Assembly (NCBI RefSeq): GCF_030814215.1
Contig: NZ_JAUSUT010000001.1
Span: forward strand, 372,001-436,000
Length of the DNA stretch: 64,000 nucleotides
Source: Amycolatopsis thermophila
GTDB taxonomy: Bacteria > Actinomycetota > Actinomycetes > Mycobacteriales > Pseudonocardiaceae
Reading direction: 5' to 3'
This document shows positions 1 through 64,000 of the stretch, in pieces. Position 1 is the first letter of the stretch. Each line of letters opens with the position of its first letter. The position numbers were made by a program, and so were the translations under genes. The notes beneath the pieces are model-generated. The model saw nothing but the letters and a program-made list of their open reading frames with translations, made no database searches and was not told the origin of the DNA.

Positions 1-1209
1 GGCCTGACCACGATGACCGCGTGCGGTGACAGCCCGCGCGTCATGCTCAACTCGCCGGTGGCCGGCATCGCCGAGGACGAGGTCATCGACGGCACCCCGG
101 CGCTGGACGAGATCAAACGCCGCTACCTGGGCAAGCCCGAGTACGCGAACCTGCCGCGCAAGTTCAAGACCGCGGTGTCCGGGCTGCCGGACGTGGCGCA
201 CGAGATCCACGACGTCGCGTTCGTCGGGGTCGAGCACCCCGAGCACGGTCCGGGCTTCGACGTGTGGGTCGGCGGCGGCCTGTCGACCAACCCGATGATC
301 GGCGTCCGGCTGGGCGCGTGGGTCCCCAGCGACGAGGTGCCCGACGTGTGGGAGGGCGTCGTGAGCATCTTCCGCGACTACGGCTACCGCCGCCTGCGCT
401 CGCGGGCGCGGCTGAAGTTCCTGGTCAAGGACTGGGGTGCGGAGAAGTTCCGCGAAGTTCTCGAATCCGAGTACCTGAAGCGGAAGATGATCGACGGCCC
501 CGCGCCCGAGGCGCCCGCCGTGCAGCGCGACCACGTCGGCGTGCACCGGCAGAAGGACGGCAAGTTCTACGTCGGCGCCGCGCCGATCGCCGGCCGCGTG
601 TCCGGTTCGACGCTGATCAAGGTGGCCAAGGCCGCCGAGCGCGCCGGGTCGAGCCGGGTGCGGCTGACCCCGTTGCAGAAGCTGCTCGTGCTCGACGTGG
701 CCGAGGACGACGTGCCGGGCCTGCAGGCGGAACTGGCCGAGCTGGGCCTGCCGACCGAGCCGAGCCCGTGGCGGCGCGGCGTGATGGCCTGCACCGGCAT
801 CGAGTTCTGCAAGCTCGCGATCGTCGAGACCAAGGAGCGCGCGAAGGACCTGGTGGCCGCGCTCGAGGAGCGGCTGGCCGACATCCAGGGCCAGGTGGAG
901 AACCCGGTCTCGGTCCACATCAACGGCTGCCCGAACTCGTGCGCCCGCATCCAGACCGCCGACATCGGCCTCAAGGGCCAGATCGTGACCGACGACGACG
1001 GCAACCAGGTCGAGGGCTTCCAGGTGCACCTGGGCGGCGGGCTCGGCCTGGACACCGGGTTCGGCCGGAAGCTGCGCGGCCACAAGGTGACCGGCGACGA
1101 GCTGATCGATTACGTCGAGCGGGTCGTGCGCAACTACCTGACGCAGCGGGTAGACGGCGAGCGGTTCCCGCAGTGGGTGGCCCGCGCGGACGAGGCCGAT
1201 CTCCGATGA
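1..1209 (+). CDS. sir: Sulfite reductase (ferredoxin type), 3' part
   Basis: The reading frame is open at the window edge, so the N-terminus is missing. The product reduces sulfite to sulfide with siroheme and a [4Fe-4S] cluster, the last step of assimilatory sulfate reduction in the cytoplasm. The cluster cysteines are visible as CTGIEFC (codons at 790 and 808) and CPNSC (codons at 928 and 940), the C-x5-C / C-x3-C arrangement of the nitrite/sulfite reductase family. Repeated ferredoxin-like half-domains precede them. Nitrite reductases share these motifs, but the following cysH, cysD and cysN genes make sulfite the likely substrate. The stop overlaps the start of the zinc-ribbon gene (ATGA), so the genes are translationally coupled. 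Confidence 0.93.
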   Translation, partial: GLTTMTACGDSPRVMLNSPVAGIAEDEVIDGTPALDEIKRRYLGKPEYANLPRKFKTAVSGLPDVAHEIHDVAFVGVEHPEHGPGFDVWVGGGLSTNPMIGVRLGAWVPSDEVPDVWEGVVSIFRDYGYRRLRSRARLKFLVKDWGAEKFREVLESEYLKRKMIDGPAPEAPAVQRDHVGVHRQKDGKFYVGAAPIAGRVSGSTLIKVAKAAERAGSSRVRLTPLQKLLVLDVAEDDVPGLQAELAELGLPTEPSPWRRGVMACTGIEFCKLAIVETKERAKDLVAALEERLADIQGQVENPVSVHINGCPNSCARIQTADIGLKGQIVTDDDGNQVEGFQVHLGGGLGLDTGFGRKLRGHKVTGDELIDYVERVVRNYLTQRVDGERFPQWVARADEADLR

Positions 1210-1364
1210 CTGCACAGGAACGAGCGACGCCGTTCCACTGTCCCTACTGCGGGGACGAAGACCTGCGTCCGGACGAGGACGGAGCCTGGCTCTGCGGCGC
1301 GTGCCGCCGCGTGTTCACCGTCAAGTTCATCGGGCTGCGCTTTCCGGAAGGAGCGAGCAAATGA
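1206..1364 (+). CDS. Small zinc-ribbon protein in sulfur operon
   Basis: A 52-residue protein with two CxxC knuckles (Cys12/Cys15 as CPYC and Cys30/Cys33 as CGAC), which fits one zinc ribbon. The ATG overlaps the sulfite reductase stop and its own TGA overlaps the cysH ATG, so it is embedded between two sulfur genes by ATGA-type junctions on both sides. That arrangement argues strongly that it is real and co-translated. I know of small unnamed proteins of this kind at this position in actinobacterial sulfur operons but of no proven function. It could help assemble or deliver a metal or electron to the reductases, which is inference only. Confidence 0.82.
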   Translation: MTAQERATPFHCPYCGDEDLRPDEDGAWLCGACRRVFTVKFIGLRFPEGASK

Positions 1365-2065
1365 CCACCGCGACGAGGACCGAGGAACTGAAAGCGCTGG
1401 CGGAGAAGGCGTCCGCCGAGCTGGCCGACGCCACCGCCCTGGAGGCGCTGCGGTGGACGGCCGAGACCTTCGGCGACGACTTCATCGTCGCCTCCAACAT
1501 GCAGGACGCGGTGCTCATCGACCTCGCCACGAAGGTGAAGTCCGATGTGGACGTCCTGTTCCTGGAGACCGGGTACCACTTCGCCGAGACGATCGGCACC
1601 CGCGACGCGGTCGCGACGGTGTACCCGGACGTGCGGATCGTCAACGCCGAGGCCGAGCAGACGGTGGCGCAGCAGGACGCCGAGTACGGCCCGAAGCTGC
1701 ACGAGCGGGACCCGAACCTGTGCTGCCACCTGCGCAAGGTGGTGCCGCTGCGCAAGACGCTGGCGAACTACTCCGCGTGGGTCACCGGCGTGCGCCGGGT
1801 GGACGCCCCGACGCGGGCGAACACGCCGATCGTCACCTGGGACGACCGCAACGGCCTGGTCAAGGTGAACCCGATCGCGCCGTGGACCGACGACGAGTTC
1901 AACGCCTACATCGACGAGCACGGCATCCTGCAGAACCCGCTGGTGGGCGAGGGGTACCTGTCGATCGGCTGCGCGCCGTGCACCGCGAAGGTGGCGCCGG
2001 GCGCCGATCCGCGCAGCGGCCGCTGGGCCGGCAAGTCCAAGACCGAGTGCGGCCTGCACGCGTAG
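1361..2065 (+). CDS. cysH: Adenylylsulfate (APS) reductase
   Basis: A 234-residue PAPS/APS reductase family protein. Cys121-Cys122 and Cys204/Cys207 (CAPC) are the [4Fe-4S] ligands that mark the APS-reducing subgroup. The catalytic cysteine lies in the C-terminal ECGLH motif (Cys230). It should reduce APS directly to sulfite with thioredoxin. No APS kinase gene (cysC) is present and CysN is not fused to one, which agrees with an APS rather than PAPS route. The ATG at 1361 is chosen because it overlaps the preceding stop and follows a purine-rich stretch (GGAAGGAGCG). A start 60 bases upstream would run through the zinc-ribbon gene. Confidence 0.95.
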   Translation: MTTATRTEELKALAEKASAELADATALEALRWTAETFGDDFIVASNMQDAVLIDLATKVKSDVDVLFLETGYHFAETIGTRDAVATVYPDVRIVNAEAEQTVAQQDAEYGPKLHERDPNLCCHLRKVVPLRKTLANYSAWVTGVRRVDAPTRANTPIVTWDDRNGLVKVNPIAPWTDDEFNAYIDEHGILQNPLVGEGYLSIGCAPCTAKVAPGADPRSGRWAGKSKTECGLHA

Positions 2066-2075
2066 GGAGAGGGAA

Positions 2076-2990
2076 GTGACGACAGCCGCGACCGACGCAG
2101 CGACCGACAACCTGGCGGCGCTGGAATCCGAGGCCATCCACATCTTCCGGGAGGTGGCGGGCGAGTTCGACCGTCCGGTGATCCTGTTCTCCGGCGGCAA
2201 GGACTCGACCCTGCTGCTGCACCTGGCGATCAAGGCGTTCTGGCCGGCGCCGGTGCCGTTCCCGCTGCTGCACGTGGACACCGGCCACAACTTCGACGAG
2301 GTCATCGCGTTCCGCGACCACGTCGTCGCCAAGTACGGCCTGCGGCTGATCGTCGCCCACGTGCAGGACTGGATCGACGACGGCCGCCTGACCGAGCGCC
2401 CCGACGGCACCCGCAACCCGCTGCAGACGCAGCCGTTGCTGGACACCATCACCGAGCACAAGTTCGACGCGGTGTTCGGCGGCGGGCGCCGCGACGAGGA
2501 GCGCGCACGGGCCAAGGAGCGGATCTTCAGCCTGCGCAACGCGTTCGGCCAGTGGGACCCGCGACGCCAGCGTCCCGAATTGTGGAACCTGTACAACGGA
2601 AGGCACCGTCCGGGGGAACATGTGCGGGTGTTCCCGCTCTCCAACTGGACCGAAGCCGATGTGTGGAACTACATCGCGCGCGAGAAGGTGGAGCTGCCCT
2701 CGATCTACTACGCCCACCGGCGCAAGGTCTACCAGCGCGACGGCATGTGGCTGACCGAGGGACCGTGGGGCGGTCCGCGTGACGGTGAAGAGGTCAAGGA
2801 GCTGACGGTGCGCTACCGCACGGTCGGCGACGGCTCCTGCACGGGCGCGGTGGAATCCACCGCCTCGACCGTCGATGAAGTGATCGCCGAGGTGATGGCG
2901 AGCCGGCTCACCGAGCGCGGCGCCACCCGGGCCGACGACCGGTTGTCGGAGGCCGCCATGGAGGACCGCAAGCGGGAGGGGTACTTCTGA
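2076..2990 (+). CDS. cysD: Sulfate adenylyltransferase subunit 2
   Basis: A 304-residue PP-loop ATP pyrophosphatase that activates sulfate to adenylylsulfate together with the GTPase CysN. The PP-loop SGGKDS sits at residues 39-44, and the family motif GGGRRDEERARAKER lies near the middle. Length is normal for CysD. The GTG start at 2076 follows AGGGAGAGGGAA, a strong ribosome-binding site, 10 bases after the cysH stop. The TGA overlaps the cysN ATG by one base, which fits the obligate CysDN complex. Confidence 0.96.
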   Translation: MTTAATDAATDNLAALESEAIHIFREVAGEFDRPVILFSGGKDSTLLLHLAIKAFWPAPVPFPLLHVDTGHNFDEVIAFRDHVVAKYGLRLIVAHVQDWIDDGRLTERPDGTRNPLQTQPLLDTITEHKFDAVFGGGRRDEERARAKERIFSLRNAFGQWDPRRQRPELWNLYNGRHRPGEHVRVFPLSNWTEADVWNYIAREKVELPSIYYAHRRKVYQRDGMWLTEGPWGGPRDGEEVKELTVRYRTVGDGSCTGAVESTASTVDEVIAEVMASRLTERGATRADDRLSEAAMEDRKREGYF

Positions 2991-4291
2991 TGAGCTCGTT
3001 GCTGCGGCTCGCCACCGCCGGGAGCGTCGACGACGGCAAGTCGACGCTGGTCGGCCGTCTGCTCTACGACACCAAGTCGGTCCTGGCCGACCAGCTGGAC
3101 GCGGTCACCCGGGCCAGCGTGGACCGCGGTCTGTCCACTCCGGACCTCTCGCTGCTGGTCGACGGTCTGCGCTCGGAGCGGGAGCAGGGCATCACGATCG
3201 ACGTCGCCTACCGCTACTTCGCGACGCCGAAGCGGTCGTTCGTGCTCGCCGACACCCCGGGTCACGTGCAGTACACCCGCAACACGGTCACCGGTGCCTC
3301 GACGGCCCAGCTGGCCGTGCTGCTGGTCGACGCGCGCAAGGGCGTGATCGAGCAGACCCGCCGCCACGCCGCGGTGCTCGCGCTGCTCGGCGTGCCCCGC
3401 CTGGTGCTCGCGGTCAACAAGATCGACCTGGTGGACTACGACGAGGAGACCTTCCGGGTCATCGCGAAGGAGTTCACCGACCACGCCACGTCGCTGGGTT
3501 ACGCTGAAGGATCGGTGCTGGCGATCCCGGTGTCCGCCCTGGTGGGTGACAACGTCGTGGACCGCTCGGCGCAGACCCCGTGGTACTCCGGCCCGACGCT
3601 GCTGGAGCACCTGGAGACCGTGCCGGTCGCGCCCGACCCGCACGACGCGCCGTTCCGGTTCCCGGTGCAGTACGTGATCCGGCCGCGCACGCCCGAGTAC
3701 CCGGACTACCGCGGCTACGCGGGCCAGGTCGCGGCGGGCACGGTGCGTCCCGGCGACGAGGTCGTGGTGCTGCCCGCGGGTCTGCGGACGACGGTCGAGC
3801 GGATCGACACGCCGGACGGCGAGCTGGCCGAGGCCGGTGCGGGCCGTTCGGTGACGCTGGTGCTGGCCGACGACCTGGACATCTCGCGCGGTGACGTGAT
3901 CGCGGCGGCCGCGACCGCCCCGGTGGCCACCGACGAGCTGGACGCGACGCTGGCCTGGCTGTCGGAGAAGCCGCTGCGGCCGGGCGCCCGCGTGCTGGTC
4001 AAGCACGGCGCGCGCACGGTCCAGGCGTTCGTGGACGAGCTGACTTCGCGCTTCGACGAGCAGAAGCTGTCCACCGTGGACTACCCGGAGACGTTGCAGC
4101 TCAACGAGATCGGCCGCGCGAAGGTTCGCACCGCGGAACCGCTGCCGGTCGACGACTACGAGGTCAGCCGGCGAACCGGCGCCTTCCTGGTGATCGACCC
4201 GGCCGACGGCACCACGCTGGCGGCCGGGATGGTCGGTGCGCCGCTCCCCGTGCTGCGCAGCGACCGGGACGTGGTCTCCCCCGGCCCGTAA
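2990..4291 (+). CDS. cysN: Sulfate adenylyltransferase subunit 1 (GTPase)
   Basis: A 433-residue EF-Tu-like GTPase that drives APS formation by CysD. GTPase motifs are present: G1 GSVDDGKST (11-19), DTPGH (from residue 88) and NKID (143-146), followed by beta-barrel domains II and III. The length matches a stand-alone CysN. There is no C-terminal APS kinase domain, unlike the CysNC fusions of mycobacteria, in line with the APS-type CysH in the same operon. Translation is coupled to cysD through TGATG. Confidence 0.96.
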   Translation: MSSLLRLATAGSVDDGKSTLVGRLLYDTKSVLADQLDAVTRASVDRGLSTPDLSLLVDGLRSEREQGITIDVAYRYFATPKRSFVLADTPGHVQYTRNTVTGASTAQLAVLLVDARKGVIEQTRRHAAVLALLGVPRLVLAVNKIDLVDYDEETFRVIAKEFTDHATSLGYAEGSVLAIPVSALVGDNVVDRSAQTPWYSGPTLLEHLETVPVAPDPHDAPFRFPVQYVIRPRTPEYPDYRGYAGQVAAGTVRPGDEVVVLPAGLRTTVERIDTPDGELAEAGAGRSVTLVLADDLDISRGDVIAAAATAPVATDELDATLAWLSEKPLRPGARVLVKHGARTVQAFVDELTSRFDEQKLSTVDYPETLQLNEIGRAKVRTAEPLPVDDYEVSRRTGAFLVIDPADGTTLAAGMVGAPLPVLRSDRDVVSPGP

Positions 4292-4321
4292 CTCCCCAAC
4301 CCCCAACCGAAAGGTCCGCCC

Positions 4322-5392
4322 GTGAAATCCATGCGACGCAGCACCCGTGTCGTGGCTCTGGCAGCCGCAGCGTTGTCGATGTTGGCCGTCGTCACCGGAT
4401 GTTCACGGGCGGACCGTTCGGACGCCAGCGCGACCGCGACCGACCAGGGCCCGGCCGGCGAGCTGCGCCTGGGCTACTTCCCCAACGTCACGCACGCTTC
4501 GGCGCTGATCGGGCTGGACCAGAACCTGTTCGCGCAGCGGCTGGGGAACACGAAGCTGGTGCCGACGAAGTTCAACGCCGGCCCCGAGGAGGTCAACGCC
4601 CTCCTCGGCGGGTCGCTGGACGCCGGGTTCATCGGGTCCGGCCCGGCGATCAGCGCCTACGCCCAGTCCGAGGGCGAGGCGGTGCGCCTGATCGCGGGCG
4701 CCACCTCCGGTGGTGCGCAGCTGGTCGTGAAGCCGGAGATCAACACGCCGCAGGACCTGCAGGGCAAGACCGTCGCGTCGCCGCAGCTGGCCAACACCCA
4801 GGACGTCGCGCTCAAGAAGTGGATCGCCGACCAGAAGCTGACCGGCGTCAGCGTGCAGAACATCGACAACGCGCTGACGCTGGACCAGTTCAAGCAGGGC
4901 GCGATCCAGGGCGCGTGGCTGCCCGAGCCGTGGGCGTCCCGCCTGGTGCTCGAGGCCGGCGCGAAGGTACTGGTGGACGAGAAGGACCTGTGGCCGGGCG
5001 GTCAGTTCCCGACCACCGTGCTCGTCGTGCGCACCCAGTTCCTCAAGGAGCACCCGGCCACCGTCACCGCGCTGCTGCAGGGCCTGCTCGACGCCAACAC
5101 GCTCGCCGAGTCCGACCCGGCGAAGGCCAAGACCGCGGTGAACAACCAGCTCCAGCAGCTCACCGGCAAGGCGCTGGCCGGCCCGGTGCTCGACCGCGCG
5201 TGGAACAGCATCCAGCTGACCACCGACCCGCTCGCCGGGAAGTTCCCGCAGCTGTCGCAGGACCAGGTGACGGCCGGCGTGAAGAACAAGGCTCCGGAGG
5301 TCGCCGGGTTCGCCGACCTCGCGCTGCTCAACACCGTGCTCGCCCGGGCCGGCAAGACCCCGGTCGACGCGGCCGGCCTGGACAAGAAGTAA
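4322..5392 (+). CDS. ssuA: ABC transporter substrate-binding lipoprotein
   Basis: A 356-residue SsuA/NMT1-like periplasmic-type binding protein. The first 27 residues form a lipoprotein signal peptide ending in the lipobox VTGC, with Cys27 as the lipidated residue. The mature domain carries the GYFPN...A pattern and the GSGPAIS segment of the nitrate/sulfonate/taurine family. Position between cysN and two transporter genes suggests that it binds sulfate, a sulfonate or another sulfur source; sulfate itself is possible because no other sulfate permease is seen here. The GTG at 4322 follows CGAAAGG. Confidence 0.88.
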   Translation: MKSMRRSTRVVALAAAALSMLAVVTGCSRADRSDASATATDQGPAGELRLGYFPNVTHASALIGLDQNLFAQRLGNTKLVPTKFNAGPEEVNALLGGSLDAGFIGSGPAISAYAQSEGEAVRLIAGATSGGAQLVVKPEINTPQDLQGKTVASPQLANTQDVALKKWIADQKLTGVSVQNIDNALTLDQFKQGAIQGAWLPEPWASRLVLEAGAKVLVDEKDLWPGGQFPTTVLVVRTQFLKEHPATVTALLQGLLDANTLAESDPAKAKTAVNNQLQQLTGKALAGPVLDRAWNSIQLTTDPLAGKFPQLSQDQVTAGVKNKAPEVAGFADLALLNTVLARAGKTPVDAAGLDKK

Positions 5393-5402
5393 GGAGCGAC
5401 GC

Positions 5403-6203
5403 ATGACCGCCACGCTGGGACGTCCCACGGTCGAGCCCGCGACCGGGCACGCCGTGCGGCTGTCCGGGGTGCACAAGAGCTTCGGGCAGGGCCGTGAGGC
5501 CGTGACCGCGCTCGCCGGCGTCGACCTCGACGTCGCACCGGGCGAGTTCGTCTGCCTGCTCGGCGCCTCGGGCTGCGGCAAGACCACCCTGCTGAACCTG
5601 ATCGCGAACCTGGATCGGCCGACGGCGGGCGAGATCGAGCTGACCACGTCCAGGCCGGCGGTCATGTTCCAGGAGGCGGCCCTGATGCCGTGGCTCACCG
5701 CCGCGGCGAACGTCGAGCTGCCGTTGAAGCTCGCCGGGTTGGGGCGCGCCGAGCGCAAGACCCGCACCGGAGAGCTGCTCGAACTGGTGCGCCTGTCCGG
5801 CGTGGGCGCGAAGCGGCCGCACGAGCTGTCCGGCGGCATGCGGCAGCGCGTCGCCCTGGCGCGCGCGCTCGCCTCGGCCACCCACACCGAGAACGGCGAG
5901 GAGCGCCCGTCGCTGCTGCTGATGGACGAGCCGTTCTCCGCGCTCGACGCGATCACCCGCGACGTGCTGCAGGCCGAGCTGGTGCGCATCTGGGAGGCGA
6001 CCGGCACCGCGGTGGTGTTCGTGACGCACGACGTGCGCGAGGCGGTCCGGCTCGGTCAGCGGGTGGTGCTGCTGTCGTCCCGGCCGGGCAAGGTCGTGCA
6101 GCAGTGGCGCGTCGACGGGCTGGCCGGGCAGGACGAGATCAACGCCGTGGACGTCATCAACCGGCGCCTGCGTGAGGTGATCAGCAGCCATGCCGCCGCT
6201 TGA
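5403..6203 (+). CDS. ssuB: ABC transporter ATPase
   Basis: A 266-residue ABC ATPase of the SsuB/TauB/NrtD group. Walker A GASGCGKTT begins near residue 54, the signature LSGGMRQR near 141, and Walker B LLLMDEP near 175, followed by the H-loop VTHD. It energises uptake through the permease encoded next, whose ATG lies inside its last codons (14-base overlap). The ATG at 5403 follows AAGGAGCG. Confidence 0.92.
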   Translation: MTATLGRPTVEPATGHAVRLSGVHKSFGQGREAVTALAGVDLDVAPGEFVCLLGASGCGKTTLLNLIANLDRPTAGEIELTTSRPAVMFQEAALMPWLTAAANVELPLKLAGLGRAERKTRTGELLELVRLSGVGAKRPHELSGGMRQRVALARALASATHTENGEERPSLLLMDEPFSALDAITRDVLQAELVRIWEATGTAVVFVTHDVREAVRLGQRVVLLSSRPGKVVQQWRVDGLAGQDEINAVDVINRRLREVISSHAAA

Positions 6204-7074
6204 GGACACGACCGAGCCGGACGCGGCGGCGGTCGAAGCCGGCCTAGACGCGCTCGACACGCCGGCCGTGGCCGCGAAGCGGACGAGCGGGTGGCGCCGG
6301 TTCACGCGGTCCGTGCTGCCGCCGGTGTCGTTCCTGGTCCTGGTGATCGTGGTCTGGCAGGCGCTGTGGGCCGCCGCGTTCTGGCCGGAGTACCAGCTGC
6401 CAGCACCGCTGACGGTGTGGACCGAGCTGTGGAACCGCTTCACCAGCGGGGACGCGTTCGGGTTCGTGTGGACCTCGGTGCACCGCGCCGTGCTCGGGTT
6501 CCTCATCGCGATCGTGATAGCGACCCCGCTCGGCCTGCTGGTCGCCAAGGTGCGGCTGGTGCGGGCCGGGGTGGGCCCGTTCCTGTCCGGTCTGCAGAGC
6601 CTGCCGTCGGTGGCGTGGGTGCCGGCGGCGGTGCTGTGGTTCGGTGTCGAGCCGGCCGCGATGTACGTCGTGCTGCTGCTCGGCAGCGTCCCGTCGATCG
6701 CCAACGGCCTGGTGGCGGGCATCGACCAGATCCCGCCGATCCTGCCGCGCGTCGGGAAGGTGCTGGGCGCCGGGCGGCTGGCCACGGCGCGGCACATCCT
6801 GCTGCCCGCGGCCCTGCCCGGGTACCTCGCCGGGCTCAAGCAGGGGTGGGCGTTCTCGTGGCGGTCGCTGATGGCGGCCGAGATCATCGCGACGTCACCG
6901 CTGCTGGGCAAGGGTCTCGGCGCCTATCTCGACGACGGCCGGTTCCTCAACGACATGTCGACCGTGATCGCCGCGATCGTGCTGATCCTGCTCGTCGGCG
7001 TCGGGATCGAACTGCTGGTGTTCCGGCCGCTGGAGCGGGCCGTGCTGCGGGCACGCGGGCTGGGGTCGCTGTGA
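6190..7074 (+). CDS. ssuC: ABC transporter permease
   Basis: A 294-residue integral membrane protein with about six hydrophobic helices and the cytoplasmic EAA-type loop around GKVLGAGRLATARHILLPAA, the contact site for the ATPase. Related to SsuC/TauC permeases. It has an unusually hydrophilic Ala/Glu-rich N-terminus of about 30 residues before the first helix. The last bases overlap the GTG of the chelatase gene, so the transporter and siroheme gene are co-expressed. Confidence 0.9.
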   Translation: MPPLEDTTEPDAAAVEAGLDALDTPAVAAKRTSGWRRFTRSVLPPVSFLVLVIVVWQALWAAAFWPEYQLPAPLTVWTELWNRFTSGDAFGFVWTSVHRAVLGFLIAIVIATPLGLLVAKVRLVRAGVGPFLSGLQSLPSVAWVPAAVLWFGVEPAAMYVVLLLGSVPSIANGLVAGIDQIPPILPRVGKVLGAGRLATARHILLPAALPGYLAGLKQGWAFSWRSLMAAEIIATSPLLGKGLGAYLDDGRFLNDMSTVIAAIVLILLVGVGIELLVFRPLERAVLRARGLGSL

Positions 7075-7790
7075 TCCCGCTCGTCGCCGTCGCGCACGGC
7101 AGCCGGGACCCGCGATCCGCGGCGGCCGTGCGGGCGCTGGTGGCCCGGATCGCCGCTGCGGCGCCGGACCTGGACGTGCGGGTGGCTTTCCTGGACCTGT
7201 CGGAGCCGCTGGTGACGGACGTGCTGCGGGACCTGGTGTCCGAGGGACACCGGGACGCTGTCGTCGTGCCGTTGCTGCTGGGCAGTGCGTTCCACGCGCG
7301 GGTCGACCTGCCCGCGCTGGTGGCCGAGGTGCCGGGGTTGCGGGTCACGATCGCGGACGTGCTGGGTACGGCGCTGTCGGAGGTCGCCTTCGACCGGCTG
7401 GCCGCGGTCGCGGACGTGTCCGATCCCGGGTTGGGCGTGGTGCTGGCGGCGGTCGGTTCGTCGCGCGCGGCGGCCAACGAGGTGGTCGCGACACTGGCAC
7501 GGCGGTGGCAGGCGCGGCACGGTTTCCGCGCGGTGGCGGCGTTCGCGAGCGCGGCGAAGCCGGACGTGCCGGCGGCGGTGGCGAAACTGCGGGCCCGCGG
7601 TGCGCGGCGGATCGCGGTCGCGTCGTGGTTCCTGGCACCGGGCCTGTTGCCGGACCGGATCGCCGCGCAGGCGCGGGCGGCCGATCCCGCGGTGGTCCTG
7701 GCCGAGCCCCTCGCCGGCGATCCGCGTGTCGCGGAACTGGTGCTGGAGCGGTACACCACCGCGTTGGCCGCTGCCACGCGGTCGGCCTGA
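7071..7790 (+). CDS. Sirohydrochlorin chelatase (CbiX/SirB family)
   Basis: A 239-residue protein made of two similar halves, typical of the long CbiX/SirB form. The N-terminal half has the metal-binding His in AVAHGSRDPRS (residues 6-16). The second half begins around AAVGSSRAAANEV, where the usual His-Gly is not conserved. The enzyme inserts ferrous iron into sirohydrochlorin to make siroheme, the cofactor of the sulfite reductase at the head of this operon; cobalt insertion for cobalamin is the alternative. The GTG at 7071 overlaps the permease stop (GTGA). Confidence 0.85.
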   Translation: MIPLVAVAHGSRDPRSAAAVRALVARIAAAAPDLDVRVAFLDLSEPLVTDVLRDLVSEGHRDAVVVPLLLGSAFHARVDLPALVAEVPGLRVTIADVLGTALSEVAFDRLAAVADVSDPGLGVVLAAVGSSRAAANEVVATLARRWQARHGFRAVAAFASAAKPDVPAAVAKLRARGARRIAVASWFLAPGLLPDRIAAQARAADPAVVLAEPLAGDPRVAELVLERYTTALAAATRSA

Positions 7791-7806
7791 GCCGTACGGT
7801 GGTCGT

Positions 7807-8685
7807 GTGAAGATCCGGATCGGGGTGGGGTTCGGGGCGGAGACGCCGCCGGGTGAGCTGCCGTCGCTGGTGGACCGGCTGGAGGCCGCCGGGGTCGACT
7901 CGGTGTGGTTCTCCGAGCAGGTGTATTCGGACGCGGTGGACCCGTTCATCGGGATGGCGCACGCCCTGGCGCGGACCTCGCGGCTGAAGGCGGGCACGTC
8001 GGTGGCGGTCCTGCCGGGCCGGCATCCCGTGCTGGTGGCGAAGCAGATCGCGTCGCTGGCCGCGCTGGCGCCGAAGCGCGTGTTGCCGGTGTTCGGGCTG
8101 CGCCCGGCGCGGCGCGCGGAGTGGGCGCTGTTCGACGTCCCGGCCGGTGCGCGGGCCGCCGTGTTCGACGAGTCGCTGCGGTTGCTGCGGACGGCGTTGT
8201 CGGGTGGCGGTGACTTCGCCGGGGAGTTCTGGAAGCTCGACGGCGTCAGCCCCGGCCCGCAGCCGCCGCGCCCGGTGGACATCTGGCTGGGCGGCAGCGC
8301 GCCCGCGGCGTTCCGCCGGATCGGCCGGTTCGGCGACGGGTGGCTCGGCAGCTTCCTGTCCCCGGCGGACGCGGGCCGCGCGCGAGCCGCGATCGAGGAG
8401 GCCGCGGCGTCGGCGGGACGTGAGATCGAGCCGGACCACTACGGGATGAGCCTGATGCTCAGCGAGTCGGGGATCACGCCGGAGCTGGCCGCGGCGACGC
8501 GGGTGCGCCGCCCGGAGACCGACCCGGCCGAGGTGATCGCGTCGGACTGGTCTTCACTCCACCGCCTGCTTGACGCCCACCTGGAAGCCGGGCTGACGAA
8601 GTTCGTGGTCTACCACCGGGGCCCGTCGTCGTTCGAGGAGTTCCTCGACCGCTTCGTCGAGGAGCTGCTGCCGCGGCAGAACTGA
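7807..8685 (+). CDS. LLM-class F420-dependent oxidoreductase
   Basis: A 292-residue luciferase-like (TIM-barrel) protein. Family signs are the N-terminal VGFGAETPPGELPSLVDRLEAAGVDSVWFSEQ segment, the LKAGTSVAVLPGRHPVLVAKQIASLA strand and the IWLGGSAPAAFRRIGRFGDGWL region. Such proteins in actinomycetes normally bind coenzyme F420 rather than FMN. The substrate cannot be told. The GTG at 7807 lies 16 bases after the chelatase stop. It converges with the lipoprotein array, and the two stops are one base apart. Confidence 0.85.
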   Translation: MKIRIGVGFGAETPPGELPSLVDRLEAAGVDSVWFSEQVYSDAVDPFIGMAHALARTSRLKAGTSVAVLPGRHPVLVAKQIASLAALAPKRVLPVFGLRPARRAEWALFDVPAGARAAVFDESLRLLRTALSGGGDFAGEFWKLDGVSPGPQPPRPVDIWLGGSAPAAFRRIGRFGDGWLGSFLSPADAGRARAAIEEAAASAGREIEPDHYGMSLMLSESGITPELAAATRVRRPETDPAEVIASDWSSLHRLLDAHLEAGLTKFVVYHRGPSSFEEFLDRFVEELLPRQN

Positions 8686-8686
8686 G

Positions 8687-9205
8687 CTATCGAACCTTCG
8701 GCAAGAGCGGTTCGAGCTTCTCGGCGAGGGCTTGGGCGTCGACGCAGGCTTGCGGATCGCGCGGGCCGGTGGCGAGAGTCATCAGCACGAGAGCGCGCGC
8801 GTGCTCGCCGACTTCGACCGCGATCGCACACCCCCCGGTGGGAATGTCCGCCTGCATGGCGCGACGTCCGTTGATCGTGAGGTCAACGACGTCCTTGTTC
8901 GTCGCCGCGAACTCACGGAGCCCTTGCACCGGATCCAGAGCCAGGCCGTTCCCCATGACACCCGGCTTCGTCGCATCGCACTCATTGCGTCGGCTCTTGT
9001 TCTCGCCAGGCTCATAACCCTGTCCGGCGTTGAGTTGATCCAGCACTTGACACGCGTTCATACCGGCGAACACATCCGCGCTGGACATGGGACTTGTTTC
9101 CGGCGCCGGCGAGGCTGTTCCAGCCACCGTGGCGGTACACGCGGATACCGTGGCCCCCAAGGCAGCGACAACAAGGGCCTGACGAAGACGAGCGTTGATG
9201 GTCAC
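8687..9205 (-). CDS. DUF3558-type lipoprotein, cassette 4
   Basis: A 172-residue exported lipoprotein: a hydrophobic signal segment ends at Cys23 in the lipobox VSAC, followed by a Ser/Pro linker and a compact domain with conserved CQVLDQL, GLALDPVQGLREF and GGCAIAVEVGEHARALV blocks. The conserved Cys pair in the mature domain may form a disulfide. The function of this actinobacterial family is unknown to me. The GTG start overlaps the stop of the upstream partner gene (GTGA). This is the most diverged of the four tandem copies and the last in the array. Confidence 0.85.
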   Translation of the reverse strand: MTINARLRQALVVAALGATVSACTATVAGTASPAPETSPMSSADVFAGMNACQVLDQLNAGQGYEPGENKSRRNECDATKPGVMGNGLALDPVQGLREFAATNKDVVDLTINGRRAMQADIPTGGCAIAVEVGEHARALVLMTLATGPRDPQACVDAQALAEKLEPLLPKVR

Positions 9206-9631
9206 CGAGCGTCCTGGTCTTTGAAGGTGTGGAGAGCCTCGGATGCGGCCGCGTCCGAGGCGTCGTACTTGCTGATCGCGATCTCGATAGCCTCATGCAG
9301 GCTGACGAGCATCTCTTGAGCGGCGAGGAACACCCGGACCAAGGATTGGTCGTCCGAGTCCATCGCGGTGAGGAACGGCCTGTATTCCTCGTTGCCCAGT
9401 ATCGGTGCCTGCTGGAGCCGGTAGAGACGACGGCCGACTTCCCTCATCCGGTCCTGCATCTGCGTCAGGCGGCACGACAGCGCAACCTGCACCATGGCTC
9501 GAGGTCTGTACGAACCCTCGCTCGTCGCGGCGAACTCAAAGGCCCTGTACCGGGTCCAACGCAAGCCCGTACGTACCGAACTCGGACTTCCGGCATCGTG
9601 CTGCTTCCAGGTCAGCGCTGAGCTTGGTCAC
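9202..9631 (-). pseudogene. ESX-like partner gene, cassette 4 (frame-shifted chimera)
   Basis: The reading frame opens with GTG at 9631, overlapping the stop of the cassette 3 lipoprotein, and encodes MTKLSADLEAARCRKSE. It then runs into a copy of the lipoprotein-gene segment for FGTYGLALDPVQGL and stops at CTT-TGA (9536-9541). The conserved C-terminal helices (LTQMQDRM ... ISKYDASD ... FKDQD) continue in the next frame down to 9202. Restoring one frame shift (+1) would give about 142 residues, close to the 146 of cassette 1. The C-terminus carries a YxxxD motif like type VII secretion substrates. It may be decayed, a sequencing artefact, or translated by frameshifting. Confidence 0.6.
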
Positions 9632-10158
9632 CGCACCTTGGGAAGCAACGGCTCGAGCTTTTCGGCAAGGGCTTGGGCGTCGACGCAGGCCTGCGGGTCG
9701 CGCGGACCCGAAATCAGCGACACCTGCACCATCGCGCGAGCATGCTCCCCGACCTCGATCACGATCGCGCACCCACCCAGCGGAATGGGCGCTTGCAGCG
9801 CAGCACGTCCGTTGACCGAGGTCTCCACCACACCCTCGGTGGTCTCGGCGAACTCGCGAAGCCCCTGCACAGGATCCAACGCCAGACCGTACGCTCCGAA
9901 GTCCGGCTTCGTGGCACCGCATTCATTGCGCCTGCTCTTGTTCTCGCCCGGATTGAAACCTTGTCCGGCAGTAAGCTGGTCCAGCACTTGACACGCGTTG
10001 AGGCCCGCGAAGACATCGGCGTACGTCGCGCTCGGACTGGGCCCGGCGCTGGGAGCAGGCGAAGCTGTGCCCGCTACCCTGCTGGTGCACGCTGTCGCGG
10101 CCACCGCCAGACACGCAAAGCCCGCAACGGCCTGGACGATGCGTACGTTGAACGTCAC
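9628..10158 (-). CDS. DUF3558-type lipoprotein, cassette 3
   Basis: A 176-residue lipoprotein with lipobox AATAC (Cys24) and a Ser/Pro-rich linker, then the same domain as its neighbours (CQVLDQLTAGQGF, GLALDPVQGLREF, GGCAIVIEVGEHARAMV). The 3' half (9610-9850) is almost base-for-base identical to the same part of cassette 2 (10551-10791), while the 5' half differs, which indicates recent gene conversion. The GTG at 10158 overlaps the partner gene stop. Confidence 0.87.
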   Translation of the reverse strand: MTFNVRIVQAVAGFACLAVAATACTSRVAGTASPAPSAGPSPSATYADVFAGLNACQVLDQLTAGQGFNPGENKSRRNECGATKPDFGAYGLALDPVQGLREFAETTEGVVETSVNGRAALQAPIPLGGCAIVIEVGEHARAMVQVSLISGPRDPQACVDAQALAEKLEPLLPKVR

Positions 10159-10572
10159 TGTGATTCCTGATCCTTGAACATCCGGACAGCCTGGGCCGCC
10201 GCTTCGTCGGAGGCGTCGTACTTGCTGATCGCGATCTCGACCGCCTCGCGAAGGCTAGCGAGCATATCCTGAACCGAGTAGAAGACCCGGACGAGAGACT
10301 GCTCGTCCGAATCCATCGCGGCAAGGAAGTGTGCTGCGGCCTTCTTGGCGTACTCGTCGTTGCCGAGCTTCGGTGCCTGCTGGAGCCGGTAGAGCCGGCG
10401 GCCGACTTCCCTCATCCGGTCCTGCATCTGCGTCAGGCGCCCCGACAGCACGACGCGCCACTCGACATGCGGATGGACCGCACAACGTCCCCATGGCCCT
10501 AGGGTGCTCGCCGAGCTTGATCTCGGACATCCGGAACCGTGCTGCTTCCAGGTCAGCACTGAGCTTGGTCAC
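10155..10572 (-). pseudogene. ESX-like partner gene, cassette 3 (frame-shifted)
   Basis: It starts with GTG at 10572 overlapping the cassette 2 lipoprotein stop and encodes MTKLSADLEAARFRMSE, then a segment EIKLGEHPRAM that resembles the lipoprotein block EVGEHARAM. The C-terminal half from LSGRLTQMQDRM to KDQESQ is in another frame and ends at 10155. The length (418 bases) needs the same +1 shift as cassettes 2 and 4. The C-terminal half is fully helical, conserved, and contains ISKYDASD. A shorter product from a start inside the second frame (ATG near 10559) is possible but would lack the conserved N-terminus. Confidence 0.55.
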
Positions 10573-11087
10573 CGCACCTTGGGAAGCAACGGCTCGAGCT
10601 TTTCGGCAAGGGCTTGGGCGTCGACGCAGGCCTGCGGGTCGCGCGGCCCCGAAATCAGCGACACCTGCACCATCGCGCGAGCATGCTCCCCGACCTCGAT
10701 CACGATCGCGCACCCACCCAGCGGAATGGGCGCTTGCAGCGCAGCACGTCCGTTGACCGAGGTCTCCACCACACCCTCGGTGGTCTCGGCGTATTCACGA
10801 AGCCCCTGAACAGGATCAAGTGCCAGACCGTACGTGCCGAACTCGTGCTTCAGAACATCACACTCGTTGCGCCGACTGATGTTCTCCCCGGGCCCGAAAC
10901 CCTGTCCCGCGGTGAGCTGCTCGAGGACCTGGCAAGCGCTGAGGCCGGCGAAAACATCGGAGTTCGCAGCACTCGAACTAGGTGCCGGCGACGCAGTGCC
11001 CGCCACGGTGGTGGTGCAGGCAGCCGTAGCCATTGCCAGACCCACCATCGCTGCGGAGGCCTGGACGATGCGAACGTTGACGGTCAC
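10569..11087 (-). CDS. DUF3558-type lipoprotein, cassette 2
   Basis: A 172-residue lipoprotein (lipobox AAC with Cys23 in TAACTTTVAG) with the domain blocks CQVLEQLTAGQGF, GLALDPVQGLREY and GGCAIVIEVGEHARAMV. The protein C-terminus is identical to that of cassette 3, and the DNA has only a couple of mismatches over about 240 bases. The GTG at 11087 overlaps the stop of the partner gene, so each lipoprotein is coupled to the ESX-like gene before it. Confidence 0.87.
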   Translation of the reverse strand: MTVNVRIVQASAAMVGLAMATAACTTTVAGTASPAPSSSAANSDVFAGLSACQVLEQLTAGQGFGPGENISRRNECDVLKHEFGTYGLALDPVQGLREYAETTEGVVETSVNGRAALQAPIPLGGCAIVIEVGEHARAMVQVSLISGPRDPQACVDAQALAEKLEPLLPKVR

Positions 11088-11513
11088 CAGTCCTGGTCCT
11101 TGAAGGTCATGAGAGCCTGGGTCGCTGCCTCGTCCGAGGCGTCATACTTGCTGATCGCGATCTCGATAGCCTCATGCAGGCTAACGAGCATATCTTGAGC
11201 GGCGAGGAACACCCGGACCAGGGATTGGTCATCCCAGTCCATCGCGGTGAGGAACTGCTTGGCGTATTCATCGTTGCCCAGTTTCGGCGCCTGCCGGAGC
11301 CGGTAGAGCCGACGGCTGACTTCCCTCATCCGGTCCTGCATCTGCGTCAGGCGGCACGACAGCGCAACCTGCATCGCGGCCCGAGGTCTGTACGAACCCT
11401 CGCTCGTCGCGGCGAACTCACAGGCCCTGTACCGGGTCCAACGCAAGCCCGTACGTACCGAACTCGGACATCCGGAACCGTGCTGCTTCCAGGTCAGCAC
11501 TGAGCTTGGTCAC
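11084..11513 (-). pseudogene. ESX-like partner gene, cassette 2 (frame-shifted chimera)
   Basis: It begins with GTG at 11513 (overlapping the cassette 1 lipoprotein stop): MTKLSADLEAARFRMSE fused to FGTYGLALDPVQGL, then TGA after CTG. The DNA of 11389-11467 aligns with the lipoprotein gene of cassette 1 at 11708-11786 except for a missing GA, which causes the frame change. After the change the frame reads EFAATSEG ... LTQMQDRM ... LVRVFLAAQDML ... ISKYDASD and ends at 11084. The structure is the same as in cassette 4, so this chimera was itself duplicated. Confidence 0.6.
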
Positions 11514-12025
11514 CGCACCTTGGGAAGCAACGGCTCGAGCTTTTCGGCAAGGGCTTGGGCGTCGACGCACGCTTGCTGATCGTCGTTGGACGCCAGTGAT
11601 ACCTGCAGCATCGCGCGAGCGTGCTCACCGACCTCGATCACGACGGCGCATCCACCCAAAGTAATCGGCGCCTGCAGCGCGGCACGTCCGTTGACCGACG
11701 TCTCTACGACACCCGCGCTCGTCGCGGCGAACTCACGAAGGCCCTGCACCGGGTCCAGCGCCAGACCGTACGTCGAGACACCTGGTTTCGTGACATCGCA
11801 CTCGTTGCGCCTGCTGATGTTCTCCCCCGGCTCGAAGCCTTGTCCCGTCGTGAGCTGCTCCAGGACTCGACACGCGTTTAGGCCAGCGAACACGTCGGAG
11901 CTCGCTTGGCTCGAAGTAGGCGCGGGGGATGCTGTGCCCGTCACCGTGCTCGTGCATGCAGTCGTGGTCAGCGCCAGTCCCACGACACCTGCGACGGCCT
12001 GGGCGATGCGAACGTTGACAGTCAC
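11510..12025 (-). CDS. DUF3558-type lipoprotein, cassette 1
   Basis: A 171-residue lipoprotein with signal peptide and lipobox TTAC (Cys24), a short Ala/Ser/Pro linker and the blocks CRVLEQLTTGQGF, GLALDPVQGLREF and GGCAVVIEVGEHARAML. It is the first lipoprotein of the four-cassette array and the likely source of the internal segment now found in the partner genes of cassettes 2 and 4. The GTG at 12025 overlaps the upstream stop by four bases. Confidence 0.87.
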   Translation of the reverse strand: MTVNVRIAQAVAGVVGLALTTTACTSTVTGTASPAPTSSQASSDVFAGLNACRVLEQLTTGQGFEPGENISRRNECDVTKPGVSTYGLALDPVQGLREFAATSAGVVETSVNGRAALQAPITLGGCAVVIEVGEHARAMLQVSLASNDDQQACVDAQALAEKLEPLLPKVR

Positions 12026-12462
12026 CGGTCTTGGTCCTTGAACGTGTGGAGAGCCTGGGTCGCCGCGTCGTCCGAGGCGTCGTACTTGCTGATCGCAATA
12101 TCGATGGCCTGCCGGAGGCTGTCGAGCATGTCCTGAGTCGCGAGGAAGACCCGGACGAGCGATCGCTCATCCTAGTCCATCGCGGCGAGAAAATGCGCCG
12201 CGACCTTCCTCGCGTATTCGTCGTTGCCGAGCTTCGGCGCCACCTGCAGCCGGTCGATCCGCTGGGCCGCCTGCCGCATCCGGTCCTGCATCTGCGTCAC
12301 CGCTCGCCCCAGGTGGGTCCCAGTGTCTTCGTCCACCGCCCACTTGCCGGCCTTCGCGTCGGCCAGCATGCGCTTCGCATCCGCGTTCATGCGCTGCAGG
12401 TTGTCCTCGCCGCCGAACACGCCCGCGATTTGTGCAGCCCCGGTAGAGCCCGCCTCAGCCAC
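12022..12462 (-). pseudogene. ESX-like partner gene, cassette 1 (full length, in-frame TAG)
   Basis: The only partner gene with an undisturbed frame along its length: GTG at 12462, preceded by GAGGGGGAGGGG, then MAEAGSTGAAQIAGVFGG and a helical body with THLGRAVTQMQDRM. A TAG at 12172-12174 replaces the Trp or Ser codon found in the other copies (AAMD-stop-DERSLVRVF). Beyond it the frame continues to ISKYDASD and FKDQDR, ending at 12022. Read through, it is 146 residues, a normal length for WXG100/ESX-like proteins, with a YxxxD tail. One base change (TGG to TAG) explains the stop; it could be a real mutation or a sequence error. Confidence 0.65.
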
Positions 12463-12599
12463 ACCGAACCCCTCCCCCTCTCCTGGTCGCGCTCCACGGC
12501 ACGATAGCGCGGGCCTCACGCGGTGTCACAGCTTCACCCCGGTGCGCACCCGCTCACAGCAGCAGGCCCACGGCGGCCCGATCCAACTATGGTGAGCCC

Positions 12600-13373
12600 G
12601 TGACTGATGAACTGGTGCATTACTCAGTGGCGAGTGGTGTCGCGACCATCACCCTCGACTCGCCGCACAATCGGAACGCCCTGTCCGCCCAGCTGCGTCG
12701 TGAGCTGTCCGACTCGCTGGCCAAGGCGAAGGCCGACGACGCCGTGCGCGTGATCGTGCTCACCCACACCGGCCGGGTGTTCTGCGCCGGCATGGATCTC
12801 AAGGAGGCCAAGGGCGCCGGGGCCGGCGACCAGGGCGTGAACGAGTTCCCGCGGATCCTGGAGCAGATCTGGACGAGCCCGAAGCCGGTCGTGGCGAAGC
12901 TGTCCGGCGTCGCCCGCGCGGGTGGGGTCGGGATGGTCGCCGCGGCGGACATCGTCGTCGCCGCGCACGAGGTCACCTTCGCGTTCTCCGAGGTCCGCAT
13001 CGGCGTCGTGCCGGCCGTGATCTCGCTGACCGTCCTGCCGCGCGTCAACCCGCGCGCCGCGCAGGAACTGTTCCTCACCGGTGAGGTGTTCGACGCCGCG
13101 CGCGCCGCCGAGATCGGACTCATCAACAAGGCCGTGGACGCCGACCGGCTCGACGCCGAGACCGACCGCTACGTCCAGGCGCTCACCCTCGGCGGCCCGG
13201 CCGCGCTGGCCGCCACCAAACAGCTCCTGGCGAGCCCCCGCCCGGCCACGCCGTCCGACGGGTTCCCGGACATGCTGAAGCTGTCCGCACAGTTCTTCGC
13301 CAGCGACGAGGGCCAGGAAGGCATCCGCGCCTTCGCCGAGAAGCGCAAACCGAACTGGGTGCCGGCGGACTAG
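12600..13373 (+). CDS. Enoyl-CoA hydratase/isomerase family protein
   Basis: A 257-residue crotonase-fold protein. The oxyanion-hole segments are visible as FCAGMDLKEAK (near 61-71) and GVARAGGVGMVAAADIVVA (near 107-125). The position often held by a catalytic Glu in hydratases reads SEVRIGVVPAVIS, so the exact reaction (hydratase, isomerase or other CoA chemistry) is unsure. The GTG at 12600 is the first start after the divergent partner gene. It ends four bases inside the convergent barstar gene. Confidence 0.88.
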   Translation: MTDELVHYSVASGVATITLDSPHNRNALSAQLRRELSDSLAKAKADDAVRVIVLTHTGRVFCAGMDLKEAKGAGAGDQGVNEFPRILEQIWTSPKPVVAKLSGVARAGGVGMVAAADIVVAAHEVTFAFSEVRIGVVPAVISLTVLPRVNPRAAQELFLTGEVFDAARAAEIGLINKAVDADRLDAETDRYVQALTLGGPAALAATKQLLASPRPATPSDGFPDMLKLSAQFFASDEGQEGIRAFAEKRKPNWVPAD

Positions 13374-13732
13374 TCGTCGGCGAGGGCGACCGTCAGCCGG
13401 CGGCTGTCGGCGCGGTCGCCGCCCGGCGCGAGCGCCCGCTCGGCGTCCGACAGGACGCTGCGGATCGCCAGGTACGACTTGGGGTCGGCCTGCTTGAGCA
13501 GGTCCGATCCCGCCCACACCAGCACGTGCTCGCCGTAGGGCAGCCACGACAGGTCGGTGAGGCAGTCGTAGAGCGCGTCCAGGTTGCGGCCGAACCAGTC
13601 CGGAAAGGACAACGCGGACGCGATGGCGTCGAGCGCGGACATCTTGTCCGCGGGCCGGCCATCGATGAGGTGCGAGTAGGCACCACGCGCGCGGGCCTGC
13701 TCGACGATCGTCTTCGAAGACGTCTGGGACAT
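13370..13732 (-). CDS. Barstar-family ribonuclease inhibitor
   Basis: A 120-residue cytoplasmic protein with the barstar fold pattern: an N-terminal strand with HLIDGRPADKMSALDAIASALSFPDWFGRNLDALYDCLTDLSWLP, matching the Asp/Trp/Asn-rich surface with which barstar blocks the active site of barnase. It is the last gene of a three-gene operon and directly follows the secreted ribonuclease gene, so it is very likely the cognate inhibitor protecting the producer. The ATG at 13732 follows GAACTCCC rather than a clear Shine-Dalgarno sequence. Confidence 0.9.
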   Translation of the reverse strand: MSQTSSKTIVEQARARGAYSHLIDGRPADKMSALDAIASALSFPDWFGRNLDALYDCLTDLSWLPYGEHVLVWAGSDLLKQADPKSYLAIRSVLSDAERALAPGGDRADSRRLTVALADD

Positions 13733-13743
13733 GGGAGTTCTCG

Positions 13744-14136
13744 CTACTTCGACGGGTCGACCTGGACGAAGGAAGCGTAGTGATCGCCGGTGTAGTACAG
13801 CTCGGCCCGCCCCCCGGTGATCAACCGCCGGGCGCCGCGATCCTCACTTCCGGGTGTGGGCACCGTGTACTCGTGGTAGTAGCCGCTCTGCTTCACGGGG
13901 AGCCGCTTCTCCCGGTTCTCGAACACGGTTCCGTCTTCGCGGTACGGGAACGGCCCGCCCGCCTGGATGAGGCGCCACGTCTGCCCGGCTTCGGCCGGCA
14001 GGCTGGACAGCGCCGTCAGCCCGGCAGCGGGCTCCGTCGACGTGGCCGTCTCGCGCACGATCCACCCACCGAACACGAGCACGATGAGCCCGACCAGCGC
14101 GACGGTGATCCGCCTCCTGCTTGACACCAGCGACAC
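13744..14136 (-). CDS. Barnase/RNase Sa-like guanyl-specific ribonuclease, membrane-anchored or secreted
   Basis: A 130-residue protein with an N-terminal hydrophobic segment (residues 10-27) acting as signal or anchor, then an RNase Sa-type domain. Catalytic residues align with the family: Glu89 in YYHEYTV, Arg100/Arg104 in EDRGARRLITG and His119 in YTGDHYASF. It should cleave RNA after guanosine outside the cell. The GTG at 14136 lies one base after the TAA of the upstream small membrane protein gene. With the barstar gene downstream it forms a toxin/inhibitor pair. Confidence 0.92.
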   Translation of the reverse strand: MSLVSSRRRITVALVGLIVLVFGGWIVRETATSTEPAAGLTALSSLPAEAGQTWRLIQAGGPFPYREDGTVFENREKRLPVKQSGYYHEYTVPTPGSEDRGARRLITGGRAELYYTGDHYASFVQVDPSK

Positions 14137-14137
14137 C

Positions 14138-14338
14138 TTAGGACCGGCTCGACGCGTCCTCGTCGCGGCCTGCCCGCAACCACGCGGCCACCCGGTCGAC
14201 GATCCGGTCGATCAGCCACGCCACGCCCAGGCACAGGGGCGCCAGCACCGCGATGACCAGCAGGAACTGCAGCGGGAACCACAGCTGCGCGAGCCACAGT
14301 TCCGCGTTGTCCCACCAGTTGGCGAAGCCGTCGAACAC
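14138..14338 (-). CDS. Small single-pass membrane protein
   Basis: A 66-residue protein with one strong hydrophobic helix (about residues 17-43, LAQLWFPLQFLLVIAVLAPLCLGVAWLI) and a charged C-terminus. No family recognised. It is the first gene of the ribonuclease-barstar operon, with one base between its TAA and the ribonuclease GTG. The tight spacing suggests it is made in step with the ribonuclease; a role in export or membrane protection is a guess. Confidence 0.65.
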   Translation of the reverse strand: MFDGFANWWDNAELWLAQLWFPLQFLLVIAVLAPLCLGVAWLIDRIVDRVAAWLRAGRDEDASSRS

Positions 14339-14382
14339 CTGACCAGGGTACGCCAGGGGCCCGGGCGAGGTACGTTGCAGGC

Positions 14383-15348
14383 ATGTTCGCCGTCTACGCC
14401 CGTGAACCGAACCCCGACAACCCGCTCGACGCCCTGGTCGTCGGCGAGCGGCCGGACCCCGAGGTGCCCGCAGGCTGGGTCAAGGTGGCCGTCAAGGCCG
14501 CCAGCCTCAACATGCACGACCTCTGGACCCTGCGCGGCGTCGGGATCAAACCGGACCAGTTCCCGATGATCCTCGGCTGCGACGGGGCCGGCGTGCTGGA
14601 GGACGGCACGGAGGTCGTCCTGCACTCCGTGGTCAACGCGCCGGGCTGGCAGGGGGACGACACCCTCGACCCGAAACGCACGCTGCTCACCGAGAAGTAC
14701 CAGGGCACCTTCGCCGACCACGTGGTCGTCCCGGCGCGCAACGCGGTGCCGAAGCCGGCCGGGTTGTCGTTCGCCGAGGCCGCCACGATGGGCACGGCCT
14801 GGCTGACCGCGTACCGGATGCTGTTCGTGAAGTCCGGTCTGCGCCCCGGCCAGACGATGCTCGTGCAGGGTGCGTCCGGCGGCGTGTCGACCGCCCTGGT
14901 CCAGCTCGGGCGGGCCGCGGGCCTGAGGGTGTGGGTCACCGGCCGGTCCGAGGAGAAGCGCGCGCTGGCCGAGCAGCTGGGCGCGCACCAGACGTTCGAG
15001 TCCGGCGCGCGGCTGCCCGAGCGGGTGGACGGCGTGTTCGAGACCGTCGGCAAGGCGACCTGGGGTCACTCGCTCAAGTCGCTCAAGCCGGGCGGGATCG
15101 TGGTCGTGTCGGGGTCGACCAGCGGCCCGGACCCGAGCGCCGACCTGCAGCGGGTGTTCTTCCTGCAGCTGCGCGTCGTCGGGTCCACGATGGGGACCCG
15201 CGACGAGCTGGAGGACCTGCTCCGTTACCTCGACCTGACCGGCATCCGGCCGCAGATCGGCAAGGAACTGCCGCTGGCGGAGGCCGCCGAAGGGTTCCGG
15301 CTGATGCAGGAGGGTCAGACCGCGGGGAAGGTCGTTTTCACCCGCTGA
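14383..15348 (+). CDS. Zinc-type alcohol dehydrogenase-like / quinone oxidoreductase (MDR family)
   Basis: A 321-residue medium-chain reductase. The N-terminal GroES-like domain (HDLWTLRGVG, LGCDGAGVLEDGTEVVLHS) is followed by the Rossmann domain with QGASGGVSTALVQLGRAAG (near 167-185) for NADPH. Zinc-binding cysteines of true alcohol dehydrogenases are absent, so a quinone/enone reductase activity is more likely. Substrate unknown. It diverges from the ribonuclease operon. Confidence 0.88.
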   Translation: MFAVYAREPNPDNPLDALVVGERPDPEVPAGWVKVAVKAASLNMHDLWTLRGVGIKPDQFPMILGCDGAGVLEDGTEVVLHSVVNAPGWQGDDTLDPKRTLLTEKYQGTFADHVVVPARNAVPKPAGLSFAEAATMGTAWLTAYRMLFVKSGLRPGQTMLVQGASGGVSTALVQLGRAAGLRVWVTGRSEEKRALAEQLGAHQTFESGARLPERVDGVFETVGKATWGHSLKSLKPGGIVVVSGSTSGPDPSADLQRVFFLQLRVVGSTMGTRDELEDLLRYLDLTGIRPQIGKELPLAEAAEGFRLMQEGQTAGKVVFTR

Positions 15349-15451
15349 ATCGCGCTGACCTGCGCAGACGCCTTGTTGACATCACGCCGACACCAGTTTG
15401 TGATCCACGTCGACTGAGCGAAACCCGAGATTTACTCGCTAACCTGGGTAC

Positions 15452-16423
15452 ATGACCGCAGTGCAGCGGGAGATCGAGGCGGCGCCGGGCTCACGGTCCG
15501 CCGGCCCGGAGGACATCCGGGCCGGCCACCGGAGCTTCGCCGGCGTGCGCACCAGGGTGCTGGAAGTGGGTCCCAAACCCAAGCGCGGCACCGGAAGACT
15601 CGTCCTCCTGCACGGCTACTGCGACAGCGCCGACACCTGGCGCCCGGCGCTGGCCGAGCTCGCCGCCGCCGGGATCCCCGCGGTCGCGGTGGACCTGCCC
15701 GGGTTCGGCGAGGCCGATCCGCTGCGGCCCGGCGCGATGCTCGCCCAGCTGGACGCCTTCGTCGCCGAGGTCACCCGGTTCTACTCCGACCGCGGCAAGG
15801 TCGTGCTGGCCGGAAACTCGCTGGGGGGCACGCTGAGCCTGCGCGCGGCCTGCCGCGAGCAGCTGCCGGTGTCCGGGGTGGTCTCCATCGCCGCGCCCGG
15901 GTTCGTCGACTCCTGGCTGGTCCGCACGGTCGGGAAGTACCCGCTGCCGCTGCGCCTGGCCGCCTCCCTGCCGCTACCGGTGCCCGGGTTCGTGGTCCGC
16001 ACCATCGCCGGGTTCGTGGTGCCGCGGCTGCTCTACGCCGACCGCGCGGCCGCCGACGTCGCGCACGTGGCGCGGTTCACGGGGCTGTTCCCCGACTTCC
16101 GGTCCACCACCACTCGTCTGGATCAGGCCCGCCAGCTGGTCGCCGAGCTCGCCGACGCCTACGACGGCCTGGAATCGATCAAGGTGCCGCTGCTGGTGGT
16201 CGCGTGCGGCAAGGACCGGCTGGTGACCGCCGCCGCCGGCCGTCGCCTGCACGCCCTGGTGCCGCACAGCCGGCTGATGCTGCGCGAGGAGTGGGGCCAC
16301 TGCCCGCAGCTGGACGACCCCGTCGCGATCGCCGAGTTGCTGAGCTACTTCCGCGCCGGTGCGCTGCACAAGAAGTCGCGCCGCCGCTCGGCCTCGCTCA
16401 CCCAGAGGGCCGCCGCGGGTTAG
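15452..16423 (+). CDS. Alpha/beta hydrolase
   Basis: A 323-residue alpha/beta-hydrolase with the oxyanion motif LLHGYCDSADTW (52-63), nucleophile elbow GNSLGG (Ser123), an acid in CGKDRLVTAA and the catalytic His in EEWGHCPQLDDP near the end. The cap region (LPLPVPGFVVRTIAGFVVPRLLY) is hydrophobic, pointing to a lipophilic ester substrate or membrane contact. Single gene; the GC-poor stretch before it (15390-15440, with TTTACTCGCTAACCT) may hold the promoter. Confidence 0.88.
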   Translation: MTAVQREIEAAPGSRSAGPEDIRAGHRSFAGVRTRVLEVGPKPKRGTGRLVLLHGYCDSADTWRPALAELAAAGIPAVAVDLPGFGEADPLRPGAMLAQLDAFVAEVTRFYSDRGKVVLAGNSLGGTLSLRAACREQLPVSGVVSIAAPGFVDSWLVRTVGKYPLPLRLAASLPLPVPGFVVRTIAGFVVPRLLYADRAAADVAHVARFTGLFPDFRSTTTRLDQARQLVAELADAYDGLESIKVPLLVVACGKDRLVTAAAGRRLHALVPHSRLMLREEWGHCPQLDDPVAIAELLSYFRAGALHKKSRRRSASLTQRAAAG

Positions 16424-16427
16424 CTAG

Positions 16428-16620
16428 TGAGGCCATGGCGTTGGTGACGCCGGTGTGGAGTCGAGTCGCTGGTGGCTGGTCTCCGGTGCCGACGTGTGGC
16501 CGACGGTAGTTGTAATGGATGTTCCAGACGGCCAGGGCTGCGGTGGATGTGGATGATGCCGTGGCGGGTGAAGAACGCCCGGGCCCGGTGGACGGGCATG
16601 CCGGCACCAACGTCATGACC
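16428..16620 (-). pseudogene. IS481-family transposase remnant
   Basis: Two out-of-frame pieces of a DDE transposase lie side by side. RARAFFTRHGIIHIHR (about 16560-16610) matches the start of the catalytic core, and ALAVWNIHYNYRRPHVGTGDQPPATRLHTG (about 16440-16540) matches the C-terminal end. The stretch between them, which should carry the second Asp and the Glu, is deleted. No terminal inverted repeats are evident. This is a dead fragment, not an active insertion sequence. Confidence 0.75.
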
Positions 16621-16696
16621 CGCACCAGTTGGCTGTCACATTTCGCCGGGCTGTTCCGTCAGGGATGTGGAAACCCCAACGGAACAGGAGTTCACC

Positions 16697-17170
16697 GTGG
16701 ACGCTCGTCTGAACCTCTTCGCCAGCCCGACGGCAGGCAAGTTCTTCAAGCACATCTTCGCGGCGGGCAAGGTGCTCGCCGATTCGACGCTGCCCGCGAC
16801 CACGCAGGCGCTGCTGACGCTGCGCGCCAGCCAGATCAACGGCTGCGGTTACTGCACGGACATGCACTACAAGGACGCGGTGGCGGCCGGCGAGGAGCCG
16901 ACGCGGCTGAACCTGGTGGCGGCCTGGCGCGAAGCCACCGTGTTCACCGAGGCCGAACGCGCGGCCCTGGAGCTCACCGAGGAGGGCACCCGCATCGCCG
17001 ACGCGGCCGGTGGTGTCAGCGACGAGGTGTGGGCCAACGCGGCCAAGCACTACGACGAGGAGCAGCTCGCCGCGCTGGTCGCCGCAATCGCGCTCATCAA
17101 CACGTGGAACCGCATCAACGTCATCACCCGGAACCCGGCCGGCGACTACCGGCCCGGCCAGTTCGCCTGA
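16697..17170 (+). CDS. Carboxymuconolactone decarboxylase/AhpD-family protein
   Basis: A 157-residue all-helical protein with the AhpD-type redox motif CGYCTDMH (Cys50, Cys53, His57), used by alkylhydroperoxidase-like members to reduce peroxides. The GTG at 16697 is preferred over an ATG 30 bases upstream because AACAGGAG lies just before it. No partner gene is adjacent; the upstream neighbour is an IS fragment. Subfamilies also include lactone decarboxylases, but the CxxC-x3-H motif favours a peroxidase-like role. Confidence 0.88.
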   Translation: MDARLNLFASPTAGKFFKHIFAAGKVLADSTLPATTQALLTLRASQINGCGYCTDMHYKDAVAAGEEPTRLNLVAAWREATVFTEAERAALELTEEGTRIADAAGGVSDEVWANAAKHYDEEQLAALVAAIALINTWNRINVITRNPAGDYRPGQFA

Positions 17171-17180
17171 TCCGGCACAG

Positions 17181-17206
17181 CCCCGGGACCTTCGGAGGTC
17201 CCGGGG
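17181..17206 (+). terminator. Hairpin terminator after the AhpD-like gene
   Basis: A perfect 10-bp stem (CCCCGGGACC / GGTCCCGGGG) with a TTCGGA loop begins 10 bases after the stop codon. There is no long T run, as usual in high-GC actinobacteria. Confidence 0.8.
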
Positions 17207-17264
17207 CGGGCCGCTCCCTAGTACCGTGATCCGGTCTCACCCGGACGAGTGATTGGGGACATCG

Positions 17265-18683
17265 GTGGCCGTACGCGAGCTGTTCCGGCGCAAACCCGTC
17301 GAGCAGATCGAAGCCGAGGAAGGCGGCGGGCTCCAGCGGACACTGGGCCTGTGGCAGCTGACGGCGATCGGCGTGGGCGGGATCATCGGGGCGGGCATCT
17401 TCTCGCTCGCGGGCGCGGTGGCGAACGAGACCGCCGGGCCCGCGGTGCTCATCTCGTTCCTGGTGGCCGGCATCGCCAGCGCGGCCGCCGCGTTCTCCTA
17501 CGCCGAGTTCGCCGGGCTGATCCCGCGGGCCGGGTCGGCCTACACCTACGGCTACGCGGTGCTCGGCGAGCTCGTCGGCTGGTTCATCGGCTGGGACCTG
17601 CTTCTGGAGTACACCGCGATCGTCGCCGTGGTCGCGATCGGCATCTCCGGCTACTTCAACGACCTGCTGGGATTCCTCGACGTCCACCTGCCGCTGTGGA
17701 TGTCCGGCGCGCCGGGCACCGAGCCGAACGGCGTGGCCGCGGGGTCGTACAAGGTGAACCTGTTCGCGATGCTGCTGTGCCTGCTGATCGCGTTCGTCCT
17801 GAACCAGGGCATGCGGTCGGCCGCGCGGTTCGAGACGCTGCTGGTGTACCTCAAGGTCGCGCTCGTCGTGCTGGTGATCGTGGTCGGCGCGTTCCACGTC
17901 AAGACCGGCAACTGGTCGAACTTCTTCCCGTTCGGGATCAGCGGGGCCTTCACCGGTGCGGCGACGGTGTTCTTCGCGGTGTTCGGGTACGACGCGATGT
18001 CGACCGCGGCCGAGGAGTCGCGCGAGTCGCAGAAGCACATGCCGAAGGCGATCCTGTACTCGCTCGGGATCTCGATGGTGCTGTACGTGCTGGCGTGCCT
18101 GGTGCTGACCGGGATGGTGCCCTACACCGACATCGACCCGGAAGCCGCGTTCTCGAGCGCGTTCGAGTCGGTCGGGTTGCGCGCGCTGGGCGCGGTCATC
18201 GCCGTCGGCGCCATTCTCGGCATCCTGACGGTGCTGTTCACGTTCCTGCTGGGCGCGACCCGCGTCGGGTACTCGATGAGCCGCGACGGCCTGCTGCCGA
18301 AGTGGTTCTCCGGCACGCACCCGGTGCGGCGGGTGCCGAGCCGGATGACGTGGGTGCTCGGCGTGGCGGCCGCGGTGATCGCCGGCCTGCTGCCGATCGG
18401 CGAGGCGGCCGAGCTGACGAACATCGGCATCCTGCTGGCGTTCGTGGTGGTGTGCGTCGCCGTGGTGGTGCTGCGGTACCGCCGGCCCGACCTGCCGCGC
18501 ACGTTCCGCTGCCCCGGGGTGCCGGTGGTGCCGGCGATCGGGGTGGCGTTCTCGATCTGGCTGATCACGTTCCTCAAGCCGGAGACGTGGCTGCGGTTCG
18601 CGATCTGGTTCGTGATCGGGATGGTGGTCTACTTCACCTACAGCAGGCGGCATTCCCTCCTGGCACGTCACCACCAGAGGTAG
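17265..18683 (+). CDS. Amino acid permease (APC superfamily, cationic amino acid type)
   Basis: A 472-residue membrane protein with about 12-13 hydrophobic helices. The APC signature GVGGIIGAGIFSLAG is in helix 1, and a conserved FFAVFGYDAMSTAAEESRESQKHMPKAI block is typical of CAT-type permeases. It probably imports an amino acid by proton symport. The GTG at 17265 is chosen because GGGGAC lies 7 bases upstream; a TTG 12 bases earlier is the alternative. Its 3' end overlaps the convergent glycine-rich gene by 16 bases. Confidence 0.9.
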   Translation: MAVRELFRRKPVEQIEAEEGGGLQRTLGLWQLTAIGVGGIIGAGIFSLAGAVANETAGPAVLISFLVAGIASAAAAFSYAEFAGLIPRAGSAYTYGYAVLGELVGWFIGWDLLLEYTAIVAVVAIGISGYFNDLLGFLDVHLPLWMSGAPGTEPNGVAAGSYKVNLFAMLLCLLIAFVLNQGMRSAARFETLLVYLKVALVVLVIVVGAFHVKTGNWSNFFPFGISGAFTGAATVFFAVFGYDAMSTAAEESRESQKHMPKAILYSLGISMVLYVLACLVLTGMVPYTDIDPEAAFSSAFESVGLRALGAVIAVGAILGILTVLFTFLLGATRVGYSMSRDGLLPKWFSGTHPVRRVPSRMTWVLGVAAAVIAGLLPIGEAAELTNIGILLAFVVVCVAVVVLRYRRPDLPRTFRCPGVPVVPAIGVAFSIWLITFLKPETWLRFAIWFVIGMVVYFTYSRRHSLLARHHQR

Positions 18684-19282
18684 ACGTACCCGGGTGCGCC
18701 GGGCGCGCCGGCGGCGCCGCCGGAACCGATCCCGCCAGGCGGCTCGCTCGGAATCACTCCCGCTGTCCCGGGCTGGTCGGCGGTGCCGTTGCTGCCGGTG
18801 GCCACCAGCCCGGGCGAGGTTCCGCAGTCCGCGGTGCCGCCGCGCCCGTACGCCCCAGGCGTCCCGGCTTGCCCGCCGTGGGCCACGACGAGTGGTGGGC
18901 TGCCGGTGACGCCCAGGCTCGAGTCGCCGCCCGGAGCCCCGGGGACGCCGCCCACGCCGACGGTCACGATGTACTCCGTGGCCGGCGTGACCGCGACCGA
19001 ACACCAGGCGGCACCCCCGCCACCACCGGTGGTGCCCGGCGCGTTGGGCGGCTGTTGTGCCGGGGTCTCCGGGGGTTTGGGTGCGGCGGCCGGCGAGGCC
19101 GTCACCCCGCCCCCGCCGCCCGCGCCCCACAGCGCGATGAACACCGAGCTGACGCCCTCGGGCGCGGTGAAGGTGCCGCCCGCGGTGAAGGCCCGGTCCC
19201 CGTGGGCGGGTTCGGCCCCGGCCACCGGCGCGGTGGCCGTGATCAGCACGGCCGCGACGGCAACGGCCTTTCCGAACACCAT
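18668..19282 (-). CDS. Secreted glycine-rich protein
   Basis: A 204-residue protein with a clear Sec signal peptide (MVFGKAVAVAAVLITATAPVAGA, cleavage near residue 23). The mature part opens with FTAGGTFTAPEGVSSVFIALWGAGGGGG, like the glycine-rich beta domains of phage tail and cell-surface proteins (the WGAGGGGG pattern). The rest is Gly/Pro/Ala-rich with two Cys residues. Likely extracellular; function unknown. The ATG at 19282 is chosen to give the signal peptide; longer upstream starts would place charged residues before it. Confidence 0.75.
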   Translation of the reverse strand: MVFGKAVAVAAVLITATAPVAGAEPAHGDRAFTAGGTFTAPEGVSSVFIALWGAGGGGGVTASPAAAPKPPETPAQQPPNAPGTTGGGGGAAWCSVAVTPATEYIVTVGVGGVPGAPGGDSSLGVTGSPPLVVAHGGQAGTPGAYGRGGTADCGTSPGLVATGSNGTADQPGTAGVIPSEPPGGIGSGGAAGAPGAPGYVYLWW

Positions 19283-19530
19283 GCTCGAAAGGGTGCGCCG
19301 TCCGGCGGGCTCGCGCACTTCTTTCAGCCGATGGGGTGAGCCCGACGGCCGGGACCGGCGGACTTCTCCGGCAAACCCACCTGGCACCGAACACAACGAA
19401 CCGGAATGACCTGCTCTGCCCGTTCGGTCACGGGGCGGACTGGGCCGACGCGCTGCTGAAGAAGGCGGCGGAGCAGATCCGATGGCCGCGCGGCCTGCCG
19501 GCGAACACCACCGTCAGGCCGCCGGTCCGG

Positions 19531-20883
19531 TCAGCACTCGATCACGTTCACCGCCAGTCCGCCGCGCGCGGTTTCCTTGTACTTGACGTGCATGTCGCGC
19601 CCGGTGTCGCGCATGGTCTTGATCGCCTTGTCCAGGCTCACCACGTGGCTGCCGGTGCCACGCAGCGCGATCCGGGCGGCGTTGATCGCCTTCACCGAGG
19701 CGATCGCGTTGCGCTCGATGCACGGGATCTGCACGAGACCACCCACCGGATCGCAGGTGAGGCCCAGGTTGTGCTCGATGCCGATCTCGGCCGCGTTCTC
19801 CACCTACCGGGGGCTGCCGCCGAGGACTTCGCACAGTCCCGCCGCGGCCATCGAGCACGCGGATCCGACCTCGCCCTGGCAGCCGACCTCCGCGCCGGAG
19901 ATCGACGCGTTCTGCTTGACCAGGATGCCGATCGCCGCCGCGGCGAGCAGGAACCGCACGACCCCGTCGTCACCGGCATCCGCCTCGAACCGCGTGTAGT
20001 AGTGCAGGACCGCGGGGATGATGCCCGCCGCACCGTTCGTCGGCGCGGTGACGACGCGGCCGCCCGCGGCGTTCTCCTCGTTGACGGCGAGGGCGAACAG
20101 GGTGACCCAGTCCACCACGTCGAGCGGGTCCCGCGCGCCCTGCCGGACGTGAGTTCGCGGAACAGGCCGGGCGCGCCGCGGCACCCGCAGACCTCCCGGC
20201 AGCACCCCTTCCCCCTGACAGCCCGCCCGCACGCAGCCGGCCATGACACCCCAGATGTGCAGCAGCCCGTCCCGGACCTGGCGTTCGGTTCGCCCCGCCA
20301 GTTCGTTGGCGAGCATGACGTCGCTGATCCGCAGCCCGCGGTCGGCGCAGATCCGGAGCAGGTCGGCGGCCGTGGCGAACGGGTACCGCACCGGCGTGGT
20401 GTCGGCCACGATGCGATCCGCCCCAGCCGCCTGCTCGTCCACCACGAAACCGCCGCCCACCGAGTAGTAGGTGCGTTCCCGCAGGACCTCGCCGCCGGCC
20501 CCGCGGGCGGTGAACATCATGCCGTTGGGGTGGACGGGCAGGGATTTCCGGCGGTGCAGCACCACCTCGACACCGGTCTCGTGCACCCCGTTGAGCGTCA
20601 CGGCGCCCCGTTCCCGCACCCGCGCGGCCCGGGCTTCCGCGGTGCGGGTGTCCACGGTGGCGGGATCTTCGCCCAGCAGACCGAGCAGGACCGCATTCTC
20701 CGACCCGTGGCCGTGCCCGGTGGCCCCCAGCGACCCGAACAGTTCCACATGCACCAGCTCGGGCAGCCGCCCCTCCCCCGTCAGTCCGTCCGCGAACCGC
20801 TTGGCCGCCCGCATCGGTCCCACCGTGTGCGAGGAGGACGGGCCGATTCCGACGGTGTAGAGGTCGAACGCGCTCAGCGCCAC
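19531..20883 (-). pseudogene. sdaA: L-serine dehydratase, interrupted by in-frame TAG
   Basis: Iron-sulfur L-serine ammonia-lyase (serine to pyruvate plus ammonia). Hallmarks are SSSHTVGPMRAA, the [29 protein letters not shown] core and GCQGEVGSACSMAAAG. A TAG at 19804-19806 stands where Gln is expected (GGSPR[12 protein letters not shown]); the frame then continues with [12 protein letters not shown] and ends at 19531. The cluster cysteines are thus split between the two halves, so the short product should be inactive. About residues 245-270 also look frame-shuffled, with the expected [13 protein letters not shown] present in another frame. The GTG at 20883 lies 10 bases after the glyA stop. 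Confidence 0.85.
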
Positions 20884-20893
20884 CGCGCGGCCC

Positions 20894-22165
20894 TCACATC
20901 TCCGGGTAGAGCGGGAACTTCGCGGCCAGCGCCGCCACGCGGGCACGCAACCCGGGCAGCACATCCTCCGGCGCGGACGTGACGAGCGCCGTCGCGAGGA
21001 TGTCGGCGACCTCGGCGAACTCCGCGGCGCCGAAGCCGCGCGTGGCGAGCGCGGGCGTGCCGATCCGCACTCCCGAGGACACCATCGGCGGACGCGGGTC
21101 GAAGGGCACCGCGTTGCGGTTCACGGTGATGCCGGCCGCGTGCAGCCGGTTATCGGCCTGGCGCCCGTCGAGCGCCGAGTGCCGCAGGTCCACCACCACG
21201 AGGTGGACCTGTGTGCCGCCGGTGAGGACCGAGATCCCGGCCTGCCGGACGTCGTCGGCGAGCAGCCGGCGGGCGATGAGGCGGGCGCCCTCGAGGGTGC
21301 GGCGCTGCCGGTCGCGGAACTCTTCGGTCCCGGCCAGTTTGAACGCCACCGCCTTCGCCGCGATCACGTGCTCGAGCGGACCGCCCTGCTGCCCCGGGAA
21401 GACCGCCGAGTCGATGCGTTTGGCCAGCGCCGCGTCGTCGGTGAGGATCACGCCGCCGCGCGGGCCGCCGAGAGTCTTGTGGGTCGTGGTGGTGACGACG
21501 TCGGCGTGCGGCACCGGGCTGGGGTGCAGGCCGGCCGCCACGAGCCCGGCGAAGTGCGCCATGTCCACCACCAGGCGCGCGCCGACGTCATCGGCGATGC
21601 GGCGGAACGCGGCGAAGTCCAGGTGCAGCGGGTAGGCCGACCAGCCGGCCACGATGAGCTTCGGGCGGTGCTCGGCCGCCAGCCGCTCGACCTCGGCCAG
21701 GTCCAGCCGGAAATCGGTGTCACGCACGTGGTAGGGCACGACCCGGTAGAACCGGCCGCTGGAGTTCGCCCGCATCCCGTGCGTCAGGTGCCCGCCGTGG
21801 GCCAGGTCGAGGCCGAGCACGGTGTCACCGGCTTCGAGCATCGCGAACATGGCCGCCGCGTTGGCCGGTGCCCCGGAATTCGGCTGGACGTTGGCGAAAC
21901 GGGATCCGAACAGTTGCTTCACGCGGTCGATGGCGAGTCGTTCCACGGTGTCGACGTGCTCGCAGCCGCCGTAGTACCGGCGACCGGGATAACCCTCGGC
22001 GTACTTGTTGGTCAGGACCGAGCCCTGCGCCTGCATCACCGCCACCGGCGCGGAGTTCTCGCTCGCGATCAGCTCGAGGGTGTGCCGCTGACGGTCGAGC
22101 TCGGACGTCACCGCGGCGTGCACCTCGGGGTCCACTTCGGACAGCGGGAGGTCGTGCGTACCCAT
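20894..22165 (-). CDS. glyA: Serine hydroxymethyltransferase
   Basis: A 423-residue PLP enzyme interconverting serine and glycine with tetrahydrofolate. The PLP lysine lies in [14 protein letters not shown]; other family blocks are [38 protein letters not shown] and [19 protein letters not shown]. It is intact, unlike its neighbours. Its ATG overlaps the gcvH stop (TGATG). Under the upstream glycine riboswitch it should turn excess glycine into serine, which SdaA would then deaminate. A second copy of glyA elsewhere in the genome would be expected. Confidence 0.95.
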
Positions 22166-22476
22166 CAGGCGCCGCCGGTGCGCGCCAGGTAGGCGGCCGC
22201 GTCGAGCAGGTCGCCCACCGCGGCGACCTTCATCCGGATCAGCCAGCCCTCGCCGAACGGGTCGGTGTTGAGCAGACCGGGGTCGGCGGCGACCTTCGCG
22301 TTGACCTCGACGACCTCGCCGTCCACCGGCGCGTAGAGCTCGCTGACCGACTTGGTGGACTCGATCTCACCGCACGGCCGGCCCGCCGCGACGGTGCTGC
22401 CGACGGTGGCGGTGTCCCCGTCGACGTCGAGCCACTCGTGCTCGGCGGTGTACTTCAGCTCGGCCGGAACGGACAC
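22165..22476 (-). CDS. gcvH: Glycine cleavage H protein with internal deletion
   Basis: A 103-residue lipoyl carrier protein; the family is usually 125-130 residues. The N-terminus ([21 protein letters not shown]) and the lipoyl-lysine segment ([24 protein letters not shown]) are clear, but about 21 residues normally between them (roughly ITDYAxxxLGDVVFVxLPxVG) are missing in frame. These form core strands of the lipoyl domain, so folding and interaction with P and T proteins may be impaired. The GTG at 22476 has an excellent GAGGAGG site. No gcvT lies between it and the riboswitch, unlike the Streptomyces gcvT-gcvH-glyA-sdaA order as I recall it. Confidence 0.85.
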
Positions 22477-22661
22477 GGGCGCCTCCTCGGCTGATCGGGC
22501 CCGCACGGCAGCGGCCGGCATCGGGTCCGGAGTGGACCGTGTGGTGGGCGGGCCGGCGGATGGCGCGGCGGTCCCGGCACGGGAGGGGGATGCGGGAACG
22601 GAGTTCACGGCAGGAGGCTCCCGGTGTCCGGCACCGCACCGACGCGGCACCACGGCTGGGT
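22477..22661 (-). other. Spacer between glycine riboswitch and gcvH
   Basis: The frame is open into gcvH but the predicted peptide is Pro/Ala/Ser/Arg-rich with no family resemblance. It may be the scar of a lost gcvT gene or simply a long leader. No hairpin followed by T residues was recognised. Confidence 0.4.
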
Positions 22662-22845
22662 GGGCCTCCCCGCTCTGTCATCGATACCTGAGAGCTTCAC
22701 CGCGGGAGCGGTTTGCACCGTGGGCGCAGGACCGGGTCCTGACTTTCCAGAGTTCGCCTCGCCGGAGCGGTGGGGGTGCCTGAGAGATTCTGGGGAGTGT
22801 TGCTCCTTCGGCGTCCCGCCCGCGGCGGGAGCTCTCCCGCTCCGG
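22662..22845 (-). promoter_or_regulatory. Tandem glycine riboswitch
   Basis: On the minus strand the leader contains both aptamers. Aptamer 1 shows GGGAGAG, GCCGAAGGAGCAA and CTCTCAGGCA. The linker GCGAACTCTGGAAAG follows. Aptamer 2 shows ACGGTGCAAACC, CTCTCAGGTA and CGATGACAGAG ending near GGGGAGG. These are the conserved glycine-riboswitch blocks in the right order. It heads gcvH-glyA-sdaA, and glycine binding normally switches such operons on. About 185 bases with no recognisable gene separate it from gcvH. Confidence 0.92.
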
Positions 22846-22946
22846 TTCGAATGGCGCGATATGCAGTTTGACGGATGCCGAACCTAACGGGACCGGTCCG
22901 GGCCGGTCAAGAGGCTGGCCTGACGTTCAAAAACGCCAACTGACTC

Positions 22947-22982
22947 TTGCTGATATCTCAACCCGAGTTTACTGTGATCCCA
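22947..22982 (+). promoter_or_regulatory. Candidate promoter and GntR operator before hyuA
   Basis: TTGCTG (22947-22952), a 17-base spacer and TACTGT (22970-22975) resemble a sigma-70-type promoter. Overlapping it is CTGATATCTCAAC (22950-22962), then GTGATCCCA (22974-22982). The same two blocks recur before the aminotransferase gene at 33094-33124 with nearly the same spacing (11 versus 9 bases), suggesting a shared regulator site. The GntR gene of the cluster is the natural candidate. Confidence 0.5.
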
Positions 22983-23008
22983 CTTACTCGTTCAGTGAAG
23001 GAGATCCC

Positions 23009-25084
23009 GTGGCTTCCCGTCCCGATCCCCGACCGGCCGGCTGGCGAGTCGGCGCCGACATCGGCGGCACCTTCACCGACGTCATCGCGCTGGGTCCGGC
23101 CGGCGACGTTGTCCCGATGAAGGTCCCCTCCACCCCGCCGGACTACGGCGCGGGGGTGGTGTCGGCGACCACCGGTGTGCTGGCCGCGGCCGGGGCGAAA
23201 CCGGAAGCCGTCACCGCGATGCTGCACGGCACCACCGTGGCCACCAACGCGATCCTGGAGATGACCGGCGTCCGCACCGCGGTCGTCACCACCCGCGGCT
23301 TCCGCGACGTGCTGGAGCTCGGCCGGCTGCGGCGGCCGGTGCTCTACGACCTGTCCTGGTCCAAGCCGGTGCCCCTCGCCCGGCGGCGGCACCGGTACGA
23401 ACTCGACCAGCGCATCACCGCCGACGGGCGGCTCGATCCCCCGGCCGACGACGACGAGATCCGCACCCTGGCCGCGCGCCTGCGGGCGGCGGGGATCCGG
23501 GCGGTGGCCGTGTGCCTGATCAACTCCTACGTCCGGCCCGACGAGGAACGCCGGGTCGCCGAGCTGCTGCGGGCCGAGCTGCCCGGCGTCTACGTCACCG
23601 CGTCGGTCGACGTGTCGCCGCAGCCGCACGAGTTCGAGCGCACGAGCACCGTGACCGTCAACGCCTACGTCGGCCCGGCCGTGCACGGCTACCTCACCCG
23701 GCTGGAAGCCGGGCTGCGGGCGGCCGAGGTGACCGCACCGCTGCTGGTGATGCAGTCCAGTGGCGGGCTGCTGGAGGCGGCTTCCGTCGCACAGCGGCCG
23801 GTGCAGATCATCGAATCCGGTCCCGCGGCCGGGGTGACCGCGGTGCAGAAGCTGGCCCAGCTGATCGGACTGTCCACAGTGGTCGCCTTCGACATGGGCG
23901 GGACCACGGCGAAGGCCTCCCTGATCGAGGATGGCGAGCCGTTCGTCTCCGCCGACTACGAGGTCGGCGGCGGGATGAACGTCGCCCGCGGCCTCAGCTC
24001 CGGCGCCGGGTACCCGGTGCGCGCCCCCTCGATCGACATCGCCGAGGTCGGATCCGGCGGTGGCAGCATCATCTCCGTGGACCCGGCCGGCGCGCTGCAC
24101 GTGGGTCCCGCCAGCGCCGGTTCCCGGCCGGGCCCGGCCTGTTACGGGCAGGGCGGTGAACTGCCGACCCTGACCGACGCCAACGTGACGCTCGGGTACC
24201 TCAGCCCGCACGCCCTGGCCGGTGGCCGCGTGCCGGTCCACCCCGACCTGGCCGTGAAGGCGCTGACCCCGGTCGCCGAACAGCTCGGCGACGACGTGGC
24301 GGGCACCGCGCGAGGCGCCTACCAGGTGGCGGTGTCGAGCATGACGACCGCGGTCAAGGCGGTGACCAGCGAACGCGGACGCGACCCGCGGGAGGCCACC
24401 ATGGTCGCCTTCGGCGGCGCCGGTCCGCTCTACGCCGCCGCGCTGGCCCGCGAACTGGGCATCTCCACCGTGATCGTGCCCGTGTACCCGGGCCTGTTCA
24501 GCAGCCTGGGCCTGCTCGTCGCCGACACCGAGCGGCACGAGCTCACCCCGTACCGGGACGAGTTCGCGCAGACCAGCGCGCTCGCCGCGGAGTTCGGCCG
24601 CCTCGCCGCGAAGGTGACCGACGAGCTGGGGCCGGACGCCGTGGTGGACCGGCTGCTGGACATGCGCTACCGCGGGCAGCGGTTCGAACTGCGCATCCGG
24701 GTGCCCGACGGCGACCTCACCGGCGACCTGCTCGCCGAGGTGCGATCGCGGTTCCACGCCGAGCACAAGCGCACCTACGGCCGGGCCGGCACCGACGAAC
24801 TGGTCGAGCTGGTCAACCTCCGGGTCCGCGGCCGGGTGCCCACCCCGGTGTCCATCGCCGACGTGCTGAGCCTGCCCGCCGCCGACCGCGAACCCACCAC
24901 CCGCGACTGCCGGTTCGCCGAGACCGTGCCGACCCCGGTCGTGGGACGGTCCGCCCTCGGCACCGAACCGGTGGCGGGACCGGTGGTCGTCGAGGACATG
25001 GACGCCACCACCCTCGTCCCGCCCGGTGCGCGAGTGCACCGCGACCGGTTCAACAACATCGTGATCACCTGGAGTGCCGCATGA
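23009..25084 (+). CDS. hyuA: Hydantoinase/oxoprolinase subunit A
   Basis: A 691-residue HyuA-family ATPase-like protein. The N-terminal actin-like phosphate-binding segment is GADIGGTFTDVIALG (15-29); LHGTTVATNAILE and the central VVAFDMGGTTAKASLI block are also typical. With HyuB it forms ATP-dependent hydantoinase, N-methylhydantoinase, 5-oxoprolinase or acetone-carboxylase-type enzymes; the substrate cannot be read from sequence. The GTG at 23009 is chosen because GAAGGAGAT lies just upstream. A start at 22868 would run through the promoter region. It overlaps hyuB by ATGA. Confidence 0.92.
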   Translation: MASRPDPRPAGWRVGADIGGTFTDVIALGPAGDVVPMKVPSTPPDYGAGVVSATTGVLAAAGAKPEAVTAMLHGTTVATNAILEMTGVRTAVVTTRGFRDVLELGRLRRPVLYDLSWSKPVPLARRRHRYELDQRITADGRLDPPADDDEIRTLAARLRAAGIRAVAVCLINSYVRPDEERRVAELLRAELPGVYVTASVDVSPQPHEFERTSTVTVNAYVGPAVHGYLTRLEAGLRAAEVTAPLLVMQSSGGLLEAASVAQRPVQIIESGPAAGVTAVQKLAQLIGLSTVVAFDMGGTTAKASLIEDGEPFVSADYEVGGGMNVARGLSSGAGYPVRAPSIDIAEVGSGGGSIISVDPAGALHVGPASAGSRPGPACYGQGGELPTLTDANVTLGYLSPHALAGGRVPVHPDLAVKALTPVAEQLGDDVAGTARGAYQVAVSSMTTAVKAVTSERGRDPREATMVAFGGAGPLYAAALARELGISTVIVPVYPGLFSSLGLLVADTERHELTPYRDEFAQTSALAAEFGRLAAKVTDELGPDAVVDRLLDMRYRGQRFELRIRVPDGDLTGDLLAEVRSRFHAEHKRTYGRAGTDELVELVNLRVRGRVPTPVSIADVLSLPAADREPTTRDCRFAETVPTPVVGRSALGTEPVAGPVVVEDMDATTLVPPGARVHRDRFNNIVITWSAA

Positions 25085-26793
25085 TCCGCGACGCCGTGAC
25101 CTTCGAGGTCTTCCGCAACGCCGTCACCGGCATCGCCGACGAAATGGCGATCACGATCCTGCGCACCGCACACTCGCAGCTCGTCGCGTCCAGCATGGAC
25201 TTCTCCGCCGCGCTGTGCGACGCCCACGGCCGCGTCATCGCCCAGGCCAACACCCTGCCGGTGCACCTGGGGTCCATTCCTGACGCGATGGAGGAGATCT
25301 TCGCCGAGTTCGGCGACCGGATCCAGCCCGGTGACGTCTACCTGCTCAACGACCCGTCCCGCGGCGGCATGCACCTGCCCGACATCTTCGCGGTCGCCCC
25401 GGTGTTCGCCGGCACCGCGCTCCTGGGGTTCGCGGTCACCGTCGTCAACCACACCGACGTGGGCGGCTGGGCCGCCGGTTCGATGGCCGTGCAGTCGACG
25501 AGCATCTTCGCCGAAGGCATCCAGATCCCGCCGTCGCGCCTGATCGAGGCCGGCACCACGAACGAGACCTTCCTGCAGCTCATCCTGCGCAACGTCCGCG
25601 AACCCGACCTGCTGCGCGGCGACCTCGAATCCCAGCTGGCGGCCTGCCACACCGGGGCCGAGGGACTGCGTGCCCTCGCGGCGCGGCACGGTGTCGAACG
25701 GCTCGCCACCCTCAACGACGAACTGCTCGACTACTCCGAGACCCTGCTGCGCGCCGCGCTGGCCGAAGCGGTGCCGGGGACCTACGAGTTCACCGACCAC
25801 ATCGACGACGACGGACTCGGCTCCGGGCCGATCCCGATCGCGGTCAAGGCGACGCTGTCCGGGTCCGCGATCGAGCTCGACTTCACCGGTTCGGCACCGC
25901 AGGTCGGCTCCGCGCTCAACGCGACCGCGTCGTTCACCCGCTCCGCCTCCTACGCGGCCCTGCAGGGTGTCCTCGCCGCCGACATCCCGGCCAACAGCGG
26001 CTTCTACCGGCCGTTCACCTTCGTCATCCCGGAGGCGTCGATCCTCAACGGACAACGCCCCGCCGCGCGCGGTGCCCGTGGCCTGGTGGGTTTCCGGATC
26101 ATCGACGCGGTGCTCGGCGCGCTCGCCCCGGTGTTCCCCGCCCGGGTGCCCGCGGCCGGGGACGGCGGACCCGACGGGATCGCGATCGGGGTCGTCGGCG
26201 CGGACGGCGAATCCGCCGTGCTGTGGGATCCGCTGGCCGGCGCGTGGGGCGCCCGGCCGGACCGGGATGGGGTGGACGGGATCAGCTCGCTGGGCGCCAA
26301 CCTGACCAACACCCCGGTCGAGGAACTGGAACGCTCCGGTCACCTCCGCATCGACGGGTACGGCTACCTCCCGGACAGCGGCGGCGCGGGCCGGTGGCGC
26401 GGTGGTCTCGCGACCTTCCGCGACATGACGCTCCTGGCGCCCGAGGCCGCGGTGCAGATCAGGTCCGACCGGCGGAAGTTCCTGCCCTACGGACTGGCCG
26501 GCGGCGCGCCGGGAACGCCCTCGCTCAACGTGCTCGACCCCGGTGGCCCCGGCGAACGGGTACTGGAGTCCAAACCGCACTTCGTCATGACCGCGGGCAC
26601 CCGCCACCGCCACGTCACCGCCGGCGGCGGCGGCCACGGCCACCCGTTCGAACGCGAGCCGGAGCGGGTCCTCGACGACGTCCTCGACGGCAAAGTGACC
26701 CGCGAGGGAGCCGAGCGGGACTACGCCGTCGTGATCACCGCGAATGGTGTGATCGACGCGGGCGCCACCGCCCGGCTGCGCGGGCAGCGCTGA
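25081..26793 (+). CDS. hyuB: Hydantoinase/oxoprolinase subunit B
   Basis: A 570-residue HyuB-family subunit. Signature regions are SSMDFSAALCDAHGRVIAQANTLPVHLGSIPDAM (near 40-70), DVYLLNDPSRGGMHLPDIFAVAPVF with likely metal ligands (Asp/His), and VVNHTDVGGWAAGSM. The C-terminal GGGGHGHPFEREPERVLDDV motif is typical. It is the catalytic partner of HyuA, to which it is translationally coupled. Together they should open a lactam or cyclic ureide ring with ATP. Confidence 0.92.
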   Translation: MIRDAVTFEVFRNAVTGIADEMAITILRTAHSQLVASSMDFSAALCDAHGRVIAQANTLPVHLGSIPDAMEEIFAEFGDRIQPGDVYLLNDPSRGGMHLPDIFAVAPVFAGTALLGFAVTVVNHTDVGGWAAGSMAVQSTSIFAEGIQIPPSRLIEAGTTNETFLQLILRNVREPDLLRGDLESQLAACHTGAEGLRALAARHGVERLATLNDELLDYSETLLRAALAEAVPGTYEFTDHIDDDGLGSGPIPIAVKATLSGSAIELDFTGSAPQVGSALNATASFTRSASYAALQGVLAADIPANSGFYRPFTFVIPEASILNGQRPAARGARGLVGFRIIDAVLGALAPVFPARVPAAGDGGPDGIAIGVVGADGESAVLWDPLAGAWGARPDRDGVDGISSLGANLTNTPVEELERSGHLRIDGYGYLPDSGGAGRWRGGLATFRDMTLLAPEAAVQIRSDRRKFLPYGLAGGAPGTPSLNVLDPGGPGERVLESKPHFVMTAGTRHRHVTAGGGGHGHPFEREPERVLDDVLDGKVTREGAERDYAVVITANGVIDAGATARLRGQR

Positions 26794-26851
26794 AATCCAT
26801 GTCCACCAACACCACGGAGACACCAGCCCTTCTCACCGATTGGACCTCCCG

Positions 26852-28180
26852 ATGGACTCCACCGCCGCTACCACCCGGGCCGTCGTCGCGCCACGCACGT
26901 GGCGCAAGGTCGGCTTCCGGATCATCCCGCTGGTCGGCCTGGCCTACGTGGCGAGCTACATCGACCGTGCCAACGTCGGCTACATCGCCGCGCCCATGTC
27001 CCGGGACCTGCACCTGACGAGCGGCCAGATCGGCCTCGCCGCGGGTCTGTTCTTCATCGGCTACATCCTCGTGGAAGTGCCGAGCAACATGATGCTCAGG
27101 CGGTTCGGCGCGCGGAAGTGGATCGCCCGCATCATGATCACCTGGGGTCTGGTCACGGCGGCGACCGCGGCCGTGAACTCGGCGGCGACGTTGTTCCTCG
27201 CGCGGTTGCTGCTCGGGCTCGCCGAAGCCGGCCTGGCCGCCGGGATCCTGCTCTACCTGACGTTGTGGTTCCCGCGCCGCCAGCGCTCCTGGGCGTTGTC
27301 CGCCTTCTTCCTGATGACCCCGGTGTCCTCGGTCATCGGCTCTCCGCTGGCCGCCGCGCTGCTGGAGTGGGGTCAGAACCTGTTCGGCATCGCGGGCTGG
27401 CGGTCGCTGTTCCTCGTCGAGGGCGTCCTGACGATCCTGGTCAGCATCCTGATCCTCGCCTTCCTGCCGGACCGCCCGGGGAACGCGCGCTGGCTCGACG
27501 ACCGGGAGAAGGCCGCCATCGAGGCCACGCTGGCCGCCGAAACCGACGAGCACCGCGCCCGCGGGGCGCTCACCGGGCTGCGCCAGGCGCTGACCAGCGG
27601 CCGGGTCTGGCTGATGGCCGTGACGTGGTTCGCGATCGCGTTCGGCCTGTACCCGCTGCAGTTCTTCCTGCCCACGATGATCCGGTCCATCACGCACAGC
27701 ATCGGCAAGTCCGGTGATGTCAGCAGTGTGCTGCTGTCCGCCATCCCGTACGCGGTGGCCGTGCTCGCCCTGCTTCTCTGGGCCCGCTTCGCCGCCCGCC
27801 GGACGGCGGTCACCGCGACGGCCGTCCCGATGACCGTCGGGGTGGCAGGGCTGCTGCTGGCCACCTTCACCAGCAGCGGCACCCTGTTCGTGGTCGCGGT
27901 CTGCGTGAGCGTCGCCGGGATCATGACCGCGATGCCGCAGTTCTGGCGGATCCCGGCGATCGGCCTGACCGGCGCGGCGGCCGCGTCCGGGATCGCGCTG
28001 ATCAACTCGGTCAGCAACGTCAGCGGGTTCGTCGGCCCCTACTTCACCGGGGCCATCGCGTCCGCGACCGGCAGCTTCACCTGGGCGCTGCTGGCCATCG
28101 CGATCATCATGACCGCCGGGCTGGCCGTCCTGCTCAGCGTGGGCCGCCGGATGGAACGGCTGGACGGGAGCCTGTCGTGA
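26852..28180 (+). CDS. MFS transporter, anion:cation symporter (ACS) type
   Basis: A 442-residue, roughly 12-helix major facilitator. The segment YVASYIDRANVGYIAAPMSRDLHL, the GLFFIGYILVEVPSNMMLRRFGARKWIARIM motif A region and GLAEAGLAAGILLYLTLWFPRRQRSWALS are typical of ACS members, which import organic anions such as tartrate, phthalate or hexuronates. It probably brings in the substrate of the HyuAB pathway. The ATG at 26852 is used; a TTG 12 bases earlier is possible. Confidence 0.88.
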   Translation: MDSTAATTRAVVAPRTWRKVGFRIIPLVGLAYVASYIDRANVGYIAAPMSRDLHLTSGQIGLAAGLFFIGYILVEVPSNMMLRRFGARKWIARIMITWGLVTAATAAVNSAATLFLARLLLGLAEAGLAAGILLYLTLWFPRRQRSWALSAFFLMTPVSSVIGSPLAAALLEWGQNLFGIAGWRSLFLVEGVLTILVSILILAFLPDRPGNARWLDDREKAAIEATLAAETDEHRARGALTGLRQALTSGRVWLMAVTWFAIAFGLYPLQFFLPTMIRSITHSIGKSGDVSSVLLSAIPYAVAVLALLLWARFAARRTAVTATAVPMTVGVAGLLLATFTSSGTLFVVAVCVSVAGIMTAMPQFWRIPAIGLTGAAAASGIALINSVSNVSGFVGPYFTGAIASATGSFTWALLAIAIIMTAGLAVLLSVGRRMERLDGSLS

Positions 28181-28734
28181 GCACCGCACTGATCATCGGC
28201 GACATCCAGCGGGGCATCACCGACGGCTACCCGTTCGCCAGGCAGGTCGTGCCCCCGCTGACCGAACTGCTCCCCCGCGCCCGCGCGGCCGGTGTCCTCG
28301 TGGTGTTCGTCCACTTCGGATTCCGCGCCAACGGGGCCGACGTGCCGCCGGACAACGCGATGTTCCGGACGTTCTTCGACGCCGGGGAAGCCTTCCACGA
28401 GGGTTCGGCCGGCACTCAGATCGCGTTGCCGGTCTCCGGCGAGGACGTGGTCGTGCTCAAACGCCGCGCCAGCGCCTTCGCCGGCACCGACCTCGACCTC
28501 GTGTTGCGCGCCCGCGGTGTCCGCACACTCGCGATCGCCGGGGTCGCCACGAGCGCGATGGTGGCCGCGACCTGCTACGACGCCGCCGACCGCGGCTACG
28601 GGGTGACCGTGCTGCGGGACGGGTGCGCCGACGGGGACCCGGCGATGCACGACTTCTTCATGGACGCCGTCTTCCCCAGCCGGGGATTCGGTGTGGTGCC
28701 CTGCGCGGGCTGGACCCCGGGACGGGACGCGTGA
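28177..28734 (+). CDS. Isochorismatase-fold hydrolase lacking the canonical Cys
   Basis: A 185-residue isochorismatase/cysteine-hydrolase family protein. Asp9 (IIGDIQRG) and Lys95 (VVLKRRASAF) of the triad are present. In the third motif (GVATSAMVAAT, residues 122-132) Met128 occupies the place of the nucleophilic Cys; a Cys at 133 is five residues further on. N-carbamoylsarcosine amidases, which would fit a hydantoin pathway, need that Cys, so hydrolysis of a carbamoyl amino acid is uncertain. The GTG overlaps the transporter stop and its TGA overlaps the next GTG. Confidence 0.82.
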   Translation: MSTALIIGDIQRGITDGYPFARQVVPPLTELLPRARAAGVLVVFVHFGFRANGADVPPDNAMFRTFFDAGEAFHEGSAGTQIALPVSGEDVVVLKRRASAFAGTDLDLVLRARGVRTLAIAGVATSAMVAATCYDAADRGYGVTVLRDGCADGDPAMHDFFMDAVFPSRGFGVVPCAGWTPGRDA

Positions 28735-29915
28735 ACGCCGCATTGCTGCACCGGCTCCGGACGGAGCTGGACGATCGCCGGGCGAGGACCGGGTTGCGCC
28801 GCGACCTGGTGGTCTCCGGTCCGCAGGGGCCGGCGCTCGGCGTGGACGGCGAGACGCTGGTGAACCTCGCCGCCAACGACTACCTCGGGCTCGCCGGTGA
28901 CCCCGAGGTCCTCGACGCGGCCCAGCGGGCGGTGCGGGAGCTGGGAGTCGGGGTCACCGCGGGACGGGTGCTGTGCGGCACGCGGGAGGTCCACGGCCTG
29001 CTCGAGGCCGCCATCGCCGAGCTGGTCGGGACCGAGGACGCCGCACTCCACGGCTCGTGCTTCGACGCGAACCTCGGCGTGTTCGACGCCCTGCTCGGCC
29101 GGGACGACGTCGTCTTCAGCGACGCGCTCAACCACGCCAGCCTGATCGACGGCATCCGGCTGGCACCGGCCCGGCGGCACGTGTTCCCGCACGCCGACCT
29201 CGACGAGCTCGAACGCGGCCTCGCCGGGGCCGCGGACGCGCGCCACCGGGTCGTCGTCACCGACGGCGTGTTCAGCATGGACGGCGACATCGCCCCGCTG
29301 CCCCGGCTGTGTGAACTGGCGGAACGCTACGACGCGGTGCTCGTGGTCGACGACTCGCACGCCACGGGGGTGCTGGGCGCGAGCGGCGCGGGCACCGCCG
29401 AGCACTTCGGGCTCACCGGCCGCGTCGACGTGCTGACCGGGACGCTGGGCAAGGCGCTGGGCGGTGGCGCCGGCGGTTTCGTCGCCGGTTCCCGTGCGGT
29501 CGTGGAGACCGTGCGCCAGGTCTCGCGTCCCTACGTCTTCACCAACGCGTTGGCTCCGGCGCTGGCCGTCGCGGCGCTGACCGCGATCGGCATCGCGCGG
29601 CGGCGTCCCGATCTGCGCGAGCGGCTGGCCGCCAACACCGTGTGGCTCCGCGGGGCGTTGCGCGACCTCGGGTACGAGGTGCTGCCGGGCGAGCACCCGA
29701 TCATCCCGGTGATGCTGCGGGGCGGCTCGCTGGCCCGTGACGTGTCGGCGGCGCTGCGGCGCGAAGGTGTCCTCGCCTTCGCGCTGGCCCACCCGGTCGT
29801 CCCGGCCGGTGCGGAACGGATCCGGGTGCAGGTCTCGGCGGCGCACACGCCGGACCAGCTCGAGCTCGCGGCGGCCGCCTTCGCCCGCGCACGTGCCGTC
29901 CTGGCGGCCGCATGA
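28731..29915 (+). CDS. kbl: Glycine C-acetyltransferase-like (2-amino-3-ketobutyrate CoA ligase)
   Basis: A 394-residue alpha-oxoamine synthase (PLP). It resembles E. coli Kbl more than BioF: SCFDANLGVFDALLG, FSDALNHASLIDGIRL, TDGVFSMDGDIAPL, the PLP lysine in TGTLGKALGGGAGGF, HPIIPVMLRGG and SAAHTPDQ near the end all match Kbl blocks. Kbl cleaves 2-amino-3-oxobutyrate with CoA into glycine and acetyl-CoA. Here the acyl group may differ. It is sandwiched by four-base overlaps between the isochorismatase-fold gene and the SDR gene. Confidence 0.85.
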   Translation: MNAALLHRLRTELDDRRARTGLRRDLVVSGPQGPALGVDGETLVNLAANDYLGLAGDPEVLDAAQRAVRELGVGVTAGRVLCGTREVHGLLEAAIAELVGTEDAALHGSCFDANLGVFDALLGRDDVVFSDALNHASLIDGIRLAPARRHVFPHADLDELERGLAGAADARHRVVVTDGVFSMDGDIAPLPRLCELAERYDAVLVVDDSHATGVLGASGAGTAEHFGLTGRVDVLTGTLGKALGGGAGGFVAGSRAVVETVRQVSRPYVFTNALAPALAVAALTAIGIARRRPDLRERLAANTVWLRGALRDLGYEVLPGEHPIIPVMLRGGSLARDVSAALRREGVLAFALAHPVVPAGAERIRVQVSAAHTPDQLELAAAAFARARAVLAAA

Positions 29916-30706
29916 GCACCGCACCGGGGCTCGGCGCGCCCACCAGCGCCGACAGCAGCGAACTCGCCGGCCGGGTCGCGGTCGTCACCGGCGGCGCGAG
30001 CGGCATGGGACTGGCCACCGCGCACGCCCTCGCCCGCCGCGGAGCGACCGTCGCCGTGTTCGACCTCGCCGCACCCGGCCGCGCCGACCTGGCGGCCACG
30101 CTGGAGGTCGCACCCGGCCGGGTCTGTTCGACGGCAGTGGACATCACCCACGCCGACGCGGTCCGCGACGCGTTCGACGCGCTGCTGGCCGGCTACTCGC
30201 GGCTGGACATCCTCGTCAACGCCGCGGGGATCGCGCCGCCGACCCCGTTCGACGACATCACCGAGAACGAGTGGAACCGGGTGCTCGCGGTGAACGTGCA
30301 CGGCACGTTCCTGTGCTGCCGGCAAGCGCTGCCCGCGATGCGCGCCGGACGGTGGGGGCGGATCGTCAACTTCTCCTCCACCGCGGGCAAGACGATCAGC
30401 ACCGCGGGCGGGGCGCACTACACCACGGCCAAGCACGGGGTCCTCGGCCTGACCCGGCACCTGGCGAAGACCTGCGGACCCGACGGTGTCACCGTGAACG
30501 CCGTCTGTCCCGGGCTCATCGACACGCCGATGGCCCGCGCCCTGCTGCCCGACGAGACGCTCGAGCGCGTCACCCGGTCGTTCCCGGTACCCCGCGTCGG
30601 GCAGGCGTGGGAAGTCGCGGAACTCGTGGCGTTCCTCGCCTCCGACCGGGCGGCCTACATCACCGGCGCGGCCGTGGACATCAACGGCGGCGACCTCATC
30701 ATCTGA
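29912..30706 (+). CDS. Short-chain dehydrogenase/reductase
   Basis: A 264-residue SDR with the cofactor motif VVTGGASGMGLA (near 24-35), NAAGIA, catalytic Ser in NFSSTAG and YTTAK (Tyr-x3-Lys). The Asp in VAVFDLA after strand 2 suggests NAD rather than NADP. Directly after the kbl-like gene it is in the place a threonine 3-dehydrogenase would occupy in a tdh-kbl operon, so it may oxidise a 2-amino-3-hydroxy acid to the Kbl substrate. This is inference from order. The ATG overlaps the kbl stop. Confidence 0.85.
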   Translation: MSTAPGLGAPTSADSSELAGRVAVVTGGASGMGLATAHALARRGATVAVFDLAAPGRADLAATLEVAPGRVCSTAVDITHADAVRDAFDALLAGYSRLDILVNAAGIAPPTPFDDITENEWNRVLAVNVHGTFLCCRQALPAMRAGRWGRIVNFSSTAGKTISTAGGAHYTTAKHGVLGLTRHLAKTCGPDGVTVNAVCPGLIDTPMARALLPDETLERVTRSFPVPRVGQAWEVAELVAFLASDRAAYITGAAVDINGGDLII

Positions 30707-30756
30707 CGCCGTCCGACGCGACCGCGCGCGGACGACCCCACCAGAAAGCGAGCACC

Positions 30757-32253
<1,497 letters not shown>

Positions 32254-32264
32254 GCGGACCCCGT

Positions 32265-32293
32265 CGCTCCCGCCGGCTAGGCCGGCGGGAGCG
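32265..32293. terminator. Bidirectional terminator between mmsA and gntR
   Basis: A perfect 13-bp inverted repeat (CGCTCCCGCCGGC and its complement) with a three-base loop. It lies between the convergent ends of mmsA and the GntR gene. The TAG stop of the GntR gene begins at the edge of the hairpin loop. Confidence 0.82.
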
Positions 32294-33047
32294 AGGCCGG
32301 CATCTCGATGTGCGCCCTGCTCACGGAGGCGCTCCCGGCGAGGACCTGGATGACGTCGTGCCGCACGCGCTCACACCGGTTGCGCATCGCCGCCTCGGCG
32401 CCGTCCGCGTCGCGGTCCCGCAGCCGCTCGAAGATGACTTTCAGCTCGCCGGGTGGGCTCGCGGCGCTGGGCGCGATCAACGCCGCCATCCGCAGGACCC
32501 GTTCCAGCTCGTCGACCACGTCGACGATCGCCTTGGCGAGGCGGTTGTTGCCGGCGCTGTTGGCGATGACGGCCTCGAACTCGACCGCGGCCCGCAGCGC
32601 CTCCTCCTGTTCCACCTCACCCGCCGCGAGTGCGAAGTGGACCTCGGACAGCGCTTCGAGCCGCGCGAGCGCCGGCGCGGGCACACCGCGGCGCGCGGCC
32701 TGGGCGGCGGCCGCGCCGGACAGCAGTGTCCGCAAGGCGCAGAGGTCGTCGGTGTCCTGCAACGTGATCGGGCTGACGACGTACCCCGCGCGCGGCAGTG
32801 CCGTCACGAGCCCGTCGCGCCGCAGCCGCGCGAGCGCCTCGCGCACCGGTGTCTTGCTGATGCCCCACTGCTGCGCCAGCGAGGCCTCGGTGAAGCTGCT
32901 GCCGGGCGGCAGCGTGAGGTCGATGATCTGGCGCCTGATCGCCCGGTACGCCTGGCCGGTGCGGTCGAGTCCGGCGTCCGCCCGGCCGACCAGCAGCAGG
33001 GCGGGGATGTGGGGCGTTCCCGTGATCACGGAATGGATGTCAGGCAC
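32277..33047 (-). CDS. GntR-family regulator with FCD domain
   Basis: A 256-residue repressor. The N-terminal winged helix-turn-helix spans about residues 28-95 (AYRAIRRQIIDLTLPPGSSFTEASLAQQWGISKTPVREALARLRRDGLV). The C-terminal FCD ligand domain follows, with metal-binding His/Asp positions partly replaced (EFEAVIANSAGNN). Such proteins sense organic acids. It sits between the hyu operon and the divergent aminotransferase gene and probably represses both through the shared motif near 22950 and 33094. The GTG at 33047 is used; the unusually long N-terminal arm (about 27 residues) leaves the start open. Confidence 0.87.
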   Translation of the reverse strand: MPDIHSVITGTPHIPALLLVGRADAGLDRTGQAYRAIRRQIIDLTLPPGSSFTEASLAQQWGISKTPVREALARLRRDGLVTALPRAGYVVSPITLQDTDDLCALRTLLSGAAAAQAARRGVPAPALARLEALSEVHFALAAGEVEQEEALRAAVEFEAVIANSAGNNRLAKAIVDVVDELERVLRMAALIAPSAASPPGELKVIFERLRDRDADGAEAAMRNRCERVRHDVIQVLAGSASVSRAHIEMPASLPPA

Positions 33048-33093
33048 TTGGACAGTGTATCAGCAGCGCAGAGCAAGATATTTTTCCGAAAAT

Positions 33094-33124
33094 CTGATAT
33101 CTCAACGATGATAAGGTGATCCCA
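33094..33124 (+). promoter_or_regulatory. Second copy of the hyu-cluster operator motif
   Basis: CTGATATCTCAAC (33094-33106) and GTGATCCCA (33116-33124) match the pair before hyuA. The second block runs into the ATG of the aminotransferase gene, and the region is AT-rich (AAGATATTTTTCC at 33075-33087), fitting a divergent promoter shared with the GntR gene. Confidence 0.5.
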
Positions 33125-34299
33125 TGCTGCGTTCCGCCTCGGAGTCCTGGTCCCTCCCCGCCTCGACGCTTCTCCCCACGATGGGGGCGATGGCCACGCG
33201 TGACCGGGCAGCCCGTGCCGCGCGCGACGGGGTCGCGGTCCTCCCGCTCGTGGGCGCCCCGGTCCTGCCGATGCCCGAGCACGTGCGGCAAGCGGTCAGG
33301 CAGGCGATGGACCAGCCCGACCCGCGCGACAGCCGCGGCCTGCCCGAGCTCCGCGCGGCGATCGCCGCCGAACTCGAGCGCGAGAACGGTCTGCACGTCG
33401 ATCCCGAGCGCCGCCTGCTGATCACGCACGGGGCAATGCAGGGCCTGTCCCTCGTGCTGCGCACGGTGCTCGCCCCGGGCGAGGAGGTGATCGTGCCGTC
33501 CCCCACCTTCTTCTTCGACGGCCCGATCCGCGAGGCGGGCGCGACCGCCGTGCACGTCCCCGCGCACGAGCGCGACGGCTGGGCGCTCGACCTCGAAGCC
33601 CTTGAGGCCGCCGTGACGCCCCGCAGCCGGGTTCTGCTCCTGTGCAACCCGAACAACCCGACCGGCTACCTCCCCGATGCCGCGACCGTCGCCGCGGTGG
33701 CCGACCTCGCCGCCCGCCACGGGCTCCTCGTCGTCTCCGACGACTCGTGGCAGCACTTCACCTTCGACGGCCGCCGCTACCAGCCGGTCGAGGCGTTCGC
33801 CGATCGCTGGCCGCACCTGGTCACCGTCACCAGCCTCAGCAAGTACTACTCGCTCGCGAGCTGGCGGGTCGGCTACGTCCTGGCACCACCGCCGGTCATC
33901 GACGCGATCGAGCGCCGGTTCCAGTGGGAGGCGGTCTGTTGTGGCGCGGTCCCGCAGCACGCCGCGATCGCCACCCTCACCGGGCCGCGCGACTGGCTCG
34001 ACCAGGCGCTGTCCACCTACCAGGCCAAGCGCGACCGCGTGTGCGACGGCATCGCCGCGAGCGGCCTTCCCGAACCCGTGCGGCCGGCGGCGGGCGCGTT
34101 CCTCCTGGTCGACTGCGCGAGCCTCGGTGACACCCCGGACGACATCGACCGCGTGCTCCTGCGGCACGGCATCGCGAGCATCCGCGGCGGCGACCTGCAC
34201 GCCCCCGGCACGCACGTCCGCCTCACGTTCGGCTCACCGGAGCCCGTGCTCGACGAGCTGGTCCACCGCCTCGCCGCGGCCCGCCGCGAAGCCCGCTGA
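33124..34299 (+). CDS. Class I/II PLP aminotransferase
   Basis: A 391-residue fold-type I aminotransferase. Key blocks are CNPNNPTGYLPD (near 179-190), SDDSWQHFTFDG and the PLP lysine in SLSKYYSLASWRVGYVLAP (near 240). The C-terminal Arg region THVRLTFG suggests a carboxylate substrate. Transcribed away from the GntR gene, it likely belongs to the same regulon and may supply the amino-group transfer that yields a semialdehyde or keto acid for MmsA. The start ATG is very close to the operator-like motif and its ribosome-binding site (AAGG) is weak. Confidence 0.88.
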   Translation: MLRSASESWSLPASTLLPTMGAMATRDRAARAARDGVAVLPLVGAPVLPMPEHVRQAVRQAMDQPDPRDSRGLPELRAAIAAELERENGLHVDPERRLLITHGAMQGLSLVLRTVLAPGEEVIVPSPTFFFDGPIREAGATAVHVPAHERDGWALDLEALEAAVTPRSRVLLLCNPNNPTGYLPDAATVAAVADLAARHGLLVVSDDSWQHFTFDGRRYQPVEAFADRWPHLVTVTSLSKYYSLASWRVGYVLAPPPVIDAIERRFQWEAVCCGAVPQHAAIATLTGPRDWLDQALSTYQAKRDRVCDGIAASGLPEPVRPAAGAFLLVDCASLGDTPDDIDRVLLRHGIASIRGGDLHAPGTHVRLTFGSPEPVLDELVHRLAAARREAR

Positions 34300-34323
34300 C
34301 CGAACCGCGGGGATGTGCGCGGG

Positions 34324-34565
34324 TCAGGCGCTGGGTTGTCGCGAGCGGCTGCTCGACGTGCGGGTGATCGCTGCGGTGAGCTCGGCCTGCCGCCGGTAGC
34401 CGTCGACGGCGGCGAGCTTGATCTCCTCGTAGCCGCGCACCACGTCGGGCAGTCCGGCGAGCTCGTGATCACCTCGCGGTACTCGCCGACCAACTGCCAC
34501 TCGACGCGCCGCACCCCGGCGTAGCCGGAGACGTCCAGGCGAGTGCCCCGGCGGAACGCCTGCAG
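34324..34565 (-). pseudogene. Indolepyruvate ferredoxin oxidoreductase, C-terminal remnant
   Basis: The minus strand carries two out-of-frame pieces of the C-terminus of this large enzyme: RLDVSGYAGVRRVEWQLVGEYREVI (about 34485-34560), then LPDVVRGYEEIKLAAVDGYRRQAELTAAI (about 34365-34460) ending in a stop at 34324. The piece normally between them is lost together with a frame change near 34465. Nothing of the remaining protein is present in the window. It is debris, probably left by the rearrangements that put the integrase fragments next to it. Confidence 0.65.
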
Positions 34566-34580
34566 GTTCGCCGGCACGGC

Positions 34581-34990
34581 GGTGCCGTTCCCACCCGCGG
34601 CTACGTCGCCGTCTTCGACGAGGACATCGTCCGCCACTACATCGCCTTCCTCGACGACCGCCGCGACCTGCGACCGATCGAGGAGTACCGCGAGGCCACC
34701 AGCGAGGAATGGGCCGAGTTCGACGAGCACTTCGACAAGCGCAAGGTCGAGCTCGGCTCCTGCGGGCGTCCCTACGGCACGGCCTGCCAGCACGAACACG
34801 CCTGCATCCGCTGCCCGATGCTGCACGTCAACCCCAAGATGCTGGCCCGGCTCGACGACCTCGAAGCCGACCTGCTCGACCGCCGCACCCGCGCACAAGC
34901 CGGATGGTGGGTCGGCGAGATCGAAGGCAATGACATGCCCCTCACTTTCCTGCGCGCCACGCGCGACGACACGCACCTGCGAGTACAAGG
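34581..34990 (+). pseudogene. Site-specific integrase remnant (C-terminal zinc-finger-like tail)
   Basis: In one frame the strand encodes GYVAVFDEDIVRHYIAFLDDRR, EEYREATSEEWAEFDEHFDKRKVELGSCGRPYGTACQHEHACIRCPMLHVN and DLLDRRTRAQAGWWVGEIEGNDMPLTFLRA, the C-terminal tail of a family of large actinobacterial tyrosine recombinases. No start codon or catalytic domain precedes it; the upstream sequence is the oxidoreductase fragment on the other strand. Non-functional. Confidence 0.7.
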
Positions 34991-35178
34991 TCGCCCTGCT
35001 GAAGAAGGCGGAGCGCGAGTTGCTCGGATATCCACATCCGCGTCGAGTGCCGCCCGGTGTCTACGCCGGGCAGGCCATCGGCATCAGCACCGATGAAATC
35101 GGGCGAGCCCGAGACGCCGGCGTCGGGTTCCTGCGCAACGTCTTCGCACTGCTCGAACTCGGCTTCGACCGGGAATGA
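34984..35178 (+). other. Open tail of unknown origin between integrase fragments
   Basis: A frame without its own start encodes about 64 residues with plausible protein character (AERELLGYPHPRRVPPGVY ... STDEIGRARDAGVGFLRNVFALLELGFDRE) and ends in TGA at 35176. I do not recognise it. It is probably the 3' remnant of another gene of the lost mobile element. Confidence 0.35.
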
Positions 35179-35182
35179 GACC

Positions 35183-35460
35183 TGGTTGATCGACGACGGC
35201 GTCCCGCGCATCCTCCGGCTGGTACGCCGCCTGGGACACAAGCGCAAGGACACCGAAGACCTCTACTCCCACGTGACGTCATGGTCGAGTCGATGCTGAC
35301 CGCTTTGCAGTGACGCTGGGAGCAGGACGGCGTATGGAGCTGGAATGCAACCCACGTCAGGAGCAGGATGCGGCGTGACCTCTTCGGATTCGCGAAGCTG
35401 GCCAGGACGCCGTGCTCCCCATCTGCTCCCCGCAAACGCCGACGGCCCGCCGACGATGGT
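35183..35460 (+). pseudogene. Second tyrosine recombinase remnant, next to tRNA-Val
   Basis: DDGVPRILRLVRRLGHKRKDTEDLYSHVT contains the Arg-x-LGH ... Tyr part of a tyrosine-recombinase active site (LGH and the Tyr of LYSHVT). A frame change at YSHVT and an in-frame TGA after MVESMLTALQ break the rest (RWEQDGVWSWN ...). It ends about 35 bases from the 3' end of tRNA-Val, the usual place of an integrase beside its attachment site. Confidence 0.7.
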
Positions 35461-35495
35461 CGTCGACAGGCCGTCTGAACAGCTGAAATAGCCGG

Positions 35496-35567
35496 TGGGC
35501 GATACTGGGATCGAACCAGTGACCTCTTCGGTGTGAACGAAGCGCTCTCCCCCTGAGCTAATCGCCC
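35496..35567 (-). tRNA. tRNA-Val (CAC)
   Basis: A complete cloverleaf on the minus strand: acceptor GGGCGAT/ATCGCCC, D-arm GCTC-AGGGGGA-GAGC, anticodon stem CTTCG/CGAAG with loop TTCACAC (anticodon CAC, codon GTG), T-arm ACTGG-TTCGATC-CCAGT, discriminator A. CCA is not fully encoded. 72 bases. Integrase fragments at its 3' side suggest it once served as an attachment site. Confidence 0.97.
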
Positions 35568-35598
35568 GGTGTGCTGACCATGGTAGCGGGTCCCGCCG

Positions 35599-36651
35599 CT
35601 ACCCCAGCCGCCGGGTCACGCGTTCCCGCGCCGCCTTGGCCTCCAGTTCCAGGCGAGCCATGATCTCCGCCGCCGGACCCTCCGGCGCGACCGAGTACGT
35701 CTGGCCGCCCCAGAGGTTCACCCCCTCCGGGTCGCCGGCCCGGTGCGCGGCCGTGCGCACCGGCTTGGTCAGGTGGTGCACCTGCGGGTAGGCCGACGGC
35801 GCGTACGGGGAGTGCTCGGTCAGGAACCGGTTCACCAGGCCCCGCGCGGGGCGTCCGCTGAAGGCCCGCGTGATCGCGGTGACCCGCCCGCCCTCGGCGA
35901 GCGCGCGGCGGTGCGCGGGCTGGGTGCCGGCCTCGTCCGCGCGCAGGAACGCGGTGCCCAGCTGGGCCGCTTCCGCTCCGGCGGCCAGCACGGCGACCAC
36001 GTCCGCGCCGTGCACGATTCCGCCCGCCGCGATCAGCGGCAGGTCCACCGCGGAGCCGACGAGCCGCAGCAACGCCAGCAGTCCGTAGGCCTCGCCGCCG
36101 GCCGGGTTCTCCGGGTCGTCGACGTACAACCCACGGTGCGCGCCCGCCTCGAAACCCTGCACGCACAGGGCGTCCGCCCCGGTCTCGGCCGCCTGCACCG
36201 CCTCCTCGGGAGTGGTGACGGTGACGATCACCCGGGAGCCCGCCTCGTGCAGCCGTCGCACGTCCTCAGTGGACGGCAGCCCGAAGGTGAACGACACGAA
36301 CGGCGGCGCCTCCCGCACCACGACGTCGACCTTCGCCGCGTAGTCGTCGTCCTCCCAGCGCGGCTCGCCGGGCTCGGTCTCGTAGCGCCGGGCCTCCTCC
36401 GCCAGCCGCCGGACGTACGGCGACAGGTCCACACCGGACTCGCGGCCGGGCACGAACAGGTTGACCCCGAACGGACGTCCCGTCAGCTCCCGGGTCCGTG
36501 CGATCCGCTCCGTGAGCGCGCCGGCCGTCAGGTACCCGGCGGCGAGGAACCCCGACCCGCCGGCCTCGGCCACGGCGGCGACGAGTTCGGGCGTCGTGGG
36601 GCCGCCGGCCATCGGCGCGACGAGCACGGGGACACGCAGGTCTTCGAACAT
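35599..36651 (-). CDS. Nitronate monooxygenase (2-nitropropane dioxygenase family)
   Basis: A 350-residue FMN-dependent TIM-barrel protein. It opens with VPVLVAPMAGGPTTPELVAAVAEAGGSGFLAAGYL, the FMN-binding start of the family. VQGFEAGAHRG carries the His often used in catalysis; LPLIAAGGIVHGADVVAVLAAGAEAAQLGTAFLRADEAG binds the phosphate. It oxidises toxic nitroalkane anions such as propionate 3-nitronate. No operon partner is evident. Confidence 0.9.
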   Translation of the reverse strand: MFEDLRVPVLVAPMAGGPTTPELVAAVAEAGGSGFLAAGYLTAGALTERIARTRELTGRPFGVNLFVPGRESGVDLSPYVRRLAEEARRYETEPGEPRWEDDDYAAKVDVVVREAPPFVSFTFGLPSTEDVRRLHEAGSRVIVTVTTPEEAVQAAETGADALCVQGFEAGAHRGLYVDDPENPAGGEAYGLLALLRLVGSAVDLPLIAAGGIVHGADVVAVLAAGAEAAQLGTAFLRADEAGTQPAHRRALAEGGRVTAITRAFSGRPARGLVNRFLTEHSPYAPSAYPQVHHLTKPVRTAAHRAGDPEGVNLWGGQTYSVAPEGPAAEIMARLELEAKAARERVTRRLG

Positions 36652-36834
36652 GACCCCACTCTACGATTCCCGCGCGCCGCGGGCACCGGGCCGAACGTGC
36701 CCTCAGCGACCGCCCGGAGATCACGCGCAGCTTCGACCTTCAACGCGACCGCACCGCGGCGCCGTGCTGTGGCGGGCTAGGTCTGGCCGGCCGTGCTGTG
36801 GTGGAGCGGGCGCGTCCGGCACTAGCGTGGCCTC

Positions 36835-37278
36835 ATGACGAAACTCGACGACGTCCGCGCGCTCGCCGCCCAGGAAACCGGTCTGGCGACCGTGGCGATC
36901 GCGCGGGCGGACGGGACGGTGCACGCCTCGGTGGTCAACGCCGGCCTGCTCGACGACCCGGTCTCCGGGCGGGCCGCGGTCGCCTTCGTGGCCGCCGGCG
37001 GGACGAAGAAGCTGGACCTGCTGCGCGAACGCGGGAACGCGACCGTGGTGTTCCGGCGCGGCTGGACGTGGGCGGCCGTGCAGGGCCCGGCCCGGCTCAT
37101 CGGCCCCGACGACCCCGATCCGGGTTTCGACCCCGCCGGCCTGCCCCGGCTGCTGCGCGACATCTTCACCGCGGCCGGCGGCACCCACGACGACTGGGAC
37201 ACCTACGACCGCGTGATGGCGGAGGAGCGGCGGTGCGCGGTGTTCGTCGAGGCGGCCCGGATCTCCGGCCCCGCCTGA
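36835..37278 (+). CDS. Pyridoxamine 5'-phosphate oxidase-like, F420/flavin-binding protein
   Basis: A 147-residue split-barrel protein. VHASVVNAGLLDDPVSGRAAVAFVAAGGTKKLDLLRERGNATVVFRRGWTWAAVQGPARLIG is characteristic of the Rv1155-like group of F420- or FMN-binding proteins in actinobacteria. True PNPOx activity is unlikely because the long substrate loops are missing. Small and monocistronic; it converges with lepA. Confidence 0.85.
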   Translation: MTKLDDVRALAAQETGLATVAIARADGTVHASVVNAGLLDDPVSGRAAVAFVAAGGTKKLDLLRERGNATVVFRRGWTWAAVQGPARLIGPDDPDPGFDPAGLPRLLRDIFTAAGGTHDDWDTYDRVMAEERRCAVFVEAARISGPA

Positions 37279-37284
37279 CGCCGG

Positions 37285-39135
37285 CTACTTCTTCTTGCCC
37301 TTGTCGCCCGAGGGCTCGTCGGTGGACAGCGCGGCGACGAAGGCCTCCTGCGGAACCTCGACCCGGCCGATGTTCTTCATCCGCTTCTTGCCTTCCTTCT
37401 GCTTCTCCAGCAGCTTGCGCTTCCGCGAGATGTCGCCGCCGTAGCACTTGGACAGCACGTCCTTGCGCATCGCGCGGATCGTCTCGCGCGCGATGATGCG
37501 CGAGCCGACGGCGGCCTGGATCGGCACCTCGAACTGCTGCCGCGGGATCAGCTCGCGCAGCCGGCCAGCCATCTTGTTGCCGTAGCCGTAGGCGGCGTCC
37601 TTGTGCACGATCGCGGAGAACGCGTCCACCGGCTCGCCCTGCAGCAGGATGTCGACCTTGACCAGGTCCGCCACCTGGGTGCCGGCCTCCTCGTAGTCGA
37701 GCGAGGCGTAGCCGCGGGTGCGGGACTTCAGCGAGTCGAAGAAGTCGAAGATGATCTCCGCGAGCGGCAGGTGGTAGCGCAGCTCGACGCGCTCCTCGGA
37801 CAGGTAGTCCATGCCGAGCAGGTTGCCGCGCTTGCTCTGGCACAGCTCCATGATCGCGCCGATGAACTCCGACGGGGCGATCACGGTGACCTTGGACAGC
37901 GGCTCGTGCACCTCGGCGATCTTGACCCCGGTGGGCCAGTCGGACGGGTTGGTCACCATCACCTCGGTGCCGTCATCCTGGATGACGCGGTACTCCACGT
38001 TGGGCGCGGTCGCGATCAGGTCGAGGCCGAACTCGCGCTCCAGCCGGTCGCGGGTGATCTCCAGGTGCAACAGGCCGAGGAAGCCACAGCGGAAGCCGAA
38101 GCCCAGCGCGACCGACGTCTCCGGCTCGTAGGTCAGGGCCGCGTCGTTGAGCTGCAGCTTCTCCAGCGCCTCGCGCAGTTCCGGGTAGTCCGAGCCGTCG
38201 ACCGGGTAGAGCCCGGAGAACACCATCGGCTTGGGGTCGCGGTAGCCGGCCAGCGGTTCGGTGGCGCCCTTGCGCTCGGAGGTGACGGTGTCACCGACCC
38301 GGGACTGGCGGACGTCCTTCACGCCGGTGATGAGGTAGCCCACCTCGCCGACGCCGAGGCCCGCGCTGGGCTTGGGCTCGGGCGAGATGATGCCGACCTC
38401 GAGCAGTTCGTGCGTGGCGCCGGTGGACATCATGCGGATCCGCTCGCGCGGGGTGATCTTGCCGTCCACGACGCGGATGTAGGTGACCACCCCGCGGTAG
38501 GTGTCGTACACCGAGTCGAAGATCATGGCGCGGGCCGGGGCGTCCGCGTCACCCACCGGCGGCGGCACCTGGCGGACGACCTCGTCGAGCAGGTCGGACA
38601 CACCCATGCCGGTCTTCGCCGAGACGCGGAGGACCTCCGACGGGTCGCAGCCGATGATGTGCGCGAGTTCGGCGGAGTACTTGTCCGGGTCGGCCGCCGG
38701 GAGGTCGATCTTGTTGAGGACCGGGATGATGTGCAGGTCCTTCTCGAGCGCCAGGTACAGGTTGGCCAGGGTCTGGGCCTCGATGCCCTGAGCCGCGTCG
38801 ACCAGCAGGATCGCGCCCTCGCACGCTTCGAGCGCCCGGGAGACCTCGTAGGTGAAGTCCACGTGGCCGGGGGTGTCGATGAGGTGCAGGACGTGGTCGC
38901 GGCCGTCGACCTGCCAGGGCAGCCGGACGTTCTGCGCCTTGATCGTGATGCCGCGCTCGCGTTCGATGTCCATGCGGTCGAGGTACTGCGCGCGCATGGC
39001 CCGCTCTTCGACCACGCCGGTGAGCTGCAGCATCCGGTCGGCCAGGGTGGACTTCCCGTGGTCGATGTGGGCGATGATGCAGAAGTTCCGGATCTGCTCC
39101 GGCGGCGTGAAGGTCTGGTCGGCGAACGTGCTCAC
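37285..39135 (-). CDS. lepA: Elongation factor 4
   Basis: A 616-residue translational GTPase. G1 is AHIDHGKST, with [17 protein letters not shown] and NKIDLP following in order, then the EF-G-like domains and the LepA-specific C-terminal part ([71 protein letters not shown]). It remodels stalled or back-translocated ribosomes. Length is normal. No partner gene overlaps it. Confidence 0.97.
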
Positions 39136-39237
39136 TCGGATCCTCGGCTCGTCGTGGGGTACACCTCCATGTTCCCATGCCCGATTTCCGGGTCATCCCC
39201 GATGCCGGTGAGCGGTGGCGAGTGCTGACCTGGAGGT

Positions 39238-39837
39238 ATGAGCACAACGATCGGGCAGATCCTCGACCGGGCCTTCGGTCACCCCCGTGGCCTGCTGGGC
39301 CGGGTCGGCGGGATGGTGATGGCCTACGGCAACGGCGCGACGGAACGGCACGTGGTGGACGTGGCGAGGCTCACCCCGGAGGAGACGGCGCTGGTGGTCG
39401 GGCCCGGTCCCGGGGTCGGGCTGCGGCTGGCCGGCGAGCGCGCCCGCACGGCGGTCGGGGTGGACCCGTCGCCGGAGATGCTGGCGCTGGCGCAGACCCG
39501 CTGCGCGGCGGAGATCGCGGCGGGCCGGGTGCGGCTGGCCCGCGGGTCGGCCGAGCGGACGGGCCTGGCGGCGGCTTCGGTGGACGTCGTGCTGAGCGTG
39601 AACAACGTCCAGCTGTGGGACGACCGGGCCGCGGGTTTCGCGGAGTTGCTGCGGGTGCTGCGCCCGGGCGGCCGGCTGGTGCTGTCCGCGCACGAGAAGT
39701 GGCTGCCGGTGCCGCGGCACGCCCTGGCAGCCGAGCTCACCGCGGCGGGGTTCACGGACCTGCAGACGTGGGTGTGGCAACCGCCCGGGGTCACGGCTCC
39801 CCTGGCGGCCCAGCTCCGCGCCCGCCGCCCGGAGTAA
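39238..39837 (+). CDS. Class I SAM-dependent methyltransferase
   Basis: A 199-residue protein with the Rossmann-like SAM site VVGPGPGVGLRLA, acidic strand-2 end VGVDPSPEML, and SVNNVQLWDD as motif IV, like the ubiquinone/menaquinone-type Methyltransf_11 family. Substrate unknown. A start at 39238 (ATG after GGAGGT) is well supported. Confidence 0.85.
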   Translation: MSTTIGQILDRAFGHPRGLLGRVGGMVMAYGNGATERHVVDVARLTPEETALVVGPGPGVGLRLAGERARTAVGVDPSPEMLALAQTRCAAEIAAGRVRLARGSAERTGLAAASVDVVLSVNNVQLWDDRAAGFAELLRVLRPGGRLVLSAHEKWLPVPRHALAAELTAAGFTDLQTWVWQPPGVTAPLAAQLRARRPE

Positions 39838-40144
39838 CGGCGGCCCGCGCCACGCGTGCCTGCTCGGCCTCGCCTGCCAGGGCGCCGCAACCTCGCGCCA
39901 CCGCGCGAGGCCCGGCCAGCCTTGTCTCCACACCTGTCCGAAGTCCGCACGTCGAAGCGGAGGAACCCACCGGCCCGAGCTGCCGGCTCCCGGTATCCGA
40001 CCCCGTGTCGGCCCGCGGCAACCTCGCCCAGGTTCACCCCCGGAAATCCCTGGCCCCGCCCGCAGGGCCCACCGCTGCCTGCCGATGACCCGAACTCCCG
40101 CCCGGGACCTCCATCCAGGCGCGGGAGTCGCGGTCCCGGCCCGG
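39838..40144. other. Gene-free stretch with a possible hairpin
   Basis: No frame here has protein character. ACTCCCGC at 40094-40101 and GCGGGAGT at 40121-40128 can pair as an 8-bp stem, which could terminate the VOC gene ending at 40145 on the minus strand. Nothing else was seen. Confidence 0.4.
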
Positions 40145-40525
40145 TCACTGGGTCCGTACGTCAGTGCGGAGCGGGTGGTCCGGCGGGATCTCCACCAGGA
40201 CGATGGACGTGCCGTCCGGGTCGGAGATGCGGGCCTCGTCCAGACCCCACGGCTCCCGGCGGGCCTCGCGGTCGGGTTTGACTCCCCGCGAAGCCAGCTC
40301 GTCGAGCGTCGCGGTCAGGTCGCGGACCTGGAACCACAGTTCGACGTCGGGGCTGGTGCCCTTCTCGCCGCGGCCGACGACCTCCAGGAAGCCCTGTCCG
40401 GTGAAGAACACCGTGCCGCCGGGGAACGTGCGGTAGATCGCCAGGCCCAGCACGTCCCGGTAGAACGCCGTGGTCTTCTCGGGGTCGCGGGGGTGGATCA
40501 GCACCCGGCTGCTCAACACGTCCAT
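40145..40525 (-). CDS. VOC (glyoxalase/bleomycin resistance) family protein
   Basis: A 126-residue vicinal-oxygen-chelate protein with two beta-alpha-beta-beta-beta modules: SSRVLIHPRDPEKTTAFYRDVLGLAIYRTFPGG and WFQVRDLTATLDELASRGVKP ... ARISDPDGTSIVLVEIP. Possible metal ligands are His8 and a late Glu. Function (lyase, dioxygenase or antibiotic binding) is unknown. Confidence 0.83.
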   Translation of the reverse strand: MDVLSSRVLIHPRDPEKTTAFYRDVLGLAIYRTFPGGTVFFTGQGFLEVVGRGEKGTSPDVELWFQVRDLTATLDELASRGVKPDREARREPWGLDEARISDPDGTSIVLVEIPPDHPLRTDVRTQ

Positions 40526-40547
40526 GGTTCCTCCCTACCCCACTCGA

Positions 40548-41411
40548 TCAGGACGCCGCAATCGCGGCAATTCCGGCCAGCACCACCACCGACCCGGCCA
40601 GCCGCCGAGCCGGATTCGGCTCGTCCAGCAGCAGCCACGCGGCGATCCCGCCGAGCACGATGCTGACCTCCCGCGCCGGGGCGACCAGGCTGACCGGCGC
40701 CATGCGCATCGCGTACAACACCAGCACGTAGGCGACCGGCGACAGCACCCCGACGACCACGGCCTCGCGCCAGTGCGCCCGCCACAGCGCACCGGTCCCA
40801 CTCCCCGGACGGCATGCGGCCGGCGCGAGCAGCACGCTCTGCAACAACGCGCCGGAGGCGAAGTAGATCAACGGGGGGACGGCGAGCGCGTTGACGGCGT
40901 GGTCGTCCCACAGCGTGTAGGCGGCGATGGTGGCCCCGGTCAGCAACCCGTAGAAGACCCCGGCCCGCCGGGCACGCGCGTCCCCCGCCGACCGCGGTCC
41001 CAGGCCGATCACCAGGACGCCTGCCACGACCAGCAGTGCACCGGTCAGGCCCAGCCATCCGGGCCGCTCGCCGAACAGGACCACGGCCGCGACGACCGAC
41101 AACAGCGGCCCGCTCCCCCGCGCCAGCGGGTAGACGACGGACAGGTCGCCGACCCGGTAGCCGCGCTGCAGCACGACCCCGTAAGCGACGTGGAAGACCG
41201 CGGTCAGGACCGCGGCGGGCAACCAGATCCACTGTGGACGTTGATGCTGGGCGACGAGGGTCACGACCGCGATCGGGACGCAGACCACGGCCGAGACGGT
41301 GTAGTAGAGGAACACGAACCCGGCCCCGGCGTCGACCCGCTTGGCCGCGAGGTTCCACCCGGCGTGCACGACGGCGGCGAGGAGCACCAACCCCAGCGCG
41401 GTCCCGTTCAC
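40548..41411 (-). CDS. EamA/DMT-family transporter
   Basis: A 287-residue protein with about ten hydrophobic helices in two EamA repeats, e.g. GLVLLAAVVHAGWNLAAKR and VVYPLARGSGPLLSVVAAVVLFGERPGWLGLTGALLVVAGVLVIGLG. Likely exports or imports a small metabolite. The GTG at 41411 is chosen because GGGGAGAG precedes it; longer frames would run into the rpsT leader. Confidence 0.85.
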   Translation of the reverse strand: MNGTALGLVLLAAVVHAGWNLAAKRVDAGAGFVFLYYTVSAVVCVPIAVVTLVAQHQRPQWIWLPAAVLTAVFHVAYGVVLQRGYRVGDLSVVYPLARGSGPLLSVVAAVVLFGERPGWLGLTGALLVVAGVLVIGLGPRSAGDARARRAGVFYGLLTGATIAAYTLWDDHAVNALAVPPLIYFASGALLQSVLLAPAACRPGSGTGALWRAHWREAVVVGVLSPVAYVLVLYAMRMAPVSLVAPAREVSIVLGGIAAWLLLDEPNPARRLAGSVVVLAGIAAIAAS

Positions 41412-41563
41412 CTCTCCCCTCCCCAGCCAGTGCAAGTGCCACCGTAACCCCCTGCTAACCTTGACGGTCGTTGCCGTGCGGCATTCCGCCAGGGAGGAAA
41501 CCCGCACGCCGGGGCCGGTACAGCGCGGCAGCGAAGCCACCGACAGATCGAAGGAGCGCCTTC

Positions 41564-41824
41564 ATGGCCAACATCAAGTCCCAGATCAAGCGCATCAAGA
41601 CCAACGAGAAGGCGCGCCTGCGCAACCAGTCGGTCAAGTCCTCGGTGAAGACCGCGATCCGCAAGTTCCGCGAGGCCGCCGAGTCGGGCGACAAGGCCAA
41701 GGCCGTCGAGCTGCAGCAGGTTGCCGCTCGCGCCCTGGACAAGGCCGCCAGCAAGGGCGTCATCCACGCGAACCAGGCCGCCAACAAGAAGTCGGCGATG
41801 GCCAAGCGCGTCAACCAGCTCTGA
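41564..41824 (+). CDS. rpsT: 30S ribosomal protein S20
   Basis: An 86-residue basic helical protein, full-length S20 ([21 protein letters not shown] ... [18 protein letters not shown]), binding 16S rRNA early in 30S assembly. ATG at 41564 after AAGGAGCG. A strong terminator follows. It is convergent with holA, as in mycobacteria. Confidence 0.98.
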
Positions 41825-41837
41825 GCTTGATCTTTCC

Positions 41838-41871
41838 GAGGGGCGGGCATCCGGCAGGGTGCCCGCCCCTC
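41838..41871 (+). terminator. rpsT terminator
   Basis: A 12-bp perfect stem (GAGGGGCGGGCA / TGCCCGCCCCTC) with a short loop, followed by GCGTTTTG, 14 bases after the rpsT stop. A canonical intrinsic terminator. Confidence 0.92.
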
Positions 41872-41879
41872 GCGTTTTG

Positions 41880-42584
41880 CCGGGTCCGGCCGGCGCCGGA
41901 GCGACGCCGGCCGGACGCCGCGCGGCCCCGGCTTCCCGGCGTTCCACCGTCCCGAGCGCCGCTGAGCAAGGCGCCCGCGCTACCCGGAGTTCTATCGTCC
42001 GCAGCGCCGCCGACCACGCCCCCCGCGCTACCCGGCGTTCCACCGCCCCGAGCGCAGCGTCGATCGCGGCCGTCACCCAGCTTCCCCGCGTGACGCCGGG
42101 CAAGCGCTGACGACCAGCCACCGCGCCGCGCTACGCAGGGCTCCACCAGCCCGACCGGCGCGATGCCGCTCCACCAGCCCGGACGCCACCAGCAACCGAA
42201 GCACGCTACCCAGCGCAGGGCCGGACAGGGCGCCGCCGACCGGCGCCACCAGCACCGCATCGCCCAGCGCTCCACCGGCCAATGCCACCATCGCCCGCAC
42301 CCCGGCCCGGCTCCCAGCCCAAGGCCGGCCGGGCGCCGCTGACTACAGCCACCGGCACCGCGCTACCCAGTGCCTCACCCGCCCAAGCGCCGCCATCAAC
42401 CGGAGCCCGTCCGCCGGGTTCCCGGCGTTCGGCCAGCCAGGGCGCCGCCGACCGGGGCCACCAGCACCGCATCACCTACCGCGCCACCGGCCAAGGCCAC
42501 CATCGCCCGCACCCCGACGACGGTTCCCCACCCAGGCCCGGTCGGGCGCCGCTGCCCGGGTCCGCTGGCACCGTGGCGGAGCGG
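41880..42584. repeat. Low-complexity stretch with imperfect direct repeats, no gene
   Basis: About 700 bases with no credible coding frame. A 78-base block at 42227-42304 recurs at 42439-42516 with roughly 8 mismatches, 212 bases apart, and shorter echoes of GCGCTACCCGGCGTTCCACC occur upstream (41935-42060). The frames are Ala/Arg/Pro-rich on both strands. It separates rpsT from holA. Confidence 0.6.
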
Positions 42585-43565
42585 CTACCGCTTGTCGCGC
42601 GCGGCGGCCAGCTCCAGGACGGCCCGTTCGAGCGCGTAGGCCGGGTCCGCGGCCTGGCCTTTGACCTCGGCGTTCACGCGCGCCACCACCGCCATCGCCT
42701 CAGCGAGACCGGCCTGCGTCCACCCGCGCGACTGTCCCTGGGCCTTGCGGATCTTCCACGGCGGCATCCCCAGCTCACCAGCCATCTGGTTCGGGTTGCC
42801 GCGACCCGCCGCGGAGACCCGGGCGATGGTCCGGACCGCGTCGGCGAGGGCGTCGGCGATCAGGACGTGCGCCACGCCGATCTGCAGCGCCCACCGCATC
42901 GCCTCGAGGGCCGCACCGCGCTCCCCCGCGACCGCCTTCTCCGCCACCGCGAAGCCGGTCACGTCCGCGCGGCCGCGGTGGTAGCGGCGCACGGCCTCCT
43001 CGTCGACCCGGCCTCCGGAGTCGGCCACCAGCTGCGACGCCGCCGCGGCCAGTTCCCGCAGGTCGGCCCCCACGGCATCGATCAGGGCGGCTACCCCGGC
43101 GGGGTCGATCTTGCCCCCGGCCTGACGGACCTCGTTGCGGACGAACGACTCCCGGTCGGCCGGCCGGGTGATCTTCGGACATTCGGTGACCAGGGCACCC
43201 GCCTTGCGCAGCGCGGCCGGGAGAGCCTTGGCCGCCTTGCTGCGCCCGCCACCGGTGTGTACGACGACGAGGACGACCCCGTCGGCGGGCATCTTGGCGT
43301 AGGCCAGCACCGCGTCGGCCAGCTCCTGCCCGATGTCCTGCGCCCCCTCCAGGACGATCACGCGCCCCTCGCTGAACAGCGACGGGCTGACCAGCTCGGC
43401 CAGGGCGGGCGGGGTGAGATCCGACACGCGGACCTTCGTCAGCTCGGCGGTCGGGTCCTCCTGCCGGGCCTGGGTGAGGGCCCCGCGCACGGCGCGCTCG
43501 ACGAGCAGCTCCTCTTCGCCGAGCACGAGCTGCAAGGGTGCGGAGGTGGTTGCCGGCGCGGTCAC
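42585..43565 (-). CDS. holA: DNA polymerase III delta subunit
   Basis: A 326-residue clamp-loader subunit that opens the beta clamp. It shows the N-terminal LVLGEEELLVERAVRGAL, a degenerate AAA+ P-loop region, the Phe-rich SPSLFSEGRVIVLEGAQDIG and the C-terminal helical collar (MPPWKIRKAQGQSRGWTQAGLAEAM). Gene order to comEC is the usual actinobacterial one except that thrC is inserted on the opposite strand. Confidence 0.93.
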   Translation of the reverse strand: MTAPATTSAPLQLVLGEEELLVERAVRGALTQARQEDPTAELTKVRVSDLTPPALAELVSPSLFSEGRVIVLEGAQDIGQELADAVLAYAKMPADGVVLVVVHTGGGRSKAAKALPAALRKAGALVTECPKITRPADRESFVRNEVRQAGGKIDPAGVAALIDAVGADLRELAAAASQLVADSGGRVDEEAVRRYHRGRADVTGFAVAEKAVAGERGAALEAMRWALQIGVAHVLIADALADAVRTIARVSAAGRGNPNQMAGELGMPPWKIRKAQGQSRGWTQAGLAEAMAVVARVNAEVKGQAADPAYALERAVLELAAARDKR

Positions 43566-43703
43566 GGTTCAGATACTGCCACGGACCACCGACAGCGCCG
43601 GACCGTGATGAACCCCGCAGGGGCATGGCGCCTCCGGATCGGCGTGCCGTATGTTGTTAGCCGGGCGTTGCCGCAGCACGACAACCCCGACAACTGAATA
43701 CCG

Positions 43704-43832
43704 CTCATCCAGAGGGGCAGAGGGAACGGCCCGACGAAGCCCCGGCAACCGGCGTCAGCCTGTCATCTCGATTCCGCGAGGTAGCTGACGACCACGGTGC
43801 CAATTCCGGCCCGCGTCAGCGGGACAGATGAG
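43704..43832 (+). promoter_or_regulatory. SAM-I (S-box) riboswitch
   Basis: P1 pairs CTCATC (43704-43709) with GATGAG (43827-43832). In between are AGAGGGGCAGAGGGAACGGCCCGACGA, GCCCCGGCAACC and GGTGCCAATTCC, the S-box core. The thrC ribosome-binding site (GGAAAGGA) abuts the 3' strand of P1 and the ATG is 15 bases on, so control is probably at translation initiation: SAM binding would block thrC expression. Confidence 0.93.
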
Positions 43833-43847
43833 GAAAGGAACCTCGCG

Positions 43848-45113
43848 ATGACTGCAGCCCTCGATTCGACCGCCACCCGCCGCACCGTCGACCTCGGCCC
43901 CGCCGTGGAGCTGGTCTCGAAGGAAGAGGGGCACAGCCAGCCGCTGGCCCCGGAGTTCGTCTCCGCCGAGGACTTCTCGCCCCTCGAGGTCGGCTACGAC
44001 TTCGGCCGCGTGCGCCGCGAGGACATCGAGGCCGGGCCGCGCAACATCTGGCGCTACAAGAAGCTCCTCCCGGTCCCCTCGAACGTCGAGGAGATCCCGA
44101 ACACCGAGCCCGGCTGTACGAGGCTGGTGAAGGCCGACCGGCTCGCCAAGGCTCTCGGGGTCAAAAGCCTGTGGGTCAAGGACGACACCGGCAACCCCAC
44201 GCACTCCTTCAAGGACCGCGTCGTCGCCGTCGCCCTGGCCGCGGCTCGCGAGTTCGGCTTCGACACCCTGGCCTGCCCGTCCACCGGCAACCTGGCCAAC
44301 GCCGTCGCCGCGGCCGCCGCCCGGGCCGGCTGGCAGTCGGTGGTGCTGATCCCCTCCTCGCTCGAGCGCGCCAAGGTCCTGACCACCGCCGTCTACGACG
44401 GCAACCTCGTTGCCGTCGACGGCAACTACGACGACGTCAACCGCCTGGCCACCGAGCTCGCCGCCGAGCACGAGAACTGGGCGTTCGTCAACGTCAACGT
44501 GCGCCCCTACTACTCGGAGGGCTCGAAGACGCTGGCCTTCGAGGTCGCCGAGCAGCTCGGCTGGCGGATCCCGGAGCAGATCGTCGTGCCGATCGCGTCC
44601 GGTTCCCAGCTGACCAAGGTCGACAAAGGCTTCCGCGAGTTCGCCAAGCTCGGTCTGGTCGACGACACCCCGTACAAGGTGTTCGGCGCCCAGGCCGCGG
44701 GCTGCTCGCCGGTCTCCACGGCCTTCCGCAACGGTCACGACGTGGTGCAGCCGGTCAAGCCGGACACCATCGCCCGCTCGCTCGCGATCGGCAACCCGGC
44801 CGACGGCCCCTACGTGCTCGACACCGTCCGCCGCACCGGTGGCGCGATCGAGGACGTGACCGACGAAGAGGTCGTCGAGGGCATCCGCCTGCTGGCCCGC
44901 ACCGAAGGAATCTTCACTGAGACCGCCGGTGGCGTCACCGTGGCGACGGCGAAGAAGCTCATCGAGGCCGGCAAGATCGACCCCGACGCCGAGACCGTCC
45001 TGCTGATCACCGGTGACGGCCTGAAGACGCTGGACGCGATCGAGAACCGTGTCGGTCCTAAGGCGACGGTCAAGCCGTCGGCGGCGGCCGTGCACGAGGC
45101 TCTCGGGCTCTGA
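43848..45113 (+). CDS. thrC: Threonine synthase
   Basis: A 421-residue PLP enzyme making threonine from O-phosphohomoserine. The PLP lysine is Lys122 in THSFKDRVV; PSTGNLANAVAAAAARAG and the ETAGGVTVAT loop are typical of the longer thrC type. The SAM-I riboswitch upstream ties it to the methionine branch point, since methionine and threonine share the phosphohomoserine precursor. ATG at 43848. Confidence 0.95.
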   Translation: MTAALDSTATRRTVDLGPAVELVSKEEGHSQPLAPEFVSAEDFSPLEVGYDFGRVRREDIEAGPRNIWRYKKLLPVPSNVEEIPNTEPGCTRLVKADRLAKALGVKSLWVKDDTGNPTHSFKDRVVAVALAAAREFGFDTLACPSTGNLANAVAAAAARAGWQSVVLIPSSLERAKVLTTAVYDGNLVAVDGNYDDVNRLATELAAEHENWAFVNVNVRPYYSEGSKTLAFEVAEQLGWRIPEQIVVPIASGSQLTKVDKGFREFAKLGLVDDTPYKVFGAQAAGCSPVSTAFRNGHDVVQPVKPDTIARSLAIGNPADGPYVLDTVRRTGGAIEDVTDEEVVEGIRLLARTEGIFTETAGGVTVATAKKLIEAGKIDPDAETVLLITGDGLKTLDAIENRVGPKATVKPSAAAVHEALGL

Positions 45114-45125
45114 GCAACTCCCACC

Positions 45126-47489
45126 TCACTTTCCCCGGCGCACCAGTGCGGGGCCGGTCTGGTCCGGGATCACCGCGGTGTCGCCGTCGGTGTCCGTGCG
45201 GGCGACGAGCGCGCCGTCCGCGGTCAGGGTGTCGAGTGTCGTGCGGTTCGGGTGGCCGTACCGGTTGCCCGAACCGACGCTGACCAGCGCCAGCCGCGCC
45301 GACACCGCGGCCAGGAACTGGGGCAGCGAGAACCTCGACCCGTGGTGCGGCACCTTCAGGATGTCCGCGTGCAGATCGGCTCCCGCGGCCAGCAGGTCGG
45401 ACTGCGCCGCGAGTTCGACGTCACCGGTCAGCAGCACACTGCCCGCCGGTGTCCGCGCCCGTAGTACGACCGAGCTGTTGTTGATCTGCGTGCCGTCGTC
45501 GTTGTCATCCTCCTCTTCGGACACAAAGGCCGGCCCCAGCACTTCGAGGCTCAGCGACGGCCACTCCAGCCGGCGCCCGGCTTCCAGTTCCAGCAACGGG
45601 ACTCCGTGGCGCGCGGCGATCTGGCCGGCCTGCCGCCAGGCCCAGTCCGGGCGGCGGCCCGGTCCGACGGCGATCCCGCCGACGGCGCGTCCCTCGAACA
45701 CCGATTCCAGCCCGCCGATGTGGTCGGCGTGCAGGTGGCTCAGGACCACCAACGGCACCCGGTCGACGCCCAGCCTGTCCAGGCACCGGTCCACCGGCCC
45801 CGGCTCGGGCCCGGTGTCCACCACGATCGCCCGTTTCGGCTCGCCGGTGGCCAGGACGAGGCTGTCACCCTGACCGACGTCGCACGCGACCACGGCCCAG
45901 CCCGGCGGCGGCCACCCGGGCGTGATGACCCGGCCCGGAACGACGAGCAGTAGCACCCCGGCCAGCACCAGCGCCAGCAGCACCCGTAGCCGTCGTCGCC
46001 GCAGAGCCAGCACCACAGCGACCGCGACCGCCAGGGCAAGCGCCCCACCCCACCACCCGCCGGGCCAGGGCAACACCGCTCCAGGCACCTCCGACGCCCG
46101 CCGGGCGACGAGGATCAGCCACCCCGCCTCAGGCCCGGCCAACCGCACGACCAGCTCGCCACCAGTCGGCCAGACACCCGCGACCACCGTGGCGAGCACC
46201 CCGAACACGGTCGCCGGGGCGACCACCGGAGCGGCGAGCACGTTCGCCGCCACGCTGACGATGCTCAACTGCCCGGCCATCCCGGCCACCACCGGCGCGG
46301 TCACGACGAACGCCGCCGCCGGTACCGCGAGGCCCTCCGCGAAGCCCGGCGGCAGCCCGCGCCGCTGGAGCACTTCCGCCCACCGCGGCGCCAGTAGCAC
46401 CAGCCCGGCGGTGGCGATCACCGAGAGCGCGAAACCGAAGCTGACGGCCATCGCCGGGTCCCACGCCACCAGCACGCACACCGCGCCGGCCAGGGCCGGC
46501 ACGACGGACCGTTGTCGTCCCAGCGCGAGGGCGAGCAGCGCGATGCCGCCCATCACCCCGGCACGCAGGACACTGGGCTCCCCGCCGGCCAGGATCACGA
46601 ACCCGGCCAGTGCCACTCCGGCCAGCACCGCCGACAGCCGCGGCCCCGCGCGCAGCAGCCGCAACAACAGCAGGACCGCGCCGCACACGATGGCCACGTT
46701 GGAGCCGCTGACCGCCATCAGGTGTGTCAGCCCGGCGTCGGTGAACTCGCGGTCGAGCCGTTCGGACAGACCGCTGGTGTCACCCACGACCAGACCCGGC
46801 ACCAGACCGGCCTGCTCCTCGGGGAGAACCGCGCAAGCCCGGCGCAGCGCCGCCCGCATCGACTCGGCGGCACGCTGCCACCACGGGGCAACGGTCGCGC
46901 CGGACGGCGGCCCGCGCACGTACACCGCAGCCACCGTCAGATCGGCATCCCGTGGCGGGGCCAGTTCGCCGGTGGCCATCACCTCCTGGCCCGGAACGAT
47001 CCCGTTCCAGGAGGCGAAGGGTGCCAGCAGCACCACGCGTCCGGACGTGAGGACCGCCCGGCCGTCCTGTTCGGCGTGCAGGACCTCGCCTGCGACGACG
47101 ACTGATCGTGGCCCGGCCTGCTGATCGGCGTACCCCGCGGAGCGGATCGGCTTCGGCCGTTCCGTCACGAGCATCCGCAGCGCCACCTCCCTTCCCTGAT
47201 CGGCCAGGGCGCGCAACGGGTCGTGCTCCGCACGGCCGAACCGCAGGGCCAGGGGGCCGGTCAGCAACAGGCCGGCCACAAGCAACGCCACCGCGCCCGC
47301 CCACCAGCGTGAGCCACCCCGTCGCAGTCTGATCAACAACAGCACGGACACCACCACCGCGGCCGCACCACAGACCGCGGGCATCCACCACATCCAGAGC
47401 AGTCCGAGCAATGCCCCGAGCCACAACGACAACGCGGCCGGAACCAGTCGGAAGTCGTGCCGCACCACGGGTTCCACGCCGGTGATCAC
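45126..47489 (-). CDS. comEC: ComEC/Rec2 DNA-uptake channel
   Basis: A 787-residue membrane protein with N-terminal hydrophobic segments, the competence domain (VGDTSGLSERLDREFTDAGLTHLMAVSGSNVAIV) and a C-terminal metallo-beta-lactamase-like domain with LSHLHADHIGG and VPHHGS. In competent bacteria it carries single-stranded DNA across the membrane. It overlaps comEA (4 bases). Competence itself is rarely shown in actinomycetes. Confidence 0.92.
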   Translation of the reverse strand: MITGVEPVVRHDFRLVPAALSLWLGALLGLLWMWWMPAVCGAAAVVVSVLLLIRLRRGGSRWWAGAVALLVAGLLLTGPLALRFGRAEHDPLRALADQGREVALRMLVTERPKPIRSAGYADQQAGPRSVVVAGEVLHAEQDGRAVLTSGRVVLLAPFASWNGIVPGQEVMATGELAPPRDADLTVAAVYVRGPPSGATVAPWWQRAAESMRAALRRACAVLPEEQAGLVPGLVVGDTSGLSERLDREFTDAGLTHLMAVSGSNVAIVCGAVLLLLRLLRAGPRLSAVLAGVALAGFVILAGGEPSVLRAGVMGGIALLALALGRQRSVVPALAGAVCVLVAWDPAMAVSFGFALSVIATAGLVLLAPRWAEVLQRRGLPPGFAEGLAVPAAAFVVTAPVVAGMAGQLSIVSVAANVLAAPVVAPATVFGVLATVVAGVWPTGGELVVRLAGPEAGWLILVARRASEVPGAVLPWPGGWWGGALALAVAVAVVLALRRRRLRVLLALVLAGVLLLVVPGRVITPGWPPPGWAVVACDVGQGDSLVLATGEPKRAIVVDTGPEPGPVDRCLDRLGVDRVPLVVLSHLHADHIGGLESVFEGRAVGGIAVGPGRRPDWAWRQAGQIAARHGVPLLELEAGRRLEWPSLSLEVLGPAFVSEEEDDNDDGTQINNSSVVLRARTPAGSVLLTGDVELAAQSDLLAAGADLHADILKVPHHGSRFSLPQFLAAVSARLALVSVGSGNRYGHPNRTTLDTLTADGALVARTDTDGDTAVIPDQTGPALVRRGK

Positions 47490-48262
47490 GACACCGTCAC
47501 CTGCTCGCGCAAACGAGACAGCCGCGTCTCACCGATGCCCTCGACCTCGCGCAGCTGGTCCACCGACCGGAAACCGCCGTTCTTGGTGCGCCAGTCGACG
47601 ATGCGCTGGGCGGTGACCTCGCCGATGCCCGGCAGCGCATCGAGCTGTTCCGCCGTCGCCGTGTTCAGATCGACCAGAGCCGAAGTGGCGCTGCTCGTGG
47701 CCGGCTGCGGCACCCCGGGCGGAGGCGGGACACCGACGTAGATCTGCTCGCCGTCGGCGAGTTTCCGGGCGAGGTTGAGCGCGGTGACGTCGGTGCCCTC
47801 GATCGCGCCGCCCGCCGCGCGCAGCGCGTCCGCCACCCGCGACCCCGCCGCGACCGTGACGAGACCTGGAGTGCGTACCTTGCCGACCACACTGATCACC
47901 AGCGAGCTGTCGGCGACGCGGCTCGCCGACACACTGGCGGGCGCCGGCCGCTCCGGTGCCGCGGGCAGGACCGGGGCGCGTTCGACCGGCGGCCCGCCGC
48001 CCAGCAGGACGATCGATGTGCCGACGAGGACGAGGACCGCCGCGAGGGCGAGCAGAACAGTCGTCAGGCGCCGCCGCTGCGGACTGCTGGTGAGCGAGGC
48101 CGGGACCCAGCGTTCGACCAGGCGGCCGACCGCGCCCGGCGGCCCGCTGTCGCGATCGGCCGCGAGGGCCTGATCGGCGAGCTTCTCAAGCCGGCGGTTG
48201 ACGGGGATTCCCGGCGCTTCCGGGGCTGATCGTTCGAACACGCATTCGACGCTAGGGGGCAT
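47486..48262 (-). CDS. comEA: ComEA DNA-binding protein
   Basis: A 258-residue protein: one transmembrane helix (TVLLALAAVLVLVGTSIVLLGG), an SLBB-like domain (VVGKVRTPGLVTVAAGSRVADALRAAGG) and a C-terminal helix-hairpin-helix pair (DLNTATAEQLDALPGIGEVTAQRIVDWR ... GIGETRLSRL) for DNA. The ATG at 48262 has no clear ribosome-binding site and may be leaderless; later starts are possible. Confidence 0.9.
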   Translation of the reverse strand: MPPSVECVFERSAPEAPGIPVNRRLEKLADQALAADRDSGPPGAVGRLVERWVPASLTSSPQRRRLTTVLLALAAVLVLVGTSIVLLGGGPPVERAPVLPAAPERPAPASVSASRVADSSLVISVVGKVRTPGLVTVAAGSRVADALRAAGGAIEGTDVTALNLARKLADGEQIYVGVPPPPGVPQPATSSATSALVDLNTATAEQLDALPGIGEVTAQRIVDWRTKNGGFRSVDQLREVEGIGETRLSRLREQVTVS

Positions 48263-48365
48263 GAGGAGGAGGGAGAAGCGGGAATCGGCGGGGCTGTGGA
48301 CAAGTGGGGGTCTGTGGACAAGTGCCGCGTTCTGACGCGGCTGCACGGGTTTCTGTCGGTCGCCC

Positions 48366-48875
48366 GTGTCAAACTGGAAGGTTCGCCGCGGATCGGCGGA
48401 ACTGCACCATCCCTCGCGCGTCTACCAGGCCGTGCGGACGATTCTCGAGACGCGGACGTGGTCCCGGATCACGCGGGTGTGCGTGGTCCTCGTGCCGGTG
48501 TTGTACCTGCTCGCGGTGCTGAACGTCGCACGGCTCGAGAACCCGTACCACACGTGCACGCAGGAACGGTTCGGCGTGCCCGACGACGCCGGGCTGCCGC
48601 GCTTCACCGCTCTCGACGAGGGTTTGCTGCCGCCGCGGTCGATGTGCTCCTGGGCGGACGGGTACAGCACCGATCGGGTGCCCACTGTCCTGATGATCGC
48701 GCTCGCCGCCTGCGTGGCGCTGCTCGTCGTCGCCTTGCTGTTTTCGGCGCTGCTCAGGCTCTCGAAACGGCGCCCGGACCGCCTGGATCCCGTTGCACCA
48801 CAACGCCCACCACGCCCGGCCCGGTGTGCGCGCCGATCACCGCGCCCAGCTCGGAGACGACGCAGCCCTCGGTGA
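48366..48875 (+). CDS. Small two-helix membrane protein
   Basis: A predicted protein of up to 169 residues with hydrophobic segments at about 37-53 and 110-132 and a soluble loop with a Cys pair (YHTCTQE ... RSMCSWADGY), probably outside the cell. No family recognised. The last 40 residues (Arg/Pro-rich) overlap the convergent degV-like gene by 122 bases, so either this end is not functional or the frame is not the true gene end. The start (GTG at 48366) is weakly supported. Confidence 0.5.
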   Translation: MSNWKVRRGSAELHHPSRVYQAVRTILETRTWSRITRVCVVLVPVLYLLAVLNVARLENPYHTCTQERFGVPDDAGLPRFTALDEGLLPPRSMCSWADGYSTDRVPTVLMIALAACVALLVVALLFSALLRLSKRRPDRLDPVAPQRPPRPARCARRSPRPARRRRSPR

Positions 48876-49626
48876 CGTTGAGCCGCTCCTCGATGCGGTT
48901 CGCCAGCTCCACGGCGCGCTGGGGCGACGCGAGGTGGTGCACAGCGACTTCCACCGGCTCGCCGTGCCCCGCTTCCTCCGCGAGCTCCACCAGTCGCGCG
49001 ATGGCGCGGTTCATGGTGCGCACCTTCTCCAGCGGCTTGATCCTGCCGTCGTCCAGGTGGAGCACCGGTTTCATGGCCAGCGCGGTGCCCAGCAGGGCCG
49101 CCGCCGCGCCGATGCGCCCACCTCGGCGCAGGTACTCCAAGGTCTCGACCACGAACAGCGTCTCGGAACAACGCACCGCCGCCGTCGCGGCCGCCTCGAC
49201 CTCTTCGGGTGACGCTCCGGCCGACGCCGCTCTGGCCGCGTGCAGGGCCGCGAAACCGAGGCCCATCGCCGTCCCCCGCGAATCCACGACCCGCACCCGC
49301 TCCGGGCCCACCTCCTGCGCCGCGAGGACCGCCGACTCCCACGTGCCCGAGATCTCGCTGGACAGGTGGACGGACACGACCGAGTCCGCACCCGCGTCCA
49401 GCGCCTCACGGTAGGCCGTGGCGAACGCGCCGGGCGTCGGCCGGGACGTGGTGACGATACGGCGCTGACTCAACGCCTCGGCCAGCGCGGCCGGCCCCAC
49501 GTCGACCCCGTCCAGGGCAGCGACACCGTCGATGAGGACGTGCAGCGGCACGACGCGCAGGGCGTAGCGGTCGGCGAAGCCCTCGGGCAGATGGGCGGTG
49601 GAATCCGTGATGACGGCGACCGGCAC
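48754..49626 (-). CDS. DegV family fatty-acid-binding protein
   Basis: A 290-residue DegV protein: VAVITDSTAHLPEG at the N-terminus, then TSRPTPGAFATAYREALDAGADSVVSVHLSSEISGTWESAV and VDSRGTAMGLGFAALHAARAA. The family binds a fatty acyl chain and in some bacteria feeds acyl-phosphate kinases. It follows octT in the order also seen in M. tuberculosis. Confidence 0.9.
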   Translation of the reverse strand: MPVAVITDSTAHLPEGFADRYALRVVPLHVLIDGVAALDGVDVGPAALAEALSQRRIVTTSRPTPGAFATAYREALDAGADSVVSVHLSSEISGTWESAVLAAQEVGPERVRVVDSRGTAMGLGFAALHAARAASAGASPEEVEAAATAAVRCSETLFVVETLEYLRRGGRIGAAAALLGTALAMKPVLHLDDGRIKPLEKVRTMNRAIARLVELAEEAGHGEPVEVAVHHLASPQRAVELANRIEERLNVTEGCVVSELGAVIGAHTGPGVVGVVVQRDPGGPGAVSRA

Positions 49627-49636
49627 GACCGTCAGC

Positions 49637-50371
49637 CTACGTGCCCGTGGTCTGTTCGCCGGGGACCAGGAGTGGTCCGATCAACGCGGCCATCGCCTTG
49701 CCCACGAGCGCGTGCCCTTCCCACCCCCAGTGCATGCCGTCGGGGTTGCCACGGCCGCTGAGCACGTGCTCTCCCACCACCTCGGCCAGGTTCAGCAGCG
49801 GCACGTCCACGCGCCGCGACCACGCGGCTATCGCGGCCGCGGTCTCCTCACGGCCGGTGTGGACGTTGCCGTAGGACGTGGCTCGGTGGACGCTCGGCAG
49901 GACCGCCACGACGGGCATCTCCGGCCGCAGGATGCGCAGGGCGTAGACCGCGCGGTCGAGGTAGTGGACGGTCAGCTTGGCCGGCAGCACGCGTGGTCTG
50001 CCCCGCAGGGCGACGGCGAGACGCGGCTGGGCTGCCAGGTACGCCTTCCGCACGGTGCGGCGGAGCCCCGCGGGCCGCAGGTACCGCAAACCGCCCCGCA
50101 GGTAGGTCGGCAAGGGCGACGGCAACGTGTCCATGCTCCCGACGGCCAGCACCACGACGTCGGCATGCTTCAGATCGGCCCACACCCGCGGGTCGCCGAT
50201 CATCGACCACCACGCGTCGCGCGCCGTCCAGCCCGCGGACGCTACGAGGTCGGCGCTGCCGCCCAGCGCTTCGGCCGCGATGTTCGGCCACAGGCGCGGC
50301 TCATCCGCCGCGCACGGGTTTTGCGGACCCTGGAAACTCAGCGAGTCCCCGAAGACCAGCAGTTTCGGCAT
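49637..50371 (-). CDS. octT: SGNH hydrolase, probable diglucosylglycerate octanoyltransferase
   Basis: A 244-residue GDSL/SGNH protein: nucleophile Ser10 in VFGDSLSFQG, Gly in AVGSMDT and the Asp/His pair in GNPDGMHWGWEGH. Its position between the gpgP-like phosphatase and the degV-like gene is the one I recall for Rv2418c (OctT), which acylates diglucosylglycerate in methylglucose lipopolysaccharide synthesis. The assignment relies on order plus fold, so a different acyl substrate is possible. Confidence 0.72.
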   Translation of the reverse strand: MPKLLVFGDSLSFQGPQNPCAADEPRLWPNIAAEALGGSADLVASAGWTARDAWWSMIGDPRVWADLKHADVVVLAVGSMDTLPSPLPTYLRGGLRYLRPAGLRRTVRKAYLAAQPRLAVALRGRPRVLPAKLTVHYLDRAVYALRILRPEMPVVAVLPSVHRATSYGNVHTGREETAAAIAAWSRRVDVPLLNLAEVVGEHVLSGRGNPDGMHWGWEGHALVGKAMAALIGPLLVPGEQTTGT

Positions 50372-50372
50372 C

Positions 50373-50984
50373 TCAGCCGAGCATTCCGGCGTTGTAGGCG
50401 TGCAGCCGCCAGTGGCCGTCGCGCAGGCCGAGATCGACCCAGTGGCAGTTGCCGATGCCGCCCAGCTGCGGCCACGCCTCGACCGGAAGGTTCAGCAGCT
50501 TCCCGGTGAGCGCCGTGATCAACCCGCCGTGTGCGGCCAGCAGCACGGTCTCGCCCGGCTCGTCGCTCGCCAGCAGGTCGTTGACGACCTCGGACGCGCG
50601 TTCGGCCACGTCCACCCGCGACTCGCCGCCCGGGGGCGCCCACGTCGCGTCGACGCGCCAGATGGCCCTGTCACCGGGCCAGCCCTCGTCGACCTCGGCG
50701 CCGGTCAGGCCCTGCCATTCGCCGAGGTGCGTCTCCCGCAGCCGCTTGTCGATGCGCAGCGGTACGCCGATCGCCTCGGTCAGCACGGTCGCGGTATCCA
50801 TCGCCCGGTGCAGGTCGGACGAAATGACCAGGTCGGGCTCGAAACGGGCGAGTGCGGGTGCGGCGAACCGGGCCTGGTTCCAGCCCACCTCGGTGAGCGC
50901 CGAGTCCAGGTGACCCTGCATGCGCCCCGCGGCGTTGTAGTCGGTCTCCCCGTGACGCCACAGCACGAGGCGCCGGAAACTCAC
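50373..50984 (-). CDS. gpgP: Glucosyl-3-phosphoglycerate phosphatase-like (histidine phosphatase)
   Basis: A 203-residue histidine phosphatase with the phospho-His in LWRHGETDYNAAGRMQGHLDSALTEVG (His11), Glu in RETHLGEWQG and second His in LLAAHGGLITAL. In M. tuberculosis the syntenic enzyme (Rv2419c) dephosphorylates glucosyl-3-phosphoglycerate. Older annotations call it phosphoglycerate mutase. The GTG at 50984 overlaps the rsfS stop. Confidence 0.83.
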   Translation of the reverse strand: MSFRRLVLWRHGETDYNAAGRMQGHLDSALTEVGWNQARFAAPALARFEPDLVISSDLHRAMDTATVLTEAIGVPLRIDKRLRETHLGEWQGLTGAEVDEGWPGDRAIWRVDATWAPPGGESRVDVAERASEVVNDLLASDEPGETVLLAAHGGLITALTGKLLNLPVEAWPQLGGIGNCHWVDLGLRDGHWRLHAYNAGMLG

Positions 50985-51370
50985 GAGGCGTCCCCCGCGT
51001 CGACCGCCTCGGCGAGCCCGTCGACCTCGATCCGCGGGCAGTCCTTCCACAGCCGCTCGATCCCGTAGAACGAGCGCTCCTCGTCGTGCTGGACGTGCAC
51101 CACGACGTCGACGAAGTCGAGCAGCACCCAGCGGCCCTCGCGCGCCCCCTCGCGGCGAACCGGCTGGTGCCCGGCCTCGCGCAGCTTCTCCTCGACGTTG
51201 TCGACGATGGCCCCGACCTGCCGCTCGTTGGGCGCCGAGGCGATGACGAACACGTCGGTGATGACGAGCTGCTCGGAGACGTCCAGCACCACCACGTCGG
51301 TGGCCTTCTTGTCCGCAGCGGCGTAGGCCGCCACGGTCGCGATGTCTCGTGCCTGCGCCGTCGCTGCCAC
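50981..51370 (-). CDS. rsfS: Ribosomal silencing factor
   Basis: A 129-residue RsfS/Iojap protein (DVVVLDVSEQLVITDVFVIASAPNERQVGAIVDNVEEKL ... EGAREGRWVLLDFVDVVVHVQHDEERSFYGIERLWKDCP). It binds L14 and keeps 50S from joining 30S when nutrients are short. It is coupled to gpgP downstream; nadD lies upstream, the usual arrangement. Confidence 0.94.
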   Translation of the reverse strand: MAATAQARDIATVAAYAAADKKATDVVVLDVSEQLVITDVFVIASAPNERQVGAIVDNVEEKLREAGHQPVRREGAREGRWVLLDFVDVVVHVQHDEERSFYGIERLWKDCPRIEVDGLAEAVDAGDAS

Positions 51371-51442
51371 TCCTGAGCTCCCTCACCTCGGACCGTCGGT
51401 CAACCGAGGGTACCTGCCGCCACCGACAACCCCGGCGGCGTG

Positions 51443-52036
51443 TCAGGCCGGCTTGCGGTACAACCCGCGCTTGTCGATGTACCGGACCACACCGTCGGGC
51501 ACCAGGTACCAGATCGGTTCGTTCTGCTCGACGCGCGTGCGGCAGCCCGTGGACGAGATGGCCATCGCGGTGACCTCGACCAGGCTCACCTTGCCGCTGG
51601 GCAGGTGGTGGTCGTTGAGACGGTAACCCGGGCGGGTGACACCGATGAAGTGCGCGAGGGTGAACAGCTCGTCAGCGTTGTGCCAGGTCAGGATCTGCTC
51701 CAGGGCGTCCGCCCCGGTGATGAAGAAGAGCTCGTCGTCGGGGAACTCGGCCTTCAGGTCACGCAGTGTGTCGACGGTGTAGGTCTCGCCGCCGCGGTCG
51801 ATGTCCACCCGGCTGACGGAGAAGACCGGGTTGGAGGCGGTGGCGATGACCGTCATGAGGTAGCGGTCCTCGGCGCGGGTGACCTGCCTGGCGGACTTCT
51901 GCCACGGCTGGCCGGTCGGCACGAAGATCACTTCGTCGAGGTCGAACCGGGCCTGCACCTCGCTGGCCGCGACGAGGTGGCCGTGGTGGACGGGGTCGAA
52001 CGTGCCGCCCATGACCCCGATTCGGCGTGGTGACAT
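51443..52036 (-). CDS. nadD: Nicotinate-mononucleotide adenylyltransferase
   Basis: A 197-residue nucleotidyltransferase of NAD synthesis. The [11 protein letters not shown] site is at residues 10-20, with the VPTGQPWQK loop and ISST motif further on. The ATG at 52036 starts directly before [15 protein letters not shown] longer frame from 52069 adds 11 residues without support. No clear ribosome-binding site, so leaderless translation is possible. Confidence 0.93.
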
Positions 52037-52300
52037 GAACGGATCGTAGAAGCGCGAGTGCGCGGGCACTGCCCCGCTCCCCGGTAACAGCGCCCGCGCG
52101 CCTCGCTCCGCCGGCGGTTCGAGGGGAACCTCCGGAGGCGCCGGCGAACCCGCGCGAGGACCCCGACACCGAGGAGACTCGGCCGAACGGGTGTCCTGAT
52201 GCGGTTATTCGCTGTGTTGTACGTCACATTACTTCACGACTGGACCGTTCGTGCGCTATCCGGCTCGGTTTCGTCGGCGCCGTGGGGTAGACGTGGTCGC

Positions 52301-54406
52301 GTGGACCTTCACCTCTTGCGCGAACGAGCCGAGACGCTGCTCCGGGCACTGGCCGGAGACGGCGCTACCCTGCGCGACGACCAGTGGACCGCCATCGAAG
52401 CCCTGGTCGCGCACCGCAGGCGTGCCCTCGTCGTGCAGCGCACCGGGTGGGGCAAATCGGCGGTCTACTTCCTGGCCACCGCCCTGCTGCGCGAGCGCGG
52501 GGGCGGTCCGACGGTCATCATCTCGCCGCTGCTGGCGTTGATGCGCAACCAGATCGCGGCGGCCGGGCGCGCCGGCATCCACGCGGCCACGATGAACTCG
52601 GCGAACCCGCAGGAGTGGGACGACGTGCAGGCGCGCATCGCCTCCGGGGAGATCGACGTGCTGCTGGTGAGCCCGGAACGGCTCAACAACCCGGACTTCC
52701 GCGACACGGTGCTGCCCAAGCTGACTGCCACGGCCGGCCTGCTGGTCGTCGACGAGGCGCACTGCATCTCGGACTGGGGCCACGACTTCCGGCCCGACTA
52801 CCGGCGGCTGCGCACGCTCCTGGCCGGGCTGCCCGACGGCGTGCCGGTCCTGGCCACCACCGCGACCGCGAACGACCGGGTGGTCACCGACGTCGCGGAT
52901 CAGCTGGGGCTCGGCCAGGGCGGTGACACGCTCGTGCTGCGCGGCCCGCTCGACCGCGAAAGCCTGCACCTGTCGGTCGCGAAGCTGCCCACGGCACAGG
53001 CGCGGCTGGCGTGGCTGGCCGACCGCCTCGGTGAGCTGCCCGGGTCCGGAATCATCTACACGCTGACCGTCGCGGCAGCCCACGACATCGCGGAAATGCT
53101 GCGGGAGCGCGGTTTTCCGGTGACGGCCTACACGGGCAAGACCGAACCGGCCGAGCGCGAGGCGGCCGAGGACGACCTCCTGGCCAACCGCGTCAAGGCT
53201 CTGGTGGCGACCTCGGCGCTGGGCATGGGCTTCGACAAACCCGACCTCGGGTTCGTCGTGCACGTCGGGGCGCCGTCCTCGCCGATCGCCTACTACCAGC
53301 AGGTGGGCCGTGCCGGGCGTGGCGTGCGCCGGGCCGAGGTGATCCTCCTGCCGGGCGAAGAGGACGCCGAGATCTGGCGCTACTTCGGATCATTGGCCTT
53401 CCCCGACGAACAGCGGGTGAACCAGGTGCTCAACGCGCTCGCCTACGCCGACCGGCCGCTGTCGACGGCGGCGCTGGAGCCGATGGTCGAGCTGTCCCGG
53501 TCGCGCCTCGAGATGGTGCTCAAGGTGCTCGACGTGGATGGCGCGGTGCGGCGGGTCAAGGGCGGCTGGGAGTCGACCGGGCAGGACTGGGCCTACGACC
53601 GCGAACGGTACGAGCGGGTGGCCCAGGCGCGGCGGGCCGAGCAGCAGGCGATGCTGGAGTACCAGGCGACCACGTCGTGCCGGATGGAGTTCCTGCGCCG
53701 GCAGCTCGACGACCCGTACGCCGAGCCGTGCGGCCGGTGCGACAACTGCACGGGCGAGCACCGGGACGTCACGGTGTCGGCCGAGGCCGTCGAGAAGACC
53801 GACGAACGGCTTCGACGGCCAGGCGTTGAGGTGAGCCCGCGACGCCAGTGGCCCACCGGCATGGGGACGCTCGACGTGCCCCTGTCCGGGCGCATCGTGA
53901 AGGGCGAACTCGCCGAGCCGGGTCGCACGCTCGGCCGACTCACGGACGTCGGGTGGGGCGGCCGGCTGCGCGAGCTGGTCGGCGAGCGAGCGGCGGACGG
54001 CGAAGTGCCCGAACCGGTCTTCCAGGCGTGCGTCCAGGTTCTGGCGGCGTGGGAATGGTCGCAACGACCGGTGGCGGTGGTGGCTCTGCCCTCGGCTACC
54101 CGGCCCCGGCTGGTGCACGACCTCGCCACCCGCCTGGCGCAGATCGGCAGGCTGCGCTTCCTCGGCGCGCTGGAAAGCCGGGGTGGACGTCCGCGGCGAG
54201 CGAACAGCGCGCAGCGGGTGGCGGATCTCTGGCACTCGCTTGCCGTGCCTGGAGAACTGGCCGCGGAGTTGTCCGGTGTGGAGGGACCGGTGTTGCTTGT
54301 GGACGATCTCGTGGACACCGGCTGGACACTGACGCTGGCCGCCCGGCTCCTCCGGCAGAGCGGGGCGCCGGCGGTGCTGCCATTCGCCCTGGCGAGCACG
54401 AGCTGA
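52301..54406 (+). CDS. RecQ-family helicase with C-terminal phosphoribosyltransferase-like domain
   Basis: A 701-residue superfamily 2 helicase. Walker A is QRTGWGKSAVYF, DEAH box VDEAHCISDWGHDFRPDYRRL, motif VI YYQQVGRAGRG. A RecQ zinc site (CRMEFLRRQLDDPYAEPCGRCDNC) follows near 465-488. The last ~150 residues end with GPVLLVDDLVDTGWTLTLAARLLR, the PRPP-binding loop of phosphoribosyltransferases such as ComF. The fusion suggests a DNA-repair helicase that senses or uses nucleotide metabolism. The GTG at 52301 is chosen because upstream residues are unlike the family; the long upstream frame leaves this open. Confidence 0.88.
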   Translation: MDLHLLRERAETLLRALAGDGATLRDDQWTAIEALVAHRRRALVVQRTGWGKSAVYFLATALLRERGGGPTVIISPLLALMRNQIAAAGRAGIHAATMNSANPQEWDDVQARIASGEIDVLLVSPERLNNPDFRDTVLPKLTATAGLLVVDEAHCISDWGHDFRPDYRRLRTLLAGLPDGVPVLATTATANDRVVTDVADQLGLGQGGDTLVLRGPLDRESLHLSVAKLPTAQARLAWLADRLGELPGSGIIYTLTVAAAHDIAEMLRERGFPVTAYTGKTEPAEREAAEDDLLANRVKALVATSALGMGFDKPDLGFVVHVGAPSSPIAYYQQVGRAGRGVRRAEVILLPGEEDAEIWRYFGSLAFPDEQRVNQVLNALAYADRPLSTAALEPMVELSRSRLEMVLKVLDVDGAVRRVKGGWESTGQDWAYDRERYERVAQARRAEQQAMLEYQATTSCRMEFLRRQLDDPYAEPCGRCDNCTGEHRDVTVSAEAVEKTDERLRRPGVEVSPRRQWPTGMGTLDVPLSGRIVKGELAEPGRTLGRLTDVGWGGRLRELVGERAADGEVPEPVFQACVQVLAAWEWSQRPVAVVALPSATRPRLVHDLATRLAQIGRLRFLGALESRGGRPRRANSAQRVADLWHSLAVPGELAAELSGVEGPVLLVDDLVDTGWTLTLAARLLRQSGAPAVLPFALASTS

Positions 54407-54478
54407 GGCGGGTGATGGGATGACCGATTGAGCGCCGCTGCGCGGAATCGGTGCGGAGGGCGGGGCAGACGGCGCCGC

Positions 54479-54679
54479 CCAAGGCCGGGCGGCGTGGCCC
54501 AAGGCCGGGCGGGCGGCCGAAGCCGAGGCGGCGCAGCCTAAGACCACGCGGCGCGGCCCAAGCCCAGCGGGCGGCCGAAACCGGGGCAACGTGGCCGAAG
54601 CCCGGCCGGGGGGCCGAAGCCGGGGCGGCGCAGCCGAAGCCCGGGCGGGGCTGCGTGGCCGAAGCCCGGGCGGGCGGCC
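54479..54679. repeat. Imperfect ~20-bp tandem repeat, about ten units
   Basis: Units of 18-25 bases with consensus like CGAAGCCCGGGCGGCGTGGC follow one another between the helicase gene and the MHS transporter. No unique spacers separate them, so this is not a CRISPR. Either strand gives Pro/Gly/Arg-rich peptides with no homology. The rest of 54407-55155 has no gene; an upstream region for the transporter is expected near 55080-55140, where base composition drops (GAAAGTAATCTTTCGG). Confidence 0.7.
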
Positions 54680-55155
54680 GACGGAGGGAAGCTCGTGTGC
54701 GGTGGAGGGCGGCGTGGCTCTCGGCGGGTGGCGTCCTCGTGCGGCGGCGCAGCCACAGCCGAGGCCGCGGTTCCCCGTGGGTGCTGGCGCAACAGCACGG
54801 CTGCACGGCCGCGACGGAAGGACCGTGACTCCCGGCGAGTGCGGGACGTGGGGTGGTGCGGCTGGCGGCGCGGGGCGCCGGCGCGGCCGAGGGAGGCATG
54901 GCGTCAATGCGGCTGGTCGCCACAACGCACACGCACTCGCTGCGCTGGTGCCGACCGCAGCGCGGGCGGCACCGGCGCAGCCGAAGGGCGTGGCGGGTGC
55001 CGTGCGGGGCGCCGGGCGCCGCGACAGGCGGCCGGCGCGGTACGGGAGCGCTACCCAAAGTCGCAGGTCAGCTACTCCCGGACGAAAGTAATCTTTCGGT
55101 CCTGAGCGACGTGTGGCATTGTCCCACTCGATCGGGTGAACGTGGAGGTTATGCC

Positions 55156-56445
55156 ATGGTCGAATCGAAGGTGAGCTCCCAGGTCCGGCACCGCCTGCCC
55201 GTGCGGAAGCTGTTCGCGGCCAGCGTGGGCAACGCGCTCGAGTGGTTCGACTGGACGATCTACGCGACGTTCAGCATCTACTTCGCCACGGCGTTCTTCC
55301 CCTCCGGGAACGACGTGCTCGCCCAGATCAACACCTTCGCCACCTACGCGCTCGCCTTCTTCTTCCGGCCCCTCGGTGGTCTCCTCCTCGGCCGGTTCGC
55401 CGACGTGCGCGGCCGCAAACCGGCCATGATCCTCACCATCAGCCTCATGGCCGGCGGCTCCGTGGTCATCGCGATCCTGCCGACGTTCCACCAGGTCGGA
55501 TGGCTCGCCCCGATCCTGCTGCTCCTCGCCCGCGTGGCGCAGGGCCTCTCGCTCGGGGGCGAGGTCTCCAACGCCTCCGCCTACCTCGGCGAGATCGCCC
55601 CACCGAAATGGCGCGGCCGCTACTCGTCGTTCTTCTACATCTCGACCGGCTCCGCGGTGCTGCTCGCCTCCGTGCTCGGGTTCGTCCTCGCCCGCACCAT
55701 GGACAAGGCCACCATGAGCTCCTACGGCTGGCGCATCCCGTTCCTCCTCGGCGGCATCCTCGGCCTCATCGGCCTGTGGCTGCGCCGCAGCCTCTCCGAG
55801 ACCGAACAGTTCGAACAGAACAAGACGCGCGCCCGGAAAGTCCGCCGCCCGCTGCTGACCACCCTGCGCGAACACCCCAAGGCAGTCGGACAGCTCGTCG
55901 GCATCACCATGCTGTCCACGTTGTGCTACTACACGTTCTTCAGCGCCCTCACGCCGTTCGCGGTCAAGACCCGCCACGCCGACGACGTCGACGTCTTCCT
56001 CGCGCTCTCCGTCGGAACCGCACTGTTCGTCGCCCTGCAGTACCCCTACGGCGCGCTCGCCGACCGCATCGGGCGCAAACCCCAGCTCTTCGGCTGGTCC
56101 GCGGCCACCGCGATCCTCATCGTGCCACTGTCCACACTGGTCAAGCCCGGACTGGGCAACCTGCTCGTCGTCTTCTGCGTCGGCCTCGGGCTCTACGCGG
56201 CCCTGTCCAGCCTCGCCCCCGCGATCATGAGCGAACTCTTCCCCACCGAACTCCGCGGCCTCGGCATCGGCGCCTGGTACAACCTCACCGTCGCCATCTT
56301 CGGCGGCACCGCACCGCTGGTCATCAGCGCGCTGTCGGCGGCGGGCGCGTCGATCCTGTTCTTCTGGTACGTCGCCGCCGGCGCGGTCATCGCCTTCCTC
56401 GTGCTGCTCACCCTGCCCGAAACCAAAGGCAGCGAGCTGCGCTAA
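55156..56445 (+). CDS. MFS transporter, metabolite:H+ symporter (MHS) family
   Basis: A 429-residue, 12-helix transporter. [55 protein letters not shown] and [38 protein letters not shown] are typical of MHS members (KgtP, ShiA, ProP-like), which import a carboxylate or osmolyte with protons. The ATG at 55156 follows GTGGAGGTT; an ATG five bases earlier is in another frame. Confidence 0.9.
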
Positions 56446-57551
56446 CGCCGGAACGGCACCAGATCGTCAGCGTGCACGACCTCGCGGCGCTGCTCCTCCG
56501 GCAGCTCGTGGCTCGACCGGCCGATCAACTCCGGCAACTCCCCGGCGTCGAACGCCACCACGCCGCGCGCCACCACCCGCTGCGCCGGGTCCACGAGCTC
56601 GACGACGTCGCCCGCCTCGAAATCACCGTCCACACCGGTGATCCCCGCGGCGAGCAGCGACCGCCGACGGCGCACGACCGCGGCCACCGCGCCGTCGTCG
56701 AGATGCAGACGACCCCGCGTCCCGGCCGCGTAACCGAGCCAGAACCGGCGCGCGGACAACCGGGACTCGGCCGGGCGGAACGCCGTGCCCACCTCGGCCG
56801 TGGACAACGCACGCGCGGCCTCCGACGCCGCGGCCAGCAACACCGGGATACCCGCCGAAGCCGCGGTGCGCGCCGCCGCGAGCTTGGACACCATGCCACC
56901 CGTGCCCAGGCCCGAACTGGACATGCCGACGGCGATGCCCTCCAGATCCGCCGGGCCGGTCACCTCGGCGATCTTGCTCGTCGCCCCCGAACGCGGGTCC
57001 CCGTCGTACAGGCCGTCCACATCGGACAGCAACACGAGCGCGTCCGCGCCGATCAGGTGCGCCACCAGCGCCGCGAGCCGGTCGTTGTCGCCGAACTTGA
57101 TCTCCTCGGTGGCGACCGTGTCGTTCTCGTTCACCACCGGCACCGCGCCCAGCGCGAGCAGCCGGGAGAACGTGCGCTGCGCGTTGCGGTAGTGCGCGCG
57201 CCGCACCACGTCGTCGGAGGTCAACAGCACCTGACCGACCGTCAGCGAGTACCGCCCGAACGACTCCGCGTAGGCGTGCGCCAACTGCAGCTGGCCGACA
57301 CTGGCCGCGGCCTGCTGCGTCGCCAGGTCGCGCGGCCGTTTGCCCAGGGCGAGCGGCGCCAGCCCGGCGCCGATCGCGCCCGACGACACCAGCACGATCT
57401 GGCTGCCCGCCGCGATGCGCGTCGCGATCGCGTCGACCAGCGCGTTCAGGCGCGTCACGTCGAGCCCGTCACCGGTGGTCGTCAGTGCCGACGAACCGAC
57501 CTTCACCACCAGCCGTTCGGCCGCCGCGACGGCTTTCCGGGCGACGCTCAT
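56442..57551 (-). CDS. proB: Glutamate 5-kinase
   Basis: A 369-residue amino-acid kinase starting proline synthesis. [12 protein letters not shown] binds ATP phosphate, [10 protein letters not shown] and [24 protein letters not shown] form the glutamate site, [12 protein letters not shown] follows, and a PUA domain occupies about residues 270-360. The ATG overlaps the obg stop (ATGA), the usual obg-proB arrangement. Confidence 0.96.
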
Positions 57552-58999
57552 CGCGCTTCCGCGTCCTCGGGCTCGTCGGGCCCGTCCCGGCGGATGCGGC
57601 GGGCCTCCTTGCGCTCGGCCGCCGACACCCGGTTGGTCTGCTCCAGCCGGGCATCGGTGCCCCGGCCGGTCATGTGCGCCGCCACGCCCGGCGTCGACGG
57701 CTCCCACTCGAACGTGATGTCGCCGATGGTCACCGGGCAGCCCGGCTCGGCGCCGCGCTTGGCCAGCGCGTCCTCGACGCCCAGCCGGTTGAGCCGGTCG
57801 GCGAGGTACCCCACGGCCTCGTCGTTGCCGAAGTCGGTCTGCCGGATCCACCGCTCGGGGCGGGCGCCGCGCACGATGAAGCCGCCCGGCTCCTCGGGGT
57901 CCTCCTCGATGGTGAACCCGGAGTCGTCGACCGCCACCGGGCGCAGCACGATCCGCGTCGGCTCGGCCACCGGCTGTGCGGCCCGGTACTTCTCGACCTC
58001 TCTGGCCAGCGCGAACGTCAGCTCCCGCAGGCCCTGGCGCGTCACGGTGGACACCTCGAACACCGGCAGTCCGCGTGCCTCGAACTCGGGCCGCACCATC
58101 TCCGCCAGCTCGGCGGCGTCCGGGACGTCGATCTTGTTGAGCACCACCACGCGCGGCCGCTCGTCCAGCTCCTCGCCCAGCGCGGGCGTGTAGCGGGCCA
58201 GCTCGGCCTCCAGGGCGTCCACATCGGACACCGGGTCGCGACCCGGTTCGAAGGTGGCGCAGTCGACGACGTGCACCAGCACCGCGCACCGCTCGATGTG
58301 GCGCAGGAAGTCGAGCCCGAGGCCCTTGCCCTCGCTCGCACCGGGGATGAGGCCGGGCACGTCGGCCATCGTGAAGACGGTGTCGCCCGCGTTGACCACG
58401 CCGAGGTTCGGCACCAGCGTCGTGAACGGGTAGTCGGCGATCTTCGGCTTGGCCGCGGACAGCACCGAGATCAGCGACGACTTGCCCGCGGACGGGAAGC
58501 CGAGCAGGCCCGCGTCGGCGACCGAGCGCAGCTCCAGCACCAGGCTGCGCTGCTCACCGGGCTCGCCGAGCAGGGCGAAACCGGGCGCCTTGCGGGCCTT
58601 GGACGCCAGGGCCGCGTTGCCGAGGCCGCCCCGGCCGCCCTGCGCGGCGACGAACGTGGTGCCCGGGCCGACCAGGTCCGCCAGGACCTCGCCGTCCTCG
58701 GTCATCACGACCGTGCCGTCGGGCACCTTCAGTTCCAGGGTCTCGCCGGCCGCGCCGGCGCGATTGCTTCCCTGCCCCTGGCGGCCGTTGGTGGCCTTGG
58801 CGTGCGGGTGGAAGTGGAAGTCGAGCAGCGTGTGCACGTTCGGGTCGACGACGAGCCGGACGTCGCCGCCGTTGCCGCCGTTGCCCCCGTCGGGGCCGCC
58901 GAGCGGCTTGAACTTCTCGCGGTGGATCGAGGCACAGCCGTGCCCGCCGTCGCCCGCGGCGACGTGGATCACCGCGCGGTCAACGAACCGGGACGCCAT
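57548..58999 (-). CDS. obg: Obg GTPase
   Basis: A 483-residue ribosome-associated GTPase: Gly-rich Obg fold ([36 protein letters not shown]), G domain with [39 protein letters not shown] and NKIDVP, then the OCT domain (about 340-430). It takes part in 50S assembly and stress control. It is co-linear with rpmA and rplU upstream. Confidence 0.97.
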
Positions 59000-59050
59000 C
59001 GTGAAGCCTCTTCTCGTTGGTTCGGAGGGATACAGCCACTTTCAGCAACA

Positions 59051-59085
59051 AGGGGCGGGACCGGATGTGTTCCGGGCCCGCCCCT
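59051..59085 (-). terminator. Hairpin between rpmA and obg
   Basis: AGGGGCGGG / CCCGCCCCT form a 9-bp stem, with further pairing in the loop (CCGGA/TCCGG), followed on the minus strand by TTGTTGC. It could attenuate transcription from the ribosomal protein genes into obg-proB. Confidence 0.7.
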
Positions 59086-59117
59086 CGCTGAAGGTGCTGG
59101 GTTGTCTCGCCGGACCC

Positions 59118-59375
59118 TCAGGCCTCGACCGGGACGATGTTGACCGTCTTGCGACCGCGCTTCGAGCCGAACTCCACGGTGCCCGCGGACAGGGCGAACA
59201 GCGTGTCATCGCCGCCGCGGCCCACGTTCAGGCCGGGGTGGAACTTGGTGCCGCGCTGGCGGACCAGGATCTCACCGGCGTTGACGTTCTGACCGCCGAA
59301 GCGCTTCACGCCGAGGTACTGGGGGTTGGAGTCGCGCCCGTTGCGGGAGCTGGACGCACCCTTCTTGTGTGCCAT
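59118..59375 (-). CDS. rpmA: 50S ribosomal protein L27
   Basis: An 85-residue full-length L27 ([48 protein letters not shown]). Its N-terminal tail reaches the peptidyl transferase centre. It lies 15 bases after rplU with AAGGAGCC upstream of the start. Confidence 0.98.
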
Positions 59376-59390
59376 GGCTCCTGGGGCTCC

Positions 59391-59705
59391 TTACTTCGTG
59401 ATTCCGGTGACCTCGACGCGGGTCAGCTTCTGACGGTGACCCTGCCGCTTGTGGTACCCGGTCTTGTTCTTGAACTTGTGGATGCGGATCTTGGGACCCT
59501 TGGTCTGCTCGACGACCTTGCCGGTGACCGAGATCTTCGCGAGTGCTTCGGCATCCGCCGTGACATCGCTGCCGTCGACGTACAGCACGGCGGGGAAAGA
59601 GTGCTCGGTGCCCGGCTTGCCCTCGAGCTTCTCGACCTCGACGACGTCGCCGACGGCCACCTTGTACTGCTTGCCGCCGGTCTTGACGATCGCGTACGCC
59701 GACAC
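59391..59705 (-). CDS. rplU: 50S ribosomal protein L21
   Basis: A 104-residue L21 ([25 protein letters not shown] ... [26 protein letters not shown]). The GTG at 59705 is chosen because CAGGAGAC lies just upstream and the family starts here; an earlier in-frame start at 59783 would add a leader unlike L21. Confidence 0.97.
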
Positions 59706-59821
59706 GGAAGTCTCCTGCTTACTCGACAATGGGTGAGGGCTTGCGCCACGTCCCGCTCTACCGCGGTCCGATGATCGCGCCATAGCCCATCCGGGGATGG
59801 GCCGTCTTACAGGTTACGTGA

Positions 59822-59849
59822 CGCCCCGGTGCCGGGTGACACCGGGGCG
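59822..59849 (-). terminator. Terminator after rne
   Basis: A 10-bp perfect stem (CGCCCCGGTG / CACCGGGGCG) with an 8-base loop, 9 bases beyond the rne stop on the minus strand and before the rplU leader. Confidence 0.8.
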
Positions 59850-59857
59850 CACAAACA

Positions 59858-62800
59858 TCAGCTCTGGTCCGTCGCGTGGACCGGAGGGCCTGCCGGACGG
59901 GAGGCCGCGCGGCGCGGGCGCCGGCGGGTCGTCCGGGTGGCCGGGGTGGGCACGTCGACCTCCGGGGAGGTCTCGGCGCCCTCAACAGGCTGCTCCGCGG
60001 GCTGAGCGGTCTGCTCCGCGGGCTGAGCGGTCTGCTCAGTGGGCTGAGCAGCCTGCTCAGCGGGCTTGGCAGCCTGCTCAGCGGGCTTGGCAGCCTGCTC
60101 AGCGGGCTTGGCAGCCTGCTCGGTCGCACTGGTGGCCGGGGCGGCCACCTCCGCCGAGGTGGCGGGCTCGGGAGGCGCGGCGGGCCTGCGGGCGACGCGG
60201 CGGGCCCGGGACGGCTTCGCCCCGGACTTCTCCGGCGCCGGCTGCTCGCCGGTGCCGGTCTGCGCCGCGGACTCGGCCTGCGCGGTGTTGTCCGCCGGAA
60301 CGGCATCCTGCGAGCGCGCAGCGGTGTCGGGCCGGGCCGACGAGGTGCCCCCGGCGGGAGCCGCCGCGGCGGCCGGAGACCCGGCAGCAGGCTCAGCGGC
60401 CGCGGCCCGGCCCGACGGGGTACCTCCCGCGGGCTGACCGGCGGCCTCCGGCTGCGTCGACGAGGTACGGCCCTCGCGCTGAGCAGCGGGAACGGCGGCA
60501 GCGGCCGTCGACCGGTCCGCGGCGGCAGTGCCCTCGGACCGGGCGGCCGGAGCCGCGGCCTCAGCCTTGGTTTCGGCCGGCGAAGCGGCTTCCGGGGCGG
60601 CGCCGTCCAGAGCGCCGCTGTCGGCCTCGGCCTCGTGTTTCTCGTCACCCTCGGTCTTCGTCGAGGCGATCTTCGCGGCCTTGGCCATCGCCTCGACCGC
60701 CGAGATCGTGCTCTCCCGCTGCACCGGGGACGGCTCGGGGCTCTTCGGCGTCTCCGCCGGCTGCTCCTCCGCCTTCGCGCGGCCACGGGACCGGCGCGAA
60801 CCGCCGCCACCACCGCCGTGCTGGTGACCGTTGCCGCCGCCGTTGCCGGACTTCACCGGCTCGGTCGAGACGATCACGCCGCGGCCCTTGCAGTGCTCAC
60901 ACGTGGTGGAGAACGCCTCGAGCAGCCCCGTGCCGATCTTCTTGCGGGTCATCTGCACCAGGCCCAGCGACGTGACCTCCGCCACCTGGTGCCGGGTGCG
61001 GTCGCGGCCCAGGCACTCGGTGAGCCGCTTGAGCACCAGCTCGCGGTTGGACTCCAGCACCATGTCGATGAAGTCGATGACGATGATGCCGCCGATGTCG
61101 CGCAGCCGCAGCTGGCGGACGATCTCCTCGGCCGACTCGAGGTTGTTGCGGGTGACCGTCTCCTCGAGGTTGCCGCCCGACCCGGTGAACTTGCCGGTGT
61201 TGACGTCGATGACCGTCATCGCCTCGGTGCGGTCGATCACCAGGTACCCGCCCGAGGGCAGCCACACCTTGCGGTCCAGCGCCTTGGTGATCTGCTCGTC
61301 GATGCGGTGCTCGGCGAGCACGTCACCGGTGCCGACGTAGCGCTTGAGCCGCGGGGTCAGGTCCGGCGCGACGTGCTCGACGTAGGCGCGGATGGTCTCC
61401 CACGCCGTGTCGCCCTGGACCTCCAGCTTCGCGAAGTCCTCGGTGAACAGGTCGCGGATCACCTTGACCAGCAGGTCCGGCTCCTCGTAGAGCATCACCG
61501 GAGCGGACGACTTCTTCCCACCCGCGGCGGAGTCGGCCTTCTCCTTGACGACCTCCCACTGCGCCTTCAGGCGCCGGACGTCGCGCTCCAGCTCCTCCTC
61601 GCTGATGCCCTCCGAGGCGGTGCGGATGATCACGCCCGCGTCCTCGGGGACGATCCGCTTGAGGATGTCCTTGAGCCGCCGCCGCTCGTTCTCCGGCAGC
61701 TTGCGGGAGATCCCGGTCGCGCCGCCCGAGGGCATGTAGACCAGGAAGCGGCCGGGCAGGGAGATCTGGGTGGTCAGCCGGGCGCCCTTGTGCCCGACCG
61801 GGTCCTTGGTGACCTGCACCAGCACGTTGTCGCCGGTGGACAGGGCCTGCTCGATCTTGCGGGACTTGCCCTCCAGTCCGGCGGCGTCCCAGTCGACCTC
61901 ACCGGCGTACAGCACGGCGTTGCGACCGCGGCCGATGTCGACGAACGCGGCCTCCATCGAGGGCAGGACGTTCTGCACGCGACCCAGGTAGACGTTGCCG
62001 ACGATCGAACCGCTGCCCTGCGAGGTCACGAAGTGCTCGACCAGGACGCCGTCCTCGAGGACGCCGATCTGGGTGTGCTCGCCGCGCTCGGCGACGACCA
62101 TCGTGCGCTCGACCGACTCACGCCGGGCCAGGAACTCGGCCTCGGACAGGATCGGCGCGCGGCGGCGGCCCGCCTCGCGGCCGTCGCGGCGGCGCTGGCG
62201 CTTGGCCTCCAGCCGCGTCGAGCCGCGGACGCTGCGGACACCGTCCGAGCTGCTGGTGCTCTTCTCCTCGGCCTTCGTCTCGCGGACGTGGACGACGGTG
62301 TTCGGCGGGTCGTCGTTGGTGTTCTCGGCGTTGTCACCGTCGGAGCCCTTGCGGCGGCGACGGCGGCGACGGCGGCGGCTCGAACCCTCGCCCTCGTCGC
62401 TCTCGTCGGAGGGCTCCGCCTCCTCGGCGGTGTCCTCGTCCTCGGCCCTGGCGGTCTCCTCGGCCGGCTTGGCCTCGTCGGTCTCGGTGGTCTCGGTGGC
62501 GTTCTCGTCGCCGCCCTTGCCCCGGCCACGGCCGCGGCGGCCACGACGACGGCGGCGGCGGCCGGTGGCGTCCTCGCCGTCGGCGTCGTCGGCGTCCTCG
62601 TCGCGCTGGGGCTCCTCGGCCGGCTTGGCCCGGACGGGTTCCTCCGCGGCGGTGGCCTCGGGCGGCAGGAACACCGGCGACGGGGCCGCGAAGACCGGCA
62701 TGTGGACGGCGCGCTTGGGCTCCGGCGGGGCCGCCGGGTCCGCGGCCGGCTCCGGCTCCGCGGTCGGCGGGACGGCCTTGAGCTCGGGCTTCGCCGAGGG

Positions 62801-63532
62801 CCGGCCGGCGCGCGCTGCGGGCTGCTGCTCGCCCTTGCTGCGGGCGGCGGGCTGGTCGGCGGGCGCCTGGCCAGCCGTCTCGGACGCGGCCGGCTGGCTT
62901 GCCGCAGCTCGAGCGGCGGCCTGTTCAGCCGAGGCCTGGGCGGCGGGCTCCGCGGCCTTCCGCCCAGCGGGAGCCTGGGCGGCGGCGTTCTCGACGGGAG
63001 TCTCCGGGGCCTTCTGCCCGGCGCGCGCCTGGGTGGCGGGCTGCTCGGCGGGGGCCTGGGTGGCCCGCTCCGCGGCCTTCCGACCGGCACGCGCCTGGGT
63101 GGCGGGGGCCTGGGTGGCGGCCGCCTGGGTGGCGGGCTGCTCGGTGGAAGCCTGGGCGACGGGCGCCTCCGGCTCGGCCGGGGTCTCGACGACCGGTTCC
63201 GGCGTGCTCTCCGGCACCGTGTCCGGGGCCCGCGCCGCGTCCTCGGCGGGGGCGACCGCCCCGGGCGCAGCCGCCTCGCCGGCGGCCTGCTCCTCCGCCG
63301 GTGCGAGCGCCTCGGCGACCTTGACCGCGACCTCACGCGGCACGCTCGACTGCGCGCTGCGGGCGGTCTCACCCAGTTCGGTGAGCTTGGCGAGCACGAC
63401 CCGGCTGTTGGAGCCGAGCAGCTTCGCCAGTGCGTGAACCCTGACCCGGGGCGGCAACTCGCCCAGCGGGCCGGTTGCGGGTAGGGCGGTGTTCCCGCCG
63501 GTGTTCTCGGCGGGTGTGTCCGCGTTCGACAT
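59858..63532 (-). CDS. rne: Ribonuclease E/G
   Basis: A 1224-residue endoribonuclease starting mRNA decay and rRNA processing. The N-terminal ~60 residues resemble the IF-2 N-domain motif (VRVHALAKLLGSNSRVVLAKLTELGE); about 60-460 is Ala/Pro/Glu-rich and basic, likely disordered. The catalytic half (about 460-900) contains S1 domain ...FVTSQGSGSIVGNVYLGRVQNVLPSMEAAFVDIG, the DNase I-like active region IIVIDFIDM and the Zn-link CEHCKGRG. The tail has a heptad repeat (EQAAKPA). The ATG at 63532 follows GGAGGAGAT. Confidence 0.94.
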   Translation of the reverse strand: MSNADTPAENTGGNTALPATGPLGELPPRVRVHALAKLLGSNSRVVLAKLTELGETARSAQSSVPREVAVKVAEALAPAEEQAAGEAAAPGAVAPAEDAARAPDTVPESTPEPVVETPAEPEAPVAQASTEQPATQAAATQAPATQARAGRKAAERATQAPAEQPATQARAGQKAPETPVENAAAQAPAGRKAAEPAAQASAEQAAARAAASQPAASETAGQAPADQPAARSKGEQQPAARAGRPSAKPELKAVPPTAEPEPAADPAAPPEPKRAVHMPVFAAPSPVFLPPEATAAEEPVRAKPAEEPQRDEDADDADGEDATGRRRRRRGRRGRGRGKGGDENATETTETDEAKPAEETARAEDEDTAEEAEPSDESDEGEGSSRRRRRRRRRKGSDGDNAENTNDDPPNTVVHVRETKAEEKSTSSSDGVRSVRGSTRLEAKRQRRRDGREAGRRRAPILSEAEFLARRESVERTMVVAERGEHTQIGVLEDGVLVEHFVTSQGSGSIVGNVYLGRVQNVLPSMEAAFVDIGRGRNAVLYAGEVDWDAAGLEGKSRKIEQALSTGDNVLVQVTKDPVGHKGARLTTQISLPGRFLVYMPSGGATGISRKLPENERRRLKDILKRIVPEDAGVIIRTASEGISEEELERDVRRLKAQWEVVKEKADSAAGGKKSSAPVMLYEEPDLLVKVIRDLFTEDFAKLEVQGDTAWETIRAYVEHVAPDLTPRLKRYVGTGDVLAEHRIDEQITKALDRKVWLPSGGYLVIDRTEAMTVIDVNTGKFTGSGGNLEETVTRNNLESAEEIVRQLRLRDIGGIIVIDFIDMVLESNRELVLKRLTECLGRDRTRHQVAEVTSLGLVQMTRKKIGTGLLEAFSTTCEHCKGRGVIVSTEPVKSGNGGGNGHQHGGGGGGSRRSRGRAKAEEQPAETPKSPEPSPVQRESTISAVEAMAKAAKIASTKTEGDEKHEAEADSGALDGAAPEAASPAETKAEAAAPAARSEGTAAADRSTAAAAVPAAQREGRTSSTQPEAAGQPAGGTPSGRAAAAEPAAGSPAAAAAPAGGTSSARPDTAARSQDAVPADNTAQAESAAQTGTGEQPAPEKSGAKPSRARRVARRPAAPPEPATSAEVAAPATSATEQAAKPAEQAAKPAEQAAKPAEQAAQPTEQTAQPAEQTAQPAEQPVEGAETSPEVDVPTPATRTTRRRPRRAASRPAGPPVHATDQS
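59989..60135 (-). repeat. 21-bp tandem repeat inside rne (7-residue units)
   Basis: About seven units of 21 bases encode EQAAKPA/EQTAQPA-type heptads in the C-terminal tail of RNase E. The three central units are identical in DNA. Slippage-prone; length likely varies between strains. Confidence 0.85.
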
Positions 63533-64000
63533 ACATCTCCTCCGCCCCCGGGCGCGTCTCCAGCCACGCGGGCTGGCGGACGCGGCCGCACAGGGGCCCT
63601 TCCTGTCTGTTCCGCCGGGGTGGTCACCACCAGCGGGAATCCTGTGCCTCATCTCGCCACGACGGTGCCGGGGTCCGGCACCCGCCGACAGCAGGTCCAC
63701 TCGGTGACGGGCCGTCCGAGCCGGCGGTTCCCGCCCGCCTGCCGCTCGTCGAGCCACCCAGGTGGTTCCTGGCGGCGACGACCTGGCGCTCTTCCGGCCT
63801 GTCTCCGGACCGCTCCCACCGGATGGACCGCAGGTAGCGGACGTGTCGGCGGAAGCAGCCAAGTCGAGTATCCCACACGGTGCGTCCGGTGCGGTGTACT
63901 CGGTGCCAACCGGGGTGTGACCACGGCCGGGGGAACTTCCCCGTGGCGCTTGTCGGCACCGCCCGGGTGGCTTAGCGTGCGGCTGAGTATCGCCGGCCCC
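63533..64000. other. rne upstream region without a recognised gene
   Basis: No frame shows protein character or a family motif. It should hold the rne promoter and 5' leader. Nothing specific (riboswitch, tRNA) was recognised. Confidence 0.45.

What the first reader, a model, noticed from the sequence alone, without database searches (positions are those of the whole stretch)
8687..12462. Four tandem cassettes of an ESX-like protein gene plus a DUF3558-type lipoprotein gene
Seen: four repeats on the minus strand, each a helical ~140-residue protein ending in ISKYDASD followed by a lipoprotein, joined by GTGA overlaps both within and between cassettes, so the whole array reads as one operon. 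Family knowledge: small helical proteins with YxxxD/E tails are typical type VII secretion substrates, and DUF3558 lipoproteins have no known role. Inference: a secreted protein with a dedicated surface lipoprotein (receptor, chaperone or immunity protein), amplified locally.
Basis: partly seen in the sequence, partly recalled or inferred. Interest (0 to 1): 0.72.

Follow-up and report, generated by a model that had tools for sequence, protein, structure and literature searches.

The report
Secreted-protein and lipoprotein gene-pair array
A soil actinomycete carries four tandem copies of a two-gene unit, a small protein bearing the export tag of the type VII secretion machine followed by a surface lipoprotein; the unit recurs in related bacteria and seems undescribed, but here the lipoprotein genes look intact while every copy of the small-protein gene is damaged.

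Summary
The array is real: four cassettes on the minus strand, 8687-12462. All four DUF3558 lipoprotein genes are open. The four 'ESX-like' genes are not four good copies: the first has an in-frame TAG at codon 97, and in the other three the N-terminal half, with the family's WAVDEETG motif, is replaced by debris of a lipoprotein gene read in another frame.

Relatives show the intact unit. Eight of 18 other genomes of the genus set hold 1-3 such genes plus lipoprotein genes at the same site; three of them have a single intact cassette. In the loci sampled, 71 of 89 distinct partner proteins are followed directly by a DUF3558 lipoprotein and 14 by a long PPE-like protein. The most conserved residue is the tyrosine of a YxxxD/E motif, the known type VII export signal (Tyr 88 of 88, D/E 87 of 88).

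Best reading: a PE/EspC-like type VII substrate whose PPE companion is replaced by a surface lipoprotein, amplified in tandem; in this window the lipoproteins survive and the substrate genes decay. Export and binding are inferred, not shown. 'DUF3558' occurs in one paper of the library searched.

The parts
12501..12529 (-). promoter-like site GTGACA-17-TATCGT before the first partner gene
   Evidence: consensus scan: 2 sites found in 8400-12700, 0.4 expected in shuffles; similar GTGACA...TA(C/T)(C/G)GT stretches before first partner genes of relatives, by eye
12022..12462 (-). partner gene 1: full-length frame (GTG start) interrupted by TAG at 12174-12172; YDASD at 12084-12070
   Evidence: profile match 3-145 of 146
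11510..12025 (-). DUF3558 lipoprotein gene 1, open
   Evidence: Pfam 29.3 bits, just under cut-off 34.1; cysteines 24, 52, 76, 126, 153
11084..11500 (-). partner ORF 2: C-half of the family behind a lipoprotein-gene fragment; N-half lost
   Evidence: profile 54-145 only; 87% identity over 79 nt to lipoprotein gene 1
10569..11087 (-). DUF3558 lipoprotein gene 2, open
   Evidence: Pfam 33.5 bits, just under cut-off
10155..10559 (-). partner ORF 3: C-half only behind a different junction
   Evidence: profile 54-145 only; junction seen
9628..10158 (-). DUF3558 lipoprotein gene 3, open
   Evidence: Pfam 35.9 bits, over cut-off
9202..9564 (-). partner ORF 4: C-half behind the same junction as ORF 2; only TTG starts the listed ORF
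   Evidence: profile 54-145 only; 87% over 78 nt to lipoprotein gene 1
8687..9205 (-). DUF3558 lipoprotein gene 4, open, last of the array
   Evidence: Pfam 37.9 bits, over cut-off
12600..13373 (+). upstream flank: enoyl-CoA hydratase/isomerase gene, one side of the conserved site
   Evidence: Pfam ECH_1 182.4 bits
7810..8685 (+). downstream flank: luciferase-like monooxygenase gene, other side of the site
   Evidence: Pfam Bac_luciferase 119 bits

Best explanation
The unit is a two-gene export module: a PE/EspC-like type VII (ESX) substrate and, directly downstream and overlapping it, a DUF3558 lipoprotein. Likely working of an intact unit: the small helical protein is exported by the ESX machine through its C-terminal YxxxD/E signal; the lipoprotein leaves by the general secretory route, is lipid-anchored on the outer face of the membrane and receives, holds or stabilises the exported partner there, in the place that a PPE protein has in related loci. 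In the window the unit has been amplified to four copies at a fixed chromosomal site and the substrate genes have decayed (one stop, three truncated), so what the array can now supply is mainly four lipoproteins; the remaining partner frames may persist because lipoprotein translation is coupled to them. Shown: the anatomy, the damage, the recurrence of the pair, the signal motif, the exchange with PPE-like genes, the copy-number variation at one site. Inferred: export, meeting at the surface, binding, the coupling role of the remnants.
For: 71 of 89 distinct partner-family proteins sampled have a DUF3558 lipoprotein gene directly downstream, Pfam-confirmed in 71 of 71 scanned; 14 of 89 have a long downstream ORF instead, and these with two more of the own genome share an invariant W-x-G, 11 of 16 matching Pfam PPE at E<=0.1. 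Tyr is invariant (88 of 88) and +4 is D/E in 87 of 88, the most conserved column of 153, matching the published signal (PMC5311947 and PMC3935865, passages). A DUF3558 gene of a genus member follows a protein over Pfam's PE cut-off. Single intact cassettes at the same site in three relatives. dN/dS 0.46 between window partner copies 2 and 4 against 0.05-0.26 among the printed pairs of relatives; lipoproteins 0.15-0.21 among window copies.
Against: No Pfam or NCBIfam T7SS family reaches its cut-off for the partner, and the most frequent weak Pfam hit is unrelated (SMBP, 11 of 32). Profile comparison with the EspC family gives only 2%. No significant fold match. No partner-family gene beside the two EccD genes in the fetched pieces. 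In family f8, 17 of 17 DUF3558 loci have no partner-family match in the flank held, so DUF3558 does not need the partner. Binding between the two proteins was not tested. The dN/dS contrast rests on few sites, and one pair with an intact relative (window copy 1 - L079) also gives 0.44.
Confidence: 0.55

Rival explanations
1. Immunity reading: the DUF3558 lipoproteins are immunity proteins against type VII-delivered toxins of sibling cells, kept and multiplied as an array, and the small helical protein is a targeting partner for a toxin encoded elsewhere. The window array would then be an orphan immunity array.
For: Lipoproteins outnumber and outlive the partners (window; L075). Precedent: in Staphylococcus aureus the T7SS lipase toxin TslA sits with small helical partners and the immunity lipoprotein TilA, from a variable tandem lipoprotein cluster (PMC10730906, passages).
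Against: No toxin-like gene between the flanks of this site; the partner has no extra domain. Neighbours of the other loci beyond the two genes were not searched systematically. TilA belongs to DUF576; no link to DUF3558 was tested.
Confidence: 0.2
2. Export-accessory reading: the lipoprotein is an envelope chaperone or assembly factor for type VII export and the small protein its regulator or structural partner, not a cargo.
For: Tight coupling of the genes and many paralogous pairs per genome.
Against: Copy number varies strongly at one site and ten of 19 genus genomes have no cassette there; no pair was found beside the ESX core genes.
Confidence: 0.12
3. Decay reading: the window array as a whole is a relic of a once useful module and now does nothing.
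For: All four partner genes are damaged; pieces of a lipoprotein gene lie between cassettes.
Against: Four of four lipoprotein frames are open with their cysteines and dN/dS among window copies is 0.15-0.21, although part of that may reflect the time before duplication.
Confidence: 0.13

Closest known systems
PE (PF00934) / PPE (PF00823) operon pairs of ESX systems
   Same: Small helical protein with YxxxD/E encoded directly before its companion; in 14 of 89 sampled members the companion is PPE-like
   Different: No PE match for the window's family over cut-off; usual companion is a lipoprotein, not PPE
EspC family (PF10824) and WXG100 family (PF06013, TIGR03930)
   Same: Size class, predicted helices, C-terminal signal of the published extended pattern
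   Different: Only sub-threshold matches (EspC 6 of 32 best E 0.02; WXG100 9 of 26 best E 0.011); turn has P-x-L/F-G, not W-x-G; profile comparison with EspC 2%
DUF3558 lipoproteins (PF12079)
   Same: All four window lipoproteins match it
   Different: Elsewhere (family f8) seen here as tandem lipoprotein genes without the partner
TslA/TilA lipase toxin cluster of Staphylococcus aureus
   Same: Small helical T7SS proteins and variable tandem lipoproteins in one cluster (PMC10730906, passages)
   Different: No toxin gene at this site; the lipoprotein family there is DUF576

Membership tests
Type VII (ESX) substrate, as a functional class | YxxxD/E signal after or within the last helix of a helical hairpin | tested here: met
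   Tyr 88 of 88, D/E 87 of 88 in deduplicated family; motif in the 85 residues before it in only 4 of 89; present in all four window frames
Type VII (ESX) substrate, as a functional class | export depends on the ESX machine | not testable with these tools
   needs an eccC/eccD deletion; two EccD genes are in the genome
WXG100 (PF06013 / TIGR03930) | family profile over cut-off and W-x-G in the turn | tested here: not met
   9 of 26 weak TIGR03930 hits, best E 0.011; turn is P-x-L/F-G
EspC (PF10824) | family profile over cut-off | tested here: not met
   6 of 32 weak hits, best E 0.02; profile comparison 2%
PE (PF00934) | family profile over cut-off | tested here: not met
   no PE hit among the families listed; a different small protein before a DUF3558 gene (L319) is over the cut-off
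PE (PF00934) | gene lies directly before a PPE gene | tested here: met
   for 14 of 89 family members, not for the window copies
ESX helical hairpin fold | structure matches a solved WXG100/PE/EspC hairpin | tested here: inconclusive
   all-helical model, mean pLDDT 74.2, pTM 0.59; no PDB match at E<=0.001; second aligner not available
DUF3558 (PF12079) | family profile over curated cut-off 34.1 bits | tested here: met
   two of four window copies over it (35.9, 37.9), two under it (33.5, 29.3; E 5e-8 and 9.8e-7)
Bacterial lipoprotein | signal peptide with lipobox cysteine | tested here: inconclusive
   Cys at 23/24 after a hydrophobic stretch in all four; the -3 residue is A, T or V (by eye); loose pattern met in 74 of 80 paired lipoproteins; no signal-peptide program on hand
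T7SS toxin-immunity lipoprotein (TilA-like) | toxin encoded in the same cluster | tested here: not met
   no toxin-like gene between the flanks of this site; other loci not searched systematically

The most novel reading that the evidence does not exclude
In the Pseudonocardiaceae, type VII secretion has a second kind of two-gene substrate operon, in which the PPE companion of a PE/EspC-like protein has been exchanged, several times, for a Sec-exported DUF3558 lipoprotein, so that one machine's cargo is met outside the membrane by a partner delivered by another route. DUF3558, a family of unknown function, would then be largely a type VII companion family in these bacteria, and arrays such as the window's would be lipoprotein repertoires grown from it.
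Probability: 0.42. Interest if true: 0.78.

Novelty: new variant of a known kind. Interest (0 to 1): 0.6.

Why it matters
Pfam gives DUF3558 no function. A recurring operon pair gives it a concrete functional lead (a T7SS-linked surface partner) and gives ESX biology outside mycobacteria a class of candidate substrates with a lipoprotein in the PPE place. Because relatives such as Amycolatopsis tucumanensis and A. thermalba carry single intact cassettes at the same site, both claims can be tested directly.

Tried and rejected
Taking the '1 TGA/TAG/TAA inside' marks as decay of many relatives: rejected, where most are the natural stop just inside the aligned range. Taking the own-genome hit L071 as a member: rejected (E 0.555; no match). 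Naming the partner through Pfam or NCBIfam: only sub-threshold hits. Solved-structure search by sequence with A1: best E 0.13, a designed-protein name. Foldseek for both models: nothing at E<=0.001; the weak lipoprotein matches (BT_1490, PknH sensor domain, Apa, PsbP, the Tse3-Tsi3 entry) are not used as evidence. Looking for partner-family genes beside the two EccD genes: none in the four fetched pieces. A DUF3558 gene always having a small helical gene upstream: not so; in family f8 17 of 17 loci have no match of the partner profile, and in the own genome L004, L015/L018 and L022 have none. Literature: 'DUF3558' gives 1 paper, unrelated by its title; 'type VII secretion' with 'Pseudonocardiaceae' and 'lipoprotein' gives 0; the listings show nothing that I recognised as describing the pair.
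Full report
What is there. The window lies at 372001-436000 of a one-contig genome of 7.3 Mb. Between an enoyl-CoA hydratase gene (12600-13373, +) and a luciferase-like monooxygenase gene (7810-8685, +) stand four minus-strand cassettes, 8687-12462. G+C is about 0.62-0.67 across them and about 0.73 on either side.

The lipoproteins. All four frames are open, start with GTG in a GTGA overlap, and carry a cysteine at residue 23 or 24 after a hydrophobic stretch and four further cysteines at matching places (copy 3 has one more). They match Pfam DUF3558 with 37.9 and 35.9 bits for copies 4 and 3 (over the cut-off of 34.1) and 33.5 and 29.3 for copies 2 and 1 (under it). The AlphaFold2 model has 102 of 175 residues at pLDDT 90 or more, a beta-rich domain with helices; no PDB match at E<=0.001.

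The partner genes. Gene 1 has the full-length frame from GTG 12462 behind a promoter-like site (12529-12501), but codon 97 is TAG at 12174-12172. ORFs 2-4 match the family only from profile position 54 on. For 2 and 4 the DNA of the N-part is 87% identical over 79 and 78 nt, with gaps, to nt 253-331 of lipoprotein gene 1. Copies 2 and 4 show the same junction, and a 300-nt stretch across it is 95% identical between them, so the damage probably came before that duplication. The frame entered by the GTGA overlap after lipoproteins 1 and 3 ends after 31 codons and is not the partner frame.

The intact unit elsewhere. A search of the 19 genomes of the genus (own included) with the C-half of copy 3 gave matches in 19 of 19 at E<=0.01. 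I fetched 40 regions (seven from the own genome). In one search, 38 of 40 held partner and lipoprotein matches together; of the other two, L069 is followed by a PPE-like gene and L071 is a chance hit. The full-length family is about 148 residues with 28 invariant columns in 32 aligned sequences, among them W-A-V-x-E-E-T-G.

The site. Nine of 19 genus genomes have the module between the same two flanking genes: one partner and one lipoprotein gene in L076, L077 and L080; one partner and two lipoprotein genes in L078 and L079; two partners (one split) and four lipoprotein genes in L072; two partners and three lipoprotein genes plus pieces in L074; three partners and seven lipoprotein matches plus pieces in L075; four and four in the window. 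In the 8-kb pieces of the other ten no cassette was found at E<=1e-4; in seven of these the flanking genes lie about 25-750 bp apart, in three the monooxygenase gene was not found in the piece. In the eight relatives the partner next to the hydratase gene is full length in 8 of 8. Of the seven extra partner copies (window included), L074b and L075b are full length and open (no clear start codon for L075b), while five are split or lack the N-part (L072b, L075c, window 2-4). So a cassette at a fixed site has been amplified, and extra copies broken, more than once.

Selection. Over the partner C-half, pairs of relatives that include L076 or L077 give dN/dS 0.05-0.26; window copies 2 and 4, which seem to have diverged after losing the N-part, give 0.46 (9.8 synonymous and 17.2 non-synonymous changes). 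Window copies against relatives give 0.11-0.44, the high value being copy 1 against L079. Lipoproteins give 0.15-0.21 among window copies and 0.06-0.24 between window copies and three relatives. This hints at relaxed constraint on broken partners and continued constraint on lipoproteins, on few sites.

The wider family. A profile of 32 members found 116 of 297 sampled Pseudonocardiaceae genomes at E<=1e-6. A broader profile of 26 members found 53 of 298 genomes of the order at E<=1e-5, four of them outside the family. Only 12-13 candidates per genome were scored in those searches, so these are lower bounds. I analysed 97 loci; 40 of them are weaker hits that I picked by hand from the list. They hold 98 partner ORFs, 80 followed directly by a DUF3558-like gene by a profile that I iterated on the same candidates. 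Of the 80 I scanned the 71 that were not a second copy of a locus: Pfam DUF3558 in 71 of 71 at E<=0.001. Without duplicates the classes are 71 DUF3558, 14 with a downstream ORF of 300 or more residues, and 4 other (two without a downstream candidate, one at a contig end, one an N-terminal fragment), of 89. The 14 long proteins with two from the own genome share an invariant W-x-G, and 11 of 16 match Pfam PPE at E<=0.1, best 1e-5. On a quick tree of the 89 the exchange between the two companions needs 5 changes; against all other rows the PPE group needs 6, of which starred branches force 4; 35 of 86 inner branches of that tree are unresolved.

The export signal. In the 89 the most conserved of 153 profile columns is the Tyr (88 of 88, one row with a gap); +4 is D (54), E (33) or N (1); +11 is hydrophobic in 77 of 79. 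The pattern occurs in the 85 residues before it in 4 of 89. YxxxD/E is the general type VII signal, placed after the second helix (PMC5311947, passages), and the extended pattern HxxxD/ExxhxxxH is published for WXG100 proteins and shared by EspB, EspC and PE proteins (PMC3935865, passages). The AlphaFold2 model of a relative's partner puts it inside a long C-terminal helix, residues 98-146, at moderate confidence (mean pLDDT 74.2).

Other PE/EspC-like genes before DUF3558. In the own genome two divergent DUF3558 genes (L001, L002) directly follow another kind of small gene, and a third (L003) follows a distant member of the partner family; L004, L015/L018 and L022 show none. Of 13 Pseudonocardiaceae loci fetched by a DUF3558 search, 10 show by eye such a small gene directly upstream, two have a partner-family match downstream instead, and one is unclear; of 17 loci of family f8 none has a partner-family match in the flank held. 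Three f8 genomes have a weak partner-family hit elsewhere, not followed up. Profile comparison links the two kinds of small gene (probability 94%, E 1.3e-7; seven sequences in the second profile), the second kind weakly to EspC (52%), and the window's family not to EspC directly (2%). One DUF3558 gene (G012) follows a protein over Pfam's PE cut-off (26.9 against 22 bits).

How it most likely works. The partner is exported by an ESX machine through its C-terminal signal; the lipoprotein travels by Sec, is anchored outside and receives the partner, in the place that PPE has in sister loci. In the window the substrate is no longer encoded intact, so the array works, if at all, as a lipoprotein source; the open C-halves with their GTGA overlaps may be kept as translational couplers (inference). 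The main rival is immunity, on the model of TslA/TilA (PMC10730906, passages), for which a toxin gene is missing at this site.

Novelty. In the library at hand 'DUF3558' occurs in one paper, unrelated by its title; the listings, and a word search of one T7SS article with 0 occurrences of 'lipoprotein', show no description of the pair. Most subscription papers and all preprints are outside that library. I rate it a new variant of a known kind: PE/PPE-type operon logic with a lipoprotein companion.

Noticed in passing
L065 (own genome 2105000-2113500): A second array in the same genome: partner-family matches at three places (one full length) and six or more DUF3558 lipoprotein matches, one of them in overlapping pieces.
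   Followed up: partly
L115:5935-6891 (Amycolatopsis tucumanensis): One 318-residue ORF holds a partner C-part and a DUF3558 domain in a single frame: a partner-lipoprotein fusion, probably by deletion.
   Followed up: no
L184 (own genome 7230000-7249000): A distant partner-family gene is followed by a PPE-like gene (EspB_PPE, sub-threshold) and then by an EspC-family match at 7237581-7237856: a small type VII substrate cluster away from the EccD genes.
   Followed up: partly
window 13370-13732: A Barstar-family gene (Pfam PF01337, 87.6 bits) ends beside the hydratase gene and is found in 9 of 9 genomes with the module and 8 of 10 without it in the pieces read. No barnase partner was looked for.
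   Followed up: no
loci of family f8, e.g. L258, L259, L281: DUF3558 genes outside the Pseudonocardiaceae often come as two adjacent, slightly overlapping ORFs without a partner-family match nearby.
   Followed up: no
upstream of first partner genes, e.g. L076, L077, L079, L080, L065: A shared stretch of the type GTGACAGCGCGTCAG...CACGCTACGGTGC before several paralogous cassettes (by eye) suggests common regulation.
   Followed up: no
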